64,000 bases of DNA from Aequitasia blattaphilus. Lineage in GTDB: Bacteria; Bacillota; Clostridia; Lachnospirales; Lachnospiraceae. A program made the position numbers and the translations under genes. The stretch's first letter is position 1. Every line of letters starts with the position of its first letter. The DNA lies in NCBI RefSeq assembly GCF_024721305.1, contig NZ_JAMXOD010000002.1:62001-126000 (forward strand). Direction: 5' to 3'. Below are positions 1 through 64,000 of this stretch, piece by piece. The notes beneath the pieces were generated by a model that saw only the letters and a program-made list of their open reading frames with translations, did not search any database and was not told where the DNA came from.

Positions 1-78
1 ACCAATTTCAACAAAGCTGCCTTCGTCCAATAGGGCATTAATTCGACCCATTGCCTTGCCATCTGCCATGTTGCTCAT
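1..78 (-). CDS. Carboxyltransferase subunit, N-terminal fragment (acyl-CoA carboxylase/decarboxylase type)
   Basis: Only the first 26 codons lie in the window; the gene continues past the left edge. The fragment starts MSNMADGKAMGRINALLDEG and runs on to SFVEIG. The pattern 'GRI.ALLDEGSFVEIG' is typical of the start of the carboxyltransferase family (propionyl-CoA/methylmalonyl-CoA type subunits), which moves carboxyl groups between biotin and acyl-CoA. The ATG at 78 is preceded by a GGAGGT ribosome site, and a good promoter lies at 163-191. The family call rests on a short N-terminal match, so the substrate is unknown. Confidence 0.6.
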   Translation of the reverse strand, partial: MSNMADGKAMGRINALLDEGSFVEIG

Positions 79-162
79 AAGTTTAGACCTCCATTTTCTC
101 TTATTTCTTACTATTAAAAGACGGTGTATATCCGTCAGATAATCACAATTTCCGCCTATTCT

Positions 163-191
163 ATTATATTAGAAATCACGGGGTCTCGCAA
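163..191 (-). promoter_or_regulatory. Sigma-A promoter for the carboxyltransferase gene
   Basis: On the minus strand a -35 TTGCGA (186-191) and a perfect -10 TATAAT (163-168) are 17 bases apart. The leader is about 80 bases and holds a small GACGG/CCGTC hairpin (about 121-137) of unknown meaning. Confidence 0.7.
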
Positions 192-362
192 GGCATATTT
201 TATTTATTTCATCTATATATTTTCTCACTCTACTTCGCTGACTTTATAAAACTTTGCGCTTGTAAAGTTTTGACGTTGTAATTTGGTAAATTCTCACAGT
301 ACTTCTTGATTAATCTTAACATTTAGCATATTTATTTTGTCTATTTTTACCAATTAAACCTA
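192..362. other. A+T-rich spacer between divergent genes
   Basis: This is the middle of a 370-base gene-free stretch (79-448). It is A+T rich and has no convincing ORF. The only structure seen is a short hairpin, AAAACTTT/AAAGTTTT with an 8-base loop (248-271). The two divergent promoters flank it. Confidence 0.5.
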
Positions 363-391
363 TTGTACACACGGTACTCTTGTGATAGAAT
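363..391 (+). promoter_or_regulatory. Sigma-A promoter for the peptide-use operon
   Basis: A -35 TTGTAC (363-368) and -10 TAGAAT (386-391) are 17 bases apart, with an extended TGn just before the -10. It drives the aminopeptidase and POT transporter genes. A strong AAAGGAGG site precedes the ATG at 449. Confidence 0.75.
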
Positions 392-448
392 ACACGTGAG
401 GGAATATTAAGGTTTTATTAATATCTTATAATAAAAGGAGGTTTTCAA

Positions 449-2242
449 ATGACTGTTAAAGAACGTATTCAAGCTCTGCGTGGTTTGATGAAGGAAAACG
501 GCATCGATGTATACCTTGTTCCTTCTGCTGACAATCATCAAAGCGAATACGTCGGGGAACATTTTAAGTCCAGAGAATTTATTACTGGATTTTCTGGTTC
601 GGCTGGTGATGCTGTCATTACAATGGATCAAGCCGGATTATGGACTGATGCCAGATATTTTATCCAGGCGAATGAGCAATTAGCCGGAAGCGGCATCAAG
701 CTGTTTAAAATGGGGGAACCCGGTGTACCCACTTTGGAAGAGTTTTTGAATAACGTACTACCCGACAACAGTGTCCTGGGGTTTGACGGACGAGTTGTCG
801 CTATGCAGGAAGGCCAGGCCTATGCTGATTTACTGTCTCCTCGTGAAATTAAAATTTCATACGAACACGACCTAATCAACGAATTATGGACCAAACGACC
901 TGAACTGTCAAAAGAATCTGCGTTTATCCTGGATGAAAAGTATTCCGGTGAAAGCGTAGCAAGTAAGCTGTCTAGAGTGCGAAAAGCTATGGAAGATTCC
1001 AAGGCAAACGCACACATACTTACAACATTAGACGACATATGTTGGCTCATCAATCTAAGGGGAAATGATATCGAGTACTCTCCTATGGTTCTTTCTTATG
1101 GAATTATCTACCCAAACAAGGCAGAACTCTTTATTGATGAAAGCAAACTAGATAATCAAGCTAAAGCATTGTTAGCAGATAACAATTTTACACTTCGTCC
1201 CTATAATGACATCTATGAAGTGGTTAAAAATTTTGACAAAGGCGATACAATACTTATTAACCCGGCCAAAATCAACTACGCTATTTATAACAATATTCCC
1301 GAAGGCGTAAAAAAAGTTGAACTGCCCAATCCAAGTACCTTGTTTAAATCCATGAAAAATCCTGTGGAAATTGAAAACATTATCAATGCCCATATAAAGG
1401 ATGGAGTTGCCGTAACAAGGTTTATGCATTGGCTTAAAACAACAATCGGAAAAGAAAAAATCACTGAGATTACAGCCAGCGAAAAGCTTGATTCCTTCCG
1501 TCAAGAAGGTGAAGGTTATCTATGGCAGAGCTTCGAACCGATTTGTGCCTACAAAGACCATGCAGCAATTGTACACTATTCTGCCACACCGGAAACCGAT
1601 GTGGAATTATTCCCAAAAGGAATGTTCCTTACCGATACCGGTGGGAATTATTACGAAGGATCTACTGATATTACAAGAACATTTATTTTAGGTTCTATCA
1701 CTGACGAAGAGAAATTACACTTCACTACAGTAGCCAGAAGTATGATTAACCTTTCCAAGGCCCGGTTTTTATATGGCTGCCGCGGATACAACCTGGATAT
1801 TTTAGCAAGACAGCCTCTGTGGGATCTTGACTTAGATTATAAACACGGTACCGGACATGGTGTCGGCTATCTTTTAAGTATTCACGAAGGTCCTGCCGGC
1901 TTTAGATGGCAAGTTGTTCCATCAAAAAATGAAACCCATGTTATTGAAGAGGGAATGGTAATCACCGACGAACCTGGAATTTATATTGAAAATTCACATG
2001 GTGTTCGTACCGAGAATGAGTTGGTTGTTCGCAAGGGCACTGCCAATGAATTCGGACAATTTATGCATTTCGAGACAATCACCTACGTTCCAATTGATTT
2101 GGACGGTATTGATCCAAATGCTATGACAACAGAGGAAAGAGCTTACCTCAATAGTTATCACAAGAAGGTTTTTGATACTATTTCGCCTTATCTAAATGAT
2201 GAGGAAAAAGACTGGCTCAAAAAATACACTAGAGAAATTTAA
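449..2242 (+). CDS. Xaa-Pro aminopeptidase, peptidase family M24B
   Basis: This cytosolic metallopeptidase removes an N-terminal residue ahead of proline. At 597 residues it is the long, three-domain form: two creatinase-like N-terminal domains (about 1-160 and 165-310), then the pita-bread catalytic domain (about 315-530) and a C-terminal tail. The five expected metal ligands are visible: D396 (LTDTGG), D407 (STDITRT), H470 (HGTGHGVG), E508 (TDEPGIY) and E524 (RTENELVV), so it should be active. A peptide transporter gene follows 19 bases downstream, so the pair probably imports peptides and breaks them down. The family assignment is firm; preference for a particular peptide is not known. Confidence 0.93.
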   Translation: MTVKERIQALRGLMKENGIDVYLVPSADNHQSEYVGEHFKSREFITGFSGSAGDAVITMDQAGLWTDARYFIQANEQLAGSGIKLFKMGEPGVPTLEEFLNNVLPDNSVLGFDGRVVAMQEGQAYADLLSPREIKISYEHDLINELWTKRPELSKESAFILDEKYSGESVASKLSRVRKAMEDSKANAHILTTLDDICWLINLRGNDIEYSPMVLSYGIIYPNKAELFIDESKLDNQAKALLADNNFTLRPYNDIYEVVKNFDKGDTILINPAKINYAIYNNIPEGVKKVELPNPSTLFKSMKNPVEIENIINAHIKDGVAVTRFMHWLKTTIGKEKITEITASEKLDSFRQEGEGYLWQSFEPICAYKDHAAIVHYSATPETDVELFPKGMFLTDTGGNYYEGSTDITRTFILGSITDEEKLHFTTVARSMINLSKARFLYGCRGYNLDILARQPLWDLDLDYKHGTGHGVGYLLSIHEGPAGFRWQVVPSKNETHVIEEGMVITDEPGIYIENSHGVRTENELVVRKGTANEFGQFMHFETITYVPIDLDGIDPNAMTTEERAYLNSYHKKVFDTISPYLNDEEKDWLKKYTREI

Positions 2243-2261
2243 ATGAGGAGGAACAATTATT

Positions 2262-3617
2262 ATGGAAACAACAGTTAAAAAGCGTAAACCCTTTGGTTTT
2301 TACGTATGCTCACTAGGTTTCACATTCGAACGTTGTGCATTTTACACTGTAAAGTACATGCTGGCAATTTGGATTGCCGTTACTGTAGGTAAGGGAGGCC
2401 TTGGCTATGACGACGTAAAAGCAACATCTATGTCTGCAATTTTCGTAGCTATGACCTATATCACACCTATCGTTGGAGGATATTTAGCTGACTACTGGCT
2501 GAACCCTCGCTTAAGCATCACCATCGGTATGATTTTAATGGGACTTGGTTACCTTTGTACCTGGAAAGCAAACTCATTAGGTCTTGTATGGGCAATGATT
2601 ATTCTTGTGTCTGTTGGTACAGGTCTATTCAAAGGAAACTTATCTGGAGTAAATGGACTTCAGTTCAGTAATGAGGATGAGTTAAATGAAGCGTTCTCAA
2701 TTCAATACTCATTCGTTAACATAGGCTCATTCATCGGTACTACCTTTTTAGTACTTTTGATTCCTATGATTGGTTACAACGGTGTTTTCTTGATTTGTGC
2801 AATTTTAATGTTTATTGATACCGCTTGGTTTACACTGGGAAGCCGCTCTTTAGGCGAACTTGGAAAAAAACCTTTCAAAGTTGATCAACGTCAGTTTAAA
2901 GACAATGCTTCAAAAGAGAAAGCTGAAAGCCAGCCTCTTACAAGCACAGATAAGAAGAGAATCCTTGCAATTGTTTTAGTTACTTTGTTCTCCGTTGTGT
3001 TCTGGTGCGTTTGGTACCTGGCTTACTACCCTGCATACTTCTACTTTGGATGGGGTGATGGTGCAGACTTCCTGAATCGTGCAAACTGGATGATTGGCAG
3101 CTTCCATGTACCAACTTCTTACTTTGATTCAATGAATGCATTGACCTGTATCGTACTTGGTCCAGTTCTTGGTAAACTTTGGACTAAAATGGCAAAAAGA
3201 CCACAAGGTGACATGAGTATGTTTAAGAAAACTGCTCTTGGTATTGGCCTTGTAGGTGTTTCCTACTTAGTAATGGTATTTGCTGCGAAACTTGCTGGTA
3301 CCGGACAAACAAGTATCATTTGGATCGTTTTTGTAAGTTTATTGATGTCAATTGGTGAAATGATTTTCTCACCACTTGGAAACTCATTTATCTCAAAACT
3401 TGCACCATCTAAGTTAATGGGATTGTTACTTGGATTATGGCCAATCGCTGTATTCTTCTCTCAGATGTTATACCCAAGAATTTATGCATTACTCAAGACA
3501 GACGTACCTGCTAAATTCATGAAGGGGTATGGTATCTTAGGTATTATTGTAATCGTCCTTGGTGTAATTCTATGGGTTGCAAGTAAATCACTTGACCGCT
3601 TAGAACAAGGCGAATAG
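2262..3617 (+). CDS. POT-family proton-coupled di/tripeptide transporter
   Basis: A major facilitator membrane protein of 451 residues with about 12 hydrophobic segments. The POT signature ExxER is seen near the N-terminus as FTFERCAFYTVKYML (E20s), and a second family pattern, FSIQYSFVNIGSFIG, follows TM4. POT carriers bring di- and tripeptides in with protons. It follows the aminopeptidase gene by 19 bases with its own AGGAGG site, and a hairpin terminator ends the unit, so the two genes form an operon for peptide uptake and cleavage. Substrate range is inferred from family and context. Confidence 0.88.
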   Translation: METTVKKRKPFGFYVCSLGFTFERCAFYTVKYMLAIWIAVTVGKGGLGYDDVKATSMSAIFVAMTYITPIVGGYLADYWLNPRLSITIGMILMGLGYLCTWKANSLGLVWAMIILVSVGTGLFKGNLSGVNGLQFSNEDELNEAFSIQYSFVNIGSFIGTTFLVLLIPMIGYNGVFLICAILMFIDTAWFTLGSRSLGELGKKPFKVDQRQFKDNASKEKAESQPLTSTDKKRILAIVLVTLFSVVFWCVWYLAYYPAYFYFGWGDGADFLNRANWMIGSFHVPTSYFDSMNALTCIVLGPVLGKLWTKMAKRPQGDMSMFKKTALGIGLVGVSYLVMVFAAKLAGTGQTSIIWIVFVSLLMSIGEMIFSPLGNSFISKLAPSKLMGLLLGLWPIAVFFSQMLYPRIYALLKTDVPAKFMKGYGILGIIVIVLGVILWVASKSLDRLEQGE

Positions 3618-3635
3618 TCTTAGTATACTTTATTA

Positions 3636-3682
3636 AAAATGCTGAGGTAGATGGTTCTATGAATCATTTACCTCAGCATTTT
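3636..3682 (+). terminator. Rho-independent terminator of the peptide operon
   Basis: A 14-base arm, AAAATGCTGAGGTA, and its perfect complement flank a 19-base loop, followed by a T-rich run. The A-run on the left could let it also end the convergent gene at 3701-4048. Confidence 0.75.
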
Positions 3683-3700
3683 CATTTTTACCGCCTTATT

Positions 3701-4048
3701 CTATTGCTCTTCCAGTCTTCTCAATCCCTCACCTACACATCCAAGGATATCCGCCTCATATACCCCATCTTTAATATCTCCCGCTTCCTTCCTTGCCAGA
3801 TATACCTGTACCATCCATTCCCCTTCATCCTCTTTCATCACAAGCAACACCTCTGAATCCTTCGGCTGTTCCGGATTATAGAGCACCAAGGCAGGTTCTT
3901 TACATACAAAGTCTCTTTTTGATGCATAAGGCATTTTATAATACGCAAAACATTCTTTCATTCTCCTGTCTAACTCCTCCAACGTAAGCTTTTCACGCAA
4001 AATCCCCTCCCCCTCCAGCGTTTGTACTATCTCACTATAGTTTGACAT
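3701..4048 (-). CDS. Hypothetical protein, 115 residues
   Basis: Not recognised. It is a soluble, acidic protein with no signal peptide or membrane segment. It begins MSNYSEIVQTLEGEG, has an amphipathic helix (LTLEELDRRMKECF) and a central VLYNPEQP...EVLLVMKE strand-like part, and ends in a helix. The start at 4048 has an AGGAGAGG ribosome site at a good distance and a TATAAA-like -10 upstream. It is divergent from the ribbon-helix-helix gene at 4150, with the CTACTTAA direct repeats between them, so the two may share control. A plus-strand ORF overlaps it (3659-3856) but starts inside a terminator. No function is offered. Confidence 0.6.
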   Translation of the reverse strand: MSNYSEIVQTLEGEGILREKLTLEELDRRMKECFAYYKMPYASKRDFVCKEPALVLYNPEQPKDSEVLLVMKEDEGEWMVQVYLARKEAGDIKDGVYEADILGCVGEGLRRLEEQ

Positions 4049-4078
4049 TTAATCCTCTCCTTTTTATCTTATTTTATA

Positions 4079-4096
4079 CTACTTAATCCTACTTAA
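4079..4096. promoter_or_regulatory. Direct repeat CTACTTAA x2, possible RHH operator
   Basis: Two exact copies of CTACTTAA sit at 4079-4086 and 4089-4096, ten bases apart from start to start (one helical turn), between the divergent genes at 4048 and 4150. Tandem short boxes are the usual target form for ribbon-helix-helix dimers. Binding by the adjacent RHH protein is inferred. Confidence 0.35.
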
Positions 4097-4149
4097 CAAG
4101 ATTTTATGAGATTCAATGGTATATTGAAAACAAAAAGGAGCTTTTACCG

Positions 4150-4380
4150 ATGAAACCGCTTAAAAGAAAGAAGAGCATTACCCTTGATGAAGACATTATC
4201 ACAAAAATCGAAGAACTGGCCGAAGAGGATAATCGCAGCTTTAGTCAATATATCAATATGGTATTAGCTGATTGGATTAGAAACACTGAACAGGTTCCGG
4301 ATTACACTACGGTAAAACCGTTAAATAATCAATCGAGAATCCTCCACGAGGAAAAAATCTCTCCTGATCACAAAAAATAA
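4150..4380 (+). CDS. Ribbon-helix-helix (CopG/Arc-like) DNA-binding protein
   Basis: A 76-residue protein with a clear RHH fold: a basic strand (KKSITLDEDI, about 7-16), helix A (IITKIEELAEEDN) and, after the turn residue RSFSQYI, helix B (NMVLADWI). Such proteins dimerise through the strand and bind short tandem DNA boxes. The C-terminal 30 residues are polar and unassigned. It has an AAGGAG site, an extended -10 (TGGTATATT, near 4120), and a terminator right after the stop. No toxin gene follows it, so an antitoxin role is not supported; it is more likely an autoregulated repressor. Confidence 0.75.
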   Translation: MKPLKRKKSITLDEDIITKIEELAEEDNRSFSQYINMVLADWIRNTEQVPDYTTVKPLNNQSRILHEEKISPDHKK

Positions 4381-4386
4381 TTCGTC

Positions 4387-4413
4387 AAAAAAGGGAGCCT
4401 AAGCTCCCTTTTT
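4387..4413. terminator. Bidirectional terminator between the RHH gene and leuA
   Basis: AAAAAAGGGAGC and GCTCCCTTTTT pair around a 4-base loop, with A and T runs on both sides. It can end the plus-strand RHH gene and the minus-strand leuA fusion, whose stop codon overlaps its edge. Confidence 0.85.
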
Positions 4414-6403
4414 AGTATTGGTTACGATATTGTAATGGCGTCATATCATATTCTCTTTTAAAAAGACGATTAAAGTGCTCTACGTTTTGATATCCTACCG
4501 TTAGAGATATATTTTCTACCGTCATACTACTACTCTTTAATAAAGCCTTTGCTTTTTTCATTCGTATCTTTTTTACCAAATCCCCAAATGTCATTCCAGC
4601 TTTTTCTTTAATGTATTTAGAAAGATAAGGTTTCGATAAAAAGAATTGCTCGGATAAATCCTCCAGTGTTACATCAATATAATTTGATTGAATATAGTTT
4701 TGTATTTCAATCATTCTTTTATCCTTTTGGCCATCTTTCTGACTGATTGCGTCAATCTTATTGACTGCAACAATCAGTGCCTCTACCGATGCAGTAATAA
4801 TATCCGCATCAATTCCTACGCCCCACAAATCTTTTCCATTGCATTGGATTCCAACGTAGGCTACCGCTTTCGACGAAGACCCTTTAGTTAGTGAATGTTC
4901 TTCATAATACGTTAATTCATAGCTAATACCAAAATACTGTTTAATGGCATTGCTCACTGCATCTAAACGACCATTTCCAATTGCTGTAATTGTACTGGTT
5001 TCACCTTTGTGTTGAATCGTTACATCTGCATAGATTCCTTCTGCTTTTCTAAAATGGTACTCATCAATATGGAAAATCGGTTTCGTATTGATATAATTAT
5101 CCGAGAAAATCTGATAAACCCACTCTGGCGTTAATTCCTTATGTGCTTTATCGGATACATCTTTCGTCAGATAGCCTACTTCTTCCCGCATTTTCTCTGG
5201 AATACTCATTCCATAAGACTGCTTCAAAATATAACTTACGCCGCCTTTACCAGACTGGCTATTAATTCGTATTACATCAGAATCGTATTTTCGTCCCACG
5301 TCTTCCGGATCAATTGGCAGATAAGGAACCGTCCATTTCTCTTCATTCCGCTCTTCTCTATATGCAATACCTTTTGCAATTGCATCCTGATGAGACCCAC
5401 TAAAGGCAGTAAAAACAAGGTCCCCTGAATACGGCTGGCGCTCATAAACAGTCATTCTTGTTAAGCGCTCATACGCTTCCCGGATTCTTGCCATATCCGA
5501 GAAATCCAAACCAGGATTCACCCCTTGAGAATACATATTCAGTGCTACTGTAATAATATCTACATTTCCTGTTCTCTCACCGTTTCCGAAAAGAGTTCCC
5601 TCGACACGATCAGCACCGGCTAGTACTCCAAGTTCTGCCGTTGCAACCCCTGTTCCTCTGTCATTATGAGGATGCAAGGATAGCACGACATTTTCTCTAT
5701 ATTTCAGATTTTTGTGTACATACTCCAGTTGACACGCAAAAGCATGAGGCATTGCATTTTCAACTGTTGTTGGGATGTTAATAATTGCTTTATTCTCTTG
5801 GGTTGGCTTCCAAACATCTAAAACGGCATTACACACCTCTACCGCATATTCAACCTCTGTTCCCGAAAAGCTTTCAGGGCTATACTCAAAGGTAAAATTC
5901 CCTTCCGTTTCATTTGCCAAATCTCTTAATAGCTTTGCACCTTTAATCGCAATATTTTTGATTTGTTTCTTATCCTTCTTAAATACTTGCTCTCTTTGGG
6001 CTACCGATGTAGAGTTGTAAAGATGTATAACCGCATGTGGCGCTCCCTTTACTGCTTCAAAAGTCTTTCGAATAATATGTTCTCTTGCCTGGGTCAGCAC
6101 TTGTACCGTAACGTCCTTTGGAATCATATTTTTTTCGATTAATGTACGCATAAATTGATATTCTGTCTCAGAAGCAGCCGGAAACCCAACTTCTATTTCT
6201 TTAAAGCCTAAATCTACCAAGAGTTGAAAAAACTCCAACTTCTCTTCTAAACTCATAGGCTCTATCAGCGCCTGATTTCCATCTCTTAAATCAACACTGC
6301 ACCATATTGGTGGCTTTTCTATGTGATCCTTCTTTACCCAATCATAGCTGACAGCAGAAGGCATAAAATACATTTTTTGATATTTTGTGTGGTTTTTCAT
6401 CAT
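4412..6403 (-). CDS. leuA: 2-isopropylmalate synthase fused to a C-terminal AraC-type DNA-binding domain
   Basis: The first step of leucine synthesis joins acetyl-CoA and 2-oxoisovalerate. The 663-residue ORF has three parts. (1) A DRE-TIM metallolyase barrel of the long LeuA type: DLRDGNQ (38-44), HPHNDRG (244-250) and GNGERTGN (273-280). (2) The leucine-sensing allosteric domain (about 440-550), with [13 protein letters not shown] and [11 protein letters not shown]. (3) From residue 564, a complete 100-residue AraC/XylS domain with two helix-turn-helices: [18 protein letters not shown], and [20 protein letters not shown] ahead of MTPLQYR. Usual LeuA of this class ends near 555-560, so part 3 is extra. 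The reading frame is unbroken. Leucine binding to part 2 may control DNA binding by part 3, making a trigger enzyme; that is inference. No leucine T-box is seen upstream. Confidence 0.93.
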
Positions 6404-6450
6404 ATCTTCTCATCTCCCAAATTAAAATTGTTCAATCAAATTGACATTTA

Positions 6451-6470
6451 TTATCCTAACATAAGGGTAA
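6451..6470. promoter_or_regulatory. Imperfect inverted repeat upstream of the leuA fusion
   Basis: TTATCC and GGGTAA arms (one mismatch) flank an 8-base centre about 50 bases upstream of the leuA start. It overlaps the region where the promoter should be; GGATAAT on the minus strand could be a -10. It could be an operator for the AraC-type domain encoded just downstream. Evidence is limited to position and symmetry. Confidence 0.3.
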
Positions 6471-6502
6471 AAAAAAAGAAAGTGATAAATTTAATCACTT
6501 TC
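6468..6502 (-). terminator. Terminator of the ybaK-scp cluster
   Basis: On the minus strand GAAAGTGAT and ATCACTTTC (9 bp, 7-base loop) are followed by a run of nine or ten T. It lies 18 bases past the ybaK-like stop and separates that cluster from leuA. Confidence 0.85.
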
Positions 6503-6520
6503 ATTGATTTATTTTAATCT

Positions 6521-6982
6521 CTATTTCCCAGTATCTACCCATCCGGAGGCATTACTATATTTTTCTAACTCTTCTAATGATAGTTCAATCATACTATTTC
6601 CACTTCCGGCAGCCGGAAAAACAGTTTCATAGCGTTTCAAGGATATATCCAGGTAGACGTCCACCCCCTCTTTAATCCCAAAAGGACACACGCCTCCTAC
6701 TCTATGACCTATTTTCTCTTCTACCACTTCTGCCTTCAACATTCTTGGTTTAATACCAAACACTTCCTTGAATTTCTTATTATCCACCTTCATGTCTCCT
6801 GCAAATAAGACCAAAATCACATCTTCTCCAAGATCAAAGGACAAAGTTTTTGCGATTCTTCCTGGCTCGCATCCCACAGCAAGAGCTGCTTTTTCAACAG
6901 TCTCACAGGATTCCTCCTTTTCAATAATCTGATTTTCCATACTGAATTTTTTAAAATATTCTCTTACTTTATCAATCGACAT
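6521..6982 (-). CDS. YbaK/EbsC-family aminoacyl-tRNA deacylase
   Basis: A 153-residue single-domain YbaK-fold protein. The family clears mischarged tRNA in trans (Cys-tRNAPro or similar). Family features seen are AKTLSFDLGEDVILVLFAGD, a conserved Lys in KVDNKKFKEVFG, and the GGVCPFGIKEGVDVYLD stretch that closes the substrate pocket. I chose the ATG at 6982 because AGGTGA lies 5 bases upstream; a GTG at 6991 would add three residues and abut the scpB stop. It is the last gene of the scpAB cluster. The exact tRNA substrate cannot be read from sequence. Confidence 0.85.
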   Translation of the reverse strand: MSIDKVREYFKKFSMENQIIEKEESCETVEKAALAVGCEPGRIAKTLSFDLGEDVILVLFAGDMKVDNKKFKEVFGIKPRMLKAEVVEEKIGHRVGGVCPFGIKEGVDVYLDISLKRYETVFPAAGSGNSMIELSLEELEKYSNASGWVDTGK

Positions 6983-6991
6983 CTCAATCAC

Positions 6992-7549
6992 CTACAATTC
7001 CAGTTTTAATTGCACCTCTTCTTCGGCTTGATTTTTTAAAGTTTCCACTTCATCCTGCTTAATAATAGGTAGATCATCCAGGGAATGGATTCCAAATTTC
7101 CGAAGAAATTCTTCCGTCGTACCAAATAGAAGCGGTCTTCCCGGTGCATCCAAACGTCCTTTTTCTGCTACCAACCCATATTCCACCAGCCTATTTACTG
7201 CATGGTCCGATTTAACACCTCTTATTTTTTCGATTTCCAGCTTTGTAACTGGCTGCTTATAGGCAATGATAGATAGCGTCTCTAAAACAACCTCTGTCAA
7301 TTCATATTTTTTAGGCTTACTCACAAGCTTTATCAGATATTCATTCATTTCTTTCTTTGTACACATCTGATAAGAGTCCTCTAATTCTATAATCCGAAGT
7401 CCTCTGCCTTCTTCCTCGTATTTATCCATCATATTATGTAAAATTTTCCGTGTTGTATCATTATCGTGTCCAATACTGTATGCGATACGATCCAATTCCA
7501 CTGAATCTCCTACGGAAAAAAGAATTGATTCGATTGCTGCCTCTAACAT
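6992..7549 (-). CDS. scpB: Segregation and condensation protein B
   Basis: ScpB pairs as a dimer of winged-helix domains with ScpA and binds the SMC condensin, which organises and separates chromosomes. The protein starts MLEAAIESILFSVGDSV, as ScpB proteins do, and has two winged-helix domains (about 1-80 and 90-165), with ELTEVVLETLSIIAYKQPVTK and IRGVKSDHAVNRLVEYGLV in the second. I chose the ATG at 7549 (AGGTGGAG six bases upstream) over the GTG at 7561. It follows scpA by 27 bases, the usual order, and is 185 residues long, normal for the family. Confidence 0.95.
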   Translation of the reverse strand: MLEAAIESILFSVGDSVELDRIAYSIGHDNDTTRKILHNMMDKYEEEGRGLRIIELEDSYQMCTKKEMNEYLIKLVSKPKKYELTEVVLETLSIIAYKQPVTKLEIEKIRGVKSDHAVNRLVEYGLVAEKGRLDAPGRPLLFGTTEEFLRKFGIHSLDDLPIIKQDEVETLKNQAEEEVQLKLEL

Positions 7550-7576
7550 ATTAATCTCCACCTCACACCCTCTTTT

Positions 7577-8329
7577 CTATGCTGTTCTCTTCGTTGTAAT
7601 TAAGATATCCTCAAAAGGCTCTTCTTGAACAATTTCAATTACTCCTTCTTTAATCAGCTCCAAAATTGCTAAAAAAGTAACTACAACCTGGGTCTTAGAA
7701 CTTTGCTTTTCTAATAGTTCCCGAAATTTAAAAGAACTTTCTCTTTTGGCATAGCTGCGCACATATTGGACTTTTTCCGACATGCTTACTTCTTCTTTCT
7801 CGATTTTTCCAAAAGAGCTACGTACAGGGTCAATTTTATCTACCCTTTTCTTCATAACATCTTTAAAGATAGCATTCAATTTACTGAGTGTCAAATCCCC
7901 TATCAACTCATCTAAGTCCACCGGTTGAACGTAGTCTTTTACTTCTTTTGGCATATTCTCTTTGCGAAACCAGAGAAGATCTCCTTCTCCTTCACGATCC
8001 TTTAGTTCATAGGACATGAGCTTATAAACTTTGTATTCCAAAAGCTTTTGTACCAACTCTTCTCTTGGATCTTCCTCTTCGCCATCTTCATTTACCTCTT
8101 TGGGCAAAAGCATCTTACACTTAATATCCAGCAAAGTAGCTGCCATTAAGAGAAATTCACTCATGACATTTAAGTCTTCCTTTTCCATTGCCCCGATATA
8201 TTCCATATATTGATTGGTAATTTCTACAATCGGGATATCATAGATATCTATTTTATTCTTATCAATTAAATGAAGCAACAAATCCAAAGGTCCTTCAAAA
8301 ACCTGCAGTTTTACTGGTATACCACTCAT
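7577..8329 (-). CDS. scpA: Segregation and condensation protein A
   Basis: ScpA is the kleisin of the bacterial SMC-ScpAB condensin: its N-terminal part binds the SMC neck and its C-terminal winged helix binds the SMC head. The 250-residue ORF has the family's opening VFEGPLDLLLHLIDKNKIDIYDIPI and the C-terminal VVTFLAILELIKEGVI. An acidic linker (EVNEDGEEEDPREEL) sits between the halves. It has a GGGTGA ribosome site and is followed by scpB in the same operon. Confidence 0.95.
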   Translation of the reverse strand: MSGIPVKLQVFEGPLDLLLHLIDKNKIDIYDIPIVEITNQYMEYIGAMEKEDLNVMSEFLLMAATLLDIKCKMLLPKEVNEDGEEEDPREELVQKLLEYKVYKLMSYELKDREGEGDLLWFRKENMPKEVKDYVQPVDLDELIGDLTLSKLNAIFKDVMKKRVDKIDPVRSSFGKIEKEEVSMSEKVQYVRSYAKRESSFKFRELLEKQSSKTQVVVTFLAILELIKEGVIEIVQEEPFEDILITTKRTA

Positions 8330-8346
8330 GTTCTATTTCACCCTTT

Positions 8347-9210
8347 TTAATTTTTATGAAGAAGGCTAATGGAAATGATTTCCGCCTTATTAAACAGACG
8401 TATTTTAAAAGTATGATTTCCAAGTCCCTTACTAACAATAATTCTTTTATCTTTTTCCTTGTAAATGCCACCAGAATATTTTTTATAAGAACCAATTCCT
8501 GGAATAATCAATCCCCGGAATCCCGGAATACGAATCAGCCCTCCATGAAAATGTCCTGACAAAATCAAGTCCGCCCCCCAATTTAAATATTCCTTCATGT
8601 AGGCCGGATTATGAGCAAGAAGGATATGATATCCATCTTCTTTCTTTCCAATTCGCTTTCTAATCTCCTGTGAAGATAGTTTTGGTGTTTTAAAATGCTG
8701 ATAGTTTACCAGTGGGATCGTAAGACCTGTTATATAAACCGGCGTATCCCCCAACATTATATCTACCGTTTCATTGTTTAGGAAAACCACACCACATTGT
8801 TCCAAACCTTTCTGATAACCTTCATAATCAATTTTAAAAACTTTCGGTTTTTCCTTTAAGCGTTGTTCATGATTGCCATATCCATGATACGTAGGTGCAA
8901 TATCTGGAAGCTGGGACACAAAAGAGAAAGCCGGCTCAACAGAATATCCAACTTGACCTACTAACATGTCTCCACCCACCAAAATCAAATCTGGTTTTTC
9001 ATCTCTGATTTTTTTCAACAATGTCTGATTATCTCTGTCATACTTTTGATTATGTAAGTCACTTAAAAAAATAATTTTTTTATTCTTGTTCAGACCTTTC
9101 AATTTCTGTGAATAGATTCGATAGTTTGTGGTTTGAAACGTTCGCAGCTCATGGCGCATTTCAAAAAACAAACTCAAAATTCCTATGATACATATTATAC
9201 AAATAATCAT
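8347..9210 (-). CDS. Membrane-anchored metallophosphoesterase (YkuE/YaeI-like)
   Basis: A calcineurin-fold phosphoesterase of 287 residues. One N-terminal hydrophobic helix (MIICIICIIGILSLFF) suggests a membrane anchor or uncleaved signal. The two-metal site motifs appear in order: FLSDLHNQKYD, GGDML, YGNHEQ, LAHNP and SGHFHGGLIRIP. Related proteins act outside the membrane on phospholipid or nucleotide substrates; the substrate here is unknown. The ATG has AAAGGAG upstream, and the gene lies 17 bases ahead of scpA, just after the pentapeptide gene. A second protein of this superfamily is at 34235-35413. Confidence 0.85.
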   Translation of the reverse strand: MIICIICIIGILSLFFEMRHELRTFQTTNYRIYSQKLKGLNKNKKIIFLSDLHNQKYDRDNQTLLKKIRDEKPDLILVGGDMLVGQVGYSVEPAFSFVSQLPDIAPTYHGYGNHEQRLKEKPKVFKIDYEGYQKGLEQCGVVFLNNETVDIMLGDTPVYITGLTIPLVNYQHFKTPKLSSQEIRKRIGKKEDGYHILLAHNPAYMKEYLNWGADLILSGHFHGGLIRIPGFRGLIIPGIGSYKKYSGGIYKEKDKRIIVSKGLGNHTFKIRLFNKAEIISISLLHKN

Positions 9211-9219
9211 TTAACTCCT

Positions 9220-9906
9220 TTAGTAAGCAATCGCCTCTTCTCTTGTCATCCAAAAATGAATTCCTCTTGTCGAGTCCATAAAACGATCGTCGTTAAAATC
9301 CTTCACTTCAATCCATTCACCCACACGATAAACAAAGGATTCATCCACCAAAGACCAAGCTTCTGTAAAAGACTTTGAAGAATCAGCGCTTTTAATTGTC
9401 AGCACCTTCGCTTTATTACAGCGGCAAGAAGGCAAGGTCGCAGAAGATCTCTTTGCATCTGCTGGAATCAAAAGTTGGACAATACGATCGTTTACACATT
9501 TTTTATACCCCAGAAAGGCTCCCTCTTTGGGACAATACATATCAAACCACTTTGTAGTCTGATCATGTTTCACATTATCCAATATGGCTCCTTCTAATAC
9601 TGCCGAGAACAAATCTGCTCCTCTTAAATTTGCCCCTGTTAAATCATTGCTCCGAAGGGCAGTTCCATGCATACTTGCTCCAGAAAAATCTACGTCGACT
9701 AGATTCGCGTCTAAAAACAACGCATTATCTAAACAGGAACTACAAAACTTTGCATGAGAAAGATTGACATTACGAAAAACAGATACTCTAAGGTTCTTAC
9801 CGGAGAAATCCGTTCCTGTCAAATCCATATCTTCAATTCCCAGTCCTTCCAAACTCTGGTCTTTCTGCAGCAAGGCCAGCAATTCCTCCCGACTAATATT
9901 TCTCAT
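9220..9906 (-). CDS. Pentapeptide-repeat protein with a DUF5758-like C-terminal domain
   Basis: Residues about 20-115 form a right-handed pentapeptide-repeat helix of A(D/N)LXX units (LTGTDFSGKNL, ANLVDVDFSGASM, NLTGANLRGADLFSAVLEGA). The C-terminal half (about 125-228) is a separate domain with GYKKCVNDRIVQLLIPADAKRSSA, a CRCNKAKV cysteine pair, and a closing FMDSTRGIHFWMTREEAI. I match this to DUF5758, which often follows pentapeptide repeats in gut firmicutes and is uncharacterised. It lies between a phosphoesterase gene and a tRNA-editing gene, 9-12 bases from each. No role is assigned. Confidence 0.8.
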   Translation of the reverse strand: MRNISREELLALLQKDQSLEGLGIEDMDLTGTDFSGKNLRVSVFRNVNLSHAKFCSSCLDNALFLDANLVDVDFSGASMHGTALRSNDLTGANLRGADLFSAVLEGAILDNVKHDQTTKWFDMYCPKEGAFLGYKKCVNDRIVQLLIPADAKRSSATLPSCRCNKAKVLTIKSADSSKSFTEAWSLVDESFVYRVGEWIEVKDFNDDRFMDSTRGIHFWMTREEAIAY

Positions 9907-9918
9907 GCAATCACCTTT

Positions 9919-10470
9919 TTATAAATCCACTACTCTTGCGCGATGATGAGTGTGAGGTAAAAACTTCTTTAGTAAATCTACTGTTTTAAACTTAAGATGA
10001 CTTGTATTGATTCCTGGATTACAGCCAAACCATTCCTCATCTGCTACTTCCTTATCAATAATCACCTGCACATAGTCATCTAAGTCACATAAAACACCTG
10101 CAACAGAAGCAGACCCTGGTGTCGTTCCAAGATGTTCTTTCATCTTTTCTTCTGGCGCAAAAGACATATGAGAAACACCTAACTTTTTACTAAAAGCTGC
10201 TGTATCGAATGGTTTGTTTGCCGGCATCACCAAAAGAAAAAATGAAGTTTTCTTTTGATTGCATAAGAAAACACTCTTTCGAATCTCCGTTCCAATTACA
10301 GCATCAATCTGCGAACACTCTTCCATAGTATGAGCAGGATCATTATCCACATGCTCATATGGAATTCCAAGCTTCTCTAATGTTTCATACATTTTAAGTT
10401 CTAATGATGTTCTCCCCTCTTTTTGAGGCGCCTTGTTTTGAATCTCACTAATATACATTTTTAAATCCAT
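9919..10470 (-). CDS. Trans-acting prolyl-tRNA editing protein (ProXp/PrdX type)
   Basis: A free-standing INS/YbaK-fold deacylase of 183 residues. It removes alanine (or another wrong residue) from tRNAPro, a charging error ProRS makes. Features: DPAHTMEEC near residues 45-53, the conserved Lys in IRKSVFLCNQKK, and the C-terminal GTTPGSASVAG...WFGCNPGINTSHLKF block that defines the PrdX branch. It overlaps the maf stop by 10 bases, so it is translationally coupled. Paralog: the YbaK-like gene at 6521-6982. Choosing between Ala and other misacylated substrates needs biochemistry. Confidence 0.88.
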   Translation of the reverse strand: MDLKMYISEIQNKAPQKEGRTSLELKMYETLEKLGIPYEHVDNDPAHTMEECSQIDAVIGTEIRKSVFLCNQKKTSFFLLVMPANKPFDTAAFSKKLGVSHMSFAPEEKMKEHLGTTPGSASVAGVLCDLDDYVQVIIDKEVADEEWFGCNPGINTSHLKFKTVDLLKKFLPHTHHRARVVDL

Positions 10471-11033
10471 CCTTTTTTAAACATTTCATTATAAAATCTT
10501 CCTACTGGAAAACCAACCACATTATTGTACTCACCATTTATAGATTTTACATGCTTTCCAAAAGACCCTTGTATTCCATAGCCCCCTGCTTTATCAAAAG
10601 AATCTTTTGTTTTAATATAATCTCTGATTTCAAAGCGGTCAATGGGATAAAGGGTTACATCCGTTTTCTCAAAAAAACTGATTTCATCCCTTTTTCCGTC
10701 TTTTTGATATTGAACGCATACACCTGTATAAACTTGATGGGTACGGTCCGAAAGCATAGAAATCATACCAAAAGCCTCCTCATCATCAGCCGGCTTACCA
10801 AGAACCTCTCCTTTATAAGACACTAAGGTATCTGCCCCTATCACACAAAAGTCACCGCTTAGTTCCTCCGCAACTTCATTTGCCTTTTGATTGGCTAATG
10901 ATTGTACAATTTCCTCTAATTTTACCCGCTCAATTTTTTCTTCTTTTTGGGCAGGAATAACCTCAAATTCAATTCCTAAAAGGGATAATAATTCCTTCCT
11001 TCTGGGAGATGCCGAAGCCAATACATATCTCAT
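10461..11033 (-). CDS. maf: Maf-family nucleoside triphosphate pyrophosphatase
   Basis: Maf proteins hydrolyse non-canonical or modified NTPs (dTTP/UTP type) to the monophosphate. The 190-residue protein has the signature start YVLASASPRRKELLSLLG, the catalytic block CVIGADTLVSYKGEVLGKP (about 63-81), and GYGIQGSFGKHVKSINGEYNNVVGFP near the end. It is cytosolic. It lies between a HAD phosphatase gene (8 bases upstream) and the prolyl-tRNA editing gene, with which it overlaps. Confidence 0.93.
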   Translation of the reverse strand: MRYVLASASPRRKELLSLLGIEFEVIPAQKEEKIERVKLEEIVQSLANQKANEVAEELSGDFCVIGADTLVSYKGEVLGKPADDEEAFGMISMLSDRTHQVYTGVCVQYQKDGKRDEISFFEKTDVTLYPIDRFEIRDYIKTKDSFDKAGGYGIQGSFGKHVKSINGEYNNVVGFPVGRFYNEMFKKGWI

Positions 11034-11041
11034 AACCTCTC

Positions 11042-11746
11042 CTATAAACTCTCCACAAAAGCAAGTAAATCCTCAGCATTTCCATTTCGATACTGAGAAA
11101 TGTCTTGATCTTCTGGATTCTCAAGAAAATCCGTTAACAAAAAGACTTCCATTCCAAGCTCTTTTGCCACCATATCTTCCCGCACATTATTTCCAATCAT
11201 AACACAGTCTTCCACCTCTGCATGATTCCGCTCCAATATCTCCTGATAGTATTTTTTGCTCGGTTTACAATAAGAAGAATTTTCGTAACTGGTTACATAA
11301 TCAAAATCATTCACGGATAATCCCACCCATGATAATCTTGTGTTGACTGCAACTCGTGGAAATACAGGAGCTGTAGCTAAAATAATCTTATGACCTTTTT
11401 CCTTCAGCCTTGCAATCATTTTTTTGGAATTATAACTCTCCTTCATAATTTCCTTCAATTCATCAAATTCTCTTTCATAAAAATCATCAAAGGCTGGTTC
11501 AAAGTCTTCCGTTTTTTCACCCGTTAGTTCTTCAAATATTTCATAAAAACAATCCCGATTCATTTTCGTACCATCGTTTTTAACCATCCCTTTTGTTCCG
11601 GACCAGATGACCTTTGTCAAATGCTCTGGATCCATTTGCTTTTCCTTCGCAATTCTTGAAGTGATTTTCTGGAAATATTTTTGTATAAACTCTTCTTGAT
11701 CAATCGGAAGAATCGTTCCATCTAAATCAAACAGTACTGTCTTCAT
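11042..11746 (-). CDS. HAD-superfamily hydrolase (phosphatase)
   Basis: A haloacid-dehalogenase phosphatase of 234 residues. Motif I is DLDGTILP (aspartate nucleophile, start of the protein), motif II is ATAPVFPR, motif III is SKKMIARLKEKGHK with the later KPSKKYY lysine, and motif IV is DCVMIGNNVREDM. The start was set at the ATG at 11746, which has AGGAGGGG upstream. The frame stays open to 11812, but that stretch is the rpsU terminator hairpin. The substrate is not predictable from sequence. It is probably the first gene of the maf cluster. Confidence 0.85.
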   Translation of the reverse strand: MKTVLFDLDGTILPIDQEEFIQKYFQKITSRIAKEKQMDPEHLTKVIWSGTKGMVKNDGTKMNRDCFYEIFEELTGEKTEDFEPAFDDFYEREFDELKEIMKESYNSKKMIARLKEKGHKIILATAPVFPRVAVNTRLSWVGLSVNDFDYVTSYENSSYCKPSKKYYQEILERNHAEVEDCVMIGNNVREDMVAKELGMEVFLLTDFLENPEDQDISQYRNGNAEDLLAFVESL

Positions 11747-11765
11747 CTTTTCCCCTCCTATCATG

Positions 11766-11802
11766 AAAAATAAGTAGGGTGCATGAATACACACCCTACT
11801 TA
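11766..11802 (-). terminator. Terminator of rpsU
   Basis: TAAGTAGGGTG pairs with its complement (11 bp) around a 10-base loop and is followed by TTATTTTTC on the minus strand. It lies 14 bases past the rpsU stop. Confidence 0.85.
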
Positions 11803-11815
11803 TATTTTGCACATA

Positions 11816-11992
11816 TTAATTAAATTTACGTTTTCTAGCCGCTTCTGACTTCTTCTTACGTCTAACGCTTGGCTTTTCGTAATGTTCTCTTTTACGAATC
11901 TCCTGCTGAATGCCAGCCTTCGCGCAGTTTCTTTTAAATCTGCGTAAAGCACTGTCTAACGTTTCGTTTTCTTTCACTATTACATTTGACAT
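11816..11992 (-). CDS. rpsU: 30S ribosomal protein S21
   Basis: This gene was found by hand translation and is only 58 codons long. The protein begins [20 protein letters not shown] and continues [19 protein letters not shown], the S21 signature, then ends in an Arg/Lys-rich helix ([19 protein letters not shown]). S21 binds the small subunit near the anti-Shine-Dalgarno region. It has its own promoter (12069-12096), a purine-rich GGAGGGAGG leader and its own terminator, so it is a stand-alone unit between an MFS gene and the HAD gene. Confidence 0.96.
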
Positions 11993-12068
11993 AGTCTCAC
12001 ACCTAACCTCCCTCCAGTCTGGTATTGTGCATCATACGACTGTTTGGGTATTTTCTTGCACTACTAGA

Positions 12069-12096
12069 ATTATATCACATTCTACGGTAACGTCAA
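12069..12096 (-). promoter_or_regulatory. Promoter of rpsU
   Basis: -35 TTGACG (12091-12096) and perfect -10 TATAAT (12069-12074) are 16 bases apart on the minus strand. The -35 overlaps the stop codon of the upstream MFS gene. Confidence 0.85.
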
Positions 12097-13319
12097 TCCT
12101 TTTTTGGTAAATCAATGCTTTTTCTCACAGATGGCATCAATACCATCACCATTGCTAAACTAATTGCTAAAATGCCGCAAAGACGAAATAGGTTATTTAC
12201 TCCCACTGTTTCTGCCAATCGTCCTCCAAAAATCAAACCAATAGGACCAGCCAGCATTCCTGCACTGTATACCAAGGATAACACCCTTCCCAGGAATTCA
12301 TCCGGAATTCTGCTTTGAAAAATTGCCGTTCGCAATCCATAAAAAAACGGAATGGTAAGTCCCATCATTCCAGAAAACACCATAAACAGATAGAGCCCAT
12401 TGGGACTGAGCATACCACTTAAAAAGGCACCCACTCCATAAACTCCTATTGAAGCTGCAATTGCTAATATCTTATGAACACGGTTTCCCCATATTCCCAG
12501 CAAAAGAGAGCCTAAAAGCGTTCCGCCTGAAAAGATAATTTCTACAATTCCAGACTCTGTAACAGAACCATTAAAATACGTCATTGTAATTAACGGATAT
12601 AGGGAACCGATGGGAAAGTATATAAGAGCATATAAAGAGCCAATAATTAATACTGTCATCATGCCTTTTTCTTTCCGTAAAACCTGTATCCCTTCTTTTG
12701 TATCCTTTAATATATTCACGCCTCCTTGATCTTCCTTTTCAATGTTCCTTGGAATCTTCAGGAAAAAGACGATTGTAATTGCTGCAAGTGCTCCAACTAC
12801 ATCCAGTAATACAATTGAGCTTAAACTCCATATTCCATAAAGTACAGAGCCAATTGCAGGACTCAAAATCAGCGAAACCGATTCAAAACCCTGTAAAATA
12901 CCGGCACATCTAGCCAACTCCGTCTTTGGAACAATGGATGGAACAATTGCATTTAAGGATGGCGTATGAAAAGCCGCACCTGCACTTCGAATCCCAAGAA
13001 TCAAAAATATAAACCATATAGGCAAAACGCCAAATTTCGCAACAATCGAAAGGGCAATTGCTGCCAAAGCGATTCCAAAGTCCGAAAGAATCAGCACAGC
13101 CTTTCTGTTAAATTTATCAATAAAGGTTCCCGTAAACATACCGAGAACTGCCCTTGGTAAAAAACCGGCTAAGGTTGAAAAGGTTACAATCGTTGCAGAC
13201 CCTGTTTGTTTGGTTAAATACCAAACAATTGATATCTGCAGAATCGAACTTGTGAGCATTGAAACACCTTGTCCAATCCCCAATAAAACAAATCTTTTTT
13301 TCCAGCTACTCATGTTCAT
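12093..13319 (-). CDS. MFS transporter, MefA/macrolide-efflux-like
   Basis: A 408-residue protein with 12 predicted membrane segments in two six-helix halves. The MFS loop motif appears as GTFIDKFNRKAVL between TM2 and TM3. Overall pattern (IVWYLTKQTGSATIV near the start, FHTPSLNAIVPSIV) matches the MFS_3 branch that includes MefA-type exporters, so export of a hydrophobic compound or drug is plausible but unproven. The start codon at 13319 is close to AAGGAAG; an ATG two codons later has better spacing. It has its own weak promoter (13348-13376). Confidence 0.8.
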   Translation of the reverse strand: MNMSSWKKRFVLLGIGQGVSMLTSSILQISIVWYLTKQTGSATIVTFSTLAGFLPRAVLGMFTGTFIDKFNRKAVLILSDFGIALAAIALSIVAKFGVLPIWFIFLILGIRSAGAAFHTPSLNAIVPSIVPKTELARCAGILQGFESVSLILSPAIGSVLYGIWSLSSIVLLDVVGALAAITIVFFLKIPRNIEKEDQGGVNILKDTKEGIQVLRKEKGMMTVLIIGSLYALIYFPIGSLYPLITMTYFNGSVTESGIVEIIFSGGTLLGSLLLGIWGNRVHKILAIAASIGVYGVGAFLSGMLSPNGLYLFMVFSGMMGLTIPFFYGLRTAIFQSRIPDEFLGRVLSLVYSAGMLAGPIGLIFGGRLAETVGVNNLFRLCGILAISLAMVMVLMPSVRKSIDLPKKD

Positions 13320-13347
13320 TACTTCCTTTTAAGTCATTTCTTAATAC

Positions 13348-13376
13348 AGTATAGCCGAAAAATTCAAAAAAGTCAT
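13348..13376 (-). promoter_or_regulatory. Probable promoter of the MFS exporter
   Basis: A good -10, TATACT (13348-13353), has a weak -35, ATGACT (13371-13376), 17 bases away on the minus strand. The -35 overlaps the end of the permease gene. Confidence 0.45.
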
Positions 13377-14725
13377 TAAGATACTGCCTCTATTTTTAGT
13401 TCCTTCCGTTTCTTATGCAGACTAGCATAAACCGGTATCCCTATCACAATTACTCCAATACTTCCCAAGGATAACAACGTGGATTGCAAACCACTTAAAA
13501 AGAGCTGATTGATAATGACAAATATCCCACTCACAATTGCTACAATTGGCACCAAAGGATACAATGGCACCTTATAGGTACGCACTCCATGAGGATCATC
13601 CTTCCTTAGTTTCATAACACCGATAAATGTAAGCGTGTAAAAGGTCCAGCTTGCTATAATTGCTAAATCTGTCAACAGATTAAATTGACCAGACACTGCA
13701 TAAAGTGCACCAATTCCACCGACCAGAAGGATTGAATTCGTAGGCACCTGTGCTTTATTTAACTTTGCCAAAGACGCTGCAAATGGAAAATTCCCTTCAC
13801 TTGCCAGTGAATATGCCACTCTCGATCCAGACAATACAAAGCCATTACAGGAGCCAAATACTGAAACCATAATACCGACTGAAATGATTTTCCCTCCTAT
13901 GTCACCAAATATTTTAATTGCCACTGCAGAAGCCGGTGCAGATAAGGTCGCTAATTCATTTGATGGCAAAACAAAAAGGTAGGCGATATTGATTACAAAA
14001 TAAACAGCCATGATTACCGATACCCCACCTACAATTGCAATGGGTAAATCCCGCCCTGGTTTTTTCATTTCTCCGGCAATTGCTCCTACATTCGTCCATC
14101 CCTCAAAAGCGAACAAAATCGCAACCATAAGCTGGCCTAATACAATGGTTGGATTTAACCCGTCTCCAATCATAGGAGTAAAAATCCCATGATTTCCACC
14201 GCCTCTTACAAATCCGAACACCATTAACAAAATCAGTGGTATCAACTTACAAACTGTAAAAATAACTTGTACACTTCCTCCAACTTTTGAGCCAAGGTTA
14301 TTCAACAACATTATTGTAATAATTACCAAAATAGCAACCGGTACAATATATCCTTCTCCTATAAAGAGTGCCGCCTGCTGCGCAAAAGCAACTGCCAATG
14401 CTGCAATCATCGCAGGATAAAATAAAAGTGTCTGCACCCAGCCAGCCAGAAATCCAACTTTAGGACTGTAAATCTTCTCTAGATATGCAACAATTCCTCC
14501 TGTCTTCGGAATCATGATTGCAACTTCTGCAAAGGTCAATGCTGCCGCAATACTTGCTAATCCTGTAATAATCCAAGCAATCATCCCAAGTCCTGGTGCT
14601 CCTCCTGTGGCGGTATAAATCGCCTGAGGTTTAAAGAATACACCAGAACCTATTACACTGCCTACCACTGTTGCTGTGGCTGTTGCTACTCCCAGATTCT
14701 TTTTTAACTCTTTTTTCTTTTCCAT
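13376..14725 (-). CDS. APC-family amino acid permease under glycine riboswitch control
   Basis: A 449-residue amino acid/polyamine/organocation permease with about 12 membrane segments. TM1 carries the substrate-binding VVGSVIGSGVFF, and the family patterns GGIVAYLEKIYSPKVGFLAGW and FAFEGWTNVGAIAGEMKKPGRDLP follow. I set the start at the ATG at 14725, six bases after GGAGG; the frame stays open further upstream, but that is leader RNA. The glycine riboswitch and terminator just upstream point to glycine, or serine/alanine, as the likely substrate. Direction (import or export) is unknown. Confidence 0.88.
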   Translation of the reverse strand: MEKKKELKKNLGVATATATVVGSVIGSGVFFKPQAIYTATGGAPGLGMIAWIITGLASIAAALTFAEVAIMIPKTGGIVAYLEKIYSPKVGFLAGWVQTLLFYPAMIAALAVAFAQQAALFIGEGYIVPVAILVIITIMLLNNLGSKVGGSVQVIFTVCKLIPLILLMVFGFVRGGGNHGIFTPMIGDGLNPTIVLGQLMVAILFAFEGWTNVGAIAGEMKKPGRDLPIAIVGGVSVIMAVYFVINIAYLFVLPSNELATLSAPASAVAIKIFGDIGGKIISVGIMVSVFGSCNGFVLSGSRVAYSLASEGNFPFAASLAKLNKAQVPTNSILLVGGIGALYAVSGQFNLLTDLAIIASWTFYTLTFIGVMKLRKDDPHGVRTYKVPLYPLVPIVAIVSGIFVIINQLFLSGLQSTLLSLGSIGVIVIGIPVYASLHKKRKELKIEAVS

Positions 14726-14764
14726 CATTGTCCTCCTCTTCTTTATCAAGCAGCTTTTTCCATA

Positions 14765-14812
14765 CAAAAAACAGAGGATACGGCACAAAAATAATTGTGC
14801 CATATCCTCTGT
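14765..14812 (-). terminator. Riboswitch-controlled terminator
   Basis: On the minus strand a very strong hairpin (ACAGAGGATA...TATCCTCTGT, plus GGCACAA/TTGTGCC inside) ends in TTTTTT. It lies between the glycine aptamers and the permease start, so it is the expression platform. Confidence 0.9.
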
Positions 14813-14989
14813 CATGCTACCTGAAAGCGTTACTTCTTCGGTGACCTATTAAAAGGTCTTTCCAGAGTTCCATCCTCAGTTGGTAGGGGTACCTGAGAGT
14901 TTCTAAATCCATCTGGCGGACGAATCAATTGCTCCTTCGGTTTTCATCAAAAATGAAATTTTCCAACTGTATCACCTGTCTCTATTCTT
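14813..14989 (-). ncRNA. Tandem glycine riboswitch
   Basis: Two glycine-aptamer cores lie in a row on the minus strand. Aptamer 1 has CCGAAGGAGCAA (14929-14940) and CTCAGGTA (14890-14897), then CTCTGGA (14861-14867), typical of the linker side. Aptamer 2 has CCGAAGAAG (14833-14841) and TTTCAGGTA (14818-14826). The terminator follows at once. Glycine riboswitches sense free glycine and control glycine cleavage or transport genes. The promoter is at 14996-15024, so the leader starts near 14989. Whether glycine turns the permease on or off cannot be settled by eye. Confidence 0.9.
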
Positions 14990-14995
14990 AAGTTC

Positions 14996-15024
14996 AGTAT
15001 ACAAAGAGAAGAAAACATTGTCAA
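14996..15024 (-). promoter_or_regulatory. Promoter of the glycine riboswitch-permease unit
   Basis: Perfect -35 TTGACA (15019-15024) and -10 TATACT (14996-15001) with a 17-base spacer on the minus strand, directly upstream of the riboswitch. Confidence 0.88.
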
Positions 15025-15048
15025 TCATAGTTATTTTAATAACAACTC

Positions 15049-17688
15049 CTAAGCTGTCTGACTACTCAAAACCTCTTTTGCTTTTTCTAATGCCCCATCT
15101 ATTCCTTCTGGATTTTTACCTCCGGCTTGTGCCATATTAGGACGTCCACCACCGCCGCCGCCTACAAGACCGGCTATTTCCTTGATGAGATTTCCGGCAT
15201 GGGCTCCTTTTTTCATTGCTTCCTCTGTTGCCATTGCCAGAAGATTGACTCTTCCATCTGCTTTTGAAGCGATTACAATTACACCTTCACCAATCTTATT
15301 CTTCAACTGATCTCCCAAATCACGAAGTCCATTCATATCCACTTGTTCCACTTGTGTGGTGATTATCTTCACTCCATTAATGTCTTCTATCTGATTTGAC
15401 ACATCTCCCATTGCTTCCTTCGCCATTTGGCTCTTTAAGCTTTCAATTTCACTGTGCAGTCCTTTATTCTCCTTCATAAGAGCAGATACCTTATCACCCA
15501 ATTTATCCGGAGTTGTCTTCGCACTTGCTGCAATCCCATTTAGTCTCGCTTCTAGTGCATCAAAATAATCAAAAAGTCCTGCTGATGTCAATGCTTCAAT
15601 TCGACGTACACCTGCCGCCACTGAGGTTTCACTAATAATCTTAAAAGCCATTAGAGAACCTGTATTTTTTACGTGAGTACCTCCACATAGTTCAATCGAG
15701 AAATCCCCCATTGTCACAACCCGTACGACATCTCCATACTTTTCTCCAAAAAGTGCAGCAGCACCTGTTTTTCTCGCTTCCTCAATGGGCATATTGCGCA
15801 CTGTCACTGGCAGGTCTGCCATAATCTCTTTGTTCACAATTTTCTCAACCTTTTTAATTTCTTCGGCCGTAAGAGCTGAAAAATGAGTGAAGTCAAAACG
15901 AAGTCTTTCACTGTCCACAAAGGAACCTGCTTGTTCCACATGGTTTCCTAAAACCATTTTAAGTGCTTTGTGAAGCAGATGAGTCGCACTGTGATTTCTC
16001 GCCGTACAGTTTCGTCTTTCTCTGTCAATTGTCAGAAGAACCTGATCCCCGGTTTTAAACATTCCCTGCTTTACGTATCCAATATGTCCGATTTTACCAC
16101 CTAATAGTTTTACCACATCTTCCACTACGAAAATAGAGTCTCCCACTGCAATGATTCCCCGGTCAGCTTCTTGTCCACCGCTGGTTGCATAAAATGGTGT
16201 CTGATCCACGAAAATCGTTCCTCTATCTCCTTCGGCAACTCCTTCCACTATCTCTGTTGCTGTTGTTAACACAGTGATTTTCGATTCAAATTCCTCATGA
16301 TCATATCCAACAAATTCACTCGTAACTGCGGGATCAATCTCCTCATATACAGTAGCATCAGCTCCCATATAATTCGTTGTTTTCCAACTGCCCCTTGCTA
16401 ATTCTTTCTGCTTTTCCATGGCCACTTTAAAGCCTGCTTCATCTACGCCTAGATTTTTCTCTTCCAGAATCTCTATGGTTAGATCAATTGGAAACCCATA
16501 AGTATCGTAAAGACGAAAAGCATCTTCACCAGACAAAATCTTTTCTTTTCTCTCCTCCATTTGCTTTTCCATCTCAGAAAGAATAACCAGACCTTTATCA
16601 ATTGTTTTATTAAACTGCTCTTCCTCTTTTGCTACTACCTTAAAAATAAATTCTCTCTTTTCATCCAGCTCAGGATATCCATCCTTTGATCCATCTATGA
16701 CATCTCTTGCCAGACCCACCAAAAATTCTCCTTCAATTCCAAGGAGCCTTCCATGTCTGCACGCTCTTCGTAAAAGCCTTCTCAGAACATACCCTCTTCC
16801 TTCATTGGAAGGCATGATGCCATCTGAAATCATAAAAGAAACTGAGCGAATATGATCTGTAACTACGCGAATCGATACATCCGTGTCATCATCTACACCA
16901 TATTCTTTCTTTGCAAGCTGACACACAGCTTCTCGCAATGCTTTTATCGTATCTACATCAAACATCGAATCAACTTCCTGGACAACACAAGCCAAACGTT
17001 CCAGACCCATTCCCGTATCAATGTTCTTTTGTTCCAGCTCCGTATAGTTGTTGTTTCCATCGTTATTAAACTGGGTAAATACATTGTTCCAGATTTCCAT
17101 ATAGCGGTCACAGTCACAGCCTACTGTACAGTCTTCTTTTCCACAACCAAACTTTTCGCCCCTGTCATAATAGACCTCTGAGCACGGTCCGCATGGTCCT
17201 GCACCATGTTCCCAGAAATTGTCTTCTTTTCCAAAGCGAAAAATCCGTTCTGGGGCAATACCAATATCTTTGTTCCAAATTTCCCACGCTTCATCATCTT
17301 CTAAATATACAGAAGGATACAAACGGTCTGCATCCAATCCAACAACCTCTGTCAAAAATTCCCAAGTCCACTCCAAGGACTCTTTTTTGAAATAATCTCC
17401 AAAGGAAAAATTTCCCAGCATTTCAAAAAAAGTACCGTGTCTCGCTGTTTTCCCTACGTTTTCAATATCTCCTGTACGAATACACTTTTGACAGGTCGCC
17501 ACTCTTTTACTTGGCGGAATTTCCTGTCCTGTAAAATACGGCTTTAAAGGAGCCATACCGGAGTTAATTAACAACAAGCTTTTGTCATTATGAGGAACCA
17601 AAGAAAAGCTTTTCATCTTAAGATGTCCTTTGGTCTCAAAATAATCCAAAAACAGTTGTCTTAATTCATTTACACCACGCTTTTTCAT
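15049..17688 (-). CDS. alaS: Alanine--tRNA ligase
   Basis: Class II synthetase that charges tRNAAla. The 879-residue protein has the normal domain order: catalytic core (about 1-240; FLDYFETKGH, SLLLINSGMAPLKPYF), tRNA-binding helices, the editing domain with zinc ligands (NHSATHLLHKAL and CGGTHVKNTG), a coiled-coil (LMKENKGLHSEIESLKSQM) and the C-Ala domain ending in GLVGGGGGGRPNMAQAGGK. It has its own extended -10 promoter. It is downstream of the hydrogenase gene but 61 bases away. All key motifs are present. Confidence 0.98.
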   Translation of the reverse strand: MKKRGVNELRQLFLDYFETKGHLKMKSFSLVPHNDKSLLLINSGMAPLKPYFTGQEIPPSKRVATCQKCIRTGDIENVGKTARHGTFFEMLGNFSFGDYFKKESLEWTWEFLTEVVGLDADRLYPSVYLEDDEAWEIWNKDIGIAPERIFRFGKEDNFWEHGAGPCGPCSEVYYDRGEKFGCGKEDCTVGCDCDRYMEIWNNVFTQFNNDGNNNYTELEQKNIDTGMGLERLACVVQEVDSMFDVDTIKALREAVCQLAKKEYGVDDDTDVSIRVVTDHIRSVSFMISDGIMPSNEGRGYVLRRLLRRACRHGRLLGIEGEFLVGLARDVIDGSKDGYPELDEKREFIFKVVAKEEEQFNKTIDKGLVILSEMEKQMEERKEKILSGEDAFRLYDTYGFPIDLTIEILEEKNLGVDEAGFKVAMEKQKELARGSWKTTNYMGADATVYEEIDPAVTSEFVGYDHEEFESKITVLTTATEIVEGVAEGDRGTIFVDQTPFYATSGGQEADRGIIAVGDSIFVVEDVVKLLGGKIGHIGYVKQGMFKTGDQVLLTIDRERRNCTARNHSATHLLHKALKMVLGNHVEQAGSFVDSERLRFDFTHFSALTAEEIKKVEKIVNKEIMADLPVTVRNMPIEEARKTGAAALFGEKYGDVVRVVTMGDFSIELCGGTHVKNTGSLMAFKIISETSVAAGVRRIEALTSAGLFDYFDALEARLNGIAASAKTTPDKLGDKVSALMKENKGLHSEIESLKSQMAKEAMGDVSNQIEDINGVKIITTQVEQVDMNGLRDLGDQLKNKIGEGVIVIASKADGRVNLLAMATEEAMKKGAHAGNLIKEIAGLVGGGGGGRPNMAQAGGKNPEGIDGALEKAKEVLSSQTA

Positions 17689-17725
17689 TCACATTTTCTC
17701 CCTTATTTTCAATATAACCTTTGTC

Positions 17726-17731
17726 ATTATA
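17726..17731 (-). promoter_or_regulatory. Extended -10 promoter of alaS
   Basis: TGGTATAAT on the minus strand (perfect TATAAT with TGn) lies 38 bases ahead of the alaS ATG. The only -35 candidate, TTGTCA, is 21 bases away, so the extended -10 probably does most of the work. Confidence 0.55.
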
Positions 17732-17749
17732 CCATAATACTATGGATTG

Positions 17750-19261
17750 CTATGACAATTCAATCTCTTCTAATTCTTTTGCCGGGATATTTACAGAAGA
17801 AGCTGCTACAAGTTTCTGAATCTTCTTCTTCGCCTTCGGAATCTGTATATTGGTACCAGCTCCGGCAACACATCCCCCTGGACACCCCATTCCCTCAATT
17901 AAGCAGCCATTTAATCTGCCCGCCTTTGCAAGGGCAAGTGTCTTTTTACATTCTGCCAAACCTTCTGCATGCTCGATTTTAACTTCTACGCCTTCATAAT
18001 AAGTGTTTACACATTCTTCAATTGCTTGCGCCACTCCTCCTGCAACAGCATAGCCTCTTCCAGCTCCCGTTGCGTCATGTAAGGATGCTTCACTGGTTTC
18101 TTCCAGCAAATTGATATTCTTCGCGGCAAACATCGCGCTTAACTCTTCAAAGGTAATAACAAAGTCCACATCGCTTCGAACGCTTTTTCTTGAGGCTTCC
18201 AGTTTTTTCGCAGCACATGGTCCAATAAAAACTACTCTGGCATCAGGCTGCTCTTTTTTAATAGATCTTGCAGTTGCAACCATCGGTGTTAACTCTTCTG
18301 AAACCTCTTCGATTAATGTTGGAAAATATTTCTTTGCCAGCATTGCCCAAGAAGGACAACAAGAGGTAAGCAAAAATGGCAACTCTCCTGTTGCTACTTT
18401 TTCTACGTAATGGTGGGCTTCCGCAATTGCTCCAATATCTGCTCCTAAAGCCACTTCATGAACAGCAGTAAAGCCAAGCTTTTTAAGCCCGCCTATTAAA
18501 TTTCTTGCATTTACATCATCTCCAAATTGGCCTTCAAAAGCCGGCGCAATCTCTGCAACAATATTGTCGTCACTTTTTAGCGCTCTCATAAGCTGAAAAA
18601 TCTGAGATTTATCAGAAATAGCACCAAAGGGGCAATTCACCATGCACATACCACAGGATACACATTTATCATTATCGATATACGCTCTTTTCAAACTATC
18701 ATTAACAATTGCATCGACTCCACAAGCTTTTTTACACGGTCTCTCTTTTTTCGCAATAGCATCATAAGGACAAACCGCTTTACACTTCCCACATTTAATA
18801 CACTTGTCTTGGTCAATAAAGGATTTTCCATTCACCATTGAAACTGCATCTTTGGGACAGACTTCCACACAAGGATGAGCCAAACATCCTTTACATTGAT
18901 TGCTTACCTCAAATTTATTTTCTTCACAGCTTTCACAAGCCGATGGAATAACTTGCATAAGAGGTGGTTCATAATATTTTTCGGAAATATTACTTTCTTC
19001 CACACCCTGGGTCAAATGAACGGGTTTATCCTCCGGGCGAAGAGACATTCCCATAGCCAGTCGCAAACGCTCTCTTACAATGGCTCTGGAGCGGTAAATG
19101 CTTTCCCTATACGTAGTATTGTCTTCTGTTATCAATTTATAGGGTATTGCTTCCATGTCTTCTACTAAACTATCTGCTGTACTGGTATCTCCTAATCTTG
19201 CAACCTCTTCAAATACAAGTTTTCTGATTTGTTTTACTCTCGTGTCTAATCCTCTTTCCAT
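17750..19261 (-). CDS. [FeFe] hydrogenase, group B-like
   Basis: A 503-residue iron-only hydrogenase that makes or uses H2. The three H-cluster motifs are complete: TSCCPSW (299-305), GPCAAKKLEA (347-356) and EGMGCPGGCVAGAG (456-469). The second and third differ from the classic group A forms (MPCTAKK, EVMACPGGC) and match group B, whose partners and physiological role are poorly known. Upstream is a cysteine-rich ferredoxin-like part: C109, C112, C123, C126, C131, C135, then 4Fe-4S sets at C154-C164 and C200-C210. No NADH-binding subunit lies nearby. It follows metH by 6 bases in the same direction, so the two are probably co-transcribed. Confidence 0.93.
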   Translation of the reverse strand: MERGLDTRVKQIRKLVFEEVARLGDTSTADSLVEDMEAIPYKLITEDNTTYRESIYRSRAIVRERLRLAMGMSLRPEDKPVHLTQGVEESNISEKYYEPPLMQVIPSACESCEENKFEVSNQCKGCLAHPCVEVCPKDAVSMVNGKSFIDQDKCIKCGKCKAVCPYDAIAKKERPCKKACGVDAIVNDSLKRAYIDNDKCVSCGMCMVNCPFGAISDKSQIFQLMRALKSDDNIVAEIAPAFEGQFGDDVNARNLIGGLKKLGFTAVHEVALGADIGAIAEAHHYVEKVATGELPFLLTSCCPSWAMLAKKYFPTLIEEVSEELTPMVATARSIKKEQPDARVVFIGPCAAKKLEASRKSVRSDVDFVITFEELSAMFAAKNINLLEETSEASLHDATGAGRGYAVAGGVAQAIEECVNTYYEGVEVKIEHAEGLAECKKTLALAKAGRLNGCLIEGMGCPGGCVAGAGTNIQIPKAKKKIQKLVAASSVNIPAKELEEIELS

Positions 19262-19267
19262 AATGTC

Positions 19268-21655
19268 TCAATCCTCCAAGTTTTTAAATAGTTGTTTTGC
19301 GTATCGAACTGATTGCATTGCATCTTTCCCGTAGAAATCAGCACACATTTGATCTGCGTACTCTTGATTTAATACTGCTCCTCCTACCATTACCTTGCAA
19401 TCTGGTTTCGCTTCCTTTAATTGTTTAATTGTTTCCTCCATGCTTACAACCGTTGTGGTCATCAAAGCACTGAGCCCCACTAATTTAACCTCTTGTCTGA
19501 CTGCTTCCTCAACAATACGGCTTGGCAATACATCTTTCCCCAGATCAATCACATCAAACCCATAGTTTTCCAGTAAAACTTTCACAATATTTTTCCCAAT
19601 ATCATGTATATCACCTTTTACCGTTGCTACAATAACTTTGTCCTTCGCTTCCTTTTCTTCTCCAGTCTTTTTAATCTCATCCTGCAAAAGACCAAAAGCT
19701 TGCTTCGCAGCATCTGCACTCATTAGTAGCTGGGGCAGAAAAATAGATCCTTCTTCAAATCCTTTCCCAACCACATCCAACGCTGGCATTAAGTCTTCAT
19801 TTACAATATCTAAGGGCTTTTTATCCTTTAAAAGCTTCCGTGTCAACTGTGACGCTTCATCCTTCAACCCCTTTTCGATTGCTGCTTTTAGAGAAAATAT
19901 ATCCCTTCCTGCTTTCTCTTTCGGCTCCATTTCCTTCCCAGTATACCCGATATAATCCAGACAATTCTTATCATAGCCAGCAAGTGCACGATAGGAAAAA
20001 TAAGTATCCATCATCTCTTTCGTTCCCGGATTAATAATTCCGGCATTTAACCCTGCTTCTAACGCACAAGCATAAAAGTTCGAATTGATTTTTCCTCGAT
20101 TGGGAAGTCCAAAAGAGATATTCGAAACCCCCAGAGCCGTTTTTACTCCAAACCGTTTCTTCACTTCCCGGATTCCCTCTAATACAATGCAGGCTCCCTT
20201 TGGTTCTGAACTGATGGTCATGGCAAGAACATCAATAATAATATCTTTTTTGTCAATCCCGTATTTTTTTGCTTCTTCAATTATTCGTCCTGCTATTTCC
20301 ACCCTGCCTTCTGAAGTGTCTGGAATTCCGTTCTCATCCAAGGTAAGTCCCAGCACAACGCCGCCATACTTTGCAACCAATGGAAATACTTCATCCATAG
20401 AAGCTTGTTTTCCATTAACTGAGTTTACCATCCCTTTTCCATTATAGGCCCTTAAGCCGCTTTCCATAGCCTGCAAATCTACCGTATCTATTTGAAGAGG
20501 CAGACTCGTTATGCTTTGAATTTCTCTCACCAGATGAATCATTGTTTCCTCTTCATCAATCTCTGGCAATCCCACATTTACATCCAATATATGAGCCCCT
20601 GCCTCTTCTTGAGCCAGCGCCTCCTTTAAGATATAATCATAGTCCTTTGCAACCAGGGCTTCTTTTAATTTTTTCTTTCCCGTAGGATTGATTCTTTCTC
20701 CAATAATCACCGGATCATCCGTTAAAATGAGGGCTTTTCCGTATGAAGATACAATGGTATAATCTTTGTTCTTAACCGCCTCAAAGGGCACTGTCTTACA
20801 AGATTCTACCATTTTTTTAATATGCTTGGGAGTGGTTCCACAGCAGCCACCTACAATTCCAGCTCCCATACGAGATATTTTTTCCATGTAGTCCCCGAAT
20901 TCCTCCGGTCCAACATCGTAATAGACTTCTCCATCCTTTTGTCTTGGCAATCCTGCATTCGGTTTTACAATCACGGGCTTCGATGAATATTTTAATAACT
21001 CTTCCAGGATTGGAATCATATGAGCCGGTCCCATTGCACAGTTAATTCCTAATGCATCTACTCTCAGCCCTTCCAGCATGGCAACAGCTCCTGGAACATC
21101 TCCTCCTGTTAACAGCTTTCCATTTTCATCAAAAATCATAGTAACAAAAACCGGTAATTTTGTATTTTCTTTTGCTGCCAACACGGCTGCCTTTGTTTCA
21201 TACAAATCACTCATAGTTTCGATGTGGATTAAATCGACACCTTCTTCTTCTCCAATTACCATAACCTCCTGAAATGCCCGATAAGCATCCTCGAAGGATA
21301 AATCGCCAAGAGGTTTAAGAAGCTTGCCTGTTGGTCCAACATCCAAGCCTATATAGGGACTTTGTGCCGCCTTTGCATTTTTGATTGCAGCCTTTACAAT
21401 AGCGGAAACCTGATATTCTCCATTCTGGAACTTAAGACCATTTGCACCAAAAGTGTTGGTCAATATAATATCACTTCCCGCTTCCACATATTGTTTATGT
21501 ATTTGAATGATTTCCTCTGGCTTCTCTATATTCCATATTTCCGGAAACTCTCCACCTTTCAGACCCCGGTCCTGTAACAGAGTTCCCATGCCACCATCTA
21601 AAAACAAACGTTTTTTATTTACGAAATGTACAATCTCTTTTTTTACACTCTCCAC
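19268..21655 (-). CDS. metH: Cobalamin-dependent methionine synthase, lacking the activation domain
   Basis: Transfers methyl from methyltetrahydrofolate via cobalamin to homocysteine. It has a homocysteine methyltransferase barrel (LFLDGGMGTLLQDRG, zinc ligands in GINCAMGP and GGCCGTTP), a pterin-binding barrel (IIGERINPTGKKKLKEAL, LPLQIDT), then the B12 cap and B12-binding domain with DIHDIGKNIV (cobalt-ligand His). The SAM-binding reactivation domain of full MetH is absent, but an activation-domain protein is encoded just upstream, so the enzyme is split. I took the GTG at 21655 (GGTGG upstream); a GTG at 21664 or TTG at 21691 is possible. It overlaps the end of the activator gene by about 41 bases. 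Confidence 0.93.
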   Translation of the reverse strand: MESVKKEIVHFVNKKRLFLDGGMGTLLQDRGLKGGEFPEIWNIEKPEEIIQIHKQYVEAGSDIILTNTFGANGLKFQNGEYQVSAIVKAAIKNAKAAQSPYIGLDVGPTGKLLKPLGDLSFEDAYRAFQEVMVIGEEEGVDLIHIETMSDLYETKAAVLAAKENTKLPVFVTMIFDENGKLLTGGDVPGAVAMLEGLRVDALGINCAMGPAHMIPILEELLKYSSKPVIVKPNAGLPRQKDGEVYYDVGPEEFGDYMEKISRMGAGIVGGCCGTTPKHIKKMVESCKTVPFEAVKNKDYTIVSSYGKALILTDDPVIIGERINPTGKKKLKEALVAKDYDYILKEALAQEEAGAHILDVNVGLPEIDEEETMIHLVREIQSITSLPLQIDTVDLQAMESGLRAYNGKGMVNSVNGKQASMDEVFPLVAKYGGVVLGLTLDENGIPDTSEGRVEIAGRIIEEAKKYGIDKKDIIIDVLAMTISSEPKGACIVLEGIREVKKRFGVKTALGVSNISFGLPNRGKINSNFYACALEAGLNAGIINPGTKEMMDTYFSYRALAGYDKNCLDYIGYTGKEMEPKEKAGRDIFSLKAAIEKGLKDEASQLTRKLLKDKKPLDIVNEDLMPALDVVGKGFEEGSIFLPQLLMSADAAKQAFGLLQDEIKKTGEEKEAKDKVIVATVKGDIHDIGKNIVKVLLENYGFDVIDLGKDVLPSRIVEEAVRQEVKLVGLSALMTTTVVSMEETIKQLKEAKPDCKVMVGGAVLNQEYADQMCADFYGKDAMQSVRYAKQLFKNLED

Positions 21656-22265
21656 ATTTTCCACCCTTATTCTTTTTTTGAAAAGGTCCAAGACCTACAA
21701 CTCCCGTCACAGACTTCAAGGGATTAAGCATTCCCTGCTCTGTACTCGTTAGGGCAAGGCGCTTGCCAGCATCTACCCTATCTAATATTTCTTTTTGATG
21801 GGAAATACTAAAATCACCATATCCAGGACTAAATCTTTGATGAAGATAGAGTCCTTCCTTTTCATGTTCTATTTTAAGCATATTAAAGTAAACGTCAAGC
21901 TCATATTCTAAAAGTGCAGCAGCACCACTTTGTATTCCCACTACTTTTGCCATATCTGAAATGGAAAAACGCTTCATTAACCGATCCACTTCAATCCCCA
22001 AAGTCGCTGCAAAAAGATATACCTCACGAGCATTTTCCAGGTTTTTCTGTAAATTATCACTGCAAACAGCTATATCCCCAAGCATCATTTTGCCATCCTC
22101 TAACAGATAAAAAGGAAACCTTTTTGCAGATATGCGGAAACGAGAGACTTCCTCCACTCGTTGAACTGATTCTTCTGCCAACTTCTCAATATCCTTTGGC
22201 ACTCCCTTTCCCCCATATCCCATATAGCGAATTGTTTCCTTTAAAATAACCTTATAATTCCTCAT
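21615..22265 (-). CDS. Stand-alone methionine synthase activation-domain protein
   Basis: A 216-residue protein matching the vitamin B12-dependent methionine synthase activation domain. It should bind SAM and help reduce and remethylate inactive cob(II)alamin on the truncated MetH encoded next to it. Family features are SVQRVEEVSRFRIS, LFAATLGIEVDRLM, QSGAAALLEYELD and the substrate-site LHQRFSPGYGDFSISHQ. The C-terminus carries an extra lysine-rich tail with three cysteines (GGKCGECKKRDCTFRK), a possible small metal-binding knuckle. The start has AGGAGC upstream and overlaps the glgA stop. Confidence 0.87.
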   Translation of the reverse strand: MRNYKVILKETIRYMGYGGKGVPKDIEKLAEESVQRVEEVSRFRISAKRFPFYLLEDGKMMLGDIAVCSDNLQKNLENAREVYLFAATLGIEVDRLMKRFSISDMAKVVGIQSGAAALLEYELDVYFNMLKIEHEKEGLYLHQRFSPGYGDFSISHQKEILDRVDAGKRLALTSTEQGMLNPLKSVTGVVGLGPFQKKNKGGKCGECKKRDCTFRK

Positions 22266-23688
22266 ATAGCTCCTGATATTGCAGCGCCGAATTTTTCCAG
22301 GAAAAATCCTCTTCCATTCCTCTCTCCACTATCTTATTCCACTGCCTTTTCTTGTCAAAATAAATACTCTGTGCATAGCGAACAATGCTTAGCATTTCAT
22401 GGGCATTATAATTCATAAAGCCAAATCCTGTTCCCACCTTCTCATATTCATTATAAGCTTCCACTGTGTCAATCAGTCCGCCTGTCTGTCGTACAATGGG
22501 AACCGTTCCATAACGAAGACTCATTAATTGACTGAGTCCACAAGGCTCAAATAGGGATGGCATCAGAAAAGCATCAGCAGATGCATAAATCTTATGGGAC
22601 ATTTCCTCCGAATAATAAATATTAGCAGATACTTTGTCCGGATACTTCCATGCAAAATGCCGAAGCATATTTTCATATTTGTCTTCTCCAGTACCCAGTG
22701 CTACAATCTGCACCTCGTCCTGGCATAATTCATCCATAATGCAATCAATCAAGTCAAATCCCTTTTGATCTGTCAGTCTTGATACAATACCAATCATCAT
22801 TACCTTCGCGTCTTCTTTCAGCCCTAACTCCTTTTGAAGAGCCAACTTATTCTTTCCCTTTTCCCGTCTGAAATTTGACACACTGTAATTTTTAAAAATC
22901 ATCTTATCTGTTTCAGGATTGTATTCGTCATAGTCAATCCCATTTACGATTCCCGTAAGATTATTTGATCTGGCACGAATTAATCCATCCAGTCTCTCGC
23001 CATAAAATGGTGTCTGAATTTCTTCGGCATAAGAATGACTTACTGTCGTAATCCAATCGGAATACACAATTCCGCCTTTCAAATAATTCGCATCTTCATA
23101 AGCCTCTAATTTATCCGGTGAAAAGTAATATTGAGGAAGACCGGTAATATCTCTTACTCGTTTTGTGTCCCAAATCCCCTGGAACCTTAGATTATGAATC
23201 GTCATAATCGTTTTAATACCGCGGAAAAACTCATCACCATAGCGGAAATTGTCTAAAAACACAGGAATCAAACCGGTTTGCCAGTCGTGACAATGTATAA
23301 TATCCGGTCGAAAACCAATCACCGGAATTGAGCTCAAGACAGCCTTCGAAAAAAAGGCGAATTTTTCTATATCCTCATAAGCGCGGCCATAGGGCATCAT
23401 TCCTCCAAAATAATACTCATTATCCAGAAAATAATAAGTGATTCCTTCATGCTTATATTCAAAAATGCCTACGTACTGTTGTCTCCAGTTTAAATCCATA
23501 TAGAAATGGCTCAAGAAACGAAACTGATCCCTCCACTCACGAGGTATGCTGGTATAGTTCGGAAGCACTACACGAATATTATATTCTTTCTTGTCAAATT
23601 CTTTTGGCAAAGAACCAACTACATCAGCCAGCCCCCCTGTCTTTATAAAAGGTACGGCCTCGGATGCCGCAAATAGTATATTCATCAT
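22252..23688 (-). CDS. glgA: Glycogen synthase (ADP-glucose)
   Basis: Family GT5 glucosyltransferase that extends alpha-1,4-glucan from ADP-glucose. The 478-residue protein starts NILFAASEAVPFIKTGGLADVVGSLP, with the KTGGL loop that binds the glucosyl donor, and has two Rossmann-like halves. The C-terminal catalytic stretch is ADAFLMPSLFEPCGLSQL with the conserved E and C, then VRQTGGLIDTV. It overlaps recN by 4 bases (ATGA), so it is translationally coupled to a DNA-repair gene. No other glycogen genes are in view. Confidence 0.95.
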   Translation of the reverse strand: MMNILFAASEAVPFIKTGGLADVVGSLPKEFDKKEYNIRVVLPNYTSIPREWRDQFRFLSHFYMDLNWRQQYVGIFEYKHEGITYYFLDNEYYFGGMMPYGRAYEDIEKFAFFSKAVLSSIPVIGFRPDIIHCHDWQTGLIPVFLDNFRYGDEFFRGIKTIMTIHNLRFQGIWDTKRVRDITGLPQYYFSPDKLEAYEDANYLKGGIVYSDWITTVSHSYAEEIQTPFYGERLDGLIRARSNNLTGIVNGIDYDEYNPETDKMIFKNYSVSNFRREKGKNKLALQKELGLKEDAKVMMIGIVSRLTDQKGFDLIDCIMDELCQDEVQIVALGTGEDKYENMLRHFAWKYPDKVSANIYYSEEMSHKIYASADAFLMPSLFEPCGLSQLMSLRYGTVPIVRQTGGLIDTVEAYNEYEKVGTGFGFMNYNAHEMLSIVRYAQSIYFDKKRQWNKIVERGMEEDFSWKNSALQYQELYEEL

Positions 23689-25373
23689 ACCCTCATCTCC
23701 TCCTTGGTTTCTTTTGCAAGATTCATCATCTCTTTTGCATTTTCTTTGACTGTGTCTGTGATTTTTACCCCACCTAAAATACGTCCAATTTCTGCAATCT
23801 TTTCATTTTCATCAATTTTTCGGATTCTGGTCGTTGTATCACCTCCAGATGTTTTCTTTTCAATCAAAAAATGTACATCTGACATGGCTGCAATTTGTGG
23901 TAAATGTGTAATGGCAATGACTTGATTTTCCTGACTGATAATCGCCATCTTCTCTGAAACTTTCTGTGCCGTTCGTCCACTAATTCCCACATCTATTTCG
24001 TCAAATATCAGCGTTTCTACCTTCTCTTTTTTAGCCATCACCGTTTTAATCGCAAGCATAATCCTTGATAATTCTCCACCAGAAGCTACATTCACAAGAG
24101 GCTTTAGTGAATTTCCCTCATTCAATGCAATCATAAATTCCACATCATCCATACCCTCTTCTGTAATAGACTCTTTTTCCTTGATATCAATGAAAAATTT
24201 AGTTGCCTCAAAGTTTAAATCTTTAATCTCTTCCGCTATTTTCTCTCCTAATCCCTTGCCACTCTCTTTTCGAAGTTTCGATAGCTTACTTGCTTTATCC
24301 CTTAAATGTGCATATGCTTTTTCAATTTTTTGATCCAACTCTATGAGATAGGCTTCGTAATTTTCAAGCTTTTCAATCTCTTCTTCCTTCTCTTTTAAGT
24401 ATCTATGAATTGCCTCGACACTCTCCCCATACTTGCCTTTCAACCGGTTCACAAGATTAAGCCGCGCCTCTATCTCTTGTACTTGAGCGTCTTCAAAATC
24501 AAGGGAAGCCTCATATTCTGAAATATCCCGGTTAAAATCACTCAGCAATGAATCAATCTCCAAAAGCTGCTTATGATACTCTTCCAGTTTATCATCATAA
24601 CGCAAACCCTCTGCCAGAGCCTTAATTCCTCTTGCTATTGCTCCATCTGCACCACCTTCATATCCACCGGTAAAAGAGTATGCCCTTTGTACACTCTCTT
24701 TAATCGTCCTTCCATGATTCATCCTAGTGTAGATTTCCTCTAGCTCTTTATCTTCATTTTCTTTTAGCCTTGCCTCTGTAATTTCATTGGTCTCAAAGCG
24801 CAGAAAATCCAATTCCTTTGCAATATTTCTGGTTTTGCTTTCTTCTTCCTTCTTCTCTTTTTCCAGACTCATATAGCTTTTATAAGCTTCTCTTACTTCT
24901 TCCTTTACTGCTAACAGTTTCTCACCTGCATATAAATCTACAAGCTGCTGATGATTTTTTTTCTGCAGCAGAGACTGATGTTCATGCTGTCCGAATACAT
25001 CAATCAAAAGAGAAGAAACTTCTTTCAACAAAGACATAGAGACTGTTTCCCCATTGATTTTGCTGATGCTTCTTCCATCCATAAGTCTTCTGCTTAAAAC
25101 CAATGTGTTTTCTTCCGAAAACACATCTAATTTTTCCAGCTGTTTCTTTAATTCTTCATTTTCCAGAAAAAAGGTGAGCTCTACCAGTCCAAAAGGTGTA
25201 CCTTCCCTTAAAATATCCTTCGTATACCTTCCACCAAGAGCCAAACTTACAGACTCTAAAATAATAGACTTTCCAGCTCCCGTTTCACCGGTTAAAATAT
25301 TAAGCCCTTTTCCGAATTCTACCTCGATTTCTTCGATTAAAGCCAGATTTTTCACATACATACTATGCAGCAT
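23685..25373 (-). CDS. recN: DNA repair protein RecN
   Basis: SMC-like ATPase active at double-strand breaks. The 562-residue protein has Walker A GETGAGKS near the start, a long coiled coil in the middle (rich in E/K, about 155-370), a VASGGELSRIMLAIK signature, and Walker B TLIFDEIDVGISG. Length is typical. It follows argR by 9 bases, the standard argR-recN pairing in Clostridia and Bacilli, and overlaps glgA downstream. Confidence 0.97.
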   Translation of the reverse strand: MLHSMYVKNLALIEEIEVEFGKGLNILTGETGAGKSIILESVSLALGGRYTKDILREGTPFGLVELTFFLENEELKKQLEKLDVFSEENTLVLSRRLMDGRSISKINGETVSMSLLKEVSSLLIDVFGQHEHQSLLQKKNHQQLVDLYAGEKLLAVKEEVREAYKSYMSLEKEKKEEESKTRNIAKELDFLRFETNEITEARLKENEDKELEEIYTRMNHGRTIKESVQRAYSFTGGYEGGADGAIARGIKALAEGLRYDDKLEEYHKQLLEIDSLLSDFNRDISEYEASLDFEDAQVQEIEARLNLVNRLKGKYGESVEAIHRYLKEKEEEIEKLENYEAYLIELDQKIEKAYAHLRDKASKLSKLRKESGKGLGEKIAEEIKDLNFEATKFFIDIKEKESITEEGMDDVEFMIALNEGNSLKPLVNVASGGELSRIMLAIKTVMAKKEKVETLIFDEIDVGISGRTAQKVSEKMAIISQENQVIAITHLPQIAAMSDVHFLIEKKTSGGDTTTRIRKIDENEKIAEIGRILGGVKITDTVKENAKEMMNLAKETKEEMRV

Positions 25374-25382
25374 GTAACCCTC

Positions 25383-25832
25383 CTATGAAACAATTTTATC
25401 AATCTTTTCTATTACGTCAAAAGTATCATCTGCGGTTCTTATTGCACACATAATTGTGTCATCTCCTGCAATTGAGCCTACAACCTGTTCCCAATCCATA
25501 GCATCAATTGCCGCTGCAACTGCCATCGCCATACCAGCCACAGTTTTTATTACTAAAATATTCTCTGCACGGTCAATCGAAAGAAAACCTTCTTTCAGAA
25601 CACGAATGTATTTTTCACTCATTTCCGGTTTGTCGCCTTCAAGAACGCCATACTTTTGTCTTCCATCTTTTGTTGGAACCTTCGTAAGCTTCAAATCCCG
25701 GATATCTCTTGATATGGTTGCCTGAGTTGTACTAATTCCTTCTCGTTTTAAAAATTCCGTAAGCTCTTCTTGGGTCTCAATTGGATACTTATTGATAATT
25801 TCAATGATTTTCTGTCTTCGATTCCCTTTCAT
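25383..25832 (-). CDS. argR: Arginine repressor ArgR
   Basis: Arginine-sensing regulator, 149 residues. The N-terminal winged helix is seen as IIEIINKYPIETQEELTEFL with the recognition helix TTQATISRDIRDLKLTKVP. The C-terminal oligomerisation and arginine-binding domain has VAAAIDAMDWEQVVGSIAGDDTIM. It forms hexamers that bind ARG boxes. It lies between nadK (1 base upstream) and recN. Confidence 0.97.
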   Translation of the reverse strand: MKGNRRQKIIEIINKYPIETQEELTEFLKREGISTTQATISRDIRDLKLTKVPTKDGRQKYGVLEGDKPEMSEKYIRVLKEGFLSIDRAENILVIKTVAGMAMAVAAAIDAMDWEQVVGSIAGDDTIMCAIRTADDTFDVIEKIDKIVS

Positions 25833-25833
25833 A

Positions 25834-26667
25834 TCAGTTTCCTTTCATCTTTCTGCGTAAGGTATCTAAGAAACTCACCTTATTCAGCTTCACAATTTTT
25901 GTCTTCGCATCCGCTTTATAGATCCGAACCCGGTCTCCCGTTTTTATCACAGTGGTATCTGCCCCGTCAAAGGTTACAATTGCCTCTTCTATCGCATGGT
26001 TTTTTCCTTCCCCTATTTGAATCTCAATCACATCCTCTGGTGAAAGTACAATGCTGCTTTTATTTAACGCATGGGAACAAATCGGCGTAACAACAATCAA
26101 GGAAGCCGTAGGCTCCACAATCGGGCCGCCGGCTGAAAGGTTGTAAGCCGTAGATCCCGTTGGCGTGGAAATAATCATACCATCTGCCTGATAAGAGTTT
26201 AAAAGCTTGCCATTTACGTAAATGTCAAAATGAAGTACTCTAAGACCGCCATTTCTATTGACTACGATATCGTTTAATGCAACAGATTTCGTACCATCTT
26301 CCAATGCACCTTCTAACATCATTCGGTCTTCGATTTCAAAATTTTCACTGCAAATCTGTTCCATGGCATCTTCAATATTGCTCAGTTCAACTTCTGTTAA
26401 GTATCCCAGCGTCCCCATATTGATTCCCAGAATTGGAATATTCGTATTCATAAGTGCTCTAGCCAATCGAATCAAGCTTCCATCTCCGCCAATAACCAAG
26501 GCCAAATCTATATCTTTCTTCGTGTACTTTGATAAGGTGTTCAAATCACTTCCTTTATCATGCAAGATACAAGCTCTGCCCTTGTCCGCTAAAATCTGAC
26601 TCACTTTTTTCGTTACAGAATAATCCAAATCTTTCGTTTCATTTGTTACGATTAGTATTTTTTCCAT
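25834..26667 (-). CDS. nadK: NAD kinase
   Basis: Makes NADP from NAD with ATP. The 277-residue protein has VIGGDGSLIRLAR, the NMGTLGYLTEVE block, the nucleotide-binding DGMIISTPTGSTAYNLSAGG, and the late LNKSSIVLSPEDVIEI. It is a normal-length bacterial NAD kinase (PpnK). It lies between tlyA and argR in the usual clostridial order. Confidence 0.97.
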   Translation of the reverse strand: MEKILIVTNETKDLDYSVTKKVSQILADKGRACILHDKGSDLNTLSKYTKKDIDLALVIGGDGSLIRLARALMNTNIPILGINMGTLGYLTEVELSNIEDAMEQICSENFEIEDRMMLEGALEDGTKSVALNDIVVNRNGGLRVLHFDIYVNGKLLNSYQADGMIISTPTGSTAYNLSAGGPIVEPTASLIVVTPICSHALNKSSIVLSPEDVIEIQIGEGKNHAIEEAIVTFDGADTTVIKTGDRVRIYKADAKTKIVKLNKVSFLDTLRRKMKGN

Positions 26668-26682
26668 ACCAAACCTCTTCTT

Positions 26683-27492
26683 TTATTTTTTTGCTAAAGA
26701 GGAAAATGCATTTTCTACCACTTCATTTATATTTATGCTCTCCCCTATCATACCACAATCACCTGCTTTTTTCATCAGTGCCAAATATTCAATGTTTCCT
26801 TCCGGCCCCTTAATTGGTGAAAAAGAAAGTGCTAATGCATGAAATCCTATTTCCGATGCATAATTAACCACTTTTTGTATAACCTCTCTATGGGTAGAGG
26901 CTTCTCGAACCACTCCTTTTTTCCCGACCTTCTCTCTTCCTGCTTCGAATTGTGGTTTGATTAGTGCAACCACTTGACCATCCTTCTTTAAAAAATCAAA
27001 CACAGGTTTTAAGACTTTTGTCAATGATATAAAGGATACATCAATCGATACAAAATCAATCGGTTCTTTCAAATCCTCTTTGGTCACATAACGTATATTG
27101 GTTTTCTCCATGCTGATGACACGCTCATCTTGCCTAAGCTTCCAATCCAACTGTCCTCTTCCTACATCAATGGAAAAGACTTTTCTCGCACCGTTTTGGA
27201 GCATACAATCTGTAAACCCTCCAGTAGAGGCACCTACGTCACAACATACAAGATCCTGCAATGCTAAATCAAACTCTGACATTGCTTTTTCAAGCTTAAA
27301 GCCCCCACGACTTACATAAGGAATAGAATAGTCCCTTACTTCAATTAGTGCCTCTGTTGAAAAGGTTGATCCAGCCTTGTCTTCCTTTTGTCCATCCACG
27401 TATACATTTCCAGACATAATAATTGCTTTTGCTTTTTCTCTTGAGGGTGCCAGCTGTCTGGAAACCAGCAGCACATCTAAACGCTCCTTCAT
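26683..27492 (-). CDS. tlyA: TlyA-family rRNA 2'-O-methyltransferase/hemolysin-like protein
   Basis: A 269-residue protein with an N-terminal S4 RNA-binding domain (RLDVLLVSRQLAPSREKAKA, about 3-60) and a FtsJ-like Rossmann methyltransferase domain (CDVGASTGGFTDCMLQNGA, about 84-102, SAM site). The K-D-K-E type tetrad is partly seen as DWKLRQ, SIDVSFISLTKV, IKPQFE. In mycobacteria TlyA 2'-O-methylates 16S and 23S rRNA. Older hemolysin naming is not supported by the sequence. It is 2 bases from dxs in the same direction. Confidence 0.93.
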   Translation of the reverse strand: MKERLDVLLVSRQLAPSREKAKAIIMSGNVYVDGQKEDKAGSTFSTEALIEVRDYSIPYVSRGGFKLEKAMSEFDLALQDLVCCDVGASTGGFTDCMLQNGARKVFSIDVGRGQLDWKLRQDERVISMEKTNIRYVTKEDLKEPIDFVSIDVSFISLTKVLKPVFDFLKKDGQVVALIKPQFEAGREKVGKKGVVREASTHREVIQKVVNYASEIGFHALALSFSPIKGPEGNIEYLALMKKAGDCGMIGESININEVVENAFSSLAKK

Positions 27493-27494
27493 TC

Positions 27495-29366
27495 TTACTC
27501 CTTATGGTCTATCTCATCTATAATTTTATTTGCCAACGAATTTTCATCAAAATTCAGCTCTCTTTTCAATACATCCACGCTTCCATGCTCAACATACTGA
27601 TCCGGCAACGCCATATTGATTACCCTGATTGGAAGCCTTTCCTTTTCCGCAAAACAAAGAACTTGACTACCAAACCCACCAATCTGAACATTTTCTTCAA
27701 GAGTAAACAAATATTCATGGTCTTCACTGATTTCTCTAATCATATCCTGATCAATCGGCTTCACAAATCGTGCATTCACCAAACTGACAGAATATCCTTT
27801 CTTTACAAGAATATCCCGAATTTTAACTGCCTCTTCAAACATATGTCCAACGGACAGAATTCCAATATGCTTTTCTTTATAAATCCATTCACTTTTGCCC
27901 AGTTCGATCGGCATTCTAAATTCCTGGTATCCTTCATATGCCTCACCCCTTGGATATCGTATTGCAACAGGTCCATCCAAACGAAAAGCAAAACGGAGCA
28001 TATCAGCTAATTCCCATTTATGCTTAGGTGAGAGCACTGTCATGTTCGGTATTGAGCTTAAATAAGATAAGTCAAAAATCCCTTGATGTGTCTCACCATC
28101 ACTTCCTACTAATCCACCTCTGTCTACTGCAAAAATAACCGGGAGATTTTGCAGTGCTACATCATGAATCATTTGATCATATCCTCTTTGCAGAAAAGAG
28201 GAATAAACTGCAAAAACCGGCCTCATACCTGCCGCTGCAAGTCCTGCTGCAAAGGTCACTCCATGTTCCTCCGCAATTCCAACATCAAAAAATCGTTCTG
28301 GAAAAAGCTTATGAAACTGCCGTAAGCCTGTTCCATCCTCCATTGCTGCCGTAATCGCAACCACTTTCTCATCCTTCGCTGCAATATCACAAAGTACCTG
28401 TCCAAAGACATCTCCATAGCCTGGTTTTTTCTCGCCTTTACAGACCGCTTCACCGGTTTCTATGCAAAAAGGTCCAATTCCATGAAATTTCCATGGTTCT
28501 TTCATAGCCGGCTCATATCCTTTGCCTTTTTCAGTTAATACGTGGAGCAATACTGGCCCTTGAATTTTCTTTGCTTCCTGTAGAATATGACAAAGCTTTT
28601 TAATGTCATGTCCCGATACTGGCCCCAAATACGTAAGTCCCATATCTTCGAAAAGCATTTTGGGAACCACCAAATGTTTCAAAGAATTTTTTGCTTTCTT
28701 TATTTGGCGTATCATTGGTTCTCCAATAACGGGGGTATGTTCCAGGGTAACCTCCACTCCTTTTTTAATGCCGTGATATAAATTCGCACTACGAAGGGTA
28801 GACAAATGTTGAGAAATTCCCCCAACATTTTTTGAGATTGACATTGTATTATCGTTTAATACCGTAATGAAATTACTCTTGATTTGAGAAGCATTATTCA
28901 TAGCTTCATAAGCCATTCCTCCGGTCAAAGACCCATCCCCGATAACGGATACAACTTGATAGTCTTCCTTTAACAAGTCTCTTGCTCTTGCATAACCAAG
29001 ACCTGCTGAAATAGAGGTCGAACTATGTCCCGTTCCAAAGGCATCACTTTTACTCTCTTTGGGTTTTGGGAAACCACTCATTCCACCGTATCTTCTCAAA
29101 TCATTAAAACCAGTTTTTCTCCCTGTTAAAATTTTATGGGTATAAGATTGGTGTCCTACATCCCATATGATTTTATCTTTCGGAAGATCAAAAGTCAGAT
29201 GCATAGCCATTGTCAGTTCCACTACACCAAGATTTGATGCCAGATGGCCTCCTGTTTTACTCAGTTTATCAATCAAGAAATTCCGGATTTCCTGAGCCAG
29301 CAAATCATAATCTGTTTCACTAATTTTTTTTATATCATTCTCTTTTTCAATCTGCTCTAATAGCAT
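27495..29366 (-). CDS. dxs: 1-deoxy-D-xylulose-5-phosphate synthase
   Basis: First step of the MEP isoprenoid pathway: pyruvate plus glyceraldehyde-3-phosphate, using thiamine diphosphate. The 623-residue protein has the ThDP motif GDGSLTGGMAYEAMNNAS, the GHQSYTHKILTGR block and the transketolase-like part with DRGGLVGSDGETHQGIFDLSYL. Length is normal. The gene upstream (ispA) makes prenyl diphosphates, so precursor and product genes lie side by side, 12 bases apart. Confidence 0.98.
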   Translation of the reverse strand: MLLEQIEKENDIKKISETDYDLLAQEIRNFLIDKLSKTGGHLASNLGVVELTMAMHLTFDLPKDKIIWDVGHQSYTHKILTGRKTGFNDLRRYGGMSGFPKPKESKSDAFGTGHSSTSISAGLGYARARDLLKEDYQVVSVIGDGSLTGGMAYEAMNNASQIKSNFITVLNDNTMSISKNVGGISQHLSTLRSANLYHGIKKGVEVTLEHTPVIGEPMIRQIKKAKNSLKHLVVPKMLFEDMGLTYLGPVSGHDIKKLCHILQEAKKIQGPVLLHVLTEKGKGYEPAMKEPWKFHGIGPFCIETGEAVCKGEKKPGYGDVFGQVLCDIAAKDEKVVAITAAMEDGTGLRQFHKLFPERFFDVGIAEEHGVTFAAGLAAAGMRPVFAVYSSFLQRGYDQMIHDVALQNLPVIFAVDRGGLVGSDGETHQGIFDLSYLSSIPNMTVLSPKHKWELADMLRFAFRLDGPVAIRYPRGEAYEGYQEFRMPIELGKSEWIYKEKHIGILSVGHMFEEAVKIRDILVKKGYSVSLVNARFVKPIDQDMIREISEDHEYLFTLEENVQIGGFGSQVLCFAEKERLPIRVINMALPDQYVEHGSVDVLKRELNFDENSLANKIIDEIDHKE

Positions 29367-29378
29367 AATTATTCCTCT

Positions 29379-30275
29379 TTATTTTTCTCGATATATGAGA
29401 GATTTAACCAATTCAACTAAGAATTCGTTGGTTTCCTCAAAAGATGCCAATTCATCAAGAGCATCCTTTGTACGCTTTTCAACCATTTCCTTTGAACACT
29501 CCACTCCATGGAGGGTGACATAAGTGGTTTTTTCATTTTTTGCATCACTCATTGTTTCTTTTCCAAGAAGCTCTTTCGTTCCCGTCACATCCAAAATATC
29601 ATCTTGAATCTGAAAAGCAATCCCTACATTTTCTGCAACTCTTTCCATCCGTTGTATCGTGTCTTTATCTTGCCCTGCTAAAGCTGCTCCAATCATCATT
29701 GCTGCTTCCAGAAGTGCTGCTGTTTTAAGCTTGAAAATAAACCCTAAGGTCTCTTCGTCTATCTTATTCCCGGTCTCCTTTACATCCACAACCTGACCGC
29801 CAATCATTCCAAAAACACCTGCTTTTTTTCCTAAGATTTGCAAAGCCACACCTATATTAGGATTTTCAGGCGCAATATCAAAGGCCTGAAAAGCTGTCTC
29901 AAATGCGTAGTTCAAAAGGGCATCTCCTGCTAATATTCCCATATCCTCGCCATACACAATATGGGTTGTTTTTCTTCCTCTTCTATATTCATCATTGTCC
30001 ATTGCCGGCAAATCATCATGAACCAAAGAGTATGTGTGTATCATTTCAAGCGCAGCCATGAAAGCCTCTACTTCTTTCCCAGTTCCTCCAAACATCCGAT
30101 AAACTTCTTTTAGAATCATTGGGCGGAGACGTTTTCCTCCAGCCATCAGGGCATAATCCATTGCCTCCATAATAAGCTTTTGCTTTCCTTTTGCTTCCGG
30201 CAAATAAGACTTTAATATCTCTTCGATATCCTTCGTCTTTTTCTCAACTTTAATGTTGAAGTCATTCAAATTCAT
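29379..30275 (-). CDS. ispA: Polyprenyl (farnesyl/geranyl) diphosphate synthase
   Basis: Short-chain isoprenyl diphosphate synthase of 298 residues. The two Asp-rich metal sites are present: DDLPAMDND (first) and DDILDVTGT (second), plus GGKRLRPM. Aromatic residues MIHTYSLVHDD before the first site suggest a C15 product. I set the start at the ATG at 30275 (GGGAG six bases upstream); the frame is open further but unlikely to be translated. It overlaps xseB by 14 bases, so translation is probably coupled. Confidence 0.94.
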   Translation of the reverse strand: MNLNDFNIKVEKKTKDIEEILKSYLPEAKGKQKLIMEAMDYALMAGGKRLRPMILKEVYRMFGGTGKEVEAFMAALEMIHTYSLVHDDLPAMDNDEYRRGRKTTHIVYGEDMGILAGDALLNYAFETAFQAFDIAPENPNIGVALQILGKKAGVFGMIGGQVVDVKETGNKIDEETLGFIFKLKTAALLEAAMMIGAALAGQDKDTIQRMERVAENVGIAFQIQDDILDVTGTKELLGKETMSDAKNEKTTYVTLHGVECSKEMVEKRTKDALDELASFEETNEFLVELVKSLIYREK

Positions 30276-30474
30276 GGGTTTCTCCCTCATCATCTAATAT
30301 TTGTATTTTCTTTTCAATTCCTTCTATTTTTTCATTGCACTTTTTCAGAATATCCATACCTTTTTTGTAGAGGGTAAAGGAATCTTCTAAGGAAATCTCT
30401 TCACTTTCCATCTCTTCCGTAATCTCTTCTAAGGATTGAAATAAATCATCCAGATTATTCTTTTTTGCTGCCAT
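30262..30474 (-). CDS. xseB: Exodeoxyribonuclease VII small subunit
   Basis: A 70-residue partner of XseA, needed for exonuclease VII, which degrades single-stranded DNA. It is an acidic helical hairpin, with FQSLEEITEEMESEEISLED near the start then TLYKKGMDILKKCNEKI, as in the family. Start set at the ATG at 30474 (GGAGGTGG upstream) inside the 3' end of xseA. It overlaps both xseA (20 bases) and ispA (14 bases), a tightly packed unit. Confidence 0.95.
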   Translation of the reverse strand: MAAKKNNLDDLFQSLEEITEEMESEEISLEDSFTLYKKGMDILKKCNEKIEGIEKKIQILDDEGETHEFE

Positions 30475-31678
30475 AATCCACCTCCATTGTCCCACTTATA
30501 TTTGCAGTGATCGCCCCATCTGTAACATAGATTTTTACTTCATCATTTTTTTCAACATCCAAAATACTTCGAATCGTCTTTTTGTTTCGATCCTCTACAT
30601 AAGAGAAGCCTTGATTTAGCTTAATAAGAGGAGATAGCCCTTTCATTTTTTCAACTAAAATAGCCAAGTGGTGTTTTTCTTCTCTAAGCTTTCCTTGGAT
30701 TTGATTCTGTAATTTCTCTTCTAACTCTAACAAATAGCGTTGCTTCGTCTGCAACATATTTTGAGGGTGTAAATATAGTAGTCTCTTTTTTGTATTTTCT
30801 ACTTCTATCCTTGCCATCTTTATCTTCTGGAAGAGATTTTTTTTCATACCTTCCTGGCGCTTTCGCAGCCCTTCCTTTAAAAGGCTCCTATCTGGAATTG
30901 CAAGTTCTGCCCCTGCAGATGGTGTAGGCGCTCTTAAATCTGCGACAAAATCTGCAATTGTGGTATCCGTTTCATGTCCCACTGCTGAAATAACCGGTGT
31001 TTCTGCTTCGAATATTGCCCGGGCCACCTCTTCCTCATTAAAGGCCCACAAATCCTCAATCGAGCCACCGCCACGTCCTACAATCATAACATCAACACCA
31101 TAGGCGTCCAAAGCCTTTATCCCTCTTACGATGCTTTCCTTTGCTCCATCCCCCTGAACCTGGGCTGGATAAAGAATGAGCTGAATAGAAGGGTTTCTTC
31201 TTTTTGCTATCTGCATGATATCCTTGATTGCCGCTCCAGTCTGAGCTGTTACAATCCCGATTTTTTCCGGAAACGATGGGATGTCCTTCTTATATTCCTG
31301 GGCAAACATTCCCATTTCTTCCAGATTTGTTTTAAGAGCCATGAATTTTTCATACAGAACACCTTCCCCATCCAAACGAATCTCTTTTGCATAGAGTTGA
31401 TAATTGCCGCCTCGTTCATATACATTAATTCCTCCAAAAACAATTACCTGCTGACCTTCTTGCATACGAAAAGCGAGTCCGCTCCGTGAGCCTGCAAACA
31501 TAACGCAGGCAATCGTTCCAGACTCGTCTTTTAACGAAAAATAAATATGTCCCGAAGTATGATACTTACAATTTGATACCTCTCCCTTTACGTACAAACG
31601 TGGAAGTAAAAAATCTTGGTTAAACATATTTTTAATGTATGTATTTACTTGTTTTACAGTATATACGCTTTTAGCCAT
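30455..31678 (-). CDS. xseA: Exodeoxyribonuclease VII large subunit
   Basis: Catalytic subunit, 407 residues. It has an N-terminal OB fold that binds ssDNA (about 1-110; YVKGEVSNCKYHTSGHIYFSL), the catalytic core with IGIVTAQTGAAIKDI, MIVGRGGGSIEDLWAFNEE and ISAVGHETDTTIADFVADLRAPTPSAGAE, and a coiled-coil tail that binds XseB. The N-terminus matches family starts, so the ATG at 31678 is accepted. It follows nusB by 14 bases. Confidence 0.97.
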   Translation of the reverse strand: MAKSVYTVKQVNTYIKNMFNQDFLLPRLYVKGEVSNCKYHTSGHIYFSLKDESGTIACVMFAGSRSGLAFRMQEGQQVIVFGGINVYERGGNYQLYAKEIRLDGEGVLYEKFMALKTNLEEMGMFAQEYKKDIPSFPEKIGIVTAQTGAAIKDIMQIAKRRNPSIQLILYPAQVQGDGAKESIVRGIKALDAYGVDVMIVGRGGGSIEDLWAFNEEEVARAIFEAETPVISAVGHETDTTIADFVADLRAPTPSAGAELAIPDRSLLKEGLRKRQEGMKKNLFQKIKMARIEVENTKKRLLYLHPQNMLQTKQRYLLELEEKLQNQIQGKLREEKHHLAILVEKMKGLSPLIKLNQGFSYVEDRNKKTIRSILDVEKNDEVKIYVTDGAITANISGTMEVDYGSKKE

Positions 31679-31692
31679 AACCCGTCCTCTTC

Positions 31693-32088
31693 CTACGCGA
31701 ATTTAGCCAAAACTCCGTTTACAAAGGCAGGTCCACCCTCACCACTGTACTTCTTTGCCAGTTCTATCGCTTCGTTAATGGCTACTTTACATGGAACTTC
31801 CTCGTCCCAATTAATCTCATAAATAGCAAGACGCAGAATCGTTAAATCTACCTTATTCATACGACTCGTCTTCCATCCTGTAGTCTTTTCATTTAACAGT
31901 CGATCGATTTCTTCTCGCTTTGCGCCAATATTGCACGCCTTATCACGAATAAAACTCTGATCCTCTTCTGGAACTGCCGGCAACTGTTCAAAGTACAGTT
32001 TAATCTGCTCAGGCATCTCACTCACTTCATTGAATTCCAATCCAAACACCAGTCTAAAAATATGCTCTCTTTGCTCTTTTCTCGACAC
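31693..32088 (-). CDS. nusB: Transcription antitermination factor NusB
   Basis: NusB binds boxA RNA with NusE (S10) in rRNA antitermination. The 131-residue protein starts SRKEQREHIFRLVFG and includes the family pattern LRLAIYEINWDEEVPCKVAINEAIELAKKYSGEGGPAFVNGVLA. I took the GTG at 32088, which has GGAGG nine bases upstream, over the GTG at 32109 that lies upstream of that site. It comes one base after the asp23 stop. Confidence 0.94.
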   Translation of the reverse strand: MSRKEQREHIFRLVFGLEFNEVSEMPEQIKLYFEQLPAVPEEDQSFIRDKACNIGAKREEIDRLLNEKTTGWKTSRMNKVDLTILRLAIYEINWDEEVPCKVAINEAIELAKKYSGEGGPAFVNGVLAKFA

Positions 32089-32089
32089 T

Positions 32090-32476
32090 TTATGCTTCCT
32101 CCGGTACACTTACACCGGCTACTCTCAGGTTTACATCTGCTACCTTAAGACCGGTCATGTTTTCAATGGCAGTTTTTACTTTTTCTTGAACTCCCTTAGT
32201 AATATCCATAATATTATATCCATATTTAATATTGATTGAAACAAAAACGGTCATTACATTGTCTTCCAAAAATTCAATCTTAATACCCTTTGATAAAGAC
32301 TTTCTTCCCAGCTTCTGAATCAAGTCTTTCGTAGCATTACCAGCCATTGAAGCTACACCTTCCACTTCCATTGCTGCAATTCCTGCAATAACGGCAACAA
32401 CCTCATCCGCTACCTTTACTTCTATACTAGGATCTTCTGTTTGTAATGTATATGTATTCTTTGAATCTTTCTCCAT
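32090..32476 (-). CDS. Asp23/Gls24-family envelope stress protein
   Basis: A 128-residue cytosolic protein of the Asp23/Gls24 (DUF322) family. Signature regions are VADEVVAVIAGIAAMEVEGVASMAG and the later VFVSINIKYGYNIMDITKGVQEKVKTAIENMTGL. Relatives coat the inner membrane or respond to envelope stress; the role in Clostridia is not firm. The ATG at 32476 has AGGAGG upstream and a good promoter lies at 32512-32540. This position ahead of nusB is standard in Clostridia. Confidence 0.92.
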   Translation of the reverse strand: MEKDSKNTYTLQTEDPSIEVKVADEVVAVIAGIAAMEVEGVASMAGNATKDLIQKLGRKSLSKGIKIEFLEDNVMTVFVSINIKYGYNIMDITKGVQEKVKTAIENMTGLKVADVNLRVAGVSVPEEA

Positions 32477-32511
32477 GATTTTTCCTCCTGACAAATAAAT
32501 TTGCTGAGAAT

Positions 32512-32540
32512 ATTATACCAAATATCCTTCTATATGTAAA
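32512..32540 (-). promoter_or_regulatory. Promoter of the asp23-nusB-xseAB-ispA-dxs operon
   Basis: -35 TTTACA (32535-32540), 17-base spacer and perfect extended -10 TGGTATAAT (TATAAT 32512-32517) on the minus strand, about 30 bases ahead of the asp23 start. Confidence 0.83.
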
Positions 32541-32541
32541 A

Positions 32542-34134
32542 CTATCTGGCGAATTCCGATAATTTTAGCCCTTCATTTCTCTCCGTTGTCAGCCGTATGC
32601 TCCATTCATTAACAAATAAAACCAAAGGACGTCCTTTTAGGTCTGTCACTTTCTTCATATCGCTTGTTCCTGAAAGGCTGGCCAGATCAATCTCTTCATT
32701 ATCAATCCAGCGAATAAAGGAATAGGGTAAATTTTCCAATCGAATTTCAACCTTGTATTCATTTTCCAGACGATACCGAAGAACATCAAACTGGAGCGTT
32801 CCCACCACTCCTACAATAATTTCTTCCATACCACCATTAGCTTCCTGGAAAATCTGAATCCCACCTTCTTGTGCAATTTGAGTAATTCCTTTTACGAATT
32901 GCTTTCTTTTCATCGTATCCACTTGGCGAACCCTTGCAAAATGCTCTGGTGCAAAAGTCGGGATTCCTTCATAGGCAAATCCTTGAGCCTTCGTAGTTAA
33001 GGTGTCTCCAATCGCGAAAATCCCTGGATCAAATATACCGATAATATCGCCACCGTAGGCTTCTTCAACCATCTTTCTTTCACTTGCCATCATCTGCTGT
33101 GGTTGAGAAAGACGTACCTTCTTTCCACCTTGGATGTGGGTTGCATCCATTCCAGCCTTAAATTGTCCGGAACAGATTCTCATAAACGCAATTCTGTCTC
33201 GATGAGCCTTGTTCATATTTGCTTGAATCTTAAAAACAAAGGCCGAAAATTCCTCTTCCTCCATCGGATCTATCTCACCGGCATCGGACATTCTTGGCAG
33301 TGGCGCTTGAGTCATCTTAAGAAAATGTTTCAAAAAGGTTTCCACACCAAAGTTCGTAAGAGCAGACCCGAAAAATACCGGCGACAGCTTTCCATTGCTT
33401 ACCATTTCCTGGTCAAATCCCGCACCTGCACCATCCTGCAGCTCAATATCATCTTCCAAGTTTTGTAACTGATCTTCTCCTATATAGCTATTGATTTCCG
33501 GATCCGAAATCTTAAGTTTCTTCATTTCCCCTTGGGTTGTTCCTTTTTTCGTGTCAAAAAAGAGTTCCACCTCTTTCTCATTTCGATCGTAAACCCCTCT
33601 AAAGCCCTTGCCAGAGCCAATCGGCCAATTCACTGGACACGTTGCAATTCCCAACTCATTCTCAATATCATCTAACAATTCAAAGGTATCCATTGCCTCT
33701 CGATCCATCTTATTGATAAATGTAAAAATCGGAATGTTCCTCATGGTGCAGACTTTAAAAAGCTTTCTTGTCTGTGCTTCCACTCCCTTTGATGCATCAA
33801 TTACCATCACTGCCGAATCTGCCGCCATCAGCGTACGATACGTATCCTCTGAGAAGTCTTGATGCCCTGGAGTATCTAATATATTGATACAAAAATCATC
33901 ATAATTAAATTGCAATACTGAAGAGGTGACCGAAATCCCTCTTTCTTTTTCAATTTCCATCCAATCTGATACAGCATGCTTTGAGGTTGCCTTTCCTTTT
34001 ACGCTTCCTGCCTGATTGATAACACCTCCATAGAGAAGGAATTTCTCTGTTAATGTTGTCTTTCCAGCATCGGGATGGGATATAATTGCAAAAGTTCTTC
34101 TTTTCTTGATTTCATTTTTCACTTCTTTGTTCAT
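32542..34134 (-). CDS. prfC: Peptide chain release factor 3
   Basis: GTPase that removes RF1/RF2 from the ribosome after termination. The 530-residue protein has P-loop SHPDAGKTTLTEK, switch II DTPGHQDFSEDTYR, NKMD, and RF3-type domains II and III (KIQANMNKAHRDRIAFMRICSG). Length fits the family (~529). The ATG at 34134 is chosen because it gives the normal N-terminus (NKEVKNEIKKRRTFAIISH); the frame runs open upstream through the promoter. It is transcribed away from the phosphoesterase gene, with overlapping promoters. Confidence 0.96.
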   Translation of the reverse strand: MNKEVKNEIKKRRTFAIISHPDAGKTTLTEKFLLYGGVINQAGSVKGKATSKHAVSDWMEIEKERGISVTSSVLQFNYDDFCINILDTPGHQDFSEDTYRTLMAADSAVMVIDASKGVEAQTRKLFKVCTMRNIPIFTFINKMDREAMDTFELLDDIENELGIATCPVNWPIGSGKGFRGVYDRNEKEVELFFDTKKGTTQGEMKKLKISDPEINSYIGEDQLQNLEDDIELQDGAGAGFDQEMVSNGKLSPVFFGSALTNFGVETFLKHFLKMTQAPLPRMSDAGEIDPMEEEEFSAFVFKIQANMNKAHRDRIAFMRICSGQFKAGMDATHIQGGKKVRLSQPQQMMASERKMVEEAYGGDIIGIFDPGIFAIGDTLTTKAQGFAYEGIPTFAPEHFARVRQVDTMKRKQFVKGITQIAQEGGIQIFQEANGGMEEIIVGVVGTLQFDVLRYRLENEYKVEIRLENLPYSFIRWIDNEEIDLASLSGTSDMKKVTDLKGRPLVLFVNEWSIRLTTERNEGLKLSEFAR

Positions 34135-34176
34135 AATCTGACCTATTTTATCTCCTACTTTGAATCTACACAACAA

Positions 34177-34205
34177 TAGACAGTATAGCACACTTATGTT
34201 ACAAT
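34177..34205 (+). promoter_or_regulatory. Promoter of the membrane phosphoesterase gene
   Basis: -35 TAGACA (34177-34182), 17-base spacer, -10 TACAAT (34200-34205). It overlaps almost wholly with the divergent prfC promoter. Confidence 0.7.
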
Positions 34206-34209
34206 GCAA
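34182..34209 (-). promoter_or_regulatory. Promoter of prfC
   Basis: On the minus strand -35 TTGCAT (34204-34209) and -10 TATACT (34182-34187) have a 16-base spacer. The element sits face-to-face on the same 30 bp as the plus-strand promoter. Confidence 0.6.
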
Positions 34210-34234
34210 AAGAAAAAAAGCTGGAGGTGCCTCA

Positions 34235-35413
34235 ATGGTCGCGATCTTTCTTGCCCCCATCTATATACTCTTCAATGTATATATAATAAGATGGCTTTTA
34301 AAATGGATGGGTGCTTGTTCACATCACTTCAAAAAGAACTGGATGAAAACACTGGTTATTCTTATTTACAGTTTCTTTGCTCTTAGCATTTTAACCTCGT
34401 TTTTCTTCCCTGTAAGATGGCTTAAGGTTATCACAAACATATGGTTTGGAATGGCTCTTTATATTATACTTACTATTTTAATTGTTGATTTGATTCGCAT
34501 TCTACTAAAATATGTAATTCCCATAGACAAGGAAAAGCTGGCTTCAAAAAAGCTGTTCGTAACTACCGGAACCATTTGTGTCATTTTCATTCTGGCCATA
34601 TCCACATACGGTGTACTGAATGCCAAACACATACGAGAAGTTTCCTATGATGTTTCCATCGAAAAGAAAACAGAACATATTAAAACCCTCAAAATCGCCT
34701 TAGTGGCCGATTTCCATCTCGGTTATAACACCGGAAATTTTATGATGGAACAAATGGTTCGCAAGATAAATGAAGCCGATGTTGATCTCGTAGTAATTGC
34801 CGGAGACATCTTTGACAATGAATACGATGCAATTGAAGACCCCGAAAAAATTATCGAAACATTAAAGGGGCTCAAAAGCACATACGGCTCCTATGCTTGT
34901 TATGGCAATCATGATATCGAGGAAAAGATTCTTGCCGGATTTACTTTTAAACAAGAAGGTAAAAAGATGAGCGATCCGCGAATGGATGAACTTTTAGAAA
35001 AGTCCAATATTCTTCTATTAAAGGATGAGGGCGTTCTAATCGAGAACGACTTTTACCTTTACGGACGGCCAGATAAAGAACGTCCCAATCGGGGAATTAC
35101 AGTGCGGAAAACTCCTTCTGAGATTACAAAGGACATGGATCTCTCAAAACCCGTTATTCTAATGGATCACGAACCCGCTCAACTGTCCGAACTTTCAAAA
35201 GCAGGGGTAGACCTAGACCTTGCTGGTCATACTCACGACGGGCAAATGTTTCCCGGAAATCTTACCATCAAATTGATGTGGGAAAATGCATATGGACTTC
35301 TGAAAAAAGGAGATATGACGAACATTACGACTTCTGGAATCGGGGTGTTTGGACCCAACATGCGCGTTGGAGCCAATCCCGAGATCGCCTATGTCACTGT
35401 GCGGTTTCAGTAG
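34235..35413 (+). CDS. Membrane-tethered metallophosphoesterase
   Basis: A 392-residue protein. The first ~120 residues hold four hydrophobic helices; the rest is a calcineurin-type phosphoesterase with the ordered metal motifs LVADFHLGYNTGN, IAGDIFDNE, CYGNHDIEE, LMDHEP and AGHTHDGQMFPG. The catalytic domain is probably outside the cytoplasmic membrane. The ATG at 34235 has GGAGGTGCC upstream; the frame is open earlier but lies over the promoter. The substrate is unknown. The gene ends in the strong hairpin at 35432-35503. Confidence 0.85.
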   Translation: MVAIFLAPIYILFNVYIIRWLLKWMGACSHHFKKNWMKTLVILIYSFFALSILTSFFFPVRWLKVITNIWFGMALYIILTILIVDLIRILLKYVIPIDKEKLASKKLFVTTGTICVIFILAISTYGVLNAKHIREVSYDVSIEKKTEHIKTLKIALVADFHLGYNTGNFMMEQMVRKINEADVDLVVIAGDIFDNEYDAIEDPEKIIETLKGLKSTYGSYACYGNHDIEEKILAGFTFKQEGKKMSDPRMDELLEKSNILLLKDEGVLIENDFYLYGRPDKERPNRGITVRKTPSEITKDMDLSKPVILMDHEPAQLSELSKAGVDLDLAGHTHDGQMFPGNLTIKLMWENAYGLLKKGDMTNITTSGIGVFGPNMRVGANPEIAYVTVRFQ

Positions 35414-35431
35414 CGTGATAAGTATATAGAC

Positions 35432-35503
35432 AAACACCAAAAGAGACTCCGCTGAGCACTCGAGGCGTTGCAGGCGCTCATCGGAGTCTCTTTTGGTGTG
35501 TTT
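35432..35503 (+). terminator. Large terminator hairpin 1 (phosphoesterase 3' end)
   Basis: A 17-bp perfect stem, CACCAAAAGAGACTCCG (35435-35451) with 35482-35498, then an inner TGAGC/GCTCA stem and an 18-base loop holding AGGCGTTGCAGGCG. Flanking A and T runs complete it. The loop is the exact reverse complement of the loop of hairpin 2. Confidence 0.85.
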
Positions 35504-35535
35504 ATATCTTGTCCATTATCGGCGTTAATGTAAAT

Positions 35536-35606
35536 AAAAAGCAAGAGAACACTTGGGTGGACGCCTGCAACGCCTTAGTGGCCAACCGAGTGTTCTCTTG
35601 CTTCTA
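35536..35606 (-). terminator. Large terminator hairpin 2 (pnp 3' end)
   Basis: A 14-bp perfect stem, AGCAAGAGAACACT (35540-35553) with 35589-35602, an imperfect inner stem, and a 21-base loop holding CGCCTGCAACGCCT (35562-35575). Read on the minus strand it lies just past the pnp stop, followed by TTTTTA. It faces hairpin 1 across about 36 bases. Confidence 0.8.
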
Positions 35607-35609
35607 TTT

Positions 35610-37712
35610 TTACTCTGGTGTTTCTTCTGTAGCTACATCTTTGATACTAAAGGAAATTCTGCCCATCTTATCTTTTCCAAGGCAAACTACTTTCACAACC
35701 TCTCCAAGTGTTAACACATCTTCTACGTGTTTGATTCTTTCTTTCGAGATTTTTGAAATATGTACCATTCCTTCTTTGCCTGGGGCAAATTCCAGGAAGG
35801 CACCAAAATCTTTTATGCTGATAACTTTACCTTCTAACACTTGTCCTGCCTCAAAGTCTGTTACAATAAGAGTAATCATCTTCTTTGCTTCTTCCATGTC
35901 GCTTTTCTTAATACCACTGATGTAAACCATTCCCTCATCTGTGATATCAATTTTCGCACCTGTACGCTCGATGATTTCGTTAATTGTCTTTCCTCTTTGA
36001 CCAACAACCTCACCAATTTTTTGTGGATCAATCTGCATTTGAATGATTTTTGGTGCAAATTCGCCTACTTCTTCTCTTGGTTCAGCAATTGTCTTATTCA
36101 TTACTTCATCTAAGATAAAAGTTCTCGCTTTTTTCGTTGTGCGGATTGCTTCTTCCACAATCGCTCTTGTTAAACCGTGAATCTTAATATCCATTTGAAT
36201 TGCAGTGATTCCTTTATGAGTACCAGCTACTTTAAAGTCCATGTCTCCAAAGAAATCTTCCAGTCCCTGAATATCCGTTAACACGAGATAATCATCATCC
36301 GTATCTCCTGTTACAAGTCCTGCAGAAATCCCTGCAACTGCTGATTTAATCGGTACACCTGCAGCCATTAAAGACATCGATGATGCACAAACACTTGCTT
36401 GTGATGTAGATCCGTTTGATTCAAAGGTCTCTGATACAGTACGAATTGCATAGGGAAACTCTGCTTCGGAAGGAAGTACTGGAAGCAAAGCCTTCTCTGC
36501 CAATGCGCCATGTCCAATCTCTCTTCTTCCGGGACCTCTTGAGGGTCTTGTTTCACCTACTGAGTATGATGGGAAGTTGTAGTGGTGCATATATCTCTTT
36601 GAAGTCTCTGCTTGATCCAATCCATCAAGACGTTGTGCCTCTGCTAAAGGAGCTAATGTCGTAATGGTACAAATCTGTGTCTGACCTCTTGTAAACATTG
36701 CAGAACCATGTACTCGTGGAATCAAATCAATCTCTCCTGCCAGAGGTCTGATTTCATCAATTCTTCTTCCATCTGGTCTCTTATGATCTTCACGAATCAT
36801 TTTTCGAACCGTCTTCTTTTGGTATTGGTAAATTGCTTCTGACAAAACATCCAGCCATTCCTCATTGTCTGCAAAAGCTTCTTCCAATTTATCTGTAATT
36901 CCACGAATATTATCTTCTCTTACTTGCTTTTCATCTGTAAATACTGCTTCTTCCATCTCAGCCGGAGTCACAATTTCCTTCATTGCAGCGAATAATTCTT
37001 CTGGAATAGAACAGCTTTCATATGTATGCTTTTCTTTGCCGCACTCTGCAACAATTTCTTCGATAAAAGCGATTACTTTTTGATTCAAATCATGAGCCGC
37101 ATAAATCGCCTCAATCATCTGGTCTTCCGGAACTTCATTCGCTCCTGCTTCAATCATAATTACCTTTTCTTTTGTTGATGCAACAGTAAGGGAAAGATCA
37201 GAGGCTTCCTTTTCTGCAGCGGTAGGATTGAACACAAACTGATTGTTCACAAGCCCTACTTGTGTGGTTGATGTAGGACCATCAAAAGGAATATCCGAAA
37301 TACTTGTTGCAATCGCTGCTCCAAGCATTGCAGTTAACTCTGGAGAACAGTCCTGATCAACAGACATAACAAGGTTTTCAAGAGTCACATCATTACGATA
37401 GTCTTTTGGAAACAAAGGACGCATAGGGCGGTCAATAACACGGCAAGTCAAGACTGCGTTTTCAGATGCCTTCCCTTCTCTCTTATTAAATCCTCCCGGT
37501 ATTTTTCCAACTGAGTATAGTCTCTCATTGTATTCAACACTTAACGGAAAGAAATCAATTCCTTCTCTTGGCTTTTCTGAAGCTGTTGCTGTTGAAAGCA
37601 CTGTCGTATCTCCGTAATGCATTAAAACCGCACCGTTTGCCTGTTTTCCCACACGGTCAACATCCACTCGCAGAGTTCTTCCTGCAAGTTCCATTTCAAA
37701 TTTTTTAAACAT
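35610..37712 (-). CDS. pnp: Polyribonucleotide nucleotidyltransferase (PNPase)
   Basis: 3'-5' phosphorolytic exoribonuclease in mRNA decay. The 700-residue protein has two RNase PH cores (about 5-215 and 310-540; VDRVGKQANGAVLMHYGDTTV at the start and FKVAGTHKGITAIQMDIKI in the second), then a KH domain (IDPQKIGEVVGQRGKTINEI) and an S1 domain (VLEGKVISIKDFGAFLEFAPGKEGMVHIS). Length is normal. It normally follows rpsO; here a divergent ECF gene lies between them. A long hairpin in its leader (37753-37806) may be an RNase III-type autocontrol site. Confidence 0.97.
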   Translation of the reverse strand: MFKKFEMELAGRTLRVDVDRVGKQANGAVLMHYGDTTVLSTATASEKPREGIDFFPLSVEYNERLYSVGKIPGGFNKREGKASENAVLTCRVIDRPMRPLFPKDYRNDVTLENLVMSVDQDCSPELTAMLGAAIATSISDIPFDGPTSTTQVGLVNNQFVFNPTAAEKEASDLSLTVASTKEKVIMIEAGANEVPEDQMIEAIYAAHDLNQKVIAFIEEIVAECGKEKHTYESCSIPEELFAAMKEIVTPAEMEEAVFTDEKQVREDNIRGITDKLEEAFADNEEWLDVLSEAIYQYQKKTVRKMIREDHKRPDGRRIDEIRPLAGEIDLIPRVHGSAMFTRGQTQICTITTLAPLAEAQRLDGLDQAETSKRYMHHYNFPSYSVGETRPSRGPGRREIGHGALAEKALLPVLPSEAEFPYAIRTVSETFESNGSTSQASVCASSMSLMAAGVPIKSAVAGISAGLVTGDTDDDYLVLTDIQGLEDFFGDMDFKVAGTHKGITAIQMDIKIHGLTRAIVEEAIRTTKKARTFILDEVMNKTIAEPREEVGEFAPKIIQMQIDPQKIGEVVGQRGKTINEIIERTGAKIDITDEGMVYISGIKKSDMEEAKKMITLIVTDFEAGQVLEGKVISIKDFGAFLEFAPGKEGMVHISKISKERIKHVEDVLTLGEVVKVVCLGKDKMGRISFSIKDVATEETPE

Positions 37713-37752
37713 AAATTTTCTCCTTCTTTTTATGCATATTCAATTTCCTCAT

Positions 37753-37806
37753 CCGAAACTACTGAAAAACCCACTTTGATCCAAATGTACTTTTCAGTGG
37801 TCTCGG
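37753..37806 (-). ncRNA. pnp 5' leader hairpin
   Basis: CCGAGACCACTGAAAA pairs with TTTTCAGTAGTTTCGG (14 of 16 pairs, one G-U, one mismatch) around a loop of about 22 bases in the untranslated leader of pnp. Similar leader stems in E. coli are cut by RNase III and let PNPase limit its own synthesis. That role here is inferred. Confidence 0.5.
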
Positions 37807-37838
37807 CAACTTTTTTGAACATGCTCATAATCTTTCAC

Positions 37839-37867
37839 ATTATAGCATATGCACCCTTCAAAGTAAA
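37839..37867 (-). promoter_or_regulatory. Promoter of pnp
   Basis: -35 TTTACT (37862-37867), 17-base spacer and perfect -10 TATAAT (37839-37844) on the minus strand, giving a leader of about 120 bases. Confidence 0.8.
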
Positions 37868-37949
37868 TCCTATTTTCCCCTTCCTCTTTCTCTCTGATAG
37901 GTGTATACTGAGATTTAAAACAATATCACTAAAAGGAGACTAGATTATT

Positions 37950-38459
37950 ATGAACACAAAACTAAAGAAAATTTCTTATTCTGCTGTATTTGCTGCACTT
38001 GTTTTCGTGGCAACATCTGTCATTCGCATTCCCACCCCTGGCACAGGCGGATACGTCCATCCCGGAGATGCCATTGTGATCTTATGCGGAATATTTCTTG
38101 GGCCCATCTACGGCGGATTAGCTGCCGGTATTGGATCAATGCTTTCAGACTTGCTGGGAGGATACTTCGTCTTTGTTCCTGCCACATTTTTAATAAAAGG
38201 CTTATCCGCTTATTTCATCGGACTTATTTGCAGTAAATATCAAACTCATCTTAAAACAATTCCTTCACTACTGATTGCAGGATTGATAAATACTTTTTTG
38301 GTCGTATTTGGCTATTTCCTATTTGAAATATTCTTATTTGGTACAGGTGCTGCCCTTTCCAGTATTATCCCCAACATTATGCAGGGAGCAATGGGTCTCT
38401 TTTTAGCCTCTGTATTGGCTCCCGTCTTAAAAAAAGTACCCTTCCTTCGAAAAATTTAA
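37950..38459 (+). CDS. ECF transporter substrate-binding (S) component
   Basis: A 169-residue membrane protein with about six hydrophobic helices, belonging to the ECF-type S-component family (vitamin uptake). Features: ISYSAVFAALVFVATSVIR at the start, GYVHPGDAIVILCGIFLGPIYGGLAAGIG and VFVPATFLIKGLSAYF. The protein needs a shared ECF energising module (T and A proteins) encoded elsewhere. The vitamin it binds cannot be assigned; no riboswitch was seen upstream. It is transcribed against pnp and rpsO on either side. AAGGAG lies upstream of the ATG. Confidence 0.82.
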   Translation: MNTKLKKISYSAVFAALVFVATSVIRIPTPGTGGYVHPGDAIVILCGIFLGPIYGGLAAGIGSMLSDLLGGYFVFVPATFLIKGLSAYFIGLICSKYQTHLKTIPSLLIAGLINTFLVVFGYFLFEIFLFGTGAALSSIIPNIMQGAMGLFLASVLAPVLKKVPFLRKI

Positions 38460-38482
38460 TTTTGAATTTCCAACATATTTAA

Positions 38483-38522
38483 AAGGGGTCAACATCACTC
38501 AATTGAGCGGTGTTGACCCCTT
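38483..38522. terminator. Bidirectional terminator between the ECF gene and rpsO
   Basis: AAGGGGTCAACA pairs with TGTTGACCCCTT (12 bp); the loop holds a self-complementary CTCAATTGAG. It serves the convergent ECF and rpsO genes. Confidence 0.85.
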
Positions 38523-38562
38523 CTTCAGGAATTATATTTTCAACAACTCCTTTTTCTGACCA

Positions 38563-38829
38563 TTATTTTCTTAAGCCTAATTGTTCAATCAAAGTACGAT
38601 ATCTTGTAATATCTTTCTTCTTTAAGTAAGCTAAAAGTCCTCTTCTTTGACCAACCATCTTAAGAAGTCCTCTTCTTGAATGATGATCTTTTGGATTGGT
38701 TTTGAAATGATCTGTTAAATCATTAATTCTTGCAGTAAGAATCGCAATCTGTACTTCCGGAGAACCTGTGTCACCTTCTGTCTTTCCATAGGTTTTAATA
38801 ATGTCTTCTTTCATCTCTTTTGTAATCAT
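38563..38829 (-). CDS. rpsO: 30S ribosomal protein S15
   Basis: An 88-residue primary rRNA-binding protein. The pattern [31 protein letters not shown] and the closing [21 protein letters not shown] are typical. It has its own promoter inside the end of the truB-ribF gene and a structured leader that may be an S15 autocontrol site. In most firmicutes pnp follows directly; here the convergent ECF gene and terminator come first. Confidence 0.97.
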
Positions 38830-38914
38830 TACAATTACCTCCTCTTTTTTTATGAAATCGCCTGATATTAAGCAGCGGTCGGAGTCTCCAACTACCGAAT
38901 ACCGGCTGAATTAC
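38830..38914 (-). ncRNA. Probable S15-type autoregulatory leader of rpsO
   Basis: The untranslated leader (about 85 bases) can form CCGGTATTCGG and CGGT.GTTGGAG/CTCCGACCG stems just ahead of the AGGAGG site. S15 binds its own leader in several bacteria, but the structures differ by lineage, so this is a position-based guess. Confidence 0.4.
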
Positions 38915-38920
38915 TGATAC

Positions 38921-38949
38921 AGTATAGCACGTGTTTATCGATTCGTAAA
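38921..38949 (-). promoter_or_regulatory. Promoter of rpsO
   Basis: -35 TTTACG (38944-38949), 17-base spacer, -10 TATACT (38921-38926), minus strand. It lies across the stop codon of the truB-ribF gene. Confidence 0.6.
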
Positions 38950-40731
38950 GTATTCTTTTCCCTCTCGAATGTCAAAATCAACACGTTCCTTCATTTTCTC
39001 CAGGCTTTCAAATTTTATTTCTTCTCTTTGAAACTTTTTCAGCTCAATTTCAACTTGCTTCCCATAGGCATTCCCTTCATAAGAGAACAAAAAACTTTCA
39101 ATCAATACATCTGAGTCTGCCATTACCGTAGGCTTTACTCCTAGATTTCCAATTCCCGGATACCACTTCCCATCAAGCTTCACCTTGTTAAAATAAACGC
39201 CAAAGGGCGGTAAAAGCTTATACTTATGAGGGTAAACATTAATCGTCGGAAATCCCAGCGTTCTTCCAATACGGTTACCACGCATAACTTCACCCGAAAA
39301 GCCATAGGAATAGCCCAATAATTTATTCGCAGTAGAGACTCTTCCTTCTGTGATAAGCTCTTTTATATAAGTGCTGCTGATGATATGGTTTTTATATTTT
39401 TTCTTCACCACAACGACAGTCTTATATCCATATTTATTCTCTAAACTCTTTAAGACTTCTACATTCCCTGCCTTTTGGAATCCAAAATGAAAATCCTCAC
39501 CAACAACTACATACTTCGCTTTTAACTTTTTAAAGATAATCTCCCGAACAAACTCTTCCGGTGTCAGCTCTCTAAACTCCTTATCAAAGGGTAAGTTCAG
39601 AACTTCATCCACCTTCCCTTTTAATCGCCTTTCTCGTTCATCTTTGGTCATCAGAAGCTTAGGTGTTATATCTTTTTCCTTCCACAGAGGTTCAAAATCC
39701 ATAACACATACAACACTTCTTAAGTTTTCCTGTTTCCCTCGCTTAACCATCTCATTGACCAGCATCTGGTGTCCCAAATGGAGCCCGTCAAATTTCCCAA
39801 TGGTAATGGCACTACGTTGTTCTTCCCTAGATGGTGTATAAAACAATTTTACGAGTTCAAATTCTTTGGCCTTCTTTTTGTATATCCCTACAAATCCATC
39901 TCTTTTATTATAAAGTCGAACCCTTGTCCCTTCTTCCAGATTCTCACCTTGAGCAATCCACTTTTCCCCAACCCGGCCTCCGTTGTATGCAAGTTCTTCT
40001 ATCTTTTCATTAGTGATTTGAATCCTTGGATATTCTTCAAAAACTCTATCAATAGGCCAAATCATTTTCGCTATCTCGTTTCTTTGGATTGCGTCTTCAA
40101 CCTCTTTTAATGTGACCGACTCCTCACTTCGAAATTCACCCACCTGGGTTCGAATCAATTTCTCCATGGTACCGCCACATTCTAAATCCTCGCCGATATC
40201 CTGACACAAAGTACGAATGTAGGTTCCTTTTGAGCATTCCACCTCAAAGCGAACCCGTGGTACATTAATCTCCAATATCTTAAGATTATATATATGAACC
40301 TTCCTGCTTTTTCGCTCGATTTCTTTTCCTTCTCTCGCCAACTCGTAAAGCTTTTTTCCTTGTACTTTTAAGGCCGAGTACATAGGTGGTACTTGTTCGT
40401 ACTCCCCTATATATTTTTCAATTACCTCTCTGATTTTATCAGCATTTACGTGGGTGGTTTCGCGCTGGGCTACTACCTTTCCCGTGACATCTTGAGTGTC
40501 CGTTGTCACTCCTAATAGAAGGGTCGCCTGATAAGCTTTTCTTTTGTTTGTTAGCAAATCGCTCACCTTTGTAGCCTTACCAAAACATACCGGTAACACA
40601 CCCTCTGCATCTGGGTCAAGTGTTCCGGTATGTCCAATCTTTTTCTCTCCTGTCATACGACGAAGAATTGCAACTACATCGTGTGAAGTATATCCTTTTT
40701 CCTTATACACATTTAAGATACCATGCAGCAT
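38935..40731 (-). CDS. Fused tRNA pseudouridine-55 synthase / riboflavin kinase-FAD synthetase (TruB-RibF)
   Basis: One 598-codon ORF holds two enzymes that are normally made by adjacent genes. Residues 1-300 are TruB: GILNVYKEKGYTSHD, the catalytic Asp39 in GHTGTLDP, the SKGTYIRTLCQDIG block and a C-terminal PUA-like part ending GIYKKKAKEFELVKLF. Residues ~305-598 are RibF: the nucleotidyltransferase site IGKFDGLHLGHQ (311-322), ISSTYIKELITEGRV (about 451-465), and the kinase motif GRTLGFPTINVY (489-500). The first ~15 residues of usual RibF are missing and TruB has no stop, so the join is clean. TruB makes psi-55 in tRNA; RibF makes FMN and FAD. No start codon or ribosome site is seen at the junction. 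Confidence 0.94.
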   Translation of the reverse strand: MLHGILNVYKEKGYTSHDVVAILRRMTGEKKIGHTGTLDPDAEGVLPVCFGKATKVSDLLTNKRKAYQATLLLGVTTDTQDVTGKVVAQRETTHVNADKIREVIEKYIGEYEQVPPMYSALKVQGKKLYELAREGKEIERKSRKVHIYNLKILEINVPRVRFEVECSKGTYIRTLCQDIGEDLECGGTMEKLIRTQVGEFRSEESVTLKEVEDAIQRNEIAKMIWPIDRVFEEYPRIQITNEKIEELAYNGGRVGEKWIAQGENLEEGTRVRLYNKRDGFVGIYKKKAKEFELVKLFYTPSREEQRSAITIGKFDGLHLGHQMLVNEMVKRGKQENLRSVVCVMDFEPLWKEKDITPKLLMTKDERERRLKGKVDEVLNLPFDKEFRELTPEEFVREIIFKKLKAKYVVVGEDFHFGFQKAGNVEVLKSLENKYGYKTVVVVKKKYKNHIISSTYIKELITEGRVSTANKLLGYSYGFSGEVMRGNRIGRTLGFPTINVYPHKYKLLPPFGVYFNKVKLDGKWYPGIGNLGVKPTVMADSDVLIESFLFSYEGNAYGKQVEIELKKFQREEIKFESLEKMKERVDFDIREGKEYFTNR

Positions 40732-40746
40732 TTCTTCAATCCATCC

Positions 40747-41697
40747 TTACCTTATTCTGTTTAATTGCATTTCTACTTCTCGCGCCACATTATTTGCAAT
40801 GTCATGAGCAGTTCCCGGCATGCTAAATCCAGCTGCACGAATATGTCCACCACCACCGTACAAACCAGCAATTGCATTCACATCCACCTCTTTATTCGAG
40901 CGAAGACTCGCTTTATATATACCATCTTCAAGCTCGTACATAAAAAGTGCCACCTCAACGCCTTTGGTATTTCTTAACTGATTTACAATTCCATCCAAAT
41001 CCTTGGTCGTAACATTGTAAAACTTCAGCACTTCTTTTGAAACGCTTCCCACAATAACTTTTCCATCCAGCAAAAGAAAGCTTTCCAATAGTGTTCTGGC
41101 CATAATTTGGTTCTGGCTGTATGTCTTTTTATAATACGTCTCATCAATCAATGCAGGGGCGTCAATATCCTTTGTAATAAGGAATGCAGCTGCTTCAAAT
41201 GTGGATCTTGACACATTTGAATACTGGAACACCCCTGTATCATGTACAAGGCCGAGATAAATAGACCTTGCTATATCCCTGTCTATTTCTTCTTTGTCAA
41301 AAAGATTATAACAAAGCTCGCAAGTAGAACTTGCATCTGGCAGTACGTAGTTTTCATCTCCATAATTTCGATTGCTCACATGATGGTCAATAGAAAAAGT
41401 CTTCCTTGCCCGGTCAAATATTTCCTCTGCAAACCCTAACCGTTCTTTGTCACCACAATCCAGGGCAATAAACAGGTCGTAGGCAACATCTTTCTTCTTG
41501 TGAAGAATGTCACCCACACCTTTTATTTCTCGAAAGACATCCGGCACTTCATCCAAATATAAATCAACTTGAACATTTTTGTAACATTTTTTCAAATATA
41601 AGTACATCGCCGTAGTCGATCCAACGCAATCCCCATCTGGTCTGAGATGTCCACTAACCGCTACGGTATGTACACCTTCCATTACCTTTTTAAGCAT
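40747..41697 (-). CDS. nrnA: DHH-family oligoribonuclease / pAp phosphatase (NrnA)
   Basis: Degrades short RNA (nanoRNA) and 3'-phosphoadenosine 5'-phosphate. The 316-residue protein has the DHH motif SIDHHVSN, the metal sites SGHLRPDGDCVGS and ALDCGDKERLG, and the DHHA1 end GLYGGGGHIRAAGFSM. The start is placed at the ATG at 41697 with GAGG nine bases upstream; two other in-frame ATGs (41706, 41712) overlap rbfA further. The gene overlaps the rbfA stop by about 8 bases. The rbfA-nrnA-truB order is standard. Confidence 0.94.
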   Translation of the reverse strand: MLKKVMEGVHTVAVSGHLRPDGDCVGSTTAMYLYLKKCYKNVQVDLYLDEVPDVFREIKGVGDILHKKKDVAYDLFIALDCGDKERLGFAEEIFDRARKTFSIDHHVSNRNYGDENYVLPDASSTCELCYNLFDKEEIDRDIARSIYLGLVHDTGVFQYSNVSRSTFEAAAFLITKDIDAPALIDETYYKKTYSQNQIMARTLLESFLLLDGKVIVGSVSKEVLKFYNVTTKDLDGIVNQLRNTKGVEVALFMYELEDGIYKASLRSNKEVDVNAIAGLYGGGGHIRAAGFSMPGTAHDIANNVAREVEMQLNRIR

Positions 41698-42070
41698 CGT
41701 TTTCATCCTCATAATGCAGGTCTTTGTTTACCTCATCGATTTTCTTTGACATTTCCACTCCATATTCAATGGACTCGTCTAAAATAAAAGTGATTTCCGG
41801 TGTATTTCTCATATTTAAGCTTTTAGCTAACTCTCTTCGAATGTAACCTTCTGCACTCTTTAAACCAATGATTGTATCTTCTTTCACCTTTGCATCTCCT
41901 AATACACTCACGTAGGCTTTCGCTGTCTTTAAATCTGGTGCAACTACTGCCGCTACCACCGAAGTCCACTGAGACACTCTCGGGTCTTTAATACCTCTTT
42001 GTATAATATTCGTCAGTTCGTGCTGTACTTCCGCATTTACTCTTGTATTCTTTATGCTTCGCTTTCTCAT
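41690..42070 (-). CDS. rbfA: Ribosome-binding factor A
   Basis: A 126-residue 30S maturation factor. It starts MRKRSIKNTRVNAEVQHELTN and has IIQRGIKDPRVSQW and KTAKAYVSVLGD plus SAEGYIRRELAKSLNMRNTPEITFILDES; the KH-like fold places these on the surface that binds 16S rRNA helix 1. It lies 14 bases after infB in the same operon. Confidence 0.96.
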   Translation of the reverse strand: MRKRSIKNTRVNAEVQHELTNIIQRGIKDPRVSQWTSVVAAVVAPDLKTAKAYVSVLGDAKVKEDTIIGLKSAEGYIRRELAKSLNMRNTPEITFILDESIEYGVEMSKKIDEVNKDLHYEDENDA

Positions 42071-42084
42071 GTTTTTTTTGCTCC

Positions 42085-44754
42085 TTATCTCGGAATTTCA
42101 ACCATCTTAAAGGATTCAACCAGATCTCCTTCTTTAATGTCATTGTAATTCTCAAATACAAGACCACATTCATATCCTGCTCTTACTTCTTTTACATCAT
42201 CTTTGAAACGCTTTAATGACGCCAAATTTCCTTCAAATACAACTACGCCATCTCTCGTAATACGAACCTGGCAGCCACGTTCAAATGTACCGTCCTGTAC
42301 GTAACTTCCTGCTATGGTTCCAATGCCAGATGCTTTAAAGGTTTGACGTACTTCTGCATGTCCTAACACTTTCTCCTCAAATACTGGATCAAGCATTCCC
42401 TTCATAGCAGCTTCCACATCTTCAATCGCATTATAGATTACCCGATACAAACGTACATCTACGCCTTCTCGATCTGCTGTTTCCTTTGCAGACGCATCTG
42501 GACGCACATTAAATCCAATAATAATTGCATTAGAAGCAGATGCTAAAATAACATCGGACTCGTTAATCGCACCAACACCGCCATGAATAATTTTAACAAC
42601 AACTTCATCGTTTGAAAGCTTCAACAGACTTTGTTTAATAGCCTCTACTGATCCTTGTACATCTGCCTTTACTACGATTCCAAGCTCTTTTAAGTTTCCT
42701 TCTTTTATCTGTTCAAACAAGTCATCCAGAGATACCTTTGTCTTTGTATCATCTAACAATCTTTCTTTTCCTTGTGATATGAAAGTCTCTGCAAAATGTC
42801 TTGCTTCCTTATCATTGTCTGTACTTACAAAAACTTCTCCAGCATTTGGTACATCGTTTAATCCCAGGATTTCTACTGGTACAGAAGGACCTGCTTCTTT
42901 TACTCTTCTTCCACGGTCATCCATCATGGCTCTTACCTTACCATAAGCGGATCCTGCAGCAATGTTATCTCCTACATGCAAGGTTCCTTTTTGAACCAAA
43001 ACAGTAGCAACAGAGCCTTTTCCTTTATCAAGCTCAGCTTCTATAACAAGACCTCTGGCATTTCGATCTGGATTCGCCTTTAACTCCAGCACCTCGGAAG
43101 TTAATAACAGCATTTCCATCAGCTCTTCAATTCCTTCTCCTGATTTTGCAGATACTGGTACGAAAATCGTACTGCCACCCCAATCTTCTGGAATCAATTC
43201 ATATTCGGCCAGTTCTTGTTTTACTCTGTCTATATTTGCCCCTGGCTTATCAATCTTATTGACCGCAACTACGATTTCAATTTCAGCCGCCTTTGCATGA
43301 TTAATCGCTTCAACAGTCTGTGGCATTACACCATCATCTGCTGCAACCACCAAAATAGCAATATCTGTAGAAGAAGCTCCACGCATACGCATAGCTGTAA
43401 AAGCTTCATGTCCAGGTGTATCCAGGAATGTGATTTTCTCACCATTTACTTTCACTACGTAAGCACCGATATGCTGTGTAATACCGCCTGCTTCACGATC
43501 AATTACATTGGTGTGTCGAATGGCATCTAAAAGAGAAGTTTTACCATGGTCAACATGTCCCATAACACATACAACAGGAGGTCGTTTTACTAATTTTGTC
43601 TCATCTTCGTCTTCTTCTTTTAACAGTTCTTCAATTACATCAATCACTTCTTCTTTTTCGCAAAGAACTTCGAATTCAAGTGCAATTTCTTCTGCTGTCT
43701 CAAAGCTTATTTCTTGATTTACTGTAACAACCTTACCCTGCAGGAATAGTTTTTTAACAATAACAGAAGGTACTATTTTCATTTTATCTGCAAGCTCTTT
43801 AATGGTAAGAACTTCTGGGATTGTAATAGACTTAATTGTCTCTTCCGGTTTTTGCTCTTTTGCCTTTGGCTTTTGAAGCTGTGGAGCATTTTCAACCTTA
43901 CCCTTTTTCCCTTTTCCAGCCTGATTTTGACGTTCCATTTCCTTCTTCTTGTAATCCTCTTTACTCTTTACCTTATTTCTTTGTGGCTTCTTAGTCTCCG
44001 TGCTTGTTACAGGTGTACCTTCATTTGGCTTTTGGAATTTCCCTCTATTATCCCCGCCTTGGTTCCCCTGATTATACGGTCTTTGTCCGCCGCCTTGGGG
44101 TCTGTTTCCCTGATAATTGGAATTCTGGGGTCTTTGTCCACCGCCTTGTGGTCTGTTTCCCTGATAATTGGAGTTTTGGGGTCTTTGTCCACCGCCTTGT
44201 GGTCTGTTTCCCTGATAATTGGAGTTCTGGCCTTGTGGTCTGTTTCCCTGGTAATTGGAGTTCTGACCTTGGGGTCTGTTTCCCTGGTAATTGGAGTTCT
44301 GACCCTGGGGTCTGTTTCCCTGGTAATTGGAGTTCTGGCCTTGTGGTCTGTTTCCCTGGTAATTGGAGTTTTGGCCTTGTGGTCTGTTTCCCTGGTAATT
44401 GGAGTTCTGACCCTGGGGTCTCTGTCTCTGATTCCCTTGGCCTTGCGGACGCTGTTGTTGTCCTTGTCCCGTTCTTTGGTTATTGCTTCTGCTTCCACCA
44501 CTCTGGGTATTTTGTGGGCGGAACACATGTACAATGTTCTTCTTCTTTGCTGGCTCTGCTGAGTCTGTAGCTTCAACAGATTCTGCTGTTTTCTTCTCTT
44601 TTGAGAAGTTTGAGCGAACCATTTTCTCCACATCTTCTTCTACACTGCTCATATGACTTTTGACTTCTATATTTTTCTTTTCTAAGTACTCTAGAACCTC
44701 TTTGCTCTGAACATCTAGTTCCTTAGCGATTTCATAAATTTTCTTTTTTGACAT
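42085..44754 (-). CDS. infB: Translation initiation factor IF-2
   Basis: GTPase that brings initiator tRNA to the ribosome. The 889-residue protein has an N-terminal IF2 subdomain ([22 protein letters not shown]), a very low-complexity Gln/Asn/Pro/Gly region (residues about 90-235), a second helical subdomain, then the G domain with GHVDHGKT (399-406), DTPGHEAF and NKIDK, and IF2 domains II-IV. The repeat tract is described separately. The gene sits in the nusA operon between ylxQ and rbfA. Confidence 0.97.
44062..44421 (-). repeat. Tandem repeats inside infB: six 36-bp and two full plus one partial 51-bp units
   Basis: Residues 112-183 are six copies of [12 protein letters not shown] (36 bp each), followed by two copies of [17 protein letters not shown] (51 bp) and a shortened [17 protein letters not shown] copies differ by only a few silent bases, so they spread recently. 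The tract is disordered by composition and lies in a non-essential linker of IF2. Confidence 0.95.
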
Positions 44755-44770
44755 ATACGATTCTCCTTAT

Positions 44771-45082
44771 TTAATTGTTAGCGTCCAATTTCTTTTGTAT
44801 ACTTTTTGCAAATCCTTCATCTAAAACTACCAAGGAAGCGCGAAATTCTTTTCCCATGCAATGTCCCAGGCTTACTTTATCTGCTAAAAAGAAAATTGGA
44901 ACTTTATAAAATTCACACATATTGGAAAATTTCTTCTTTGTATTTTCCGAAGCATCCATTGCGACAATCACAAGCTTTCCTCTTCCGGATTTCACTTCTT
45001 TTTCCGTCGAAAACTCTCCGCTTGCAACTCTTCCCGCTTTCGTTGCCAATCCGATTAAGGATAAAACCTGATCAGATTTCAA
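44771..45082 (-). CDS. ylxQ: L7Ae-family RNA-binding protein (YlxQ)
   Basis: A 103-residue L7Ae/L30e/S12e/Gadd45-fold protein that probably binds kink-turn RNA. Features: LSLIGLATKAGRVASGEFSTEK, KLVIVAMDASENTKKKFSNMC and VSLGHCMGKEFRASLVVLD. It is the usual gene between ylxR and infB, and overlaps ylxR by 11 bases. A ribosome-linked role is likely but undefined. Confidence 0.9.
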   Translation of the reverse strand: MKSDQVLSLIGLATKAGRVASGEFSTEKEVKSGRGKLVIVAMDASENTKKKFSNMCEFYKVPIFFLADKVSLGHCMGKEFRASLVVLDEGFAKSIQKKLDANN

Positions 45083-45347
45083 TATCTTCCAACTCCTTTT
45101 CTAATACTTCATATATTTCTACCGGAATACTTTGTTTAAACGAGCGTTCCAGCCCCTTGTTTTTCATGGCCATTTCCAGACAAGACTTTTGAGGGCAAAT
45201 GTATGCACCCCTGCCATTCTTCTTTCCGGTACTATCTAAGAAAAATTCACCCTGATCATTTTTTACGACACGGATCATTTCTTTTTTACTTTTCATTTCC
45301 CCGCATCCTACACATTTCCGCAAGGGAATTTTCTTTTTTACTGCCAT
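45072..45347 (-). CDS. ylxR: YlxR-family RNA-binding protein
   Basis: A 91-residue DUF448 protein. It starts KKIPLRKCVGCGEMKSKKEMIRVV with the two-cysteine CVGC motif, then GRGAYICPQKSCLEMA. YlxR is a nucleoid/RNA-associated protein next to nusA in most firmicutes. It follows nusA by 6 bases. Confidence 0.92.
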   Translation of the reverse strand: MAVKKKIPLRKCVGCGEMKSKKEMIRVVKNDQGEFFLDSTGKKNGRGAYICPQKSCLEMAMKNKGLERSFKQSIPVEIYEVLEKELEDIEI

Positions 45348-45353
45348 TGCTTT

Positions 45354-46496
45354 TTATACCTCTTCAAAACCTTCAAATGCTACGTCTTCTCCCTCTTCAT
45401 ACATTTCTTCTTCGTAAACACCTTCACCAAGTTCCATGTAATTTTCTGGAAGCTCACCTGAAGCAATTGCCTGTGTTTCATTCTTAATATCAATCTTAAA
45501 TCCAGTTAATCTCGCAGCCAATCTTGCGTTTTGACCCTCTTTACCAATCGCAAGTGACAACTGGTAATCAGGCACAATAATACTTGCCGTTTTTTCATCC
45601 GGATCCGCCATTACCGAAATAACCTTTGCAGGACTCAATGCATTTTCAATTAAAATCGCAGGATTGTCACTCCAATTAATAATATCGATTTTTTCTCCCC
45701 GAAGTTCTTCTACAATCGCATTGACTCTGGCACCATTCATTCCCACACAGGCTCCTACAGGATCCACATCCGGGTCATTGGACCAAACTGCGATTTTCGT
45801 TCTGCTTCCAGCTTCTCTGGCAATACTCTTAATTTCAACCGTTCCATCTTTTACTTCCGTCACTTCTGATTCAAATAATCTCTTAACAAGTTCTGGATGT
45901 GTTCTTGATACTAAGATTTTCGGCCCTTTTGTTGTGTTTTTCACTTCTACGACATAAAGCTTTATTCTTTCTGTCGGCTTAAATATCTCACTCTTAACCT
46001 GCTCTGTTTCTGTTAACAGTGCATCTGCTTTTCCTAAGTCAATGCTGTAATTTTTCCCAACTTGTCTTTGTACAATACCTGTTACAATGTCTTTTTCTTT
46101 TTCAAAGTATTGGTCGTAAACTACTTTTCGTTCTTCTTCCCGGATTTTTTGCAGAATCAGGTTTTTTGCATTCTGTGTCGCAATACGTCCAAAGGATTTT
46201 GATTCAATAGGGATTTGGGCAATATCACCAATACCTAATTTCCCATCAATTTTAGCCGCATCTACAATCGAAATTTCTTCTAAATCGTCTTCCACTTTTT
46301 CTACAACTTTTTTTTCTGCAAAAACCTTATAATTATAGGTATCTCTGTTCATCACAACTTTAATATTATCTGCTTTTCCAAAATGATTTTTGCAGGCATT
46401 AATCAAGGAGTTTTCTATCGCATCTAATAATGTTTCTTTGCTGATATCTTTTTCTTTCTCCAAAATCGTTAACGCTTCTAATAACTCAGTATTCAT
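45354..46496 (-). CDS. nusA: Transcription termination/antitermination protein NusA
   Basis: A 380-residue RNA polymerase-associated factor. It has the N-terminal RNAP-binding domain (LLEALTILEKEKDISKETLL), an S1 domain, and two KH domains (VGACVGMNGARVNAIVEELRGEKIDI; LAIGKEGQNARLAARLTG), then an acidic tail (YEEEMYEEGEDVAFEGFEEV). No C-terminal AR repeats, as usual for firmicutes. It lies between rimP and ylxR. Confidence 0.97.
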   Translation of the reverse strand: MNTELLEALTILEKEKDISKETLLDAIENSLINACKNHFGKADNIKVVMNRDTYNYKVFAEKKVVEKVEDDLEEISIVDAAKIDGKLGIGDIAQIPIESKSFGRIATQNAKNLILQKIREEERKVVYDQYFEKEKDIVTGIVQRQVGKNYSIDLGKADALLTETEQVKSEIFKPTERIKLYVVEVKNTTKGPKILVSRTHPELVKRLFESEVTEVKDGTVEIKSIAREAGSRTKIAVWSNDPDVDPVGACVGMNGARVNAIVEELRGEKIDIINWSDNPAILIENALSPAKVISVMADPDEKTASIIVPDYQLSLAIGKEGQNARLAARLTGFKIDIKNETQAIASGELPENYMELGEGVYEEEMYEEGEDVAFEGFEEV

Positions 46497-46517
46497 CTGT
46501 TTACTTCCTCCTTCGTT

Positions 46518-46985
46518 TTAAAAATGAAATGCCAACCGGATCAGGGCAATTTCACTCTTTTGAAATACTTCTTTTTTATTATCATCCATTATTATGGTTA
46601 CACTTGTATCATCATAAGACTCTAAAATCCCAAAAAACTCTTTCTGCTTATCAATCATTTTATAGGTATGGATTTCAATTTCTTTTCCAATACTTCTCTT
46701 ATAATCTTTCTCCTTTTTTAAAGGACGGCCAAGCCCTGGAGAACTCACCTCTAATATATAGGCATCTTCAACATAATCCTCTTGATCTAAAATTTCCGAA
46801 AAGGCTCTGCTTACCAACTCACAGTCTTCAACTGTAATACCGCCTTCTTTATCAATATAGGCTCTTAGATAAAAGGTTCCACCTTCTTTTACATATTCCA
46901 CATCCACCAGTTCAAATTGGTGTCCTTCTACAATAGGAAGTAGTATTGCTTCCGTCTTTGATTCAATTACTTCTCTTTTTGACAT
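46518..46985 (-). CDS. rimP: Ribosome maturation factor RimP
   Basis: A 155-residue factor for 30S assembly. Family features: FELVDVEYVKEGGTFYLRAYIDKEGGITVEDCELVSRAFSEILD and YILEVSSPGLGRPLKKEKDY. It is the first gene of the nusA operon. A weak promoter (TTGTGG and TTATAT) may precede it, after the topoisomerase A-subunit terminator. Confidence 0.96.
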   Translation of the reverse strand: MSKREVIESKTEAILLPIVEGHQFELVDVEYVKEGGTFYLRAYIDKEGGITVEDCELVSRAFSEILDQEDYVEDAYILEVSSPGLGRPLKKEKDYKRSIGKEIEIHTYKMIDKQKEFFGILESYDDTSVTIIMDDNKKEVFQKSEIALIRLAFHF

Positions 46986-47032
46986 GTTCTTCCTTTCTTT
47001 CGTATATAACCTTTAATAGTACTTTCCCACAA

Positions 47033-47063
47033 AAGAAGAGTGAACTTCTCGTTCACTCTTCTT
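47033..47063 (-). terminator. Terminator of the topoisomerase operon
   Basis: AAGAAGAGTGAAC pairs perfectly with GTTCACTCTTCTT (13 bp, 5-base loop), followed by a T-rich end on the minus strand. It separates the type II topoisomerase pair from rimP. Confidence 0.85.
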
Positions 47064-47119
47064 GCGGGTTCCTATGTAACTGTAAATACTATAACACTTT
47101 CCCCTTTAAAAAGCAAGGG

Positions 47120-49360
47120 TTATTGCCGTTGTTTTACCCCAATGGTATCACGATTTGATAGTTTGAGACGGTTTAAACTTACGACTTTTCCTTTATACCT
47201 TCCTTTTGTATCAATTCCTTCTTCAAAAAGGTAAGCCTTCGTCACCTCATCTTTGTCCTGCAGACGGATTCCTCTGATTCCAACAGCACCTTTTTTCTTT
47301 TCTGAAACCTGTGCTACTAAAAACCGTAAAAAGTATCCATTCTTCGTTTGAAGTACCAGATTTAAATTTTGTGTTACCACCTTGGTAAATATTAATTCAT
47401 CACCACTTTGCAGTTTTGTAGCTGTAATCGTTCGTTTTCCTGCTATAAACTCGCTTCCTTCTACTTGTTTTACCATACCTGCTTTCGTAACAAACAAAAA
47501 CTTACCTAAAAGCAATTGCCGTTCATCACACAAGTAAACAATACGCTCACTGGCACTATCGTAGTTACTCACATTATCTATGGGAATTCCTTTGTCTCTA
47601 AATTTTCCAAAAGGAAGATCCAGGACTTTGATTTGATGCATCCTGCCTTCATTTGTAAAAACACAGATTTTCCCGGTATTCATACAGTAAGAAATGTATT
47701 TATTCTCTTTGTCTGCCGTGTCTTTGTTCCGTTCGTAAGTCGAAACATCAATCACCTTTGCATAACCAAATTTATCCATCAAAAAGATGACTTCCTGCTC
47801 TTCAATTTTCGCCTCTTCAAACACTGCCTCTTCCGCATTTTCCACCACAGTTCTCCGTCTTGTCGAAAATTCTTTCTTCAACTCTAGCAGCTCTTCCATG
47901 ATGACCCCAGACATTGAGTCGTAATTATTTAAGACATCTTCATAATGACGTATATTCTTTAAAGTTTCCTCATGTTCTTTTTGAAGAGCTTCAATTTCCA
48001 GTCCAATCAATTTGTACAAACGCATCTCCAGGATTGCCTGAGCCTGTCTTTCCGTAAACTGTAAGAGTGCTGCCATTTTCTTTGATATACTTGATTTAAA
48101 AGTAATATTCTCTGTAATCCCGGATACCAAACATGCCTTTGCATCTTTTACAGATTTACTTCCCCGTAAAATTTCAATAATCAAATCAATTACATCGGTT
48201 GCTTTGATCAGACCTTCCTGAATCTCTTTCCTGTCCTGCTCTTTTTTTAACAAGGTATTATATTTTCTCGTGGCCACATCAAACTGAAAGTCCACATGAT
48301 GTTCAATAATCTTTTTAATACCAAGAATTTCTGGCCTCTTATCTACCACCGCCAGCATATTTACCCCAAAAGTATCTTCTAATCTTGTCTTTTTATAGAG
48401 CAAATTCTTTAGGTTTTCTGCATCCGCACCTTTTTTCAACTCAAAAACAATTCGGATTCCTTCTTTAGAAGATTGATTTGAAATATCTACAATATCATTG
48501 GTTTGCTTTTTTTCAATTAAATTGGAGACATCATTTAAAAACTTTCCGATTCCTGCTCCAATCATCGTATAGGGAATCTCAGAAATCACAAGCTTTTTCT
48601 TTCCACCTTTTGCCTCTTCAATCTCAACCTTCCCGCGGACTTTTATCTTCCCCTGTCCCGTTTCATATATTTGTAAAAGCTCATCTTTATTGACAACCAC
48701 TCCGCCTGTTGGAAAATCGGGACCTTTGACATATTTCATAAGTCCTCTGGTGCTGATTTCCTCATTTTTCATATAAGCAACAACACCGTCTATAACTTCT
48801 CCCAGGTTATGAGGCGGAATACTGGTTGCCATACCTACTGCAATCCCTTCTGCACCATTAACCAACAGATTCGGGAATTTTGTTGGCAAAACTTCCGGTT
48901 CTCGTTCTGTTTCATCGAAGTTGGGAATAAAGTCCACAATGTCCTTATCTAAATCCTTTAAAAAACCTTCCTGGGTTATCTTTTCCAGCCGCGCTTCTGT
49001 GTAACGCATAGCTGCCGCTCCATCTCCTTCGATTGAGCCAAAATTCCCATGTCCGTCAACTAAAGGAATACGTTTTTTAAAATCCTGAGCCATAACCACT
49101 AAAGATTCGTAAATCGAACTATCTCCATGAGGATGGTATTTACCCATTGTATCTCCAACGATACGAGCACATTTTCGATAAGGCTTGTCATATTTAATTC
49201 CAAGCTCATACATATCATAAAGGGTTCTTCTTTGTACCGGCTTTAAGCCATCTCTTACATCCGGCAGAGCTCTTGCCACAATAACACTCATTGCATAGTC
49301 AATATATGATTTTTTCATAACATCCGAATATTCCGTTCGAATGATGTTTGATTCATCCAT
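47120..49360 (-). CDS. Type IIA DNA topoisomerase subunit A (GyrA/ParC-like)
   Basis: The breakage-reunion subunit, 746 residues. The catalytic Tyr120 lies in [10 protein letters not shown], and the quinolone-region motif is [13 protein letters not shown]. The N-terminal part has [28 protein letters not shown]. The protein is shorter than typical GyrA (about 820-870) and the usual GyrA box (QRRGGKG) is replaced by EKKKGAVG, so it may be a topoisomerase IV-like ParC rather than gyrase. It follows the B subunit by 13 bases. The organism probably has another pair near its origin, not in this window. Confidence 0.88.
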
Positions 49361-49373
49361 TTATCTTACTCCC

Positions 49374-51299
<1,926 letters not shown>

Positions 51300-51335
51300 T
51301 TATCGTTCCTTCCTTTTTGAAATCATACTGCTAGT

Positions 51336-51341
51336 ATTCTA
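51336..51341 (-). promoter_or_regulatory. Extended -10 promoter of the topoisomerase pair
   Basis: TGATAGAAT (TAGAAT 51336-51341) on the minus strand, with a weak TTCAAT -35, about 40 bases ahead of the B-subunit ATG. The -10 region matches that of the promoter at 386-391. Confidence 0.5.
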
Positions 51342-51372
51342 TCACAAATTCAAAGAAAATTGAAGATAGATA

Positions 51373-51401
51373 TTGACATTGTCCTCTATACAATATACAA
51401 T
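51373..51401 (+). promoter_or_regulatory. Promoter of rpsT
   Basis: Perfect -35 TTGACA (51373-51378) and -10 TACAAT (51396-51401) with a 17-base spacer. The leader to the start codon is about 67 bases. Confidence 0.85.
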
Positions 51402-51474
51402 TAGTTAGTATGTTTAACGGAGCGCCCGTGTCTGATTCGGTAAACATTTTAATAATAATGTGGAGGTGTAGGAA

Positions 51475-51738
51475 TTGGCTAATATCAAATCAGCGAAGAA
51501 AAGAATTTTAGTAAACCAGACAAAGGCTGCAAGAAACAAAGCAATCAAGTCAAAGGTTAAAACAGCAGTGAAAAAAGTTGACGTTGCTGTTATTGAAAAT
51601 AATAAAGAAGCAGCAAGTGCCGCTTTAAAGAATGCAATCGTTGAGATTTCAAAAGCTAAGAGCAAAGGTGTTTATCACAAAAACACATGTTCCAGAAAGA
51701 TTTCTCGTTTATCTAAAGCCGTAGCGGCTATAAACTAA
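51475..51738 (+). CDS. rpsT: 30S ribosomal protein S20, UUG start
   Basis: An 87-residue S20, a basic helical protein that binds 16S rRNA. The N-terminus is ANIKSAKKRILVNQTKAARN and the C-terminus KGVYHKNTCSRKISRLSKAV. No ATG or GTG is present at the right position; the UUG at 51475 follows GGAGG by 8 bases. E. coli rpsT also begins with UUG, which is part of its autocontrol. It has its own promoter and terminator. Confidence 0.96.
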   Translation: MANIKSAKKRILVNQTKAARNKAIKSKVKTAVKKVDVAVIENNKEAASAALKNAIVEISKAKSKGVYHKNTCSRKISRLSKAVAAIN

Positions 51739-51749
51739 TTATAAAAACC

Positions 51750-51800
51750 AAAAGCTATCTTCGATGGATAACGGCTGCATCCATCATCGATAGCTTTTTT
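51750..51800 (+). terminator. Terminator of rpsT, also facing the PRTase gene
   Basis: AAAAGCTATC pairs with GATAGCTTTT around an internal loop and a 7-bp GATGGAT/ATCCATC stem, then a T run. It lies between two convergent genes. Confidence 0.85.
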
Positions 51801-51813
51801 TGTGCACAAAAAC

Positions 51814-52455
51814 TTATAACAATGAGTATCCATAACTATTTACAATTCCGTCCAGCTTTCTTCCCGCTTTACACATGGGGCAGTCATGCATACTATAGGC
51901 CTGGTAATCCGGTACATCCTTCAAAGCAAACACTGAAACCATATCCATACCTGCAACTTTTGAAATACCGCTAAATACAGCCGCCAATCCCGATACCCTT
52001 CCGCCATAATAAAGAACCGTATTAATCGTGCGAAGCATTGTTTCTCCTGTGATGACCGTACCAGATAAAATCAAAACATCTTTTTCTGCAATCATTCTCT
52101 TTGTGTTATCCCGAAACACCTGCTGACCTCTGGCAACCGTTTCCGGCGTAACAACAGCAATATTCTCTCCCCCATTAATGGAACTCATTCCTTCCTTTGA
52201 CAAATTCTCAGCCAGAAAGGCTCCAATCACTCTCGTTCCATCCAAGCATACAATAGTGTCAACCTTTGTACTGTATCGATAGGATTCTGCCAACAAGTCT
52301 GCCGTTTCTTTTGCATTTTTACTGCGATTTGTCACCGTGGAAATGTCAATATACGTGTTTACGTGAGCATGGGTACTTGAAAAATGTCCTCTCATAATCT
52401 TGATCTTGGATTTCGAGTTTTTAGGTGAATACAAATCTTCTAATCTTATTTCCAT
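51814..52455 (-). CDS. Phosphoribosyltransferase-like protein with altered PRPP loop
   Basis: A 213-residue protein with an orotate-PRTase-like fold: MRGHFSSTHAHVNTYIDI at the start, VDTIVCLDGTRVIGAFLAENL, and the PRPP-loop position DVLILSGTVITGETM. Normal PRTases have two acidic residues there (xxDDxxTTG); this one has S-G. The C-terminus has a CPMCKAG cysteine pair. The chemistry may differ or the protein may bind rather than transfer. It has AAGGAG upstream, lies between ilvC and rpsT, and could be a nucleotide-binding regulator like PurR. No function claimed. Confidence 0.72.
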   Translation of the reverse strand: MEIRLEDLYSPKNSKSKIKIMRGHFSSTHAHVNTYIDISTVTNRSKNAKETADLLAESYRYSTKVDTIVCLDGTRVIGAFLAENLSKEGMSSINGGENIAVVTPETVARGQQVFRDNTKRMIAEKDVLILSGTVITGETMLRTINTVLYYGGRVSGLAAVFSGISKVAGMDMVSVFALKDVPDYQAYSMHDCPMCKAGRKLDGIVNSYGYSLL

Positions 52456-52506
52456 AAAGACAACTCCTTTCCACTATCTGTTTTCTTTTATTTTATCACA
52501 ATAAAA

Positions 52507-52536
52507 AGAACAAGACCACAAAAATGATCTTGTTCT
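52507..52536 (-). terminator. Terminator of ilvC
   Basis: AGAACAAGA and TCTTGTTCT (9 bp) flank a 12-base loop, then TTTTATT on the minus strand, just past the ilvC stop. Confidence 0.8.
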
Positions 52537-52543
52537 ATATGCA

Positions 52544-53599
<1,056 letters not shown>

Positions 53600-53613
53600 T
53601 TAAGGATTCACAT

Positions 53614-54111
53614 TTAATCAATAAATGCTACACCCTCGCTTCCTCTTGACAAGCCAGTGATGCCGGTACGAGCTAATTCCAAAATTTCATAGCCATTCAC
53701 CAGTTTTAAAAATGCATCCAATTTTGACTGGGCTCCTGTAAGCTCAACCATCACAGATTCATCCTCTACATCTACGATTTTAGCTCTAAAAATCTCTGTT
53801 ATCGAGATGATTTCACTTCTTTGAGATGCATTTGCACGTATCTTAACCATGATCAGCTCTCGATAAACACTCCTGTTTTCTTCCAAAACCTTAATGTCTA
53901 TTACATCCTCAAGCTTTCTTACCTGCTTCTCAATTTGCTCTAAAATCTGTTCATCCCCACTTGCTACAATTGTAATTCTTGTATATCTGGGATCCGCAGT
54001 AACTCCAGCTGTAATACTATCAATACTATAGCCTCTTCTGCTGAACAATCCGGCAATTCGACTGAGAACACCGGGGGTATTGTCTACTAATAACGAATAT
54101 ACTCTTTGCAT
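53614..54111 (-). CDS. ilvN: Acetolactate synthase small (regulatory) subunit
   Basis: A 165-residue regulator of acetolactate synthase; the N-terminal ACT domain binds valine. It starts MQRVYSLLVDNTPGVLSRIAGLFSRRGYSID and the C-terminal half follows the ALS_ss_C pattern. I chose the ATG at 54111 (GAGGTG seven bases upstream), which gives the family start. The large subunit (ilvB) is not next to it in this window; only ilvC follows. Confidence 0.94.
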   Translation of the reverse strand: MQRVYSLLVDNTPGVLSRIAGLFSRRGYSIDSITAGVTADPRYTRITIVASGDEQILEQIEKQVRKLEDVIDIKVLEENRSVYRELIMVKIRANASQRSEIISITEIFRAKIVDVEDESVMVELTGAQSKLDAFLKLVNGYEILELARTGITGLSRGSEGVAFID

Positions 54112-54135
54112 AAAACACCTCATACCTTTTCTTTT

Positions 54136-54159
54136 AAAAACAGAGTGCGTTCTGTTTTT
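54136..54159 (-). terminator. Hairpin at the start of the ilvN transcript
   Basis: AAAAACAGA and TCTGTTTTT (9 bp, 6-base loop), minus strand, begins right where the ilvN promoter should start transcription. It could end the upstream DUF554 transcript and also act in the ilvN leader. Confidence 0.5.
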
Positions 54160-54161
54160 TA

Positions 54162-54190
54162 ATCATATCAATTATTATCCACCTTGTCAA
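54162..54190 (-). promoter_or_regulatory. Promoter of ilvN-ilvC
   Basis: Perfect -35 TTGACA (54185-54190), 17-base spacer and -10 TATGAT (54162-54167), minus strand. The -35 overlaps the stop codon of the DUF554 gene. Confidence 0.82.
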
Positions 54191-54906
54191 GATAAAAAAA
54201 TGGCTGTGTAAAGGATTGCCACCAGCAGTCCAGGCAGTAAGTTTGCCACCTTTATTTTCTTATCAAACATCAAATTCACTCCAATACAAAAAATCATCAT
54301 AGAGCCCGTTACCGATATGCTGTCTATCATCGGCTGAGTCAAAACTTTTTGTATTATTTTCGCAAAAAATGTGATACTTCCCTGTAAAACCACAAGTGGT
54401 ATCACGGAGAAAATTGCTCCTTTTCCGTAAGAAGAAGTCAAAATAATTAAGATAACTCCATCTAAAATTGCTTTCGTATAAAGCATGGTAGGATCTCCTT
54501 GCAGTCCATCTTGTAAAGCTCCTACTATAGCCATCGCCCCCACACAGATTGTCATTGTTGCAATTAAAAATCCTTCTACAAAGAGTGAGTCTCTTTCATC
54601 TCCCATCTTACGTCTCAGAAAATCACCCATCTGTTCAAATCGTCCTTCGATCTGCAACGCCTCTCCAATCCAGCCCCCCAGTACCATCGAAACAACTACC
54701 AACATAGGCAGACCTTTCGCAAAGGAACCGCTTCCCCCTACCATAAACTCCATAGCTCCAGAAATACCAATAAAAATTACAGATAATCCAATTCCTTGTA
54801 AAATAATCTGCTGAAACCTCTTTGTCAGTCCTTTTCTAAGTAACAAACCCACTATACCACCAGCTACAACTGCCCCTGCATTTACCAACGTTCCAATTCC
54901 TGTCAT
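54187..54906 (-). CDS. DUF554 family membrane protein (YdfK-like)
   Basis: A 239-residue protein with about seven hydrophobic segments. It starts GIGTLVNAGAVVAGGIVGLLLRKGLT and has GGWIGEALQIEGRFEQMGDFLRRK and the closing MMIFCIGVNLMFDKKIKVANLLPGLLVA, as in DUF554. Function unknown; some relatives are linked to manganese or spore functions only by neighbourhood. It lies between ilvN and rplT but probably is a unit of its own. Confidence 0.85.
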   Translation of the reverse strand: MTGIGTLVNAGAVVAGGIVGLLLRKGLTKRFQQIILQGIGLSVIFIGISGAMEFMVGGSGSFAKGLPMLVVVSMVLGGWIGEALQIEGRFEQMGDFLRRKMGDERDSLFVEGFLIATMTICVGAMAIVGALQDGLQGDPTMLYTKAILDGVILIILTSSYGKGAIFSVIPLVVLQGSITFFAKIIQKVLTQPMIDSISVTGSMMIFCIGVNLMFDKKIKVANLLPGLLVAILYTAIFLS

Positions 54907-54954
54907 ATCTCTTCTCGTCTGCCCTTCATTTTCTCTTTTCTTTCATTATAAAAA

Positions 54955-54983
54955 GTCGTTATTCTAAATTTTAGAATAACGAC
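54955..54983 (-). terminator. Terminator of infC-rpmI-rplT
   Basis: GTCGTTATTCTA and TAGAATAACGAC (12 bp) with a 5-base loop, then TTTTTATAA on the minus strand, 17 bases past the rplT stop. Confidence 0.87.
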
Positions 54984-54999
54984 CATCTTTTGTCAAACA

Positions 55000-55356
55000 C
55001 TATGCTACTTTTGCTTTTGCAAGTTCTGCTAAAGACTTGAATCCTTCTTTATCATTTACTGCAAGTTCTGCTAACATCTTTCTGTTCATATCGATTTCAG
55101 CCAACTTCAGTCCATGCATAAATTTGCTGTAAGATAATCCATTCATTCTTGCTGCTGCGTTGATACGTGCAATCCAAAGTGTACGCATCTGACGTTTTCT
55201 TTGCTTTCTACCAGCATATGAAGATGTTAACGCTCTCATTACAGATTGTTTTGCAACTCTGTATTGCTTTGAACGTGCTCCTCTATAACCTTTTGCTAAT
55301 TTTAATACTCTATTGTGTTTTTTCTTAGCGTTCATACCGCCTTTAATTCTTGCCAT
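55000..55356 (-). CDS. rplT: 50S ribosomal protein L20
   Basis: A 118-residue 23S rRNA-binding protein needed for 50S assembly. It starts [35 protein letters not shown] and ends [13 protein letters not shown]. Last gene of the infC operon, 31 bases after rpmI. In firmicutes L20 represses this operon by binding the leader. Confidence 0.97.
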
Positions 55357-55387
55357 GTCTTATTTCCTCCTTCATCACGAACCTGAT

Positions 55388-55585
55388 TTACAGGTATGGT
55401 AATACTTTCTTCATGTTCTTTACATTGGATTCGTCTGTAATGATAGACTTTCTAAGATTTCTTTTTCTCTTTGTAGATTTCTTAGTTAAGATATGGCTTT
55501 TATAAGCTTTATTTCTCTTTAATTTTCCTGTACCTGTCTTTTTGAAACGCTTTGCAGCGGCTCTATTTGTCTTAATCTTTGGCAT
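55388..55585 (-). CDS. rpmI: 50S ribosomal protein L35
   Basis: A 65-residue basic protein with [32 protein letters not shown], standard L35. It sits between infC and rplT. AGGAGG lies upstream of the ATG. Confidence 0.97.
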
Positions 55586-55620
55586 TGTTAACTCCTCCTT
55601 AATGTTTCTCCAAATATATT

Positions 55621-56127
55621 TTAACGTTTTTCAGTTAAAACCATGCTCATACTTCTTCCTTCCATTTTAGCAGGCTTTTCGATGACAGCTATGTCTTCCA
55701 GCTGCTTCGCAAAATCATCCAATACACGTTTACTTTGCATTGCATGAGCCATCTCCCGACCTCTGAAACGAAGAGTAACCTTCACCTTATTCCCTTTGCT
55801 AATAAACTTCTTGGCATTATTGATTTTTGTGTTTAAGTCGTTCGTTTCAATATTGGGTGAAAGACGTACTTCCTTAAGTTCAACTGTTTTTTGTTTCTTC
55901 TTTGCTTCTTTTTCCTTGCGGGCAAGCTCATACTTATATTTTCCATAATCAATGATCTTACACACAGGTGGCTGCGCTTTTGGTGAAATCTTCACTAAAT
56001 CCAATTCTGCATCCTGAGCAAGCTTATATGCATCTTTTGATGACATAATACCAAGTTGCTCTCCGCTTTCTCCAATCAATCGTACTTCTTTGTCCCTAAT
56101 CTGACCGTTAATCATTAAATCGCTAAT
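55621..56127 (-). CDS. infC: Translation initiation factor IF-3, AUU start
   Basis: The 168-residue factor that keeps 30S and 50S apart and proofreads the start codon. The pattern [28 protein letters not shown] leads to the linker and the C-terminal domain ([16 protein letters not shown]). GGAGG lies nine bases before an in-frame ATT (56125-56127); the next ATG is 21 bases from GGAGG, too far. AUU is the known atypical infC start in E. coli and Geobacillus, which IF3 itself selects against. The frame runs open upstream, but that is leader RNA. Confidence 0.93.
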
Positions 56128-56294
56128 TGTCGTATACCTCCGTTTATTATTCAATATAAAAAAGTGGACAGCATGAGCTATCCACATAAATATCACAAGG
56201 AGACCAAATGGTCTTCATCGTTGTTATGATACGCATAGTCACTCAATTGTGCTATGGTGAGAGCGGATACTCTGCTTTGTTTTTGCATTACGCA
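56128..56294 (-). ncRNA. L20-type leader of the infC-rpmI-rplT operon
   Basis: The 165-base untranslated leader from the promoter at 56301 holds several stems (e.g. GAAGACCATTTGGTCTCC) and ends in a terminator hairpin (56156-56185), fitting the firmicute L20 leader that stops transcription when L20 is in excess. It was recognised by position, size and the attenuator, not by aligning it to the family. Confidence 0.7.
56156..56185 (-). terminator. Attenuator hairpin upstream of infC
   Basis: GTGGATAGC and GCTGTCCAC pair with one G-U (loop TCAT), followed by TTTTTT on the minus strand, about 28 bases ahead of the infC start. It matches the place of the L20-controlled terminator. Confidence 0.8.
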
Positions 56295-56300
56295 AGTGTT

Positions 56301-56330
56301 AATATATCACATACCCACTTGCTTTGTCAA
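56301..56330 (-). promoter_or_regulatory. Promoter of infC-rpmI-rplT
   Basis: Perfect -35 TTGACA (56325-56330), 18-base spacer and -10 TATATT (56301-56306), minus strand. Confidence 0.75.
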
Positions 56331-56338
56331 TCACTTTA

Positions 56339-57202
56339 TTACCGTTTTTCTCCCATATGGAAGATTGCAACTACTCCCGGCCCTGTATGACCACCAATTA
56401 CCGATCCAATATCGTTAATCAGCACTTCTTTTGCGCCGAGTTTTTCTTTTGCAATTTCTGCAACATACTTTGCATCATCTATACAGTCTCCATGAGTAAC
56501 CATAATCATATCATTTTCCCAGTTTCCTGCTTTTTCAACAGACATATCAACTAAATGATGCAAGGCATTTTTTCTGCCTCGTTTTTTTCCGCATACAACC
56601 AATTTTCCTTCATTATCTACAGTAATCATTGGTTTAATCTGAATTGCACTTCCGATTACAGCAGTCGCTTTTGACACCCTTCCACCTCTGTGCAGATGAT
56701 GCAAATCATCTACTGTTACATTGTGGCAAATGTGCAGCTTATTCTCTTCTACCCATTGGGCAAGCTCTTCTATACTCAAGCCTTCTTTTTGTTTTTGTAA
56801 GGCTTTATAGAGCAATAGTCCTTCACCTAAGCACGCACACAAAGAATCAATCACAATAATCTTTCTTTCAGGATATTTTTCCTGCAGCTCTTCCCCTGCG
56901 ATTCGCATACTGTTATAAGTTCCACTTAAGCCAGAAGAAAATCCAAGGTGCAAAATATCAGTTCCTTCTTTTAAAATCGGTTCAAAATAAGCTTTTGCTT
57001 CATCCGGGTTTACCTGGGATGTCTTTGCCTGCTTTCCATCTCTTAGCTTTTCAAAAAATTCTGCCGGAGACAGCCCTTCTTTGTCTTTATATATTTTTCC
57101 ATCCAGTTCGTAATGCAAGGGAATGGTTACAATATTTCGTTCTTCTAACCACTCCTTTGGCAAGTCAACTGTACTGTTTGCTGTAATTGTATAATTGCTC
57201 AT
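56339..57202 (-). CDS. DegV-family fatty acid-binding protein
   Basis: A 287-residue DegV protein that holds a fatty acid in a deep tunnel; in some firmicutes such proteins (FakB) present the fatty acid to FakA kinase. Features: ITANSTVDLPKEWLEER, KTSQVNPDEAKAYF, LHLGFSSGLSGTYNSM and the GPGVVAIFHMGE end. No kinase gene is next to it, so its partner is unknown. The ATG has GGAGG upstream and a promoter at 57231. Confidence 0.9.
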   Translation of the reverse strand: MSNYTITANSTVDLPKEWLEERNIVTIPLHYELDGKIYKDKEGLSPAEFFEKLRDGKQAKTSQVNPDEAKAYFEPILKEGTDILHLGFSSGLSGTYNSMRIAGEELQEKYPERKIIVIDSLCACLGEGLLLYKALQKQKEGLSIEELAQWVEENKLHICHNVTVDDLHHLHRGGRVSKATAVIGSAIQIKPMITVDNEGKLVVCGKKRGRKNALHHLVDMSVEKAGNWENDMIMVTHGDCIDDAKYVAEIAKEKLGAKEVLINDIGSVIGGHTGPGVVAIFHMGEKR

Positions 57203-57230
57203 TTCATTATCCTCCTATTCCATCTGAAAT

Positions 57231-57259
57231 ATCATATCACTTTCCATTTTAGATTACAA
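57231..57259 (-). promoter_or_regulatory. Promoter of the DegV gene
   Basis: -35 TTGTAA (57254-57259), 17-base spacer and -10 TATGAT (57231-57236), minus strand. Confidence 0.7.
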
Positions 57260-57281
57260 GAATAGTATTAGACAAAACAAC

Positions 57282-57794
57282 CTATGAGGTACTTCCAAAT
57301 CCACCATTTCTTTTTGTTACGACATCATCATCTAAAGTAATCCCATATTCTACAAATATTCCTTGCATAAAACCGGAACCGGTTTCGATTTCCAGTATCT
57401 TGCCTTCATTGCTGTCATTGGTTATTTTCGCAAAAATATGTCCCTCATTATCGGAATAGAAATAATCACTGTCAATGATTCCTACTGTATTATTAAGCTG
57501 AAGCCTGTATTTAAATCCAAGACCGCTTCTGGGATAACATTTAAGCACCCAGTTTTCTTGCATTTCCACACGAATTCCAGTTGGTATTTTCACCGTTTTT
57601 CCAGGGTGTAAAACAATTGGAACCGGAGTAAAAAAATCATAACCTGCTGATCCCGCCGTCGCTCTTTTAGGCAGTTGAATCTTTTGATATATGTCTTCAA
57701 TTTCTTTTTCTTCAAGCGGACCGAATACATCTCGCATTCCTTCTTTAAATTGTTCAAGGCTTACTTTATGAAATTGCGCAATTCTTTTAGTCAT
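57282..57794 (-). CDS. dut: dUTP diphosphatase
   Basis: Hydrolyses dUTP to dUMP. The 170-residue trimeric type has all five motifs: AGSAGYDF (47-54), PRSGLGFK (88-95), NTVGIIDSDY (102-111), GSGFMQGIFV (139-148) and NGGFGSTS (163-170). The N-terminal ~40 residues are an extra helical extension. The gene overlaps nrdG by 8 bases, so deoxynucleotide production and dUTP clearing are coupled. Confidence 0.94.
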   Translation of the reverse strand: MTKRIAQFHKVSLEQFKEGMRDVFGPLEEKEIEDIYQKIQLPKRATAGSAGYDFFTPVPIVLHPGKTVKIPTGIRVEMQENWVLKCYPRSGLGFKYRLQLNNTVGIIDSDYFYSDNEGHIFAKITNDSNEGKILEIETGSGFMQGIFVEYGITLDDDVVTKRNGGFGSTS

Positions 57795-58275
57795 ATAATA
57801 CCACCATTCCTAATTCTAACGTTTGTTGTACGTCAATAATCATTTGATTACTGCTTCCCTTCCAGTGAAGAGAAGCATCTTTTTTCTCCAGTTCAAATTT
57901 ACCATCCACCAGTACATCAACGTACTGCATAACTTCCAAATCTGAAACTTCAGCCCACGTACTTCCTGTATAGAGCCATATGGTCTTTTTAGGATAACGT
58001 CTTTTAATTTCTCTTGCCAGGTTCGTAACCCCTTCCACATTTGCTTTATGAAGAGGATCACCACCAGAAAATGTGATTCCTGCCACATAATCCTTGTCTA
58101 ATTCATCAAACACTTCTTCTTTCGCAATTGTATCAAATGCCAAACCTCCATTTGGATCCCAGGTTACAGGATTGTGGCATCCATAACATGCATGTGCGCA
58201 TCCCGCCACCCACAACACCACTCGCAGGCCCTCTCCGTTTAGCATATCGTCTTTTGTAATATTATGATAACGCAT
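57787..58275 (-). CDS. nrdG: Anaerobic ribonucleotide reductase activating protein
   Basis: A 162-residue radical SAM activase. The CxxxCxxC cluster motif is GCAHACYGCHNP (C26, C30, C33), then GITFSGGDPLH, typical of the glycyl radical activating family. It installs the glycyl radical in NrdD. It follows nrdD by 1 base and overlaps dut. Confidence 0.96.
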   Translation of the reverse strand: MRYHNITKDDMLNGEGLRVVLWVAGCAHACYGCHNPVTWDPNGGLAFDTIAKEEVFDELDKDYVAGITFSGGDPLHKANVEGVTNLAREIKRRYPKKTIWLYTGSTWAEVSDLEVMQYVDVLVDGKFELEKKDASLHWKGSSNQMIIDVQQTLELGMVVLYD

Positions 58276-58276
58276 G

Positions 58277-60409
58277 TTACATACTAACCCTTTCCGCTAT
58301 TTCTGCCATTTTCGCATCGTTGAGACGGGTATCCCCTTTTACACGGGAATAGGATAAATAACCGTTCATACGATCAATTTTGGTCAGATTTTTACTGCCA
58401 CAACTTGGGCAAACATCCATTGAAAGCTCCTCATGGCCACAATCATCACAGTAGGACAACGAAAGATTCACCCCTTCGTAATATCCTTTCTTCATTGCTC
58501 GTCGTATCAATGTCTCAATTGCTTTTTGGTTATAGCTGATTGGATACTTTACATACTGAATTTTCCCACCATTGCAAAGCTCCCAGAACCGCCCTTCCAA
58601 ATCCTGCTTTTGTATCGGTGTAATATCCTCTGATACATGGCAGTGAAAGCTATTGCTAATATATTCTTTATCCGAAACATTTTCAATGATTCCATATTTA
58701 TTACGGAATTGTTTTACCTGTACACCACAGAGGTTTTCTGCCGGTGTTCCGTAAATTGCATACAGCCTCTGATCCGCCTCTTTAAATTCTTGAACCTTTT
58801 CATTAATATGGTTCATTGTCTCTACTGCAAAAGCTCCATCTTCCACTAAAGATTTCTTATTATGAAGCTGCTGCAGCTCATTTAATGCTGTAATCCCAAA
58901 AGAGGCTGTCGCCGTTTTAAGAAGAGGCTTGATTTTATCGTACAATCCCAGATTGCCACCGTAGAATCCACCTTCACAGTAAGCCAATGGATTTGTGGAA
59001 GCCCGCATTTCTCCCAAATAATCATAGGTCCGGATGTGTAGTTGGCGGATAAGCTCCAGATAATAATCCAACACTTCGTAGAAATCTTTACCTTCTTGCT
59101 TTGCTTTCGCATAAATCATAGGAAGATGCAGACTGATTGCTCCAATGTTAAAACGACCCACAAATACCGGTACATCCTCTGAATCTGCCGGCTCCATACC
59201 ACCCTTTTCATACCATGGTGATAAAAATGCACGACATCCCATAGGACTGATAATTTTCTTATACTTTTTATACATACTTGCAACGTATCCATCTCCAGTT
59301 AAACTCAACCAGTCCGGATACATTGTTTTTGCAGAACACTCAATTCCTGCCTGAAAAACATCTTCCAGTTCTTTTCCCGGGCCATGAAGATTCTCATCAT
59401 ATAAGAATACGATTTTAGGGAATAATACCGGCTTTTTATGCCCTTTCTTTCCTTGGCCTTCTTTTCTTACTTCCAACATTTTTATTGTAGCAAGCTTTCC
59501 ATATTTACTGGTTACGGTACCTGCCGTTACCGTTATAAAGGGGTAATCCCCTCTACTGGAGGATACGGAGTTAAATTTGTATTCCCAGCCCTGGAATCCT
59601 TGTTCCATTTCTTTTTCCAAATCAGACCATGCAATTTCTTCTGCTTTATCTTTGTCAATTCCTAATCCGTAATATTTCTCAAGAAGTCTCTTATGAGATT
59701 TCTTAGCATATGGCTCCAAAATTTCATCCACACTCGGTACCGTAAATCCGCCATACTGTTGACTGGCAGCACTTAACACAATATCTCCAATAACATCAAA
59801 GGCCGTATCCAATGTTTTCGGTTCATTATACCAGAGATTTCCCATTTCAAACCCACCACTTAAGACACTCTTTACATCAAAAAGGCAGCAATTCATGGTG
59901 TCTCTTCTTGCTGACATATCATGAATGTAAATATATCCTTCACGTATGGCCTGAATTTCCTCGACTGTCAGGAAAAATTTCTTATAGAGCTCCTTATTAA
60001 GCTCATTAAAAATAAGACTCCTTTTTGTGGAGACTAAAGCACTGTCTGTATTACTGTTTTCTTTGTCACCAATGTACATAATCGATTGACTCTTTTTATA
60101 TACACCATCTAACATTTGAACAAAGTCTTGTTTGTAATTTCGATAATCACGATAGCTTTTTGCCACAACAGAATTTACTCTTTCCAAAGCTCCTTCAACC
60201 ACATTATGCATCTCTGCGATGGGAATATTTTCTTCGTTCATGCTATCAATTTTTTCTTCAACAAATTTACAGATAAATCCTATTTCTTCATCAGTAAATC
60301 TGATTAATGCCCTATATGCACTCTTATTAACAGCAACCACTACCTTTTGGACATTAAAATCTTCTTTTGTTCCGTCTTTTTTTACGACTTTAACTTCTTT
60401 TTCCAACAT
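58277..60409 (-). CDS. nrdD: Anaerobic ribonucleoside-triphosphate reductase
   Basis: Oxygen-sensitive class III reductase that makes dNTPs. The 710-residue protein has an N-terminal ATP-cone (VVKKDGTKEDFNVQKVVVAV), the large catalytic barrel, a C-terminal four-cysteine zinc site (CDDCGHEELSMDVCPSCG) and the glycyl radical region RMNGYLSYSRV. I set the start at the ATG at 60409 with AAGGAG nine bases upstream. It heads the nrdD-nrdG-dut operon. Confidence 0.97.
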   Translation of the reverse strand: MLEKEVKVVKKDGTKEDFNVQKVVVAVNKSAYRALIRFTDEEIGFICKFVEEKIDSMNEENIPIAEMHNVVEGALERVNSVVAKSYRDYRNYKQDFVQMLDGVYKKSQSIMYIGDKENSNTDSALVSTKRSLIFNELNKELYKKFFLTVEEIQAIREGYIYIHDMSARRDTMNCCLFDVKSVLSGGFEMGNLWYNEPKTLDTAFDVIGDIVLSAASQQYGGFTVPSVDEILEPYAKKSHKRLLEKYYGLGIDKDKAEEIAWSDLEKEMEQGFQGWEYKFNSVSSSRGDYPFITVTAGTVTSKYGKLATIKMLEVRKEGQGKKGHKKPVLFPKIVFLYDENLHGPGKELEDVFQAGIECSAKTMYPDWLSLTGDGYVASMYKKYKKIISPMGCRAFLSPWYEKGGMEPADSEDVPVFVGRFNIGAISLHLPMIYAKAKQEGKDFYEVLDYYLELIRQLHIRTYDYLGEMRASTNPLAYCEGGFYGGNLGLYDKIKPLLKTATASFGITALNELQQLHNKKSLVEDGAFAVETMNHINEKVQEFKEADQRLYAIYGTPAENLCGVQVKQFRNKYGIIENVSDKEYISNSFHCHVSEDITPIQKQDLEGRFWELCNGGKIQYVKYPISYNQKAIETLIRRAMKKGYYEGVNLSLSYCDDCGHEELSMDVCPSCGSKNLTKIDRMNGYLSYSRVKGDTRLNDAKMAEIAERVSM

Positions 60410-60460
60410 TTCTATATGCTCCTTCAACAACAATATTTAGTTATAAGACACTCCCCAAAT

Positions 60461-60472
60461 CACTATATCGTG
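60461..60472. promoter_or_regulatory. Palindrome CACTATATCGTG in the nrdD leader
   Basis: CAC-N6-GTG with A+T-rich centre. It resembles an NrdR box, but the usual NrdR box has eight bases between CAC and GTG, so this is a poor match. Only one copy is clear. Confidence 0.3.
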
Positions 60473-60486
60473 TGCCTAATAAAATT

Positions 60487-60515
60487 ATATTACCACTGAC
60501 CAGGAGCAACGTCAA
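60487..60515 (-). promoter_or_regulatory. Probable promoter of nrdD-nrdG-dut
   Basis: -35 TTGACG (60510-60515) with -10 TAATAT (60487-60492), 17-base spacer, minus strand. A TATAAT also occurs, at 20 bases spacing. Confidence 0.5.
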
Positions 60516-60523
60516 TCTATATT

Positions 60524-61297
60524 TTAATTTCCACACTCAATGCTTATTGCATTAAATTTATCCAGGAGATTTTCAATGGATTCTTCCTCTTTTTCCTTGC
60601 CTTTTTTATCCAAAACCACCTCTCCCTGGTGCATCATAATCAAGCGATTTCCATATTCAATTGCATAACGTAAATTATGAGTGACCATGATTGTCGTTAA
60701 CTTTTTTTCTCTAACAATTTTATCCGTAAGCTCCATAATTAATTCTGCTGTCTTTGGATCCAGAGCCGCAGTATGCTCATCCAAAATCAAAAATTCAATG
60801 GGTGACATAGTCGCCATTAAAAGAGCCATAGCCTGTCTTTGCCCTCCAGACAAAGCCCCTACCTTTGTATTCAACTTATCTTCCAGCCCAAGACTTAACT
60901 GTTGAAGAAGTTCTTGATAATAGGGGGTTCTGGCTTTATTTGTTCCTCTTGATAAGCCATATATTTTTCCTTTATTATCTGCCAAAGACATATTCTCTAA
61001 AATAGTCATATTAGGGCAGGTTCCTAAGGATGGGTTTTGATATACCCTTCCTATCATTTGATTTCTTTTGTATTCCTTTTCTTTCGATATATTCTTTCCA
61101 TTCACATAAATCTGCCCGTCTTCTAAGGGAATACTTCCACAAATAATGTTTAACAGAGAGGTTTTTCCCGAACCATTACTTCCAACAATGGATAAAAATT
61201 CTCCCTCTTCAATTTTAAGATTAAAATCCTCAAAAAGACACATTTCATTTACTGTGCCCGGATTATAGTATTTTGATATATTTTTCATTTCAAGCAT
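60524..61297 (-). CDS. ABC transporter ATP-binding protein (TrpZ-like)
   Basis: A 257-residue ATPase with Walker A GSNGSGKT, signature LSGGQRQ, Walker B FLILDEHTAALDPK and switch His in MVTHNLRYAIEYG. It belongs to the importer group with the permease and binding protein encoded just upstream, overlapping the permease gene by 8 bases. The operon is headed by a tryptophan T-box, so the substrate is probably tryptophan. Confidence 0.9.
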   Translation of the reverse strand: MLEMKNISKYYNPGTVNEMCLFEDFNLKIEEGEFLSIVGSNGSGKTSLLNIICGSIPLEDGQIYVNGKNISKEKEYKRNQMIGRVYQNPSLGTCPNMTILENMSLADNKGKIYGLSRGTNKARTPYYQELLQQLSLGLEDKLNTKVGALSGGQRQAMALLMATMSPIEFLILDEHTAALDPKTAELIMELTDKIVREKKLTTIMVTHNLRYAIEYGNRLIMMHQGEVVLDKKGKEKEEESIENLLDKFNAISIECGN

Positions 61298-62171
61298 TCT
61301 TTTTCACCTTTGCCTTTCGATCCATGGATAAAACCAATACCACAAGGAACAAAATCGCTGTAATAAAATTCTTTGCCTTTGGATCAAATTTCGCAAGGGC
61401 TACTGCCACACATGCTTTATAAATAATGGAGCCTGCAAATACAGCTAAAGTCGCTTTTATAAAGGTCAATTTCTTTAACAGACTTGTCCCTATAATAACA
61501 CTCGCTAAGCCAATTACCATACTTCCCGTTCCCATAGAAATCTCAAAAAGGCGTTCTTCCTGTGCGAAAATGCATCCCGCCAAAGCAACCAATCCATTTG
61601 AAATAGCAAGTCCTAAGATTTTCACATTTCCTTGATCCTTTGCAAGAGATGTAACTAAAACATCATTATCCCCCACTCCCCGCAGTAAAAGTCCTGATTT
61701 TGTTTTGAGATACAGATCCAGCAAAACCTTACTAACCGCTGCAATCACAAAAATAATCAAAAGTGTTGCATACGGTTTGATTCCTTTTGGCAACGCTTCC
61801 ACTAAAGCATTTCCTTTGAAAATACTGTTTTGAGAAAACAAAGGAACATTTGATGTTCCAGCAATATACAAGTTTACAGACCAAAGCGCTGTCATCATAA
61901 TAATTCCCGATAACAAGTCTCTTACTTTGGCTTTCACATGAATCAGTCCAGTAACCGCCCCGGCGCACATTCCAACTAAAAATGCTATCGGCAGTGTTAC
62001 AAAAGGATTTACTCCCTTCGTAATCAAAAGTGCCGTTACAGCTGCTCCCAACGGAAAACTTCCATCCACTGTCAAATCAGGAAAATCCAATATCTTATAG
62101 GTGATATAAACCCCCAACCCTAAAATCCCATAAATTAGTCCTTGCTCTAATATGGATATCAAAAAACTCAT
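61290..62171 (-). CDS. ABC transporter permease (TrpY-like)
   Basis: A 293-residue membrane protein with about eight hydrophobic helices, related to the branched-chain amino acid (LivH-type) permeases: GVYITYKILDFPDLTVDGSFPLGAAV near the start and GLAISNGLVALAGCIFAQEERLFEI later. It follows the binding protein gene directly and overlaps the ATPase gene by 8 bases. Likely tryptophan uptake by T-box context. Confidence 0.9.
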   Translation of the reverse strand: MSFLISILEQGLIYGILGLGVYITYKILDFPDLTVDGSFPLGAAVTALLITKGVNPFVTLPIAFLVGMCAGAVTGLIHVKAKVRDLLSGIIMMTALWSVNLYIAGTSNVPLFSQNSIFKGNALVEALPKGIKPYATLLIIFVIAAVSKVLLDLYLKTKSGLLLRGVGDNDVLVTSLAKDQGNVKILGLAISNGLVALAGCIFAQEERLFEISMGTGSMVIGLASVIIGTSLLKKLTFIKATLAVFAGSIIYKACVAVALAKFDPKAKNFITAILFLVVLVLSMDRKAKVKKNA

Positions 62172-63185
62172 TTACTTCACCTCAATACTTTCAAAGCTTT
62201 CTACTGCTGTATCCATCAATTCATTACTGATTTTAATATCAAGATTTTTGGAAACCTCCAAATTTACATAAAACCCTGGTTCTGAAATTGTCTCGAATGG
62301 TATTCCAGAGGCTTTTTCCTCTCCCTTTAGTATCTTTGCCGCCATTACCCCTGTTTGTTCTCCAAGAGCTATATAGTCAATCCCCTGTGCTGCAAGGCAG
62401 CCAATCTTAACTTGTTCAATTTCACTTCCAAACACCGGAATGTTTTTCGCATTTGCCTTATCCAATATCCCTGGAAGGGATGCAACTACTGTATTATCTG
62501 TTAGATTCGACACACAGTCTATCCCTGTAAGTAAAGTTTCTGTCGCAAGAGCAACCTCCGAAGTATTATTCACTCCCACCTCTTTTATTTCAAAATCAAA
62601 CTCTGGTGCCAGCTCTTTATATTCTTCAATTGCTGCCACAGAATTCGCCTCACTTGTTGTATACATAATTCCAATCGTCTTTGCTTTTGGTAAAATCTCA
62701 CGAATCATCTCCAACTGCTCTTTTACCGGAAGCTGATCTGAGGTTCCAGTTACTTCTCCCACTCCATTGCCATCTGCATCTGACAGTTCTGCCGCTACAG
62801 GATCCGTTACTGCTGTGTAAACCACCGGAATATCTGTATCCATTGCCGCATTATAAGCACTTTGTGCACTAGGTGTTGCAATGGCACAAACCATATCCAC
62901 TTTACCCGACACAAATCCGTCTGAAATTTGGGATACAACACCCATATCTGCTTGTCCGTTTTTATATTGAACTGTTAAGTTTTCTCCTTCAACAATTCCT
63001 TCTTTTTTTAAGCCCGCTAAAAAACCCTCTCTACAGTTATCCAAAGAACCATGCTCTGCAAACTGAGAAATACCGATTTCATAGCTTTCCTTTCCCTCTT
63101 CTTTTGTTTCTTGCTTCTGACAACCTACTGCTAATCCTGCTACTAATGCAACTCCTAATAATCCTGCTACGAATCTCTTTTTCAT
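62172..63185 (-). CDS. ABC transporter substrate-binding lipoprotein (TrpX-like)
   Basis: A 337-residue extracellular solute-binding lipoprotein. Signal peptide and lipobox: KKRFVAGLLGVALVAGLAVGC with Cys22 as the lipid anchor, then a Gln/Glu-rich linker. The rest is the ABC_sub_bind (DUF534) type, with IATPSAQSAY and VVYTAVTDPVAAEL. In streptococci this family is TrpX, the tryptophan-binding part of TrpXYZ. The T-box upstream is a tryptophan one, which agrees. First gene of the three-gene operon. Confidence 0.92.
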   Translation of the reverse strand: MKKRFVAGLLGVALVAGLAVGCQKQETKEEGKESYEIGISQFAEHGSLDNCREGFLAGLKKEGIVEGENLTVQYKNGQADMGVVSQISDGFVSGKVDMVCAIATPSAQSAYNAAMDTDIPVVYTAVTDPVAAELSDADGNGVGEVTGTSDQLPVKEQLEMIREILPKAKTIGIMYTTSEANSVAAIEEYKELAPEFDFEIKEVGVNNTSEVALATETLLTGIDCVSNLTDNTVVASLPGILDKANAKNIPVFGSEIEQVKIGCLAAQGIDYIALGEQTGVMAAKILKGEEKASGIPFETISEPGFYVNLEVSKNLDIKISNELMDTAVESFESIEVK

Positions 63186-63216
63186 ATTTCATTTACCTTC
63201 CTTTTCTTTTTCATAC

Positions 63217-63251
63217 TAAAAAACCGCCCCAAACCAAAGGTTTGAGGCGGT
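63217..63251 (-). terminator. T-box terminator
   Basis: ACCGCC...GGTTTG/CAAACC...GGCGGT hairpin (13 bp with one mismatch) followed by TTTTTTAG on the minus strand. The T-box sequence lies just upstream and can form the competing antiterminator. Confidence 0.92.
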
Positions 63252-63486
63252 AATAATTAACTATTATCGCGGTACCACTCAAATTGACAAAATGTCCACT
63301 CGCTTATGTACAATCATACATACCAAATTGATAACGGGTTTGGTTCCCGACACACCATACTTTCCATTTCAGGCGGTCCTCAAAAGTCCATTCAATCTTC
63401 TTCTCATACAGCAATCCCACCACCTGCTGCTCTCTTAAATGATTTTCTGAAAATCTACTACTCTTTCTCATCGGTTTCTTTTATTA
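63217..63486 (-). ncRNA. Tryptophan T-box riboswitch
   Basis: The leader of the TrpXYZ-like operon. The T-box sequence AGTGGTACCGCG lies at 63268-63279 and overlaps the terminator region. Stem I features lie upstream, with an AGTA-type box and GCAGCAGG. The specifier is read as TGG (63388-63390) in GAATGGACTTTTG, a Trp codon followed by a purine, so uncharged tRNATrp should turn on transcription. The gene identity and the specifier agree. Confidence 0.92.
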
Positions 63487-63492
63487 ATACAT

Positions 63493-63521
63493 AAGATACT
63501 CCAAATCCAAAGATTTGTCAA
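63493..63521 (-). promoter_or_regulatory. Promoter of the T-box-trpXYZ unit
   Basis: Perfect -35 TTGACA (63516-63521), 17-base spacer, -10 TATCTT (63493-63498), minus strand. Confidence 0.75.
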
Positions 63522-63526
63522 CACCT

Positions 63527-64000
63527 TTAATCCTCAATGATTGGAACAGGTGTATCATCTTTCTCGTCCAAATTGTTGATGTATTTTTTCGTTTCTGCCA
63601 CAATAACATTGGACAAGAGCAGGATTGCTACCAGGTTCGGTATCGCCATTAAAGCGTTCAATGTATCTGCAATCAACCATACAATATCAAGTGCTACAAT
63701 AGGCGCAATTGCTGCAACAGCAATGTAGAGAATCTTATATCCTACTAATACTTTGCTTCCTGCGAAATACTCAACACAACGTTCTCCATAATATGCCCAT
63801 CCAAGTACAGTAGAATAAGCAAAGGAAATAATTCCAAGCGTTAAGATGATTGGTCCAAGATAAGGAATCTGACTAAATGCCATGGATGTTAAAACACCAC
63901 CATTTGGAATTTCATCTGCATTAATCGTTGGATTTTTCATAATGGTTGAAACAAGTACAAGACCTGTCATCAAGCAAACAATAACCGTATCCCAGAACGT
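63527..64000 (-). CDS. Alanine/glycine:cation symporter (AGCS family), C-terminal part
   Basis: 157 codons of the C-terminal end lie in the window; the start is beyond the right edge. The reading frame continues to base 64000 (TFWDTVIVCLMTGLVLVST). It has several hydrophobic helices and the AGCS pattern GIISFAYSTVLGWAYYGERCVEYF. These carriers import alanine or glycine with Na+ or H+. The end (about 20 residues) is polar. It is next to the T-box promoter but reads toward it and probably ends there; no terminator hairpin was clear. Confidence 0.85.
   Translation of the reverse strand, partial: TFWDTVIVCLMTGLVLVSTIMKNPTINADEIPNGGVLTSMAFSQIPYLGPIILTLGIISFAYSTVLGWAYYGERCVEYFAGSKVLVGYKILYIAVAAIAPIVALDIVWLIADTLNALMAIPNLVAILLLSNVIVAETKKYINNLDEKDDTPVPIIED

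Follow-up and report, generated by a model that had tools for sequence, protein, structure and literature searches.

To our knowledge, few well-known trigger enzymes carry a DNA-binding domain of their own. One of these is PutA, described as a repressor (PMC6978683); another is BirA, likewise described as an enzyme that also acts as a repressor. In both, a single polypeptide combines an enzyme with control of the genes of its own pathway. The DNA-binding folds of PutA and BirA differ from the AraC type. An AraC-type HTH is found within an enzyme in Escherichia coli Ada, which repairs DNA as a methyltransferase and switches on its own expression. Among AraC/XylS proteins, class II activators such as AraC and RhaS, along with YesN-type domains (3lsg, 6swi), possess a complete two-HTH domain, and the sites of AraC and RhaS are direct repeats whose two units adjoin the -35 element and are separated by about two turns of the helix. 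Two such domains bound to direct repeats placed there recruit polymerase. The usual effector domains of this family are of types that differ from biosynthetic enzymes. T-box control of branched-chain amino acid synthesis is known in Clostridia (PMC2494555). Such a leader (RF00230) on leuA controls its expression by leucine status.

Here we describe LeuA-AraC, a protein of Lachnospiraceae. It shares the catalytic, post-catalytic and allosteric domains and the active-site residues of LeuA of the PRK03739 subfamily (1sr9, 3fig), but differs from an ordinary LeuA in having an extra C-terminal AraC-type domain and in that the T-box is exchanged for, or supplemented by, a protein operator. Its AraC-type domain and direct-repeat site resemble those of the class II activators, whereas a biosynthetic enzyme presumably serves as its sensor, in place of the effector domain usual in AraC/XylS proteins. 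Like PutA and BirA, it is predicted to unite an enzyme and the control of its own pathway's genes; however, those two belong to other pathways and are repressors, whereas for LeuA-AraC activation looks more likely. With Ada it shares an AraC-type HTH within an enzyme and, as we propose, positive autoregulation, but Ada is switched irreversibly by self-methylation, whereas LeuA-AraC would be a reversible metabolite sensor. Similarly, the T-box leader is an RNA that senses tRNA charging, in contrast to a protein that is proposed to sense a metabolite. Enzyme-regulators as a kind are already known because of PutA, BirA and Ada; what appears to be new is that a predicted trigger enzyme of the AraC type catalyses the committed step towards leucine and has an operator that alternates with the T-box. 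In a literature search that covered few subscription papers, we found no report of an isopropylmalate synthase-AraC/HTH fusion or of an enzyme-AraC trigger enzyme.

The fused gene and its protein

The analysed DNA, termed the window below, is a stretch of 64,000 nt from Aequitasia blattaphilus (NZ_JAMXOD010000002.1, positions 62,001-126,000; assembly GCF_024721305.1). An earlier note, made from the letters of this DNA, had claimed an unbroken 663-codon frame that runs from LeuA into an AraC domain. The frame is confirmed at 4412-6403, open throughout on the minus strand (the note had given no strand), with the plus strand there being stop-rich. Translation may begin at the second ATG, at 6400, as in most aligned relatives. 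The features of the gene are:

4412-6403, minus strand: leuA-araC, fused 2-isopropylmalate synthase/AraC-type protein, 663 aa (open frame plus Pfam/NCBIfam)
5477-6307, minus strand: HMGL-like catalytic domain, residues 33-309 (Pfam, 241.7 bits)
residues 328-394 of LeuA-AraC, minus strand: IPMS_D2 (Pfam)
4754-5137, minus strand: LeuA_dimer allosteric domain, residues 423-550 (Pfam, 94.7 bits)
4715-4753, minus strand: variable linker, residues ~551-563, of low conservation and low pLDDT
4415-4714, minus strand: AraC-type two-HTH domain, residues ~564-663
4388-4413, no strand assigned: terminator-like hairpin at the 3' end of leuA-araC, common to it and the convergent ORF 4150-4380

The ORF at 4150-4380 encodes 76 aa on the plus strand and converges on leuA-araC at this hairpin.

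The claim of a complete two-HTH domain at residues 564-663 likewise held, as HTH_18 spans 80 of its 80 model positions (residues 583-662, 76.1 bits against a cut-off of 33.6), with HTH_AraC recovered at residues 622-661 (Pfam). Residues 5-549 correspond to the 2-isopropylmalate synthase model PRK03739 (NCBIfam, 810 bits), and the LeuA portion has the RD, HxH and GxGERxG motifs in its HMGL-like domain, as well as the LeuA_dimer domain. Sequence searches against solved structures aligned residues 28-518 with 2-isopropylmalate synthase (1sr9/3fig, which we take to be the Mycobacterium tuberculosis enzyme) and residues 568-661 with the AraC-type domains of response regulators (6swi, 3lsg). As far as sequence can tell, the C-terminal portion thus has the marks of the AraC/XylS family, namely a two-HTH domain of ~100 residues and a direct-repeat site near the -35 region. 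An AlphaFold2 model built with 16 sequences is modest overall (mean pLDDT 72.4, pTM 0.52); it places seven helices over residues 562-662, in a block with pLDDT of 75-90, after a loose, low-confidence linker at 555-560. Within the AraC domain of the model, the helices at 591-602 and 641-652 presumably serve for recognition.

Conservation of the enzyme and of the AraC domain

All 101 fused proteins agree at thirteen positions: R40, D41, E177, H244, H246, H338, Y373, GER 275-277 and GNG 476-478. In LeuA, which joins acetyl-CoA to 2-ketoisovalerate and is inhibited by leucine, these positions and the above motifs have active-site or allosteric roles, and the retention of the active-site residues is consistent with an active enzyme. 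The A. blattaphilus genome has a single other, weaker HMGL-like gene (PF00682) and no second isopropylmalate synthase, in that the LeuA-AraC query matches only itself at E 1e-30. Its leuC and leuD genes adjoin each other, elsewhere in the genome than leuA-araC. Two other genomes (G126 and G073) combine a fused LeuA with a second, unfused LeuA that is ~50% identical to the LeuA-AraC query.

The mean frequency of the majority residue in the fused proteins is 0.744 in the AraC domain and 0.730 in LeuA_dimer, with 0.416 in the linker (residues 551-565). The dN/dS ratio of the AraC domain is 0.005-0.031 in the 7 of 16 close pairs with finite dS, these being rough values with several dS above 1. By these sequence measures the AraC domain is under purifying selection.

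Distribution and origin of the fusion

The earlier note had held that a lack of homologous fusions in related genomes would speak against its reading. Such fusions were found as one frame in at least 90 of 398 genomes of a family-wide sample (full-length matches listed, down to E 1e-248; the match in genome G455 is cut at residue 584) and at 14 of the 20 named-record loci. Across 295 genomes sampled from the whole order, a match to residue 660 or beyond was obtained in at least 17 of the 48 that belong to the window's family, and in none from other families among the matches listed. Full-length fusions among the matches listed for a phylum sample of 398 genomes came from three genomes of the family (G000, G041 and G005) and from G950; strongly diverged fusions could escape the matches listed in all three samples. 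G950 lies outside the window's class and has the fusion together with an operator (1 mismatch) and a T-box motif (L266, G950:C22:39500-44500); either all of these were transferred together or the contig is misplaced. The named-record loci with one open frame include Extibacter muris DSM 28560 and several Lachnospiraceae; the other six are cut by the contig end (L023), broken in frame (L015), split (L021) or unfused (L018, L019 and L022).

A gene tree of 165 rows, from which 14 of the 20 named-record loci were left out, requires nine changes between the AraC-bearing and unfused states, at least four of them forced by well-supported branches, with a support of 63 for the deep split. The larger half of the tree holds 102 of the 103 fused rows and has 13 unfused rows nested within it. 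A single gain followed by repeated losses fits this distribution, but is not proven by it.

A direct-repeat operator next to the promoter

The segment 6404-6520, named in the earlier note as the stretch on which to try DNA binding, proved to hold a conserved AraC-type direct-repeat operator at 6483-6517. In the upstream alignment of near relatives it stands out by its conservation against the more distal sequence, which varies. The operator is a direct repeat of ATTAAAATAnATCAA with a period of 22-23 bp, followed by TGnTAnnAT 33 bp past the start of unit 2:

6505-6517, minus strand: operator unit 1, TTAAAATAAATCA, conserved repeat
6483-6494, minus strand: operator unit 2, TTAAATTTATCA, 23 bp after unit 1 and adjoining the presumed -35 region
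6453-6461, minus strand: extended -10 element, TGTTAGGAT, 33 bp downstream of the unit 2 start
6478-6502, no strand assigned: inverted repeat GAAAGTGAT-N7-ATCACTTTC in the operator, terminator-like, with its T run on the minus strand

Operator and extended -10 together have the layout of a predicted class II activator site of the AraC type. In a search with a 31-mer pattern of 27 specified positions, where an operator was counted as present at 5 or fewer mismatches, 79 of the 97 fused loci with an operator (among those from G genomes, 66 of 84) had an offset of exactly 55 bp between the start of the 31-mer and TGnTAnnRT, and five had one of 54 or 56 bp. This count of the spacing is unselected; the promoter profile, by comparison, was drawn from 69 distinct loci out of 70 picked for TG at a fixed place, so that its TG is invariant by selection. 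The -35 element in the profile is weak, with at most 3 of 6 matches in 48 of 69 loci, and 4 or more in 21 of 69 versus 16% expected. Since this match is somewhat better than random, activation is not certain. A sigma-70 scan of 4300-6700 did not return the leuA-araC promoter of the window. The distance from operator to start codon ranges from 43 to 823 bp across the operator-bearing fused loci.

In the window and its close kin, unit 2 lies in the inverted repeat that is followed by T's, and therefore the operator may double as a terminator. The inverted repeat, whose 21-bp core occurs once in the 3.2-Mb genome, may also end the transcript of the upstream gene. That the operator is a mere terminator was rejected, given that distant fused loci lose the T run but keep the repeats and their spacing.

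The operator accompanies the AraC domain

We compared 101 fused loci, of which 17 came from the order-wide sample (6 of these recurring in the family-wide sample) and 84 were others, with 56 unfused orthologues. The fused class takes in L039, L040, L121, L137, L166, L169 and L173; the split loci L191 and L198 and the named-record loci L005-L024 are excluded from both counts. The operator was recovered in 84 of the 101 fused loci, none of the 56 unfused orthologues and none of 303 dinucleotide shuffles, the best of which had 6 mismatches (Fisher p 1e-27 for operator versus fusion, with kinship ignored). The tree offers four independent supported pairs, in which the operator goes the same way as the fusion in 3.1 and the opposite way in none, on average; the sign tests are not significant for either operator or T-box. 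The operator is absent from all 13 unfused rows that are nested among the fused ones in the larger half of the tree, where the pattern has 10-12 mismatches. In the proteins of the 84 operator-bearing loci, no substitution is seen at Y593, S595, G603, E642, F644, R646 or F648; K596 and H643 are each replaced in one. The earlier note's suggestion of a trigger enzyme, an enzyme that also binds DNA, thus gains indirect support from an operator that tracks the AraC domain across ~160 loci.

The named-record loci follow the same pattern. The operator lies within 900 bp of 13 of their 15 genes classed as fused, and in the other two, L008 and L009, an extra gene (~4964-6004) stands between operator and leuA, with the operator and -10 element persisting 1.04 kb upstream. 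The intervening gene of L008 is hydrolase-like (TIGR02427, 73 bits, below the cut-off). Both the broken locus L015 and the split locus L021 have the operator, and the unfused L018, L019 and L022 have the T-box motif.

Natural variants of the fused gene are also found. Of the 17 fused loci below the operator threshold, L128 has just 47 bp of upstream sequence, and 10 of the other 16 have at least one unit-like match to a regular expression; the same expression had no match upstream of L162, L167, L168, L178, L180 and L184. In L180 the recognition helices have decayed, with EEEFSA replacing KPYLSK in helix 1 and NVAEFEQ replacing NVEHFNR in helix 2. There the operator is absent and the T-box motif is kept, which makes L180 the only operator-less one among the 15 fused loci with a T-box motif, although this is a single case from a genome rated 89% complete. 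In the split loci L021, L191 and L198, the linker is where the AraC frame departs from that of LeuA (in L021 next to nine consecutive A's, ~7600-7680), as a result of gene fission, slippage or assembly error. Their operators have 2 mismatches in L021, 1 in L191 and 6, hence operator-like, in L198.

Exchange with the T-box

A T-box motif is present upstream of 43 of the 56 unfused leuA loci versus 15 of the 101 fused ones. Replacement of the T-box is incomplete because both elements coexist at 14 fused loci, with the operator always upstream of the T-box motif. Neither element was detected in 13 of the 56 unfused loci. The Rfam model RF00230 matched 8 of 15 unfused and 1 of 14 fused loci scanned (L028), with no match at the leuA of the window or at the split locus L021; the 900 bp upstream of the window's leuA (L027) also lack the T-box motif. 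Where the T-box was displaced, the cell would now measure free leucine or metabolites of the pathway instead of the charging of tRNA. The exchange of an RNA attenuator and a putative protein switch can be followed at one gene, with loci that combine the two and domain-lost, split and decayed loci all visible.

Predicted genome-wide targets and leuC

A stringent scan of 24 fusion-bearing whole genomes with the 31-mer (at most 3 mismatches) returned 22 matches in 19 genomes, with none for the reversed pattern used as control. Nineteen of these lie upstream of leuA-araC and three upstream of leuC, the gene for the enzyme that follows LeuA in leucine synthesis. The five genomes without a stringent match belong to two genera whose leuA operators have diverged (4-7 mismatches). 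All three leuC operators are from one genus, g2, and lie ~100 bp upstream of leuC, whose identity was supported by TIGR02083 in the two of three that were scanned (cut-off 611 bits; scores of 726 and 716). In total, 5 of the 7 genomes of g2 have the operator or a variant at leuC, each with an extended -10 at an offset of 55-57; the two variants are marked by a spacing that is longer by 1 bp or by a single good unit, and two further g2 genomes have none. The leuC upstream regions were scored in 23 of the 24 fusion-bearing genomes (L080-L102; G102 was left out), and the operator was absent from the other 16, including that of A. blattaphilus. With a relaxed pattern, scanned in 16 genomes, A. blattaphilus yielded 4 matches versus 2 for the control, only that at leuA being near-perfect. 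A wider regulon in this species was thus rejected, with no convincing second target above the control noise.

Proposed mechanism and alternative explanations

There is good reason to believe that LeuA-AraC both works as a 2-isopropylmalate synthase and acts as a transcription factor on its own gene, and such self-control is very probably at work in A. blattaphilus and many of its relatives. We infer enzyme activity, DNA binding, occupancy of the operator by the dimer, dependence on leucine and activation in preference to repression from sequence features. LeuA is a dimer, and each subunit would carry its C-terminal AraC-type domain on a flexible linker, so that the two domains could occupy the two direct-repeat units, 22-23 bp apart, adjoining the -35 region. 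The leucine-free enzyme would most likely contact RNA polymerase and activate the promoter with its extended -10 and weak -35. Since LeuA is dimeric and its allosteric domain adjoins the linker, leucine could reposition the DNA-binding domains; by filling the allosteric domain it would inhibit catalysis and turn off activation in one move. In one genus LeuA-AraC would also control leuCD. It appears to have displaced the T-box leader of the unfused leuA in most lineages, and to sit above a T-box in some.

This mechanism has to be weighed against autorepression, wherein leucine-bound LeuA-AraC on the operator beside the -35 region would block the promoter. A protein on unit 2, which adjoins the -35 region, could block the promoter, corepression by the end product would make sense for a biosynthetic gene, and the -35 matches somewhat better than random. 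However, the -35 is weak while the -10 is extended, the sigma-70 scan misses the window's promoter, and an operator-to--10 offset fixed in 79 of 97 loci exceeds the needs of a repressor; we accordingly consider autorepression unlikely, but deserving of attention. A similarly small share of our belief goes to a signal other than leucine, such as 2-ketoisovalerate, acetyl-CoA, 2-isopropylmalate (which is sensed by yeast Leu3) or the catalytic state. The catalytic and allosteric domains are both conserved and nothing singles out leucine, but the AraC domain is attached directly after LeuA_dimer, the leucine site of the 2-isopropylmalate synthase family.

The AraC domain might alternatively be a passenger or a protein-interaction module, with the operator being that of another regulator or only a terminator. 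DNA binding by LeuA-AraC is, after all, a prediction, AraC-type domains are abundant in the A. blattaphilus genome (40 HTH_18 matches), and in the window a terminator-like hairpin includes unit 2. Against this, the operator tracks the domain and not the gene, being missing from all 56 unfused loci, kept in split loci and absent along with decayed helices; the domain is under purifying selection, with near-invariant recognition helices, and the repeats and spacing outlast the T run in distant fused loci. Selection, operator, genome specificity, T-box exchange and the natural variants together make a passenger domain very unlikely. Finally, frames do break in the relatives L015, L021, L191 and L198 (no break was found in the window), as might be expected if the fusion were an assembly artefact or a recent gene-model accident. 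Yet one open frame recurs in at least 17 of 48 and at least 90 of 398 family genomes and in 14 of 20 named-record loci; because of this recurrence and the AlphaFold2 model, the fusion is neither chance nor a frameshift artefact, and we reject that explanation as having a negligible chance of being correct.

On the best reading, LeuA-AraC would be a trigger enzyme that regulates itself and has taken the place of tRNA-sensing attenuation or been added to it. We lean, by a narrow measure, towards the full picture in which the enzyme of the committed step is its own reversible metabolite-sensing activator, with leucine setting both its rate and its copy number, and in one genus leuCD too, and with the T-box displaced in many lineages. 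LeuA is a classical feedback enzyme, and its fused form is present in at least 90 of the 398 sampled family genomes, with an operator defined well enough to test. It is a candidate leucine sensor for anaerobes, and its operator and two putative recognition helices provide a ready system for the study of how an enzyme acquires a regulon.

Other regulatory RNAs in the window

Two further RNA elements were observed on the minus strand of the window. A T-box leader at 63240-63480 lies upstream of the ORFs 60524-63185, which encode an ABC transporter with a TrpX-like binding protein (268.5 bits, below the cut-off of 390). Likewise, two tandem glycine riboswitch aptamers at 14807-14975 lie at the start of the ORF 13376-14815, which encodes an amino-acid permease (TIGR00911, below the cut-off).
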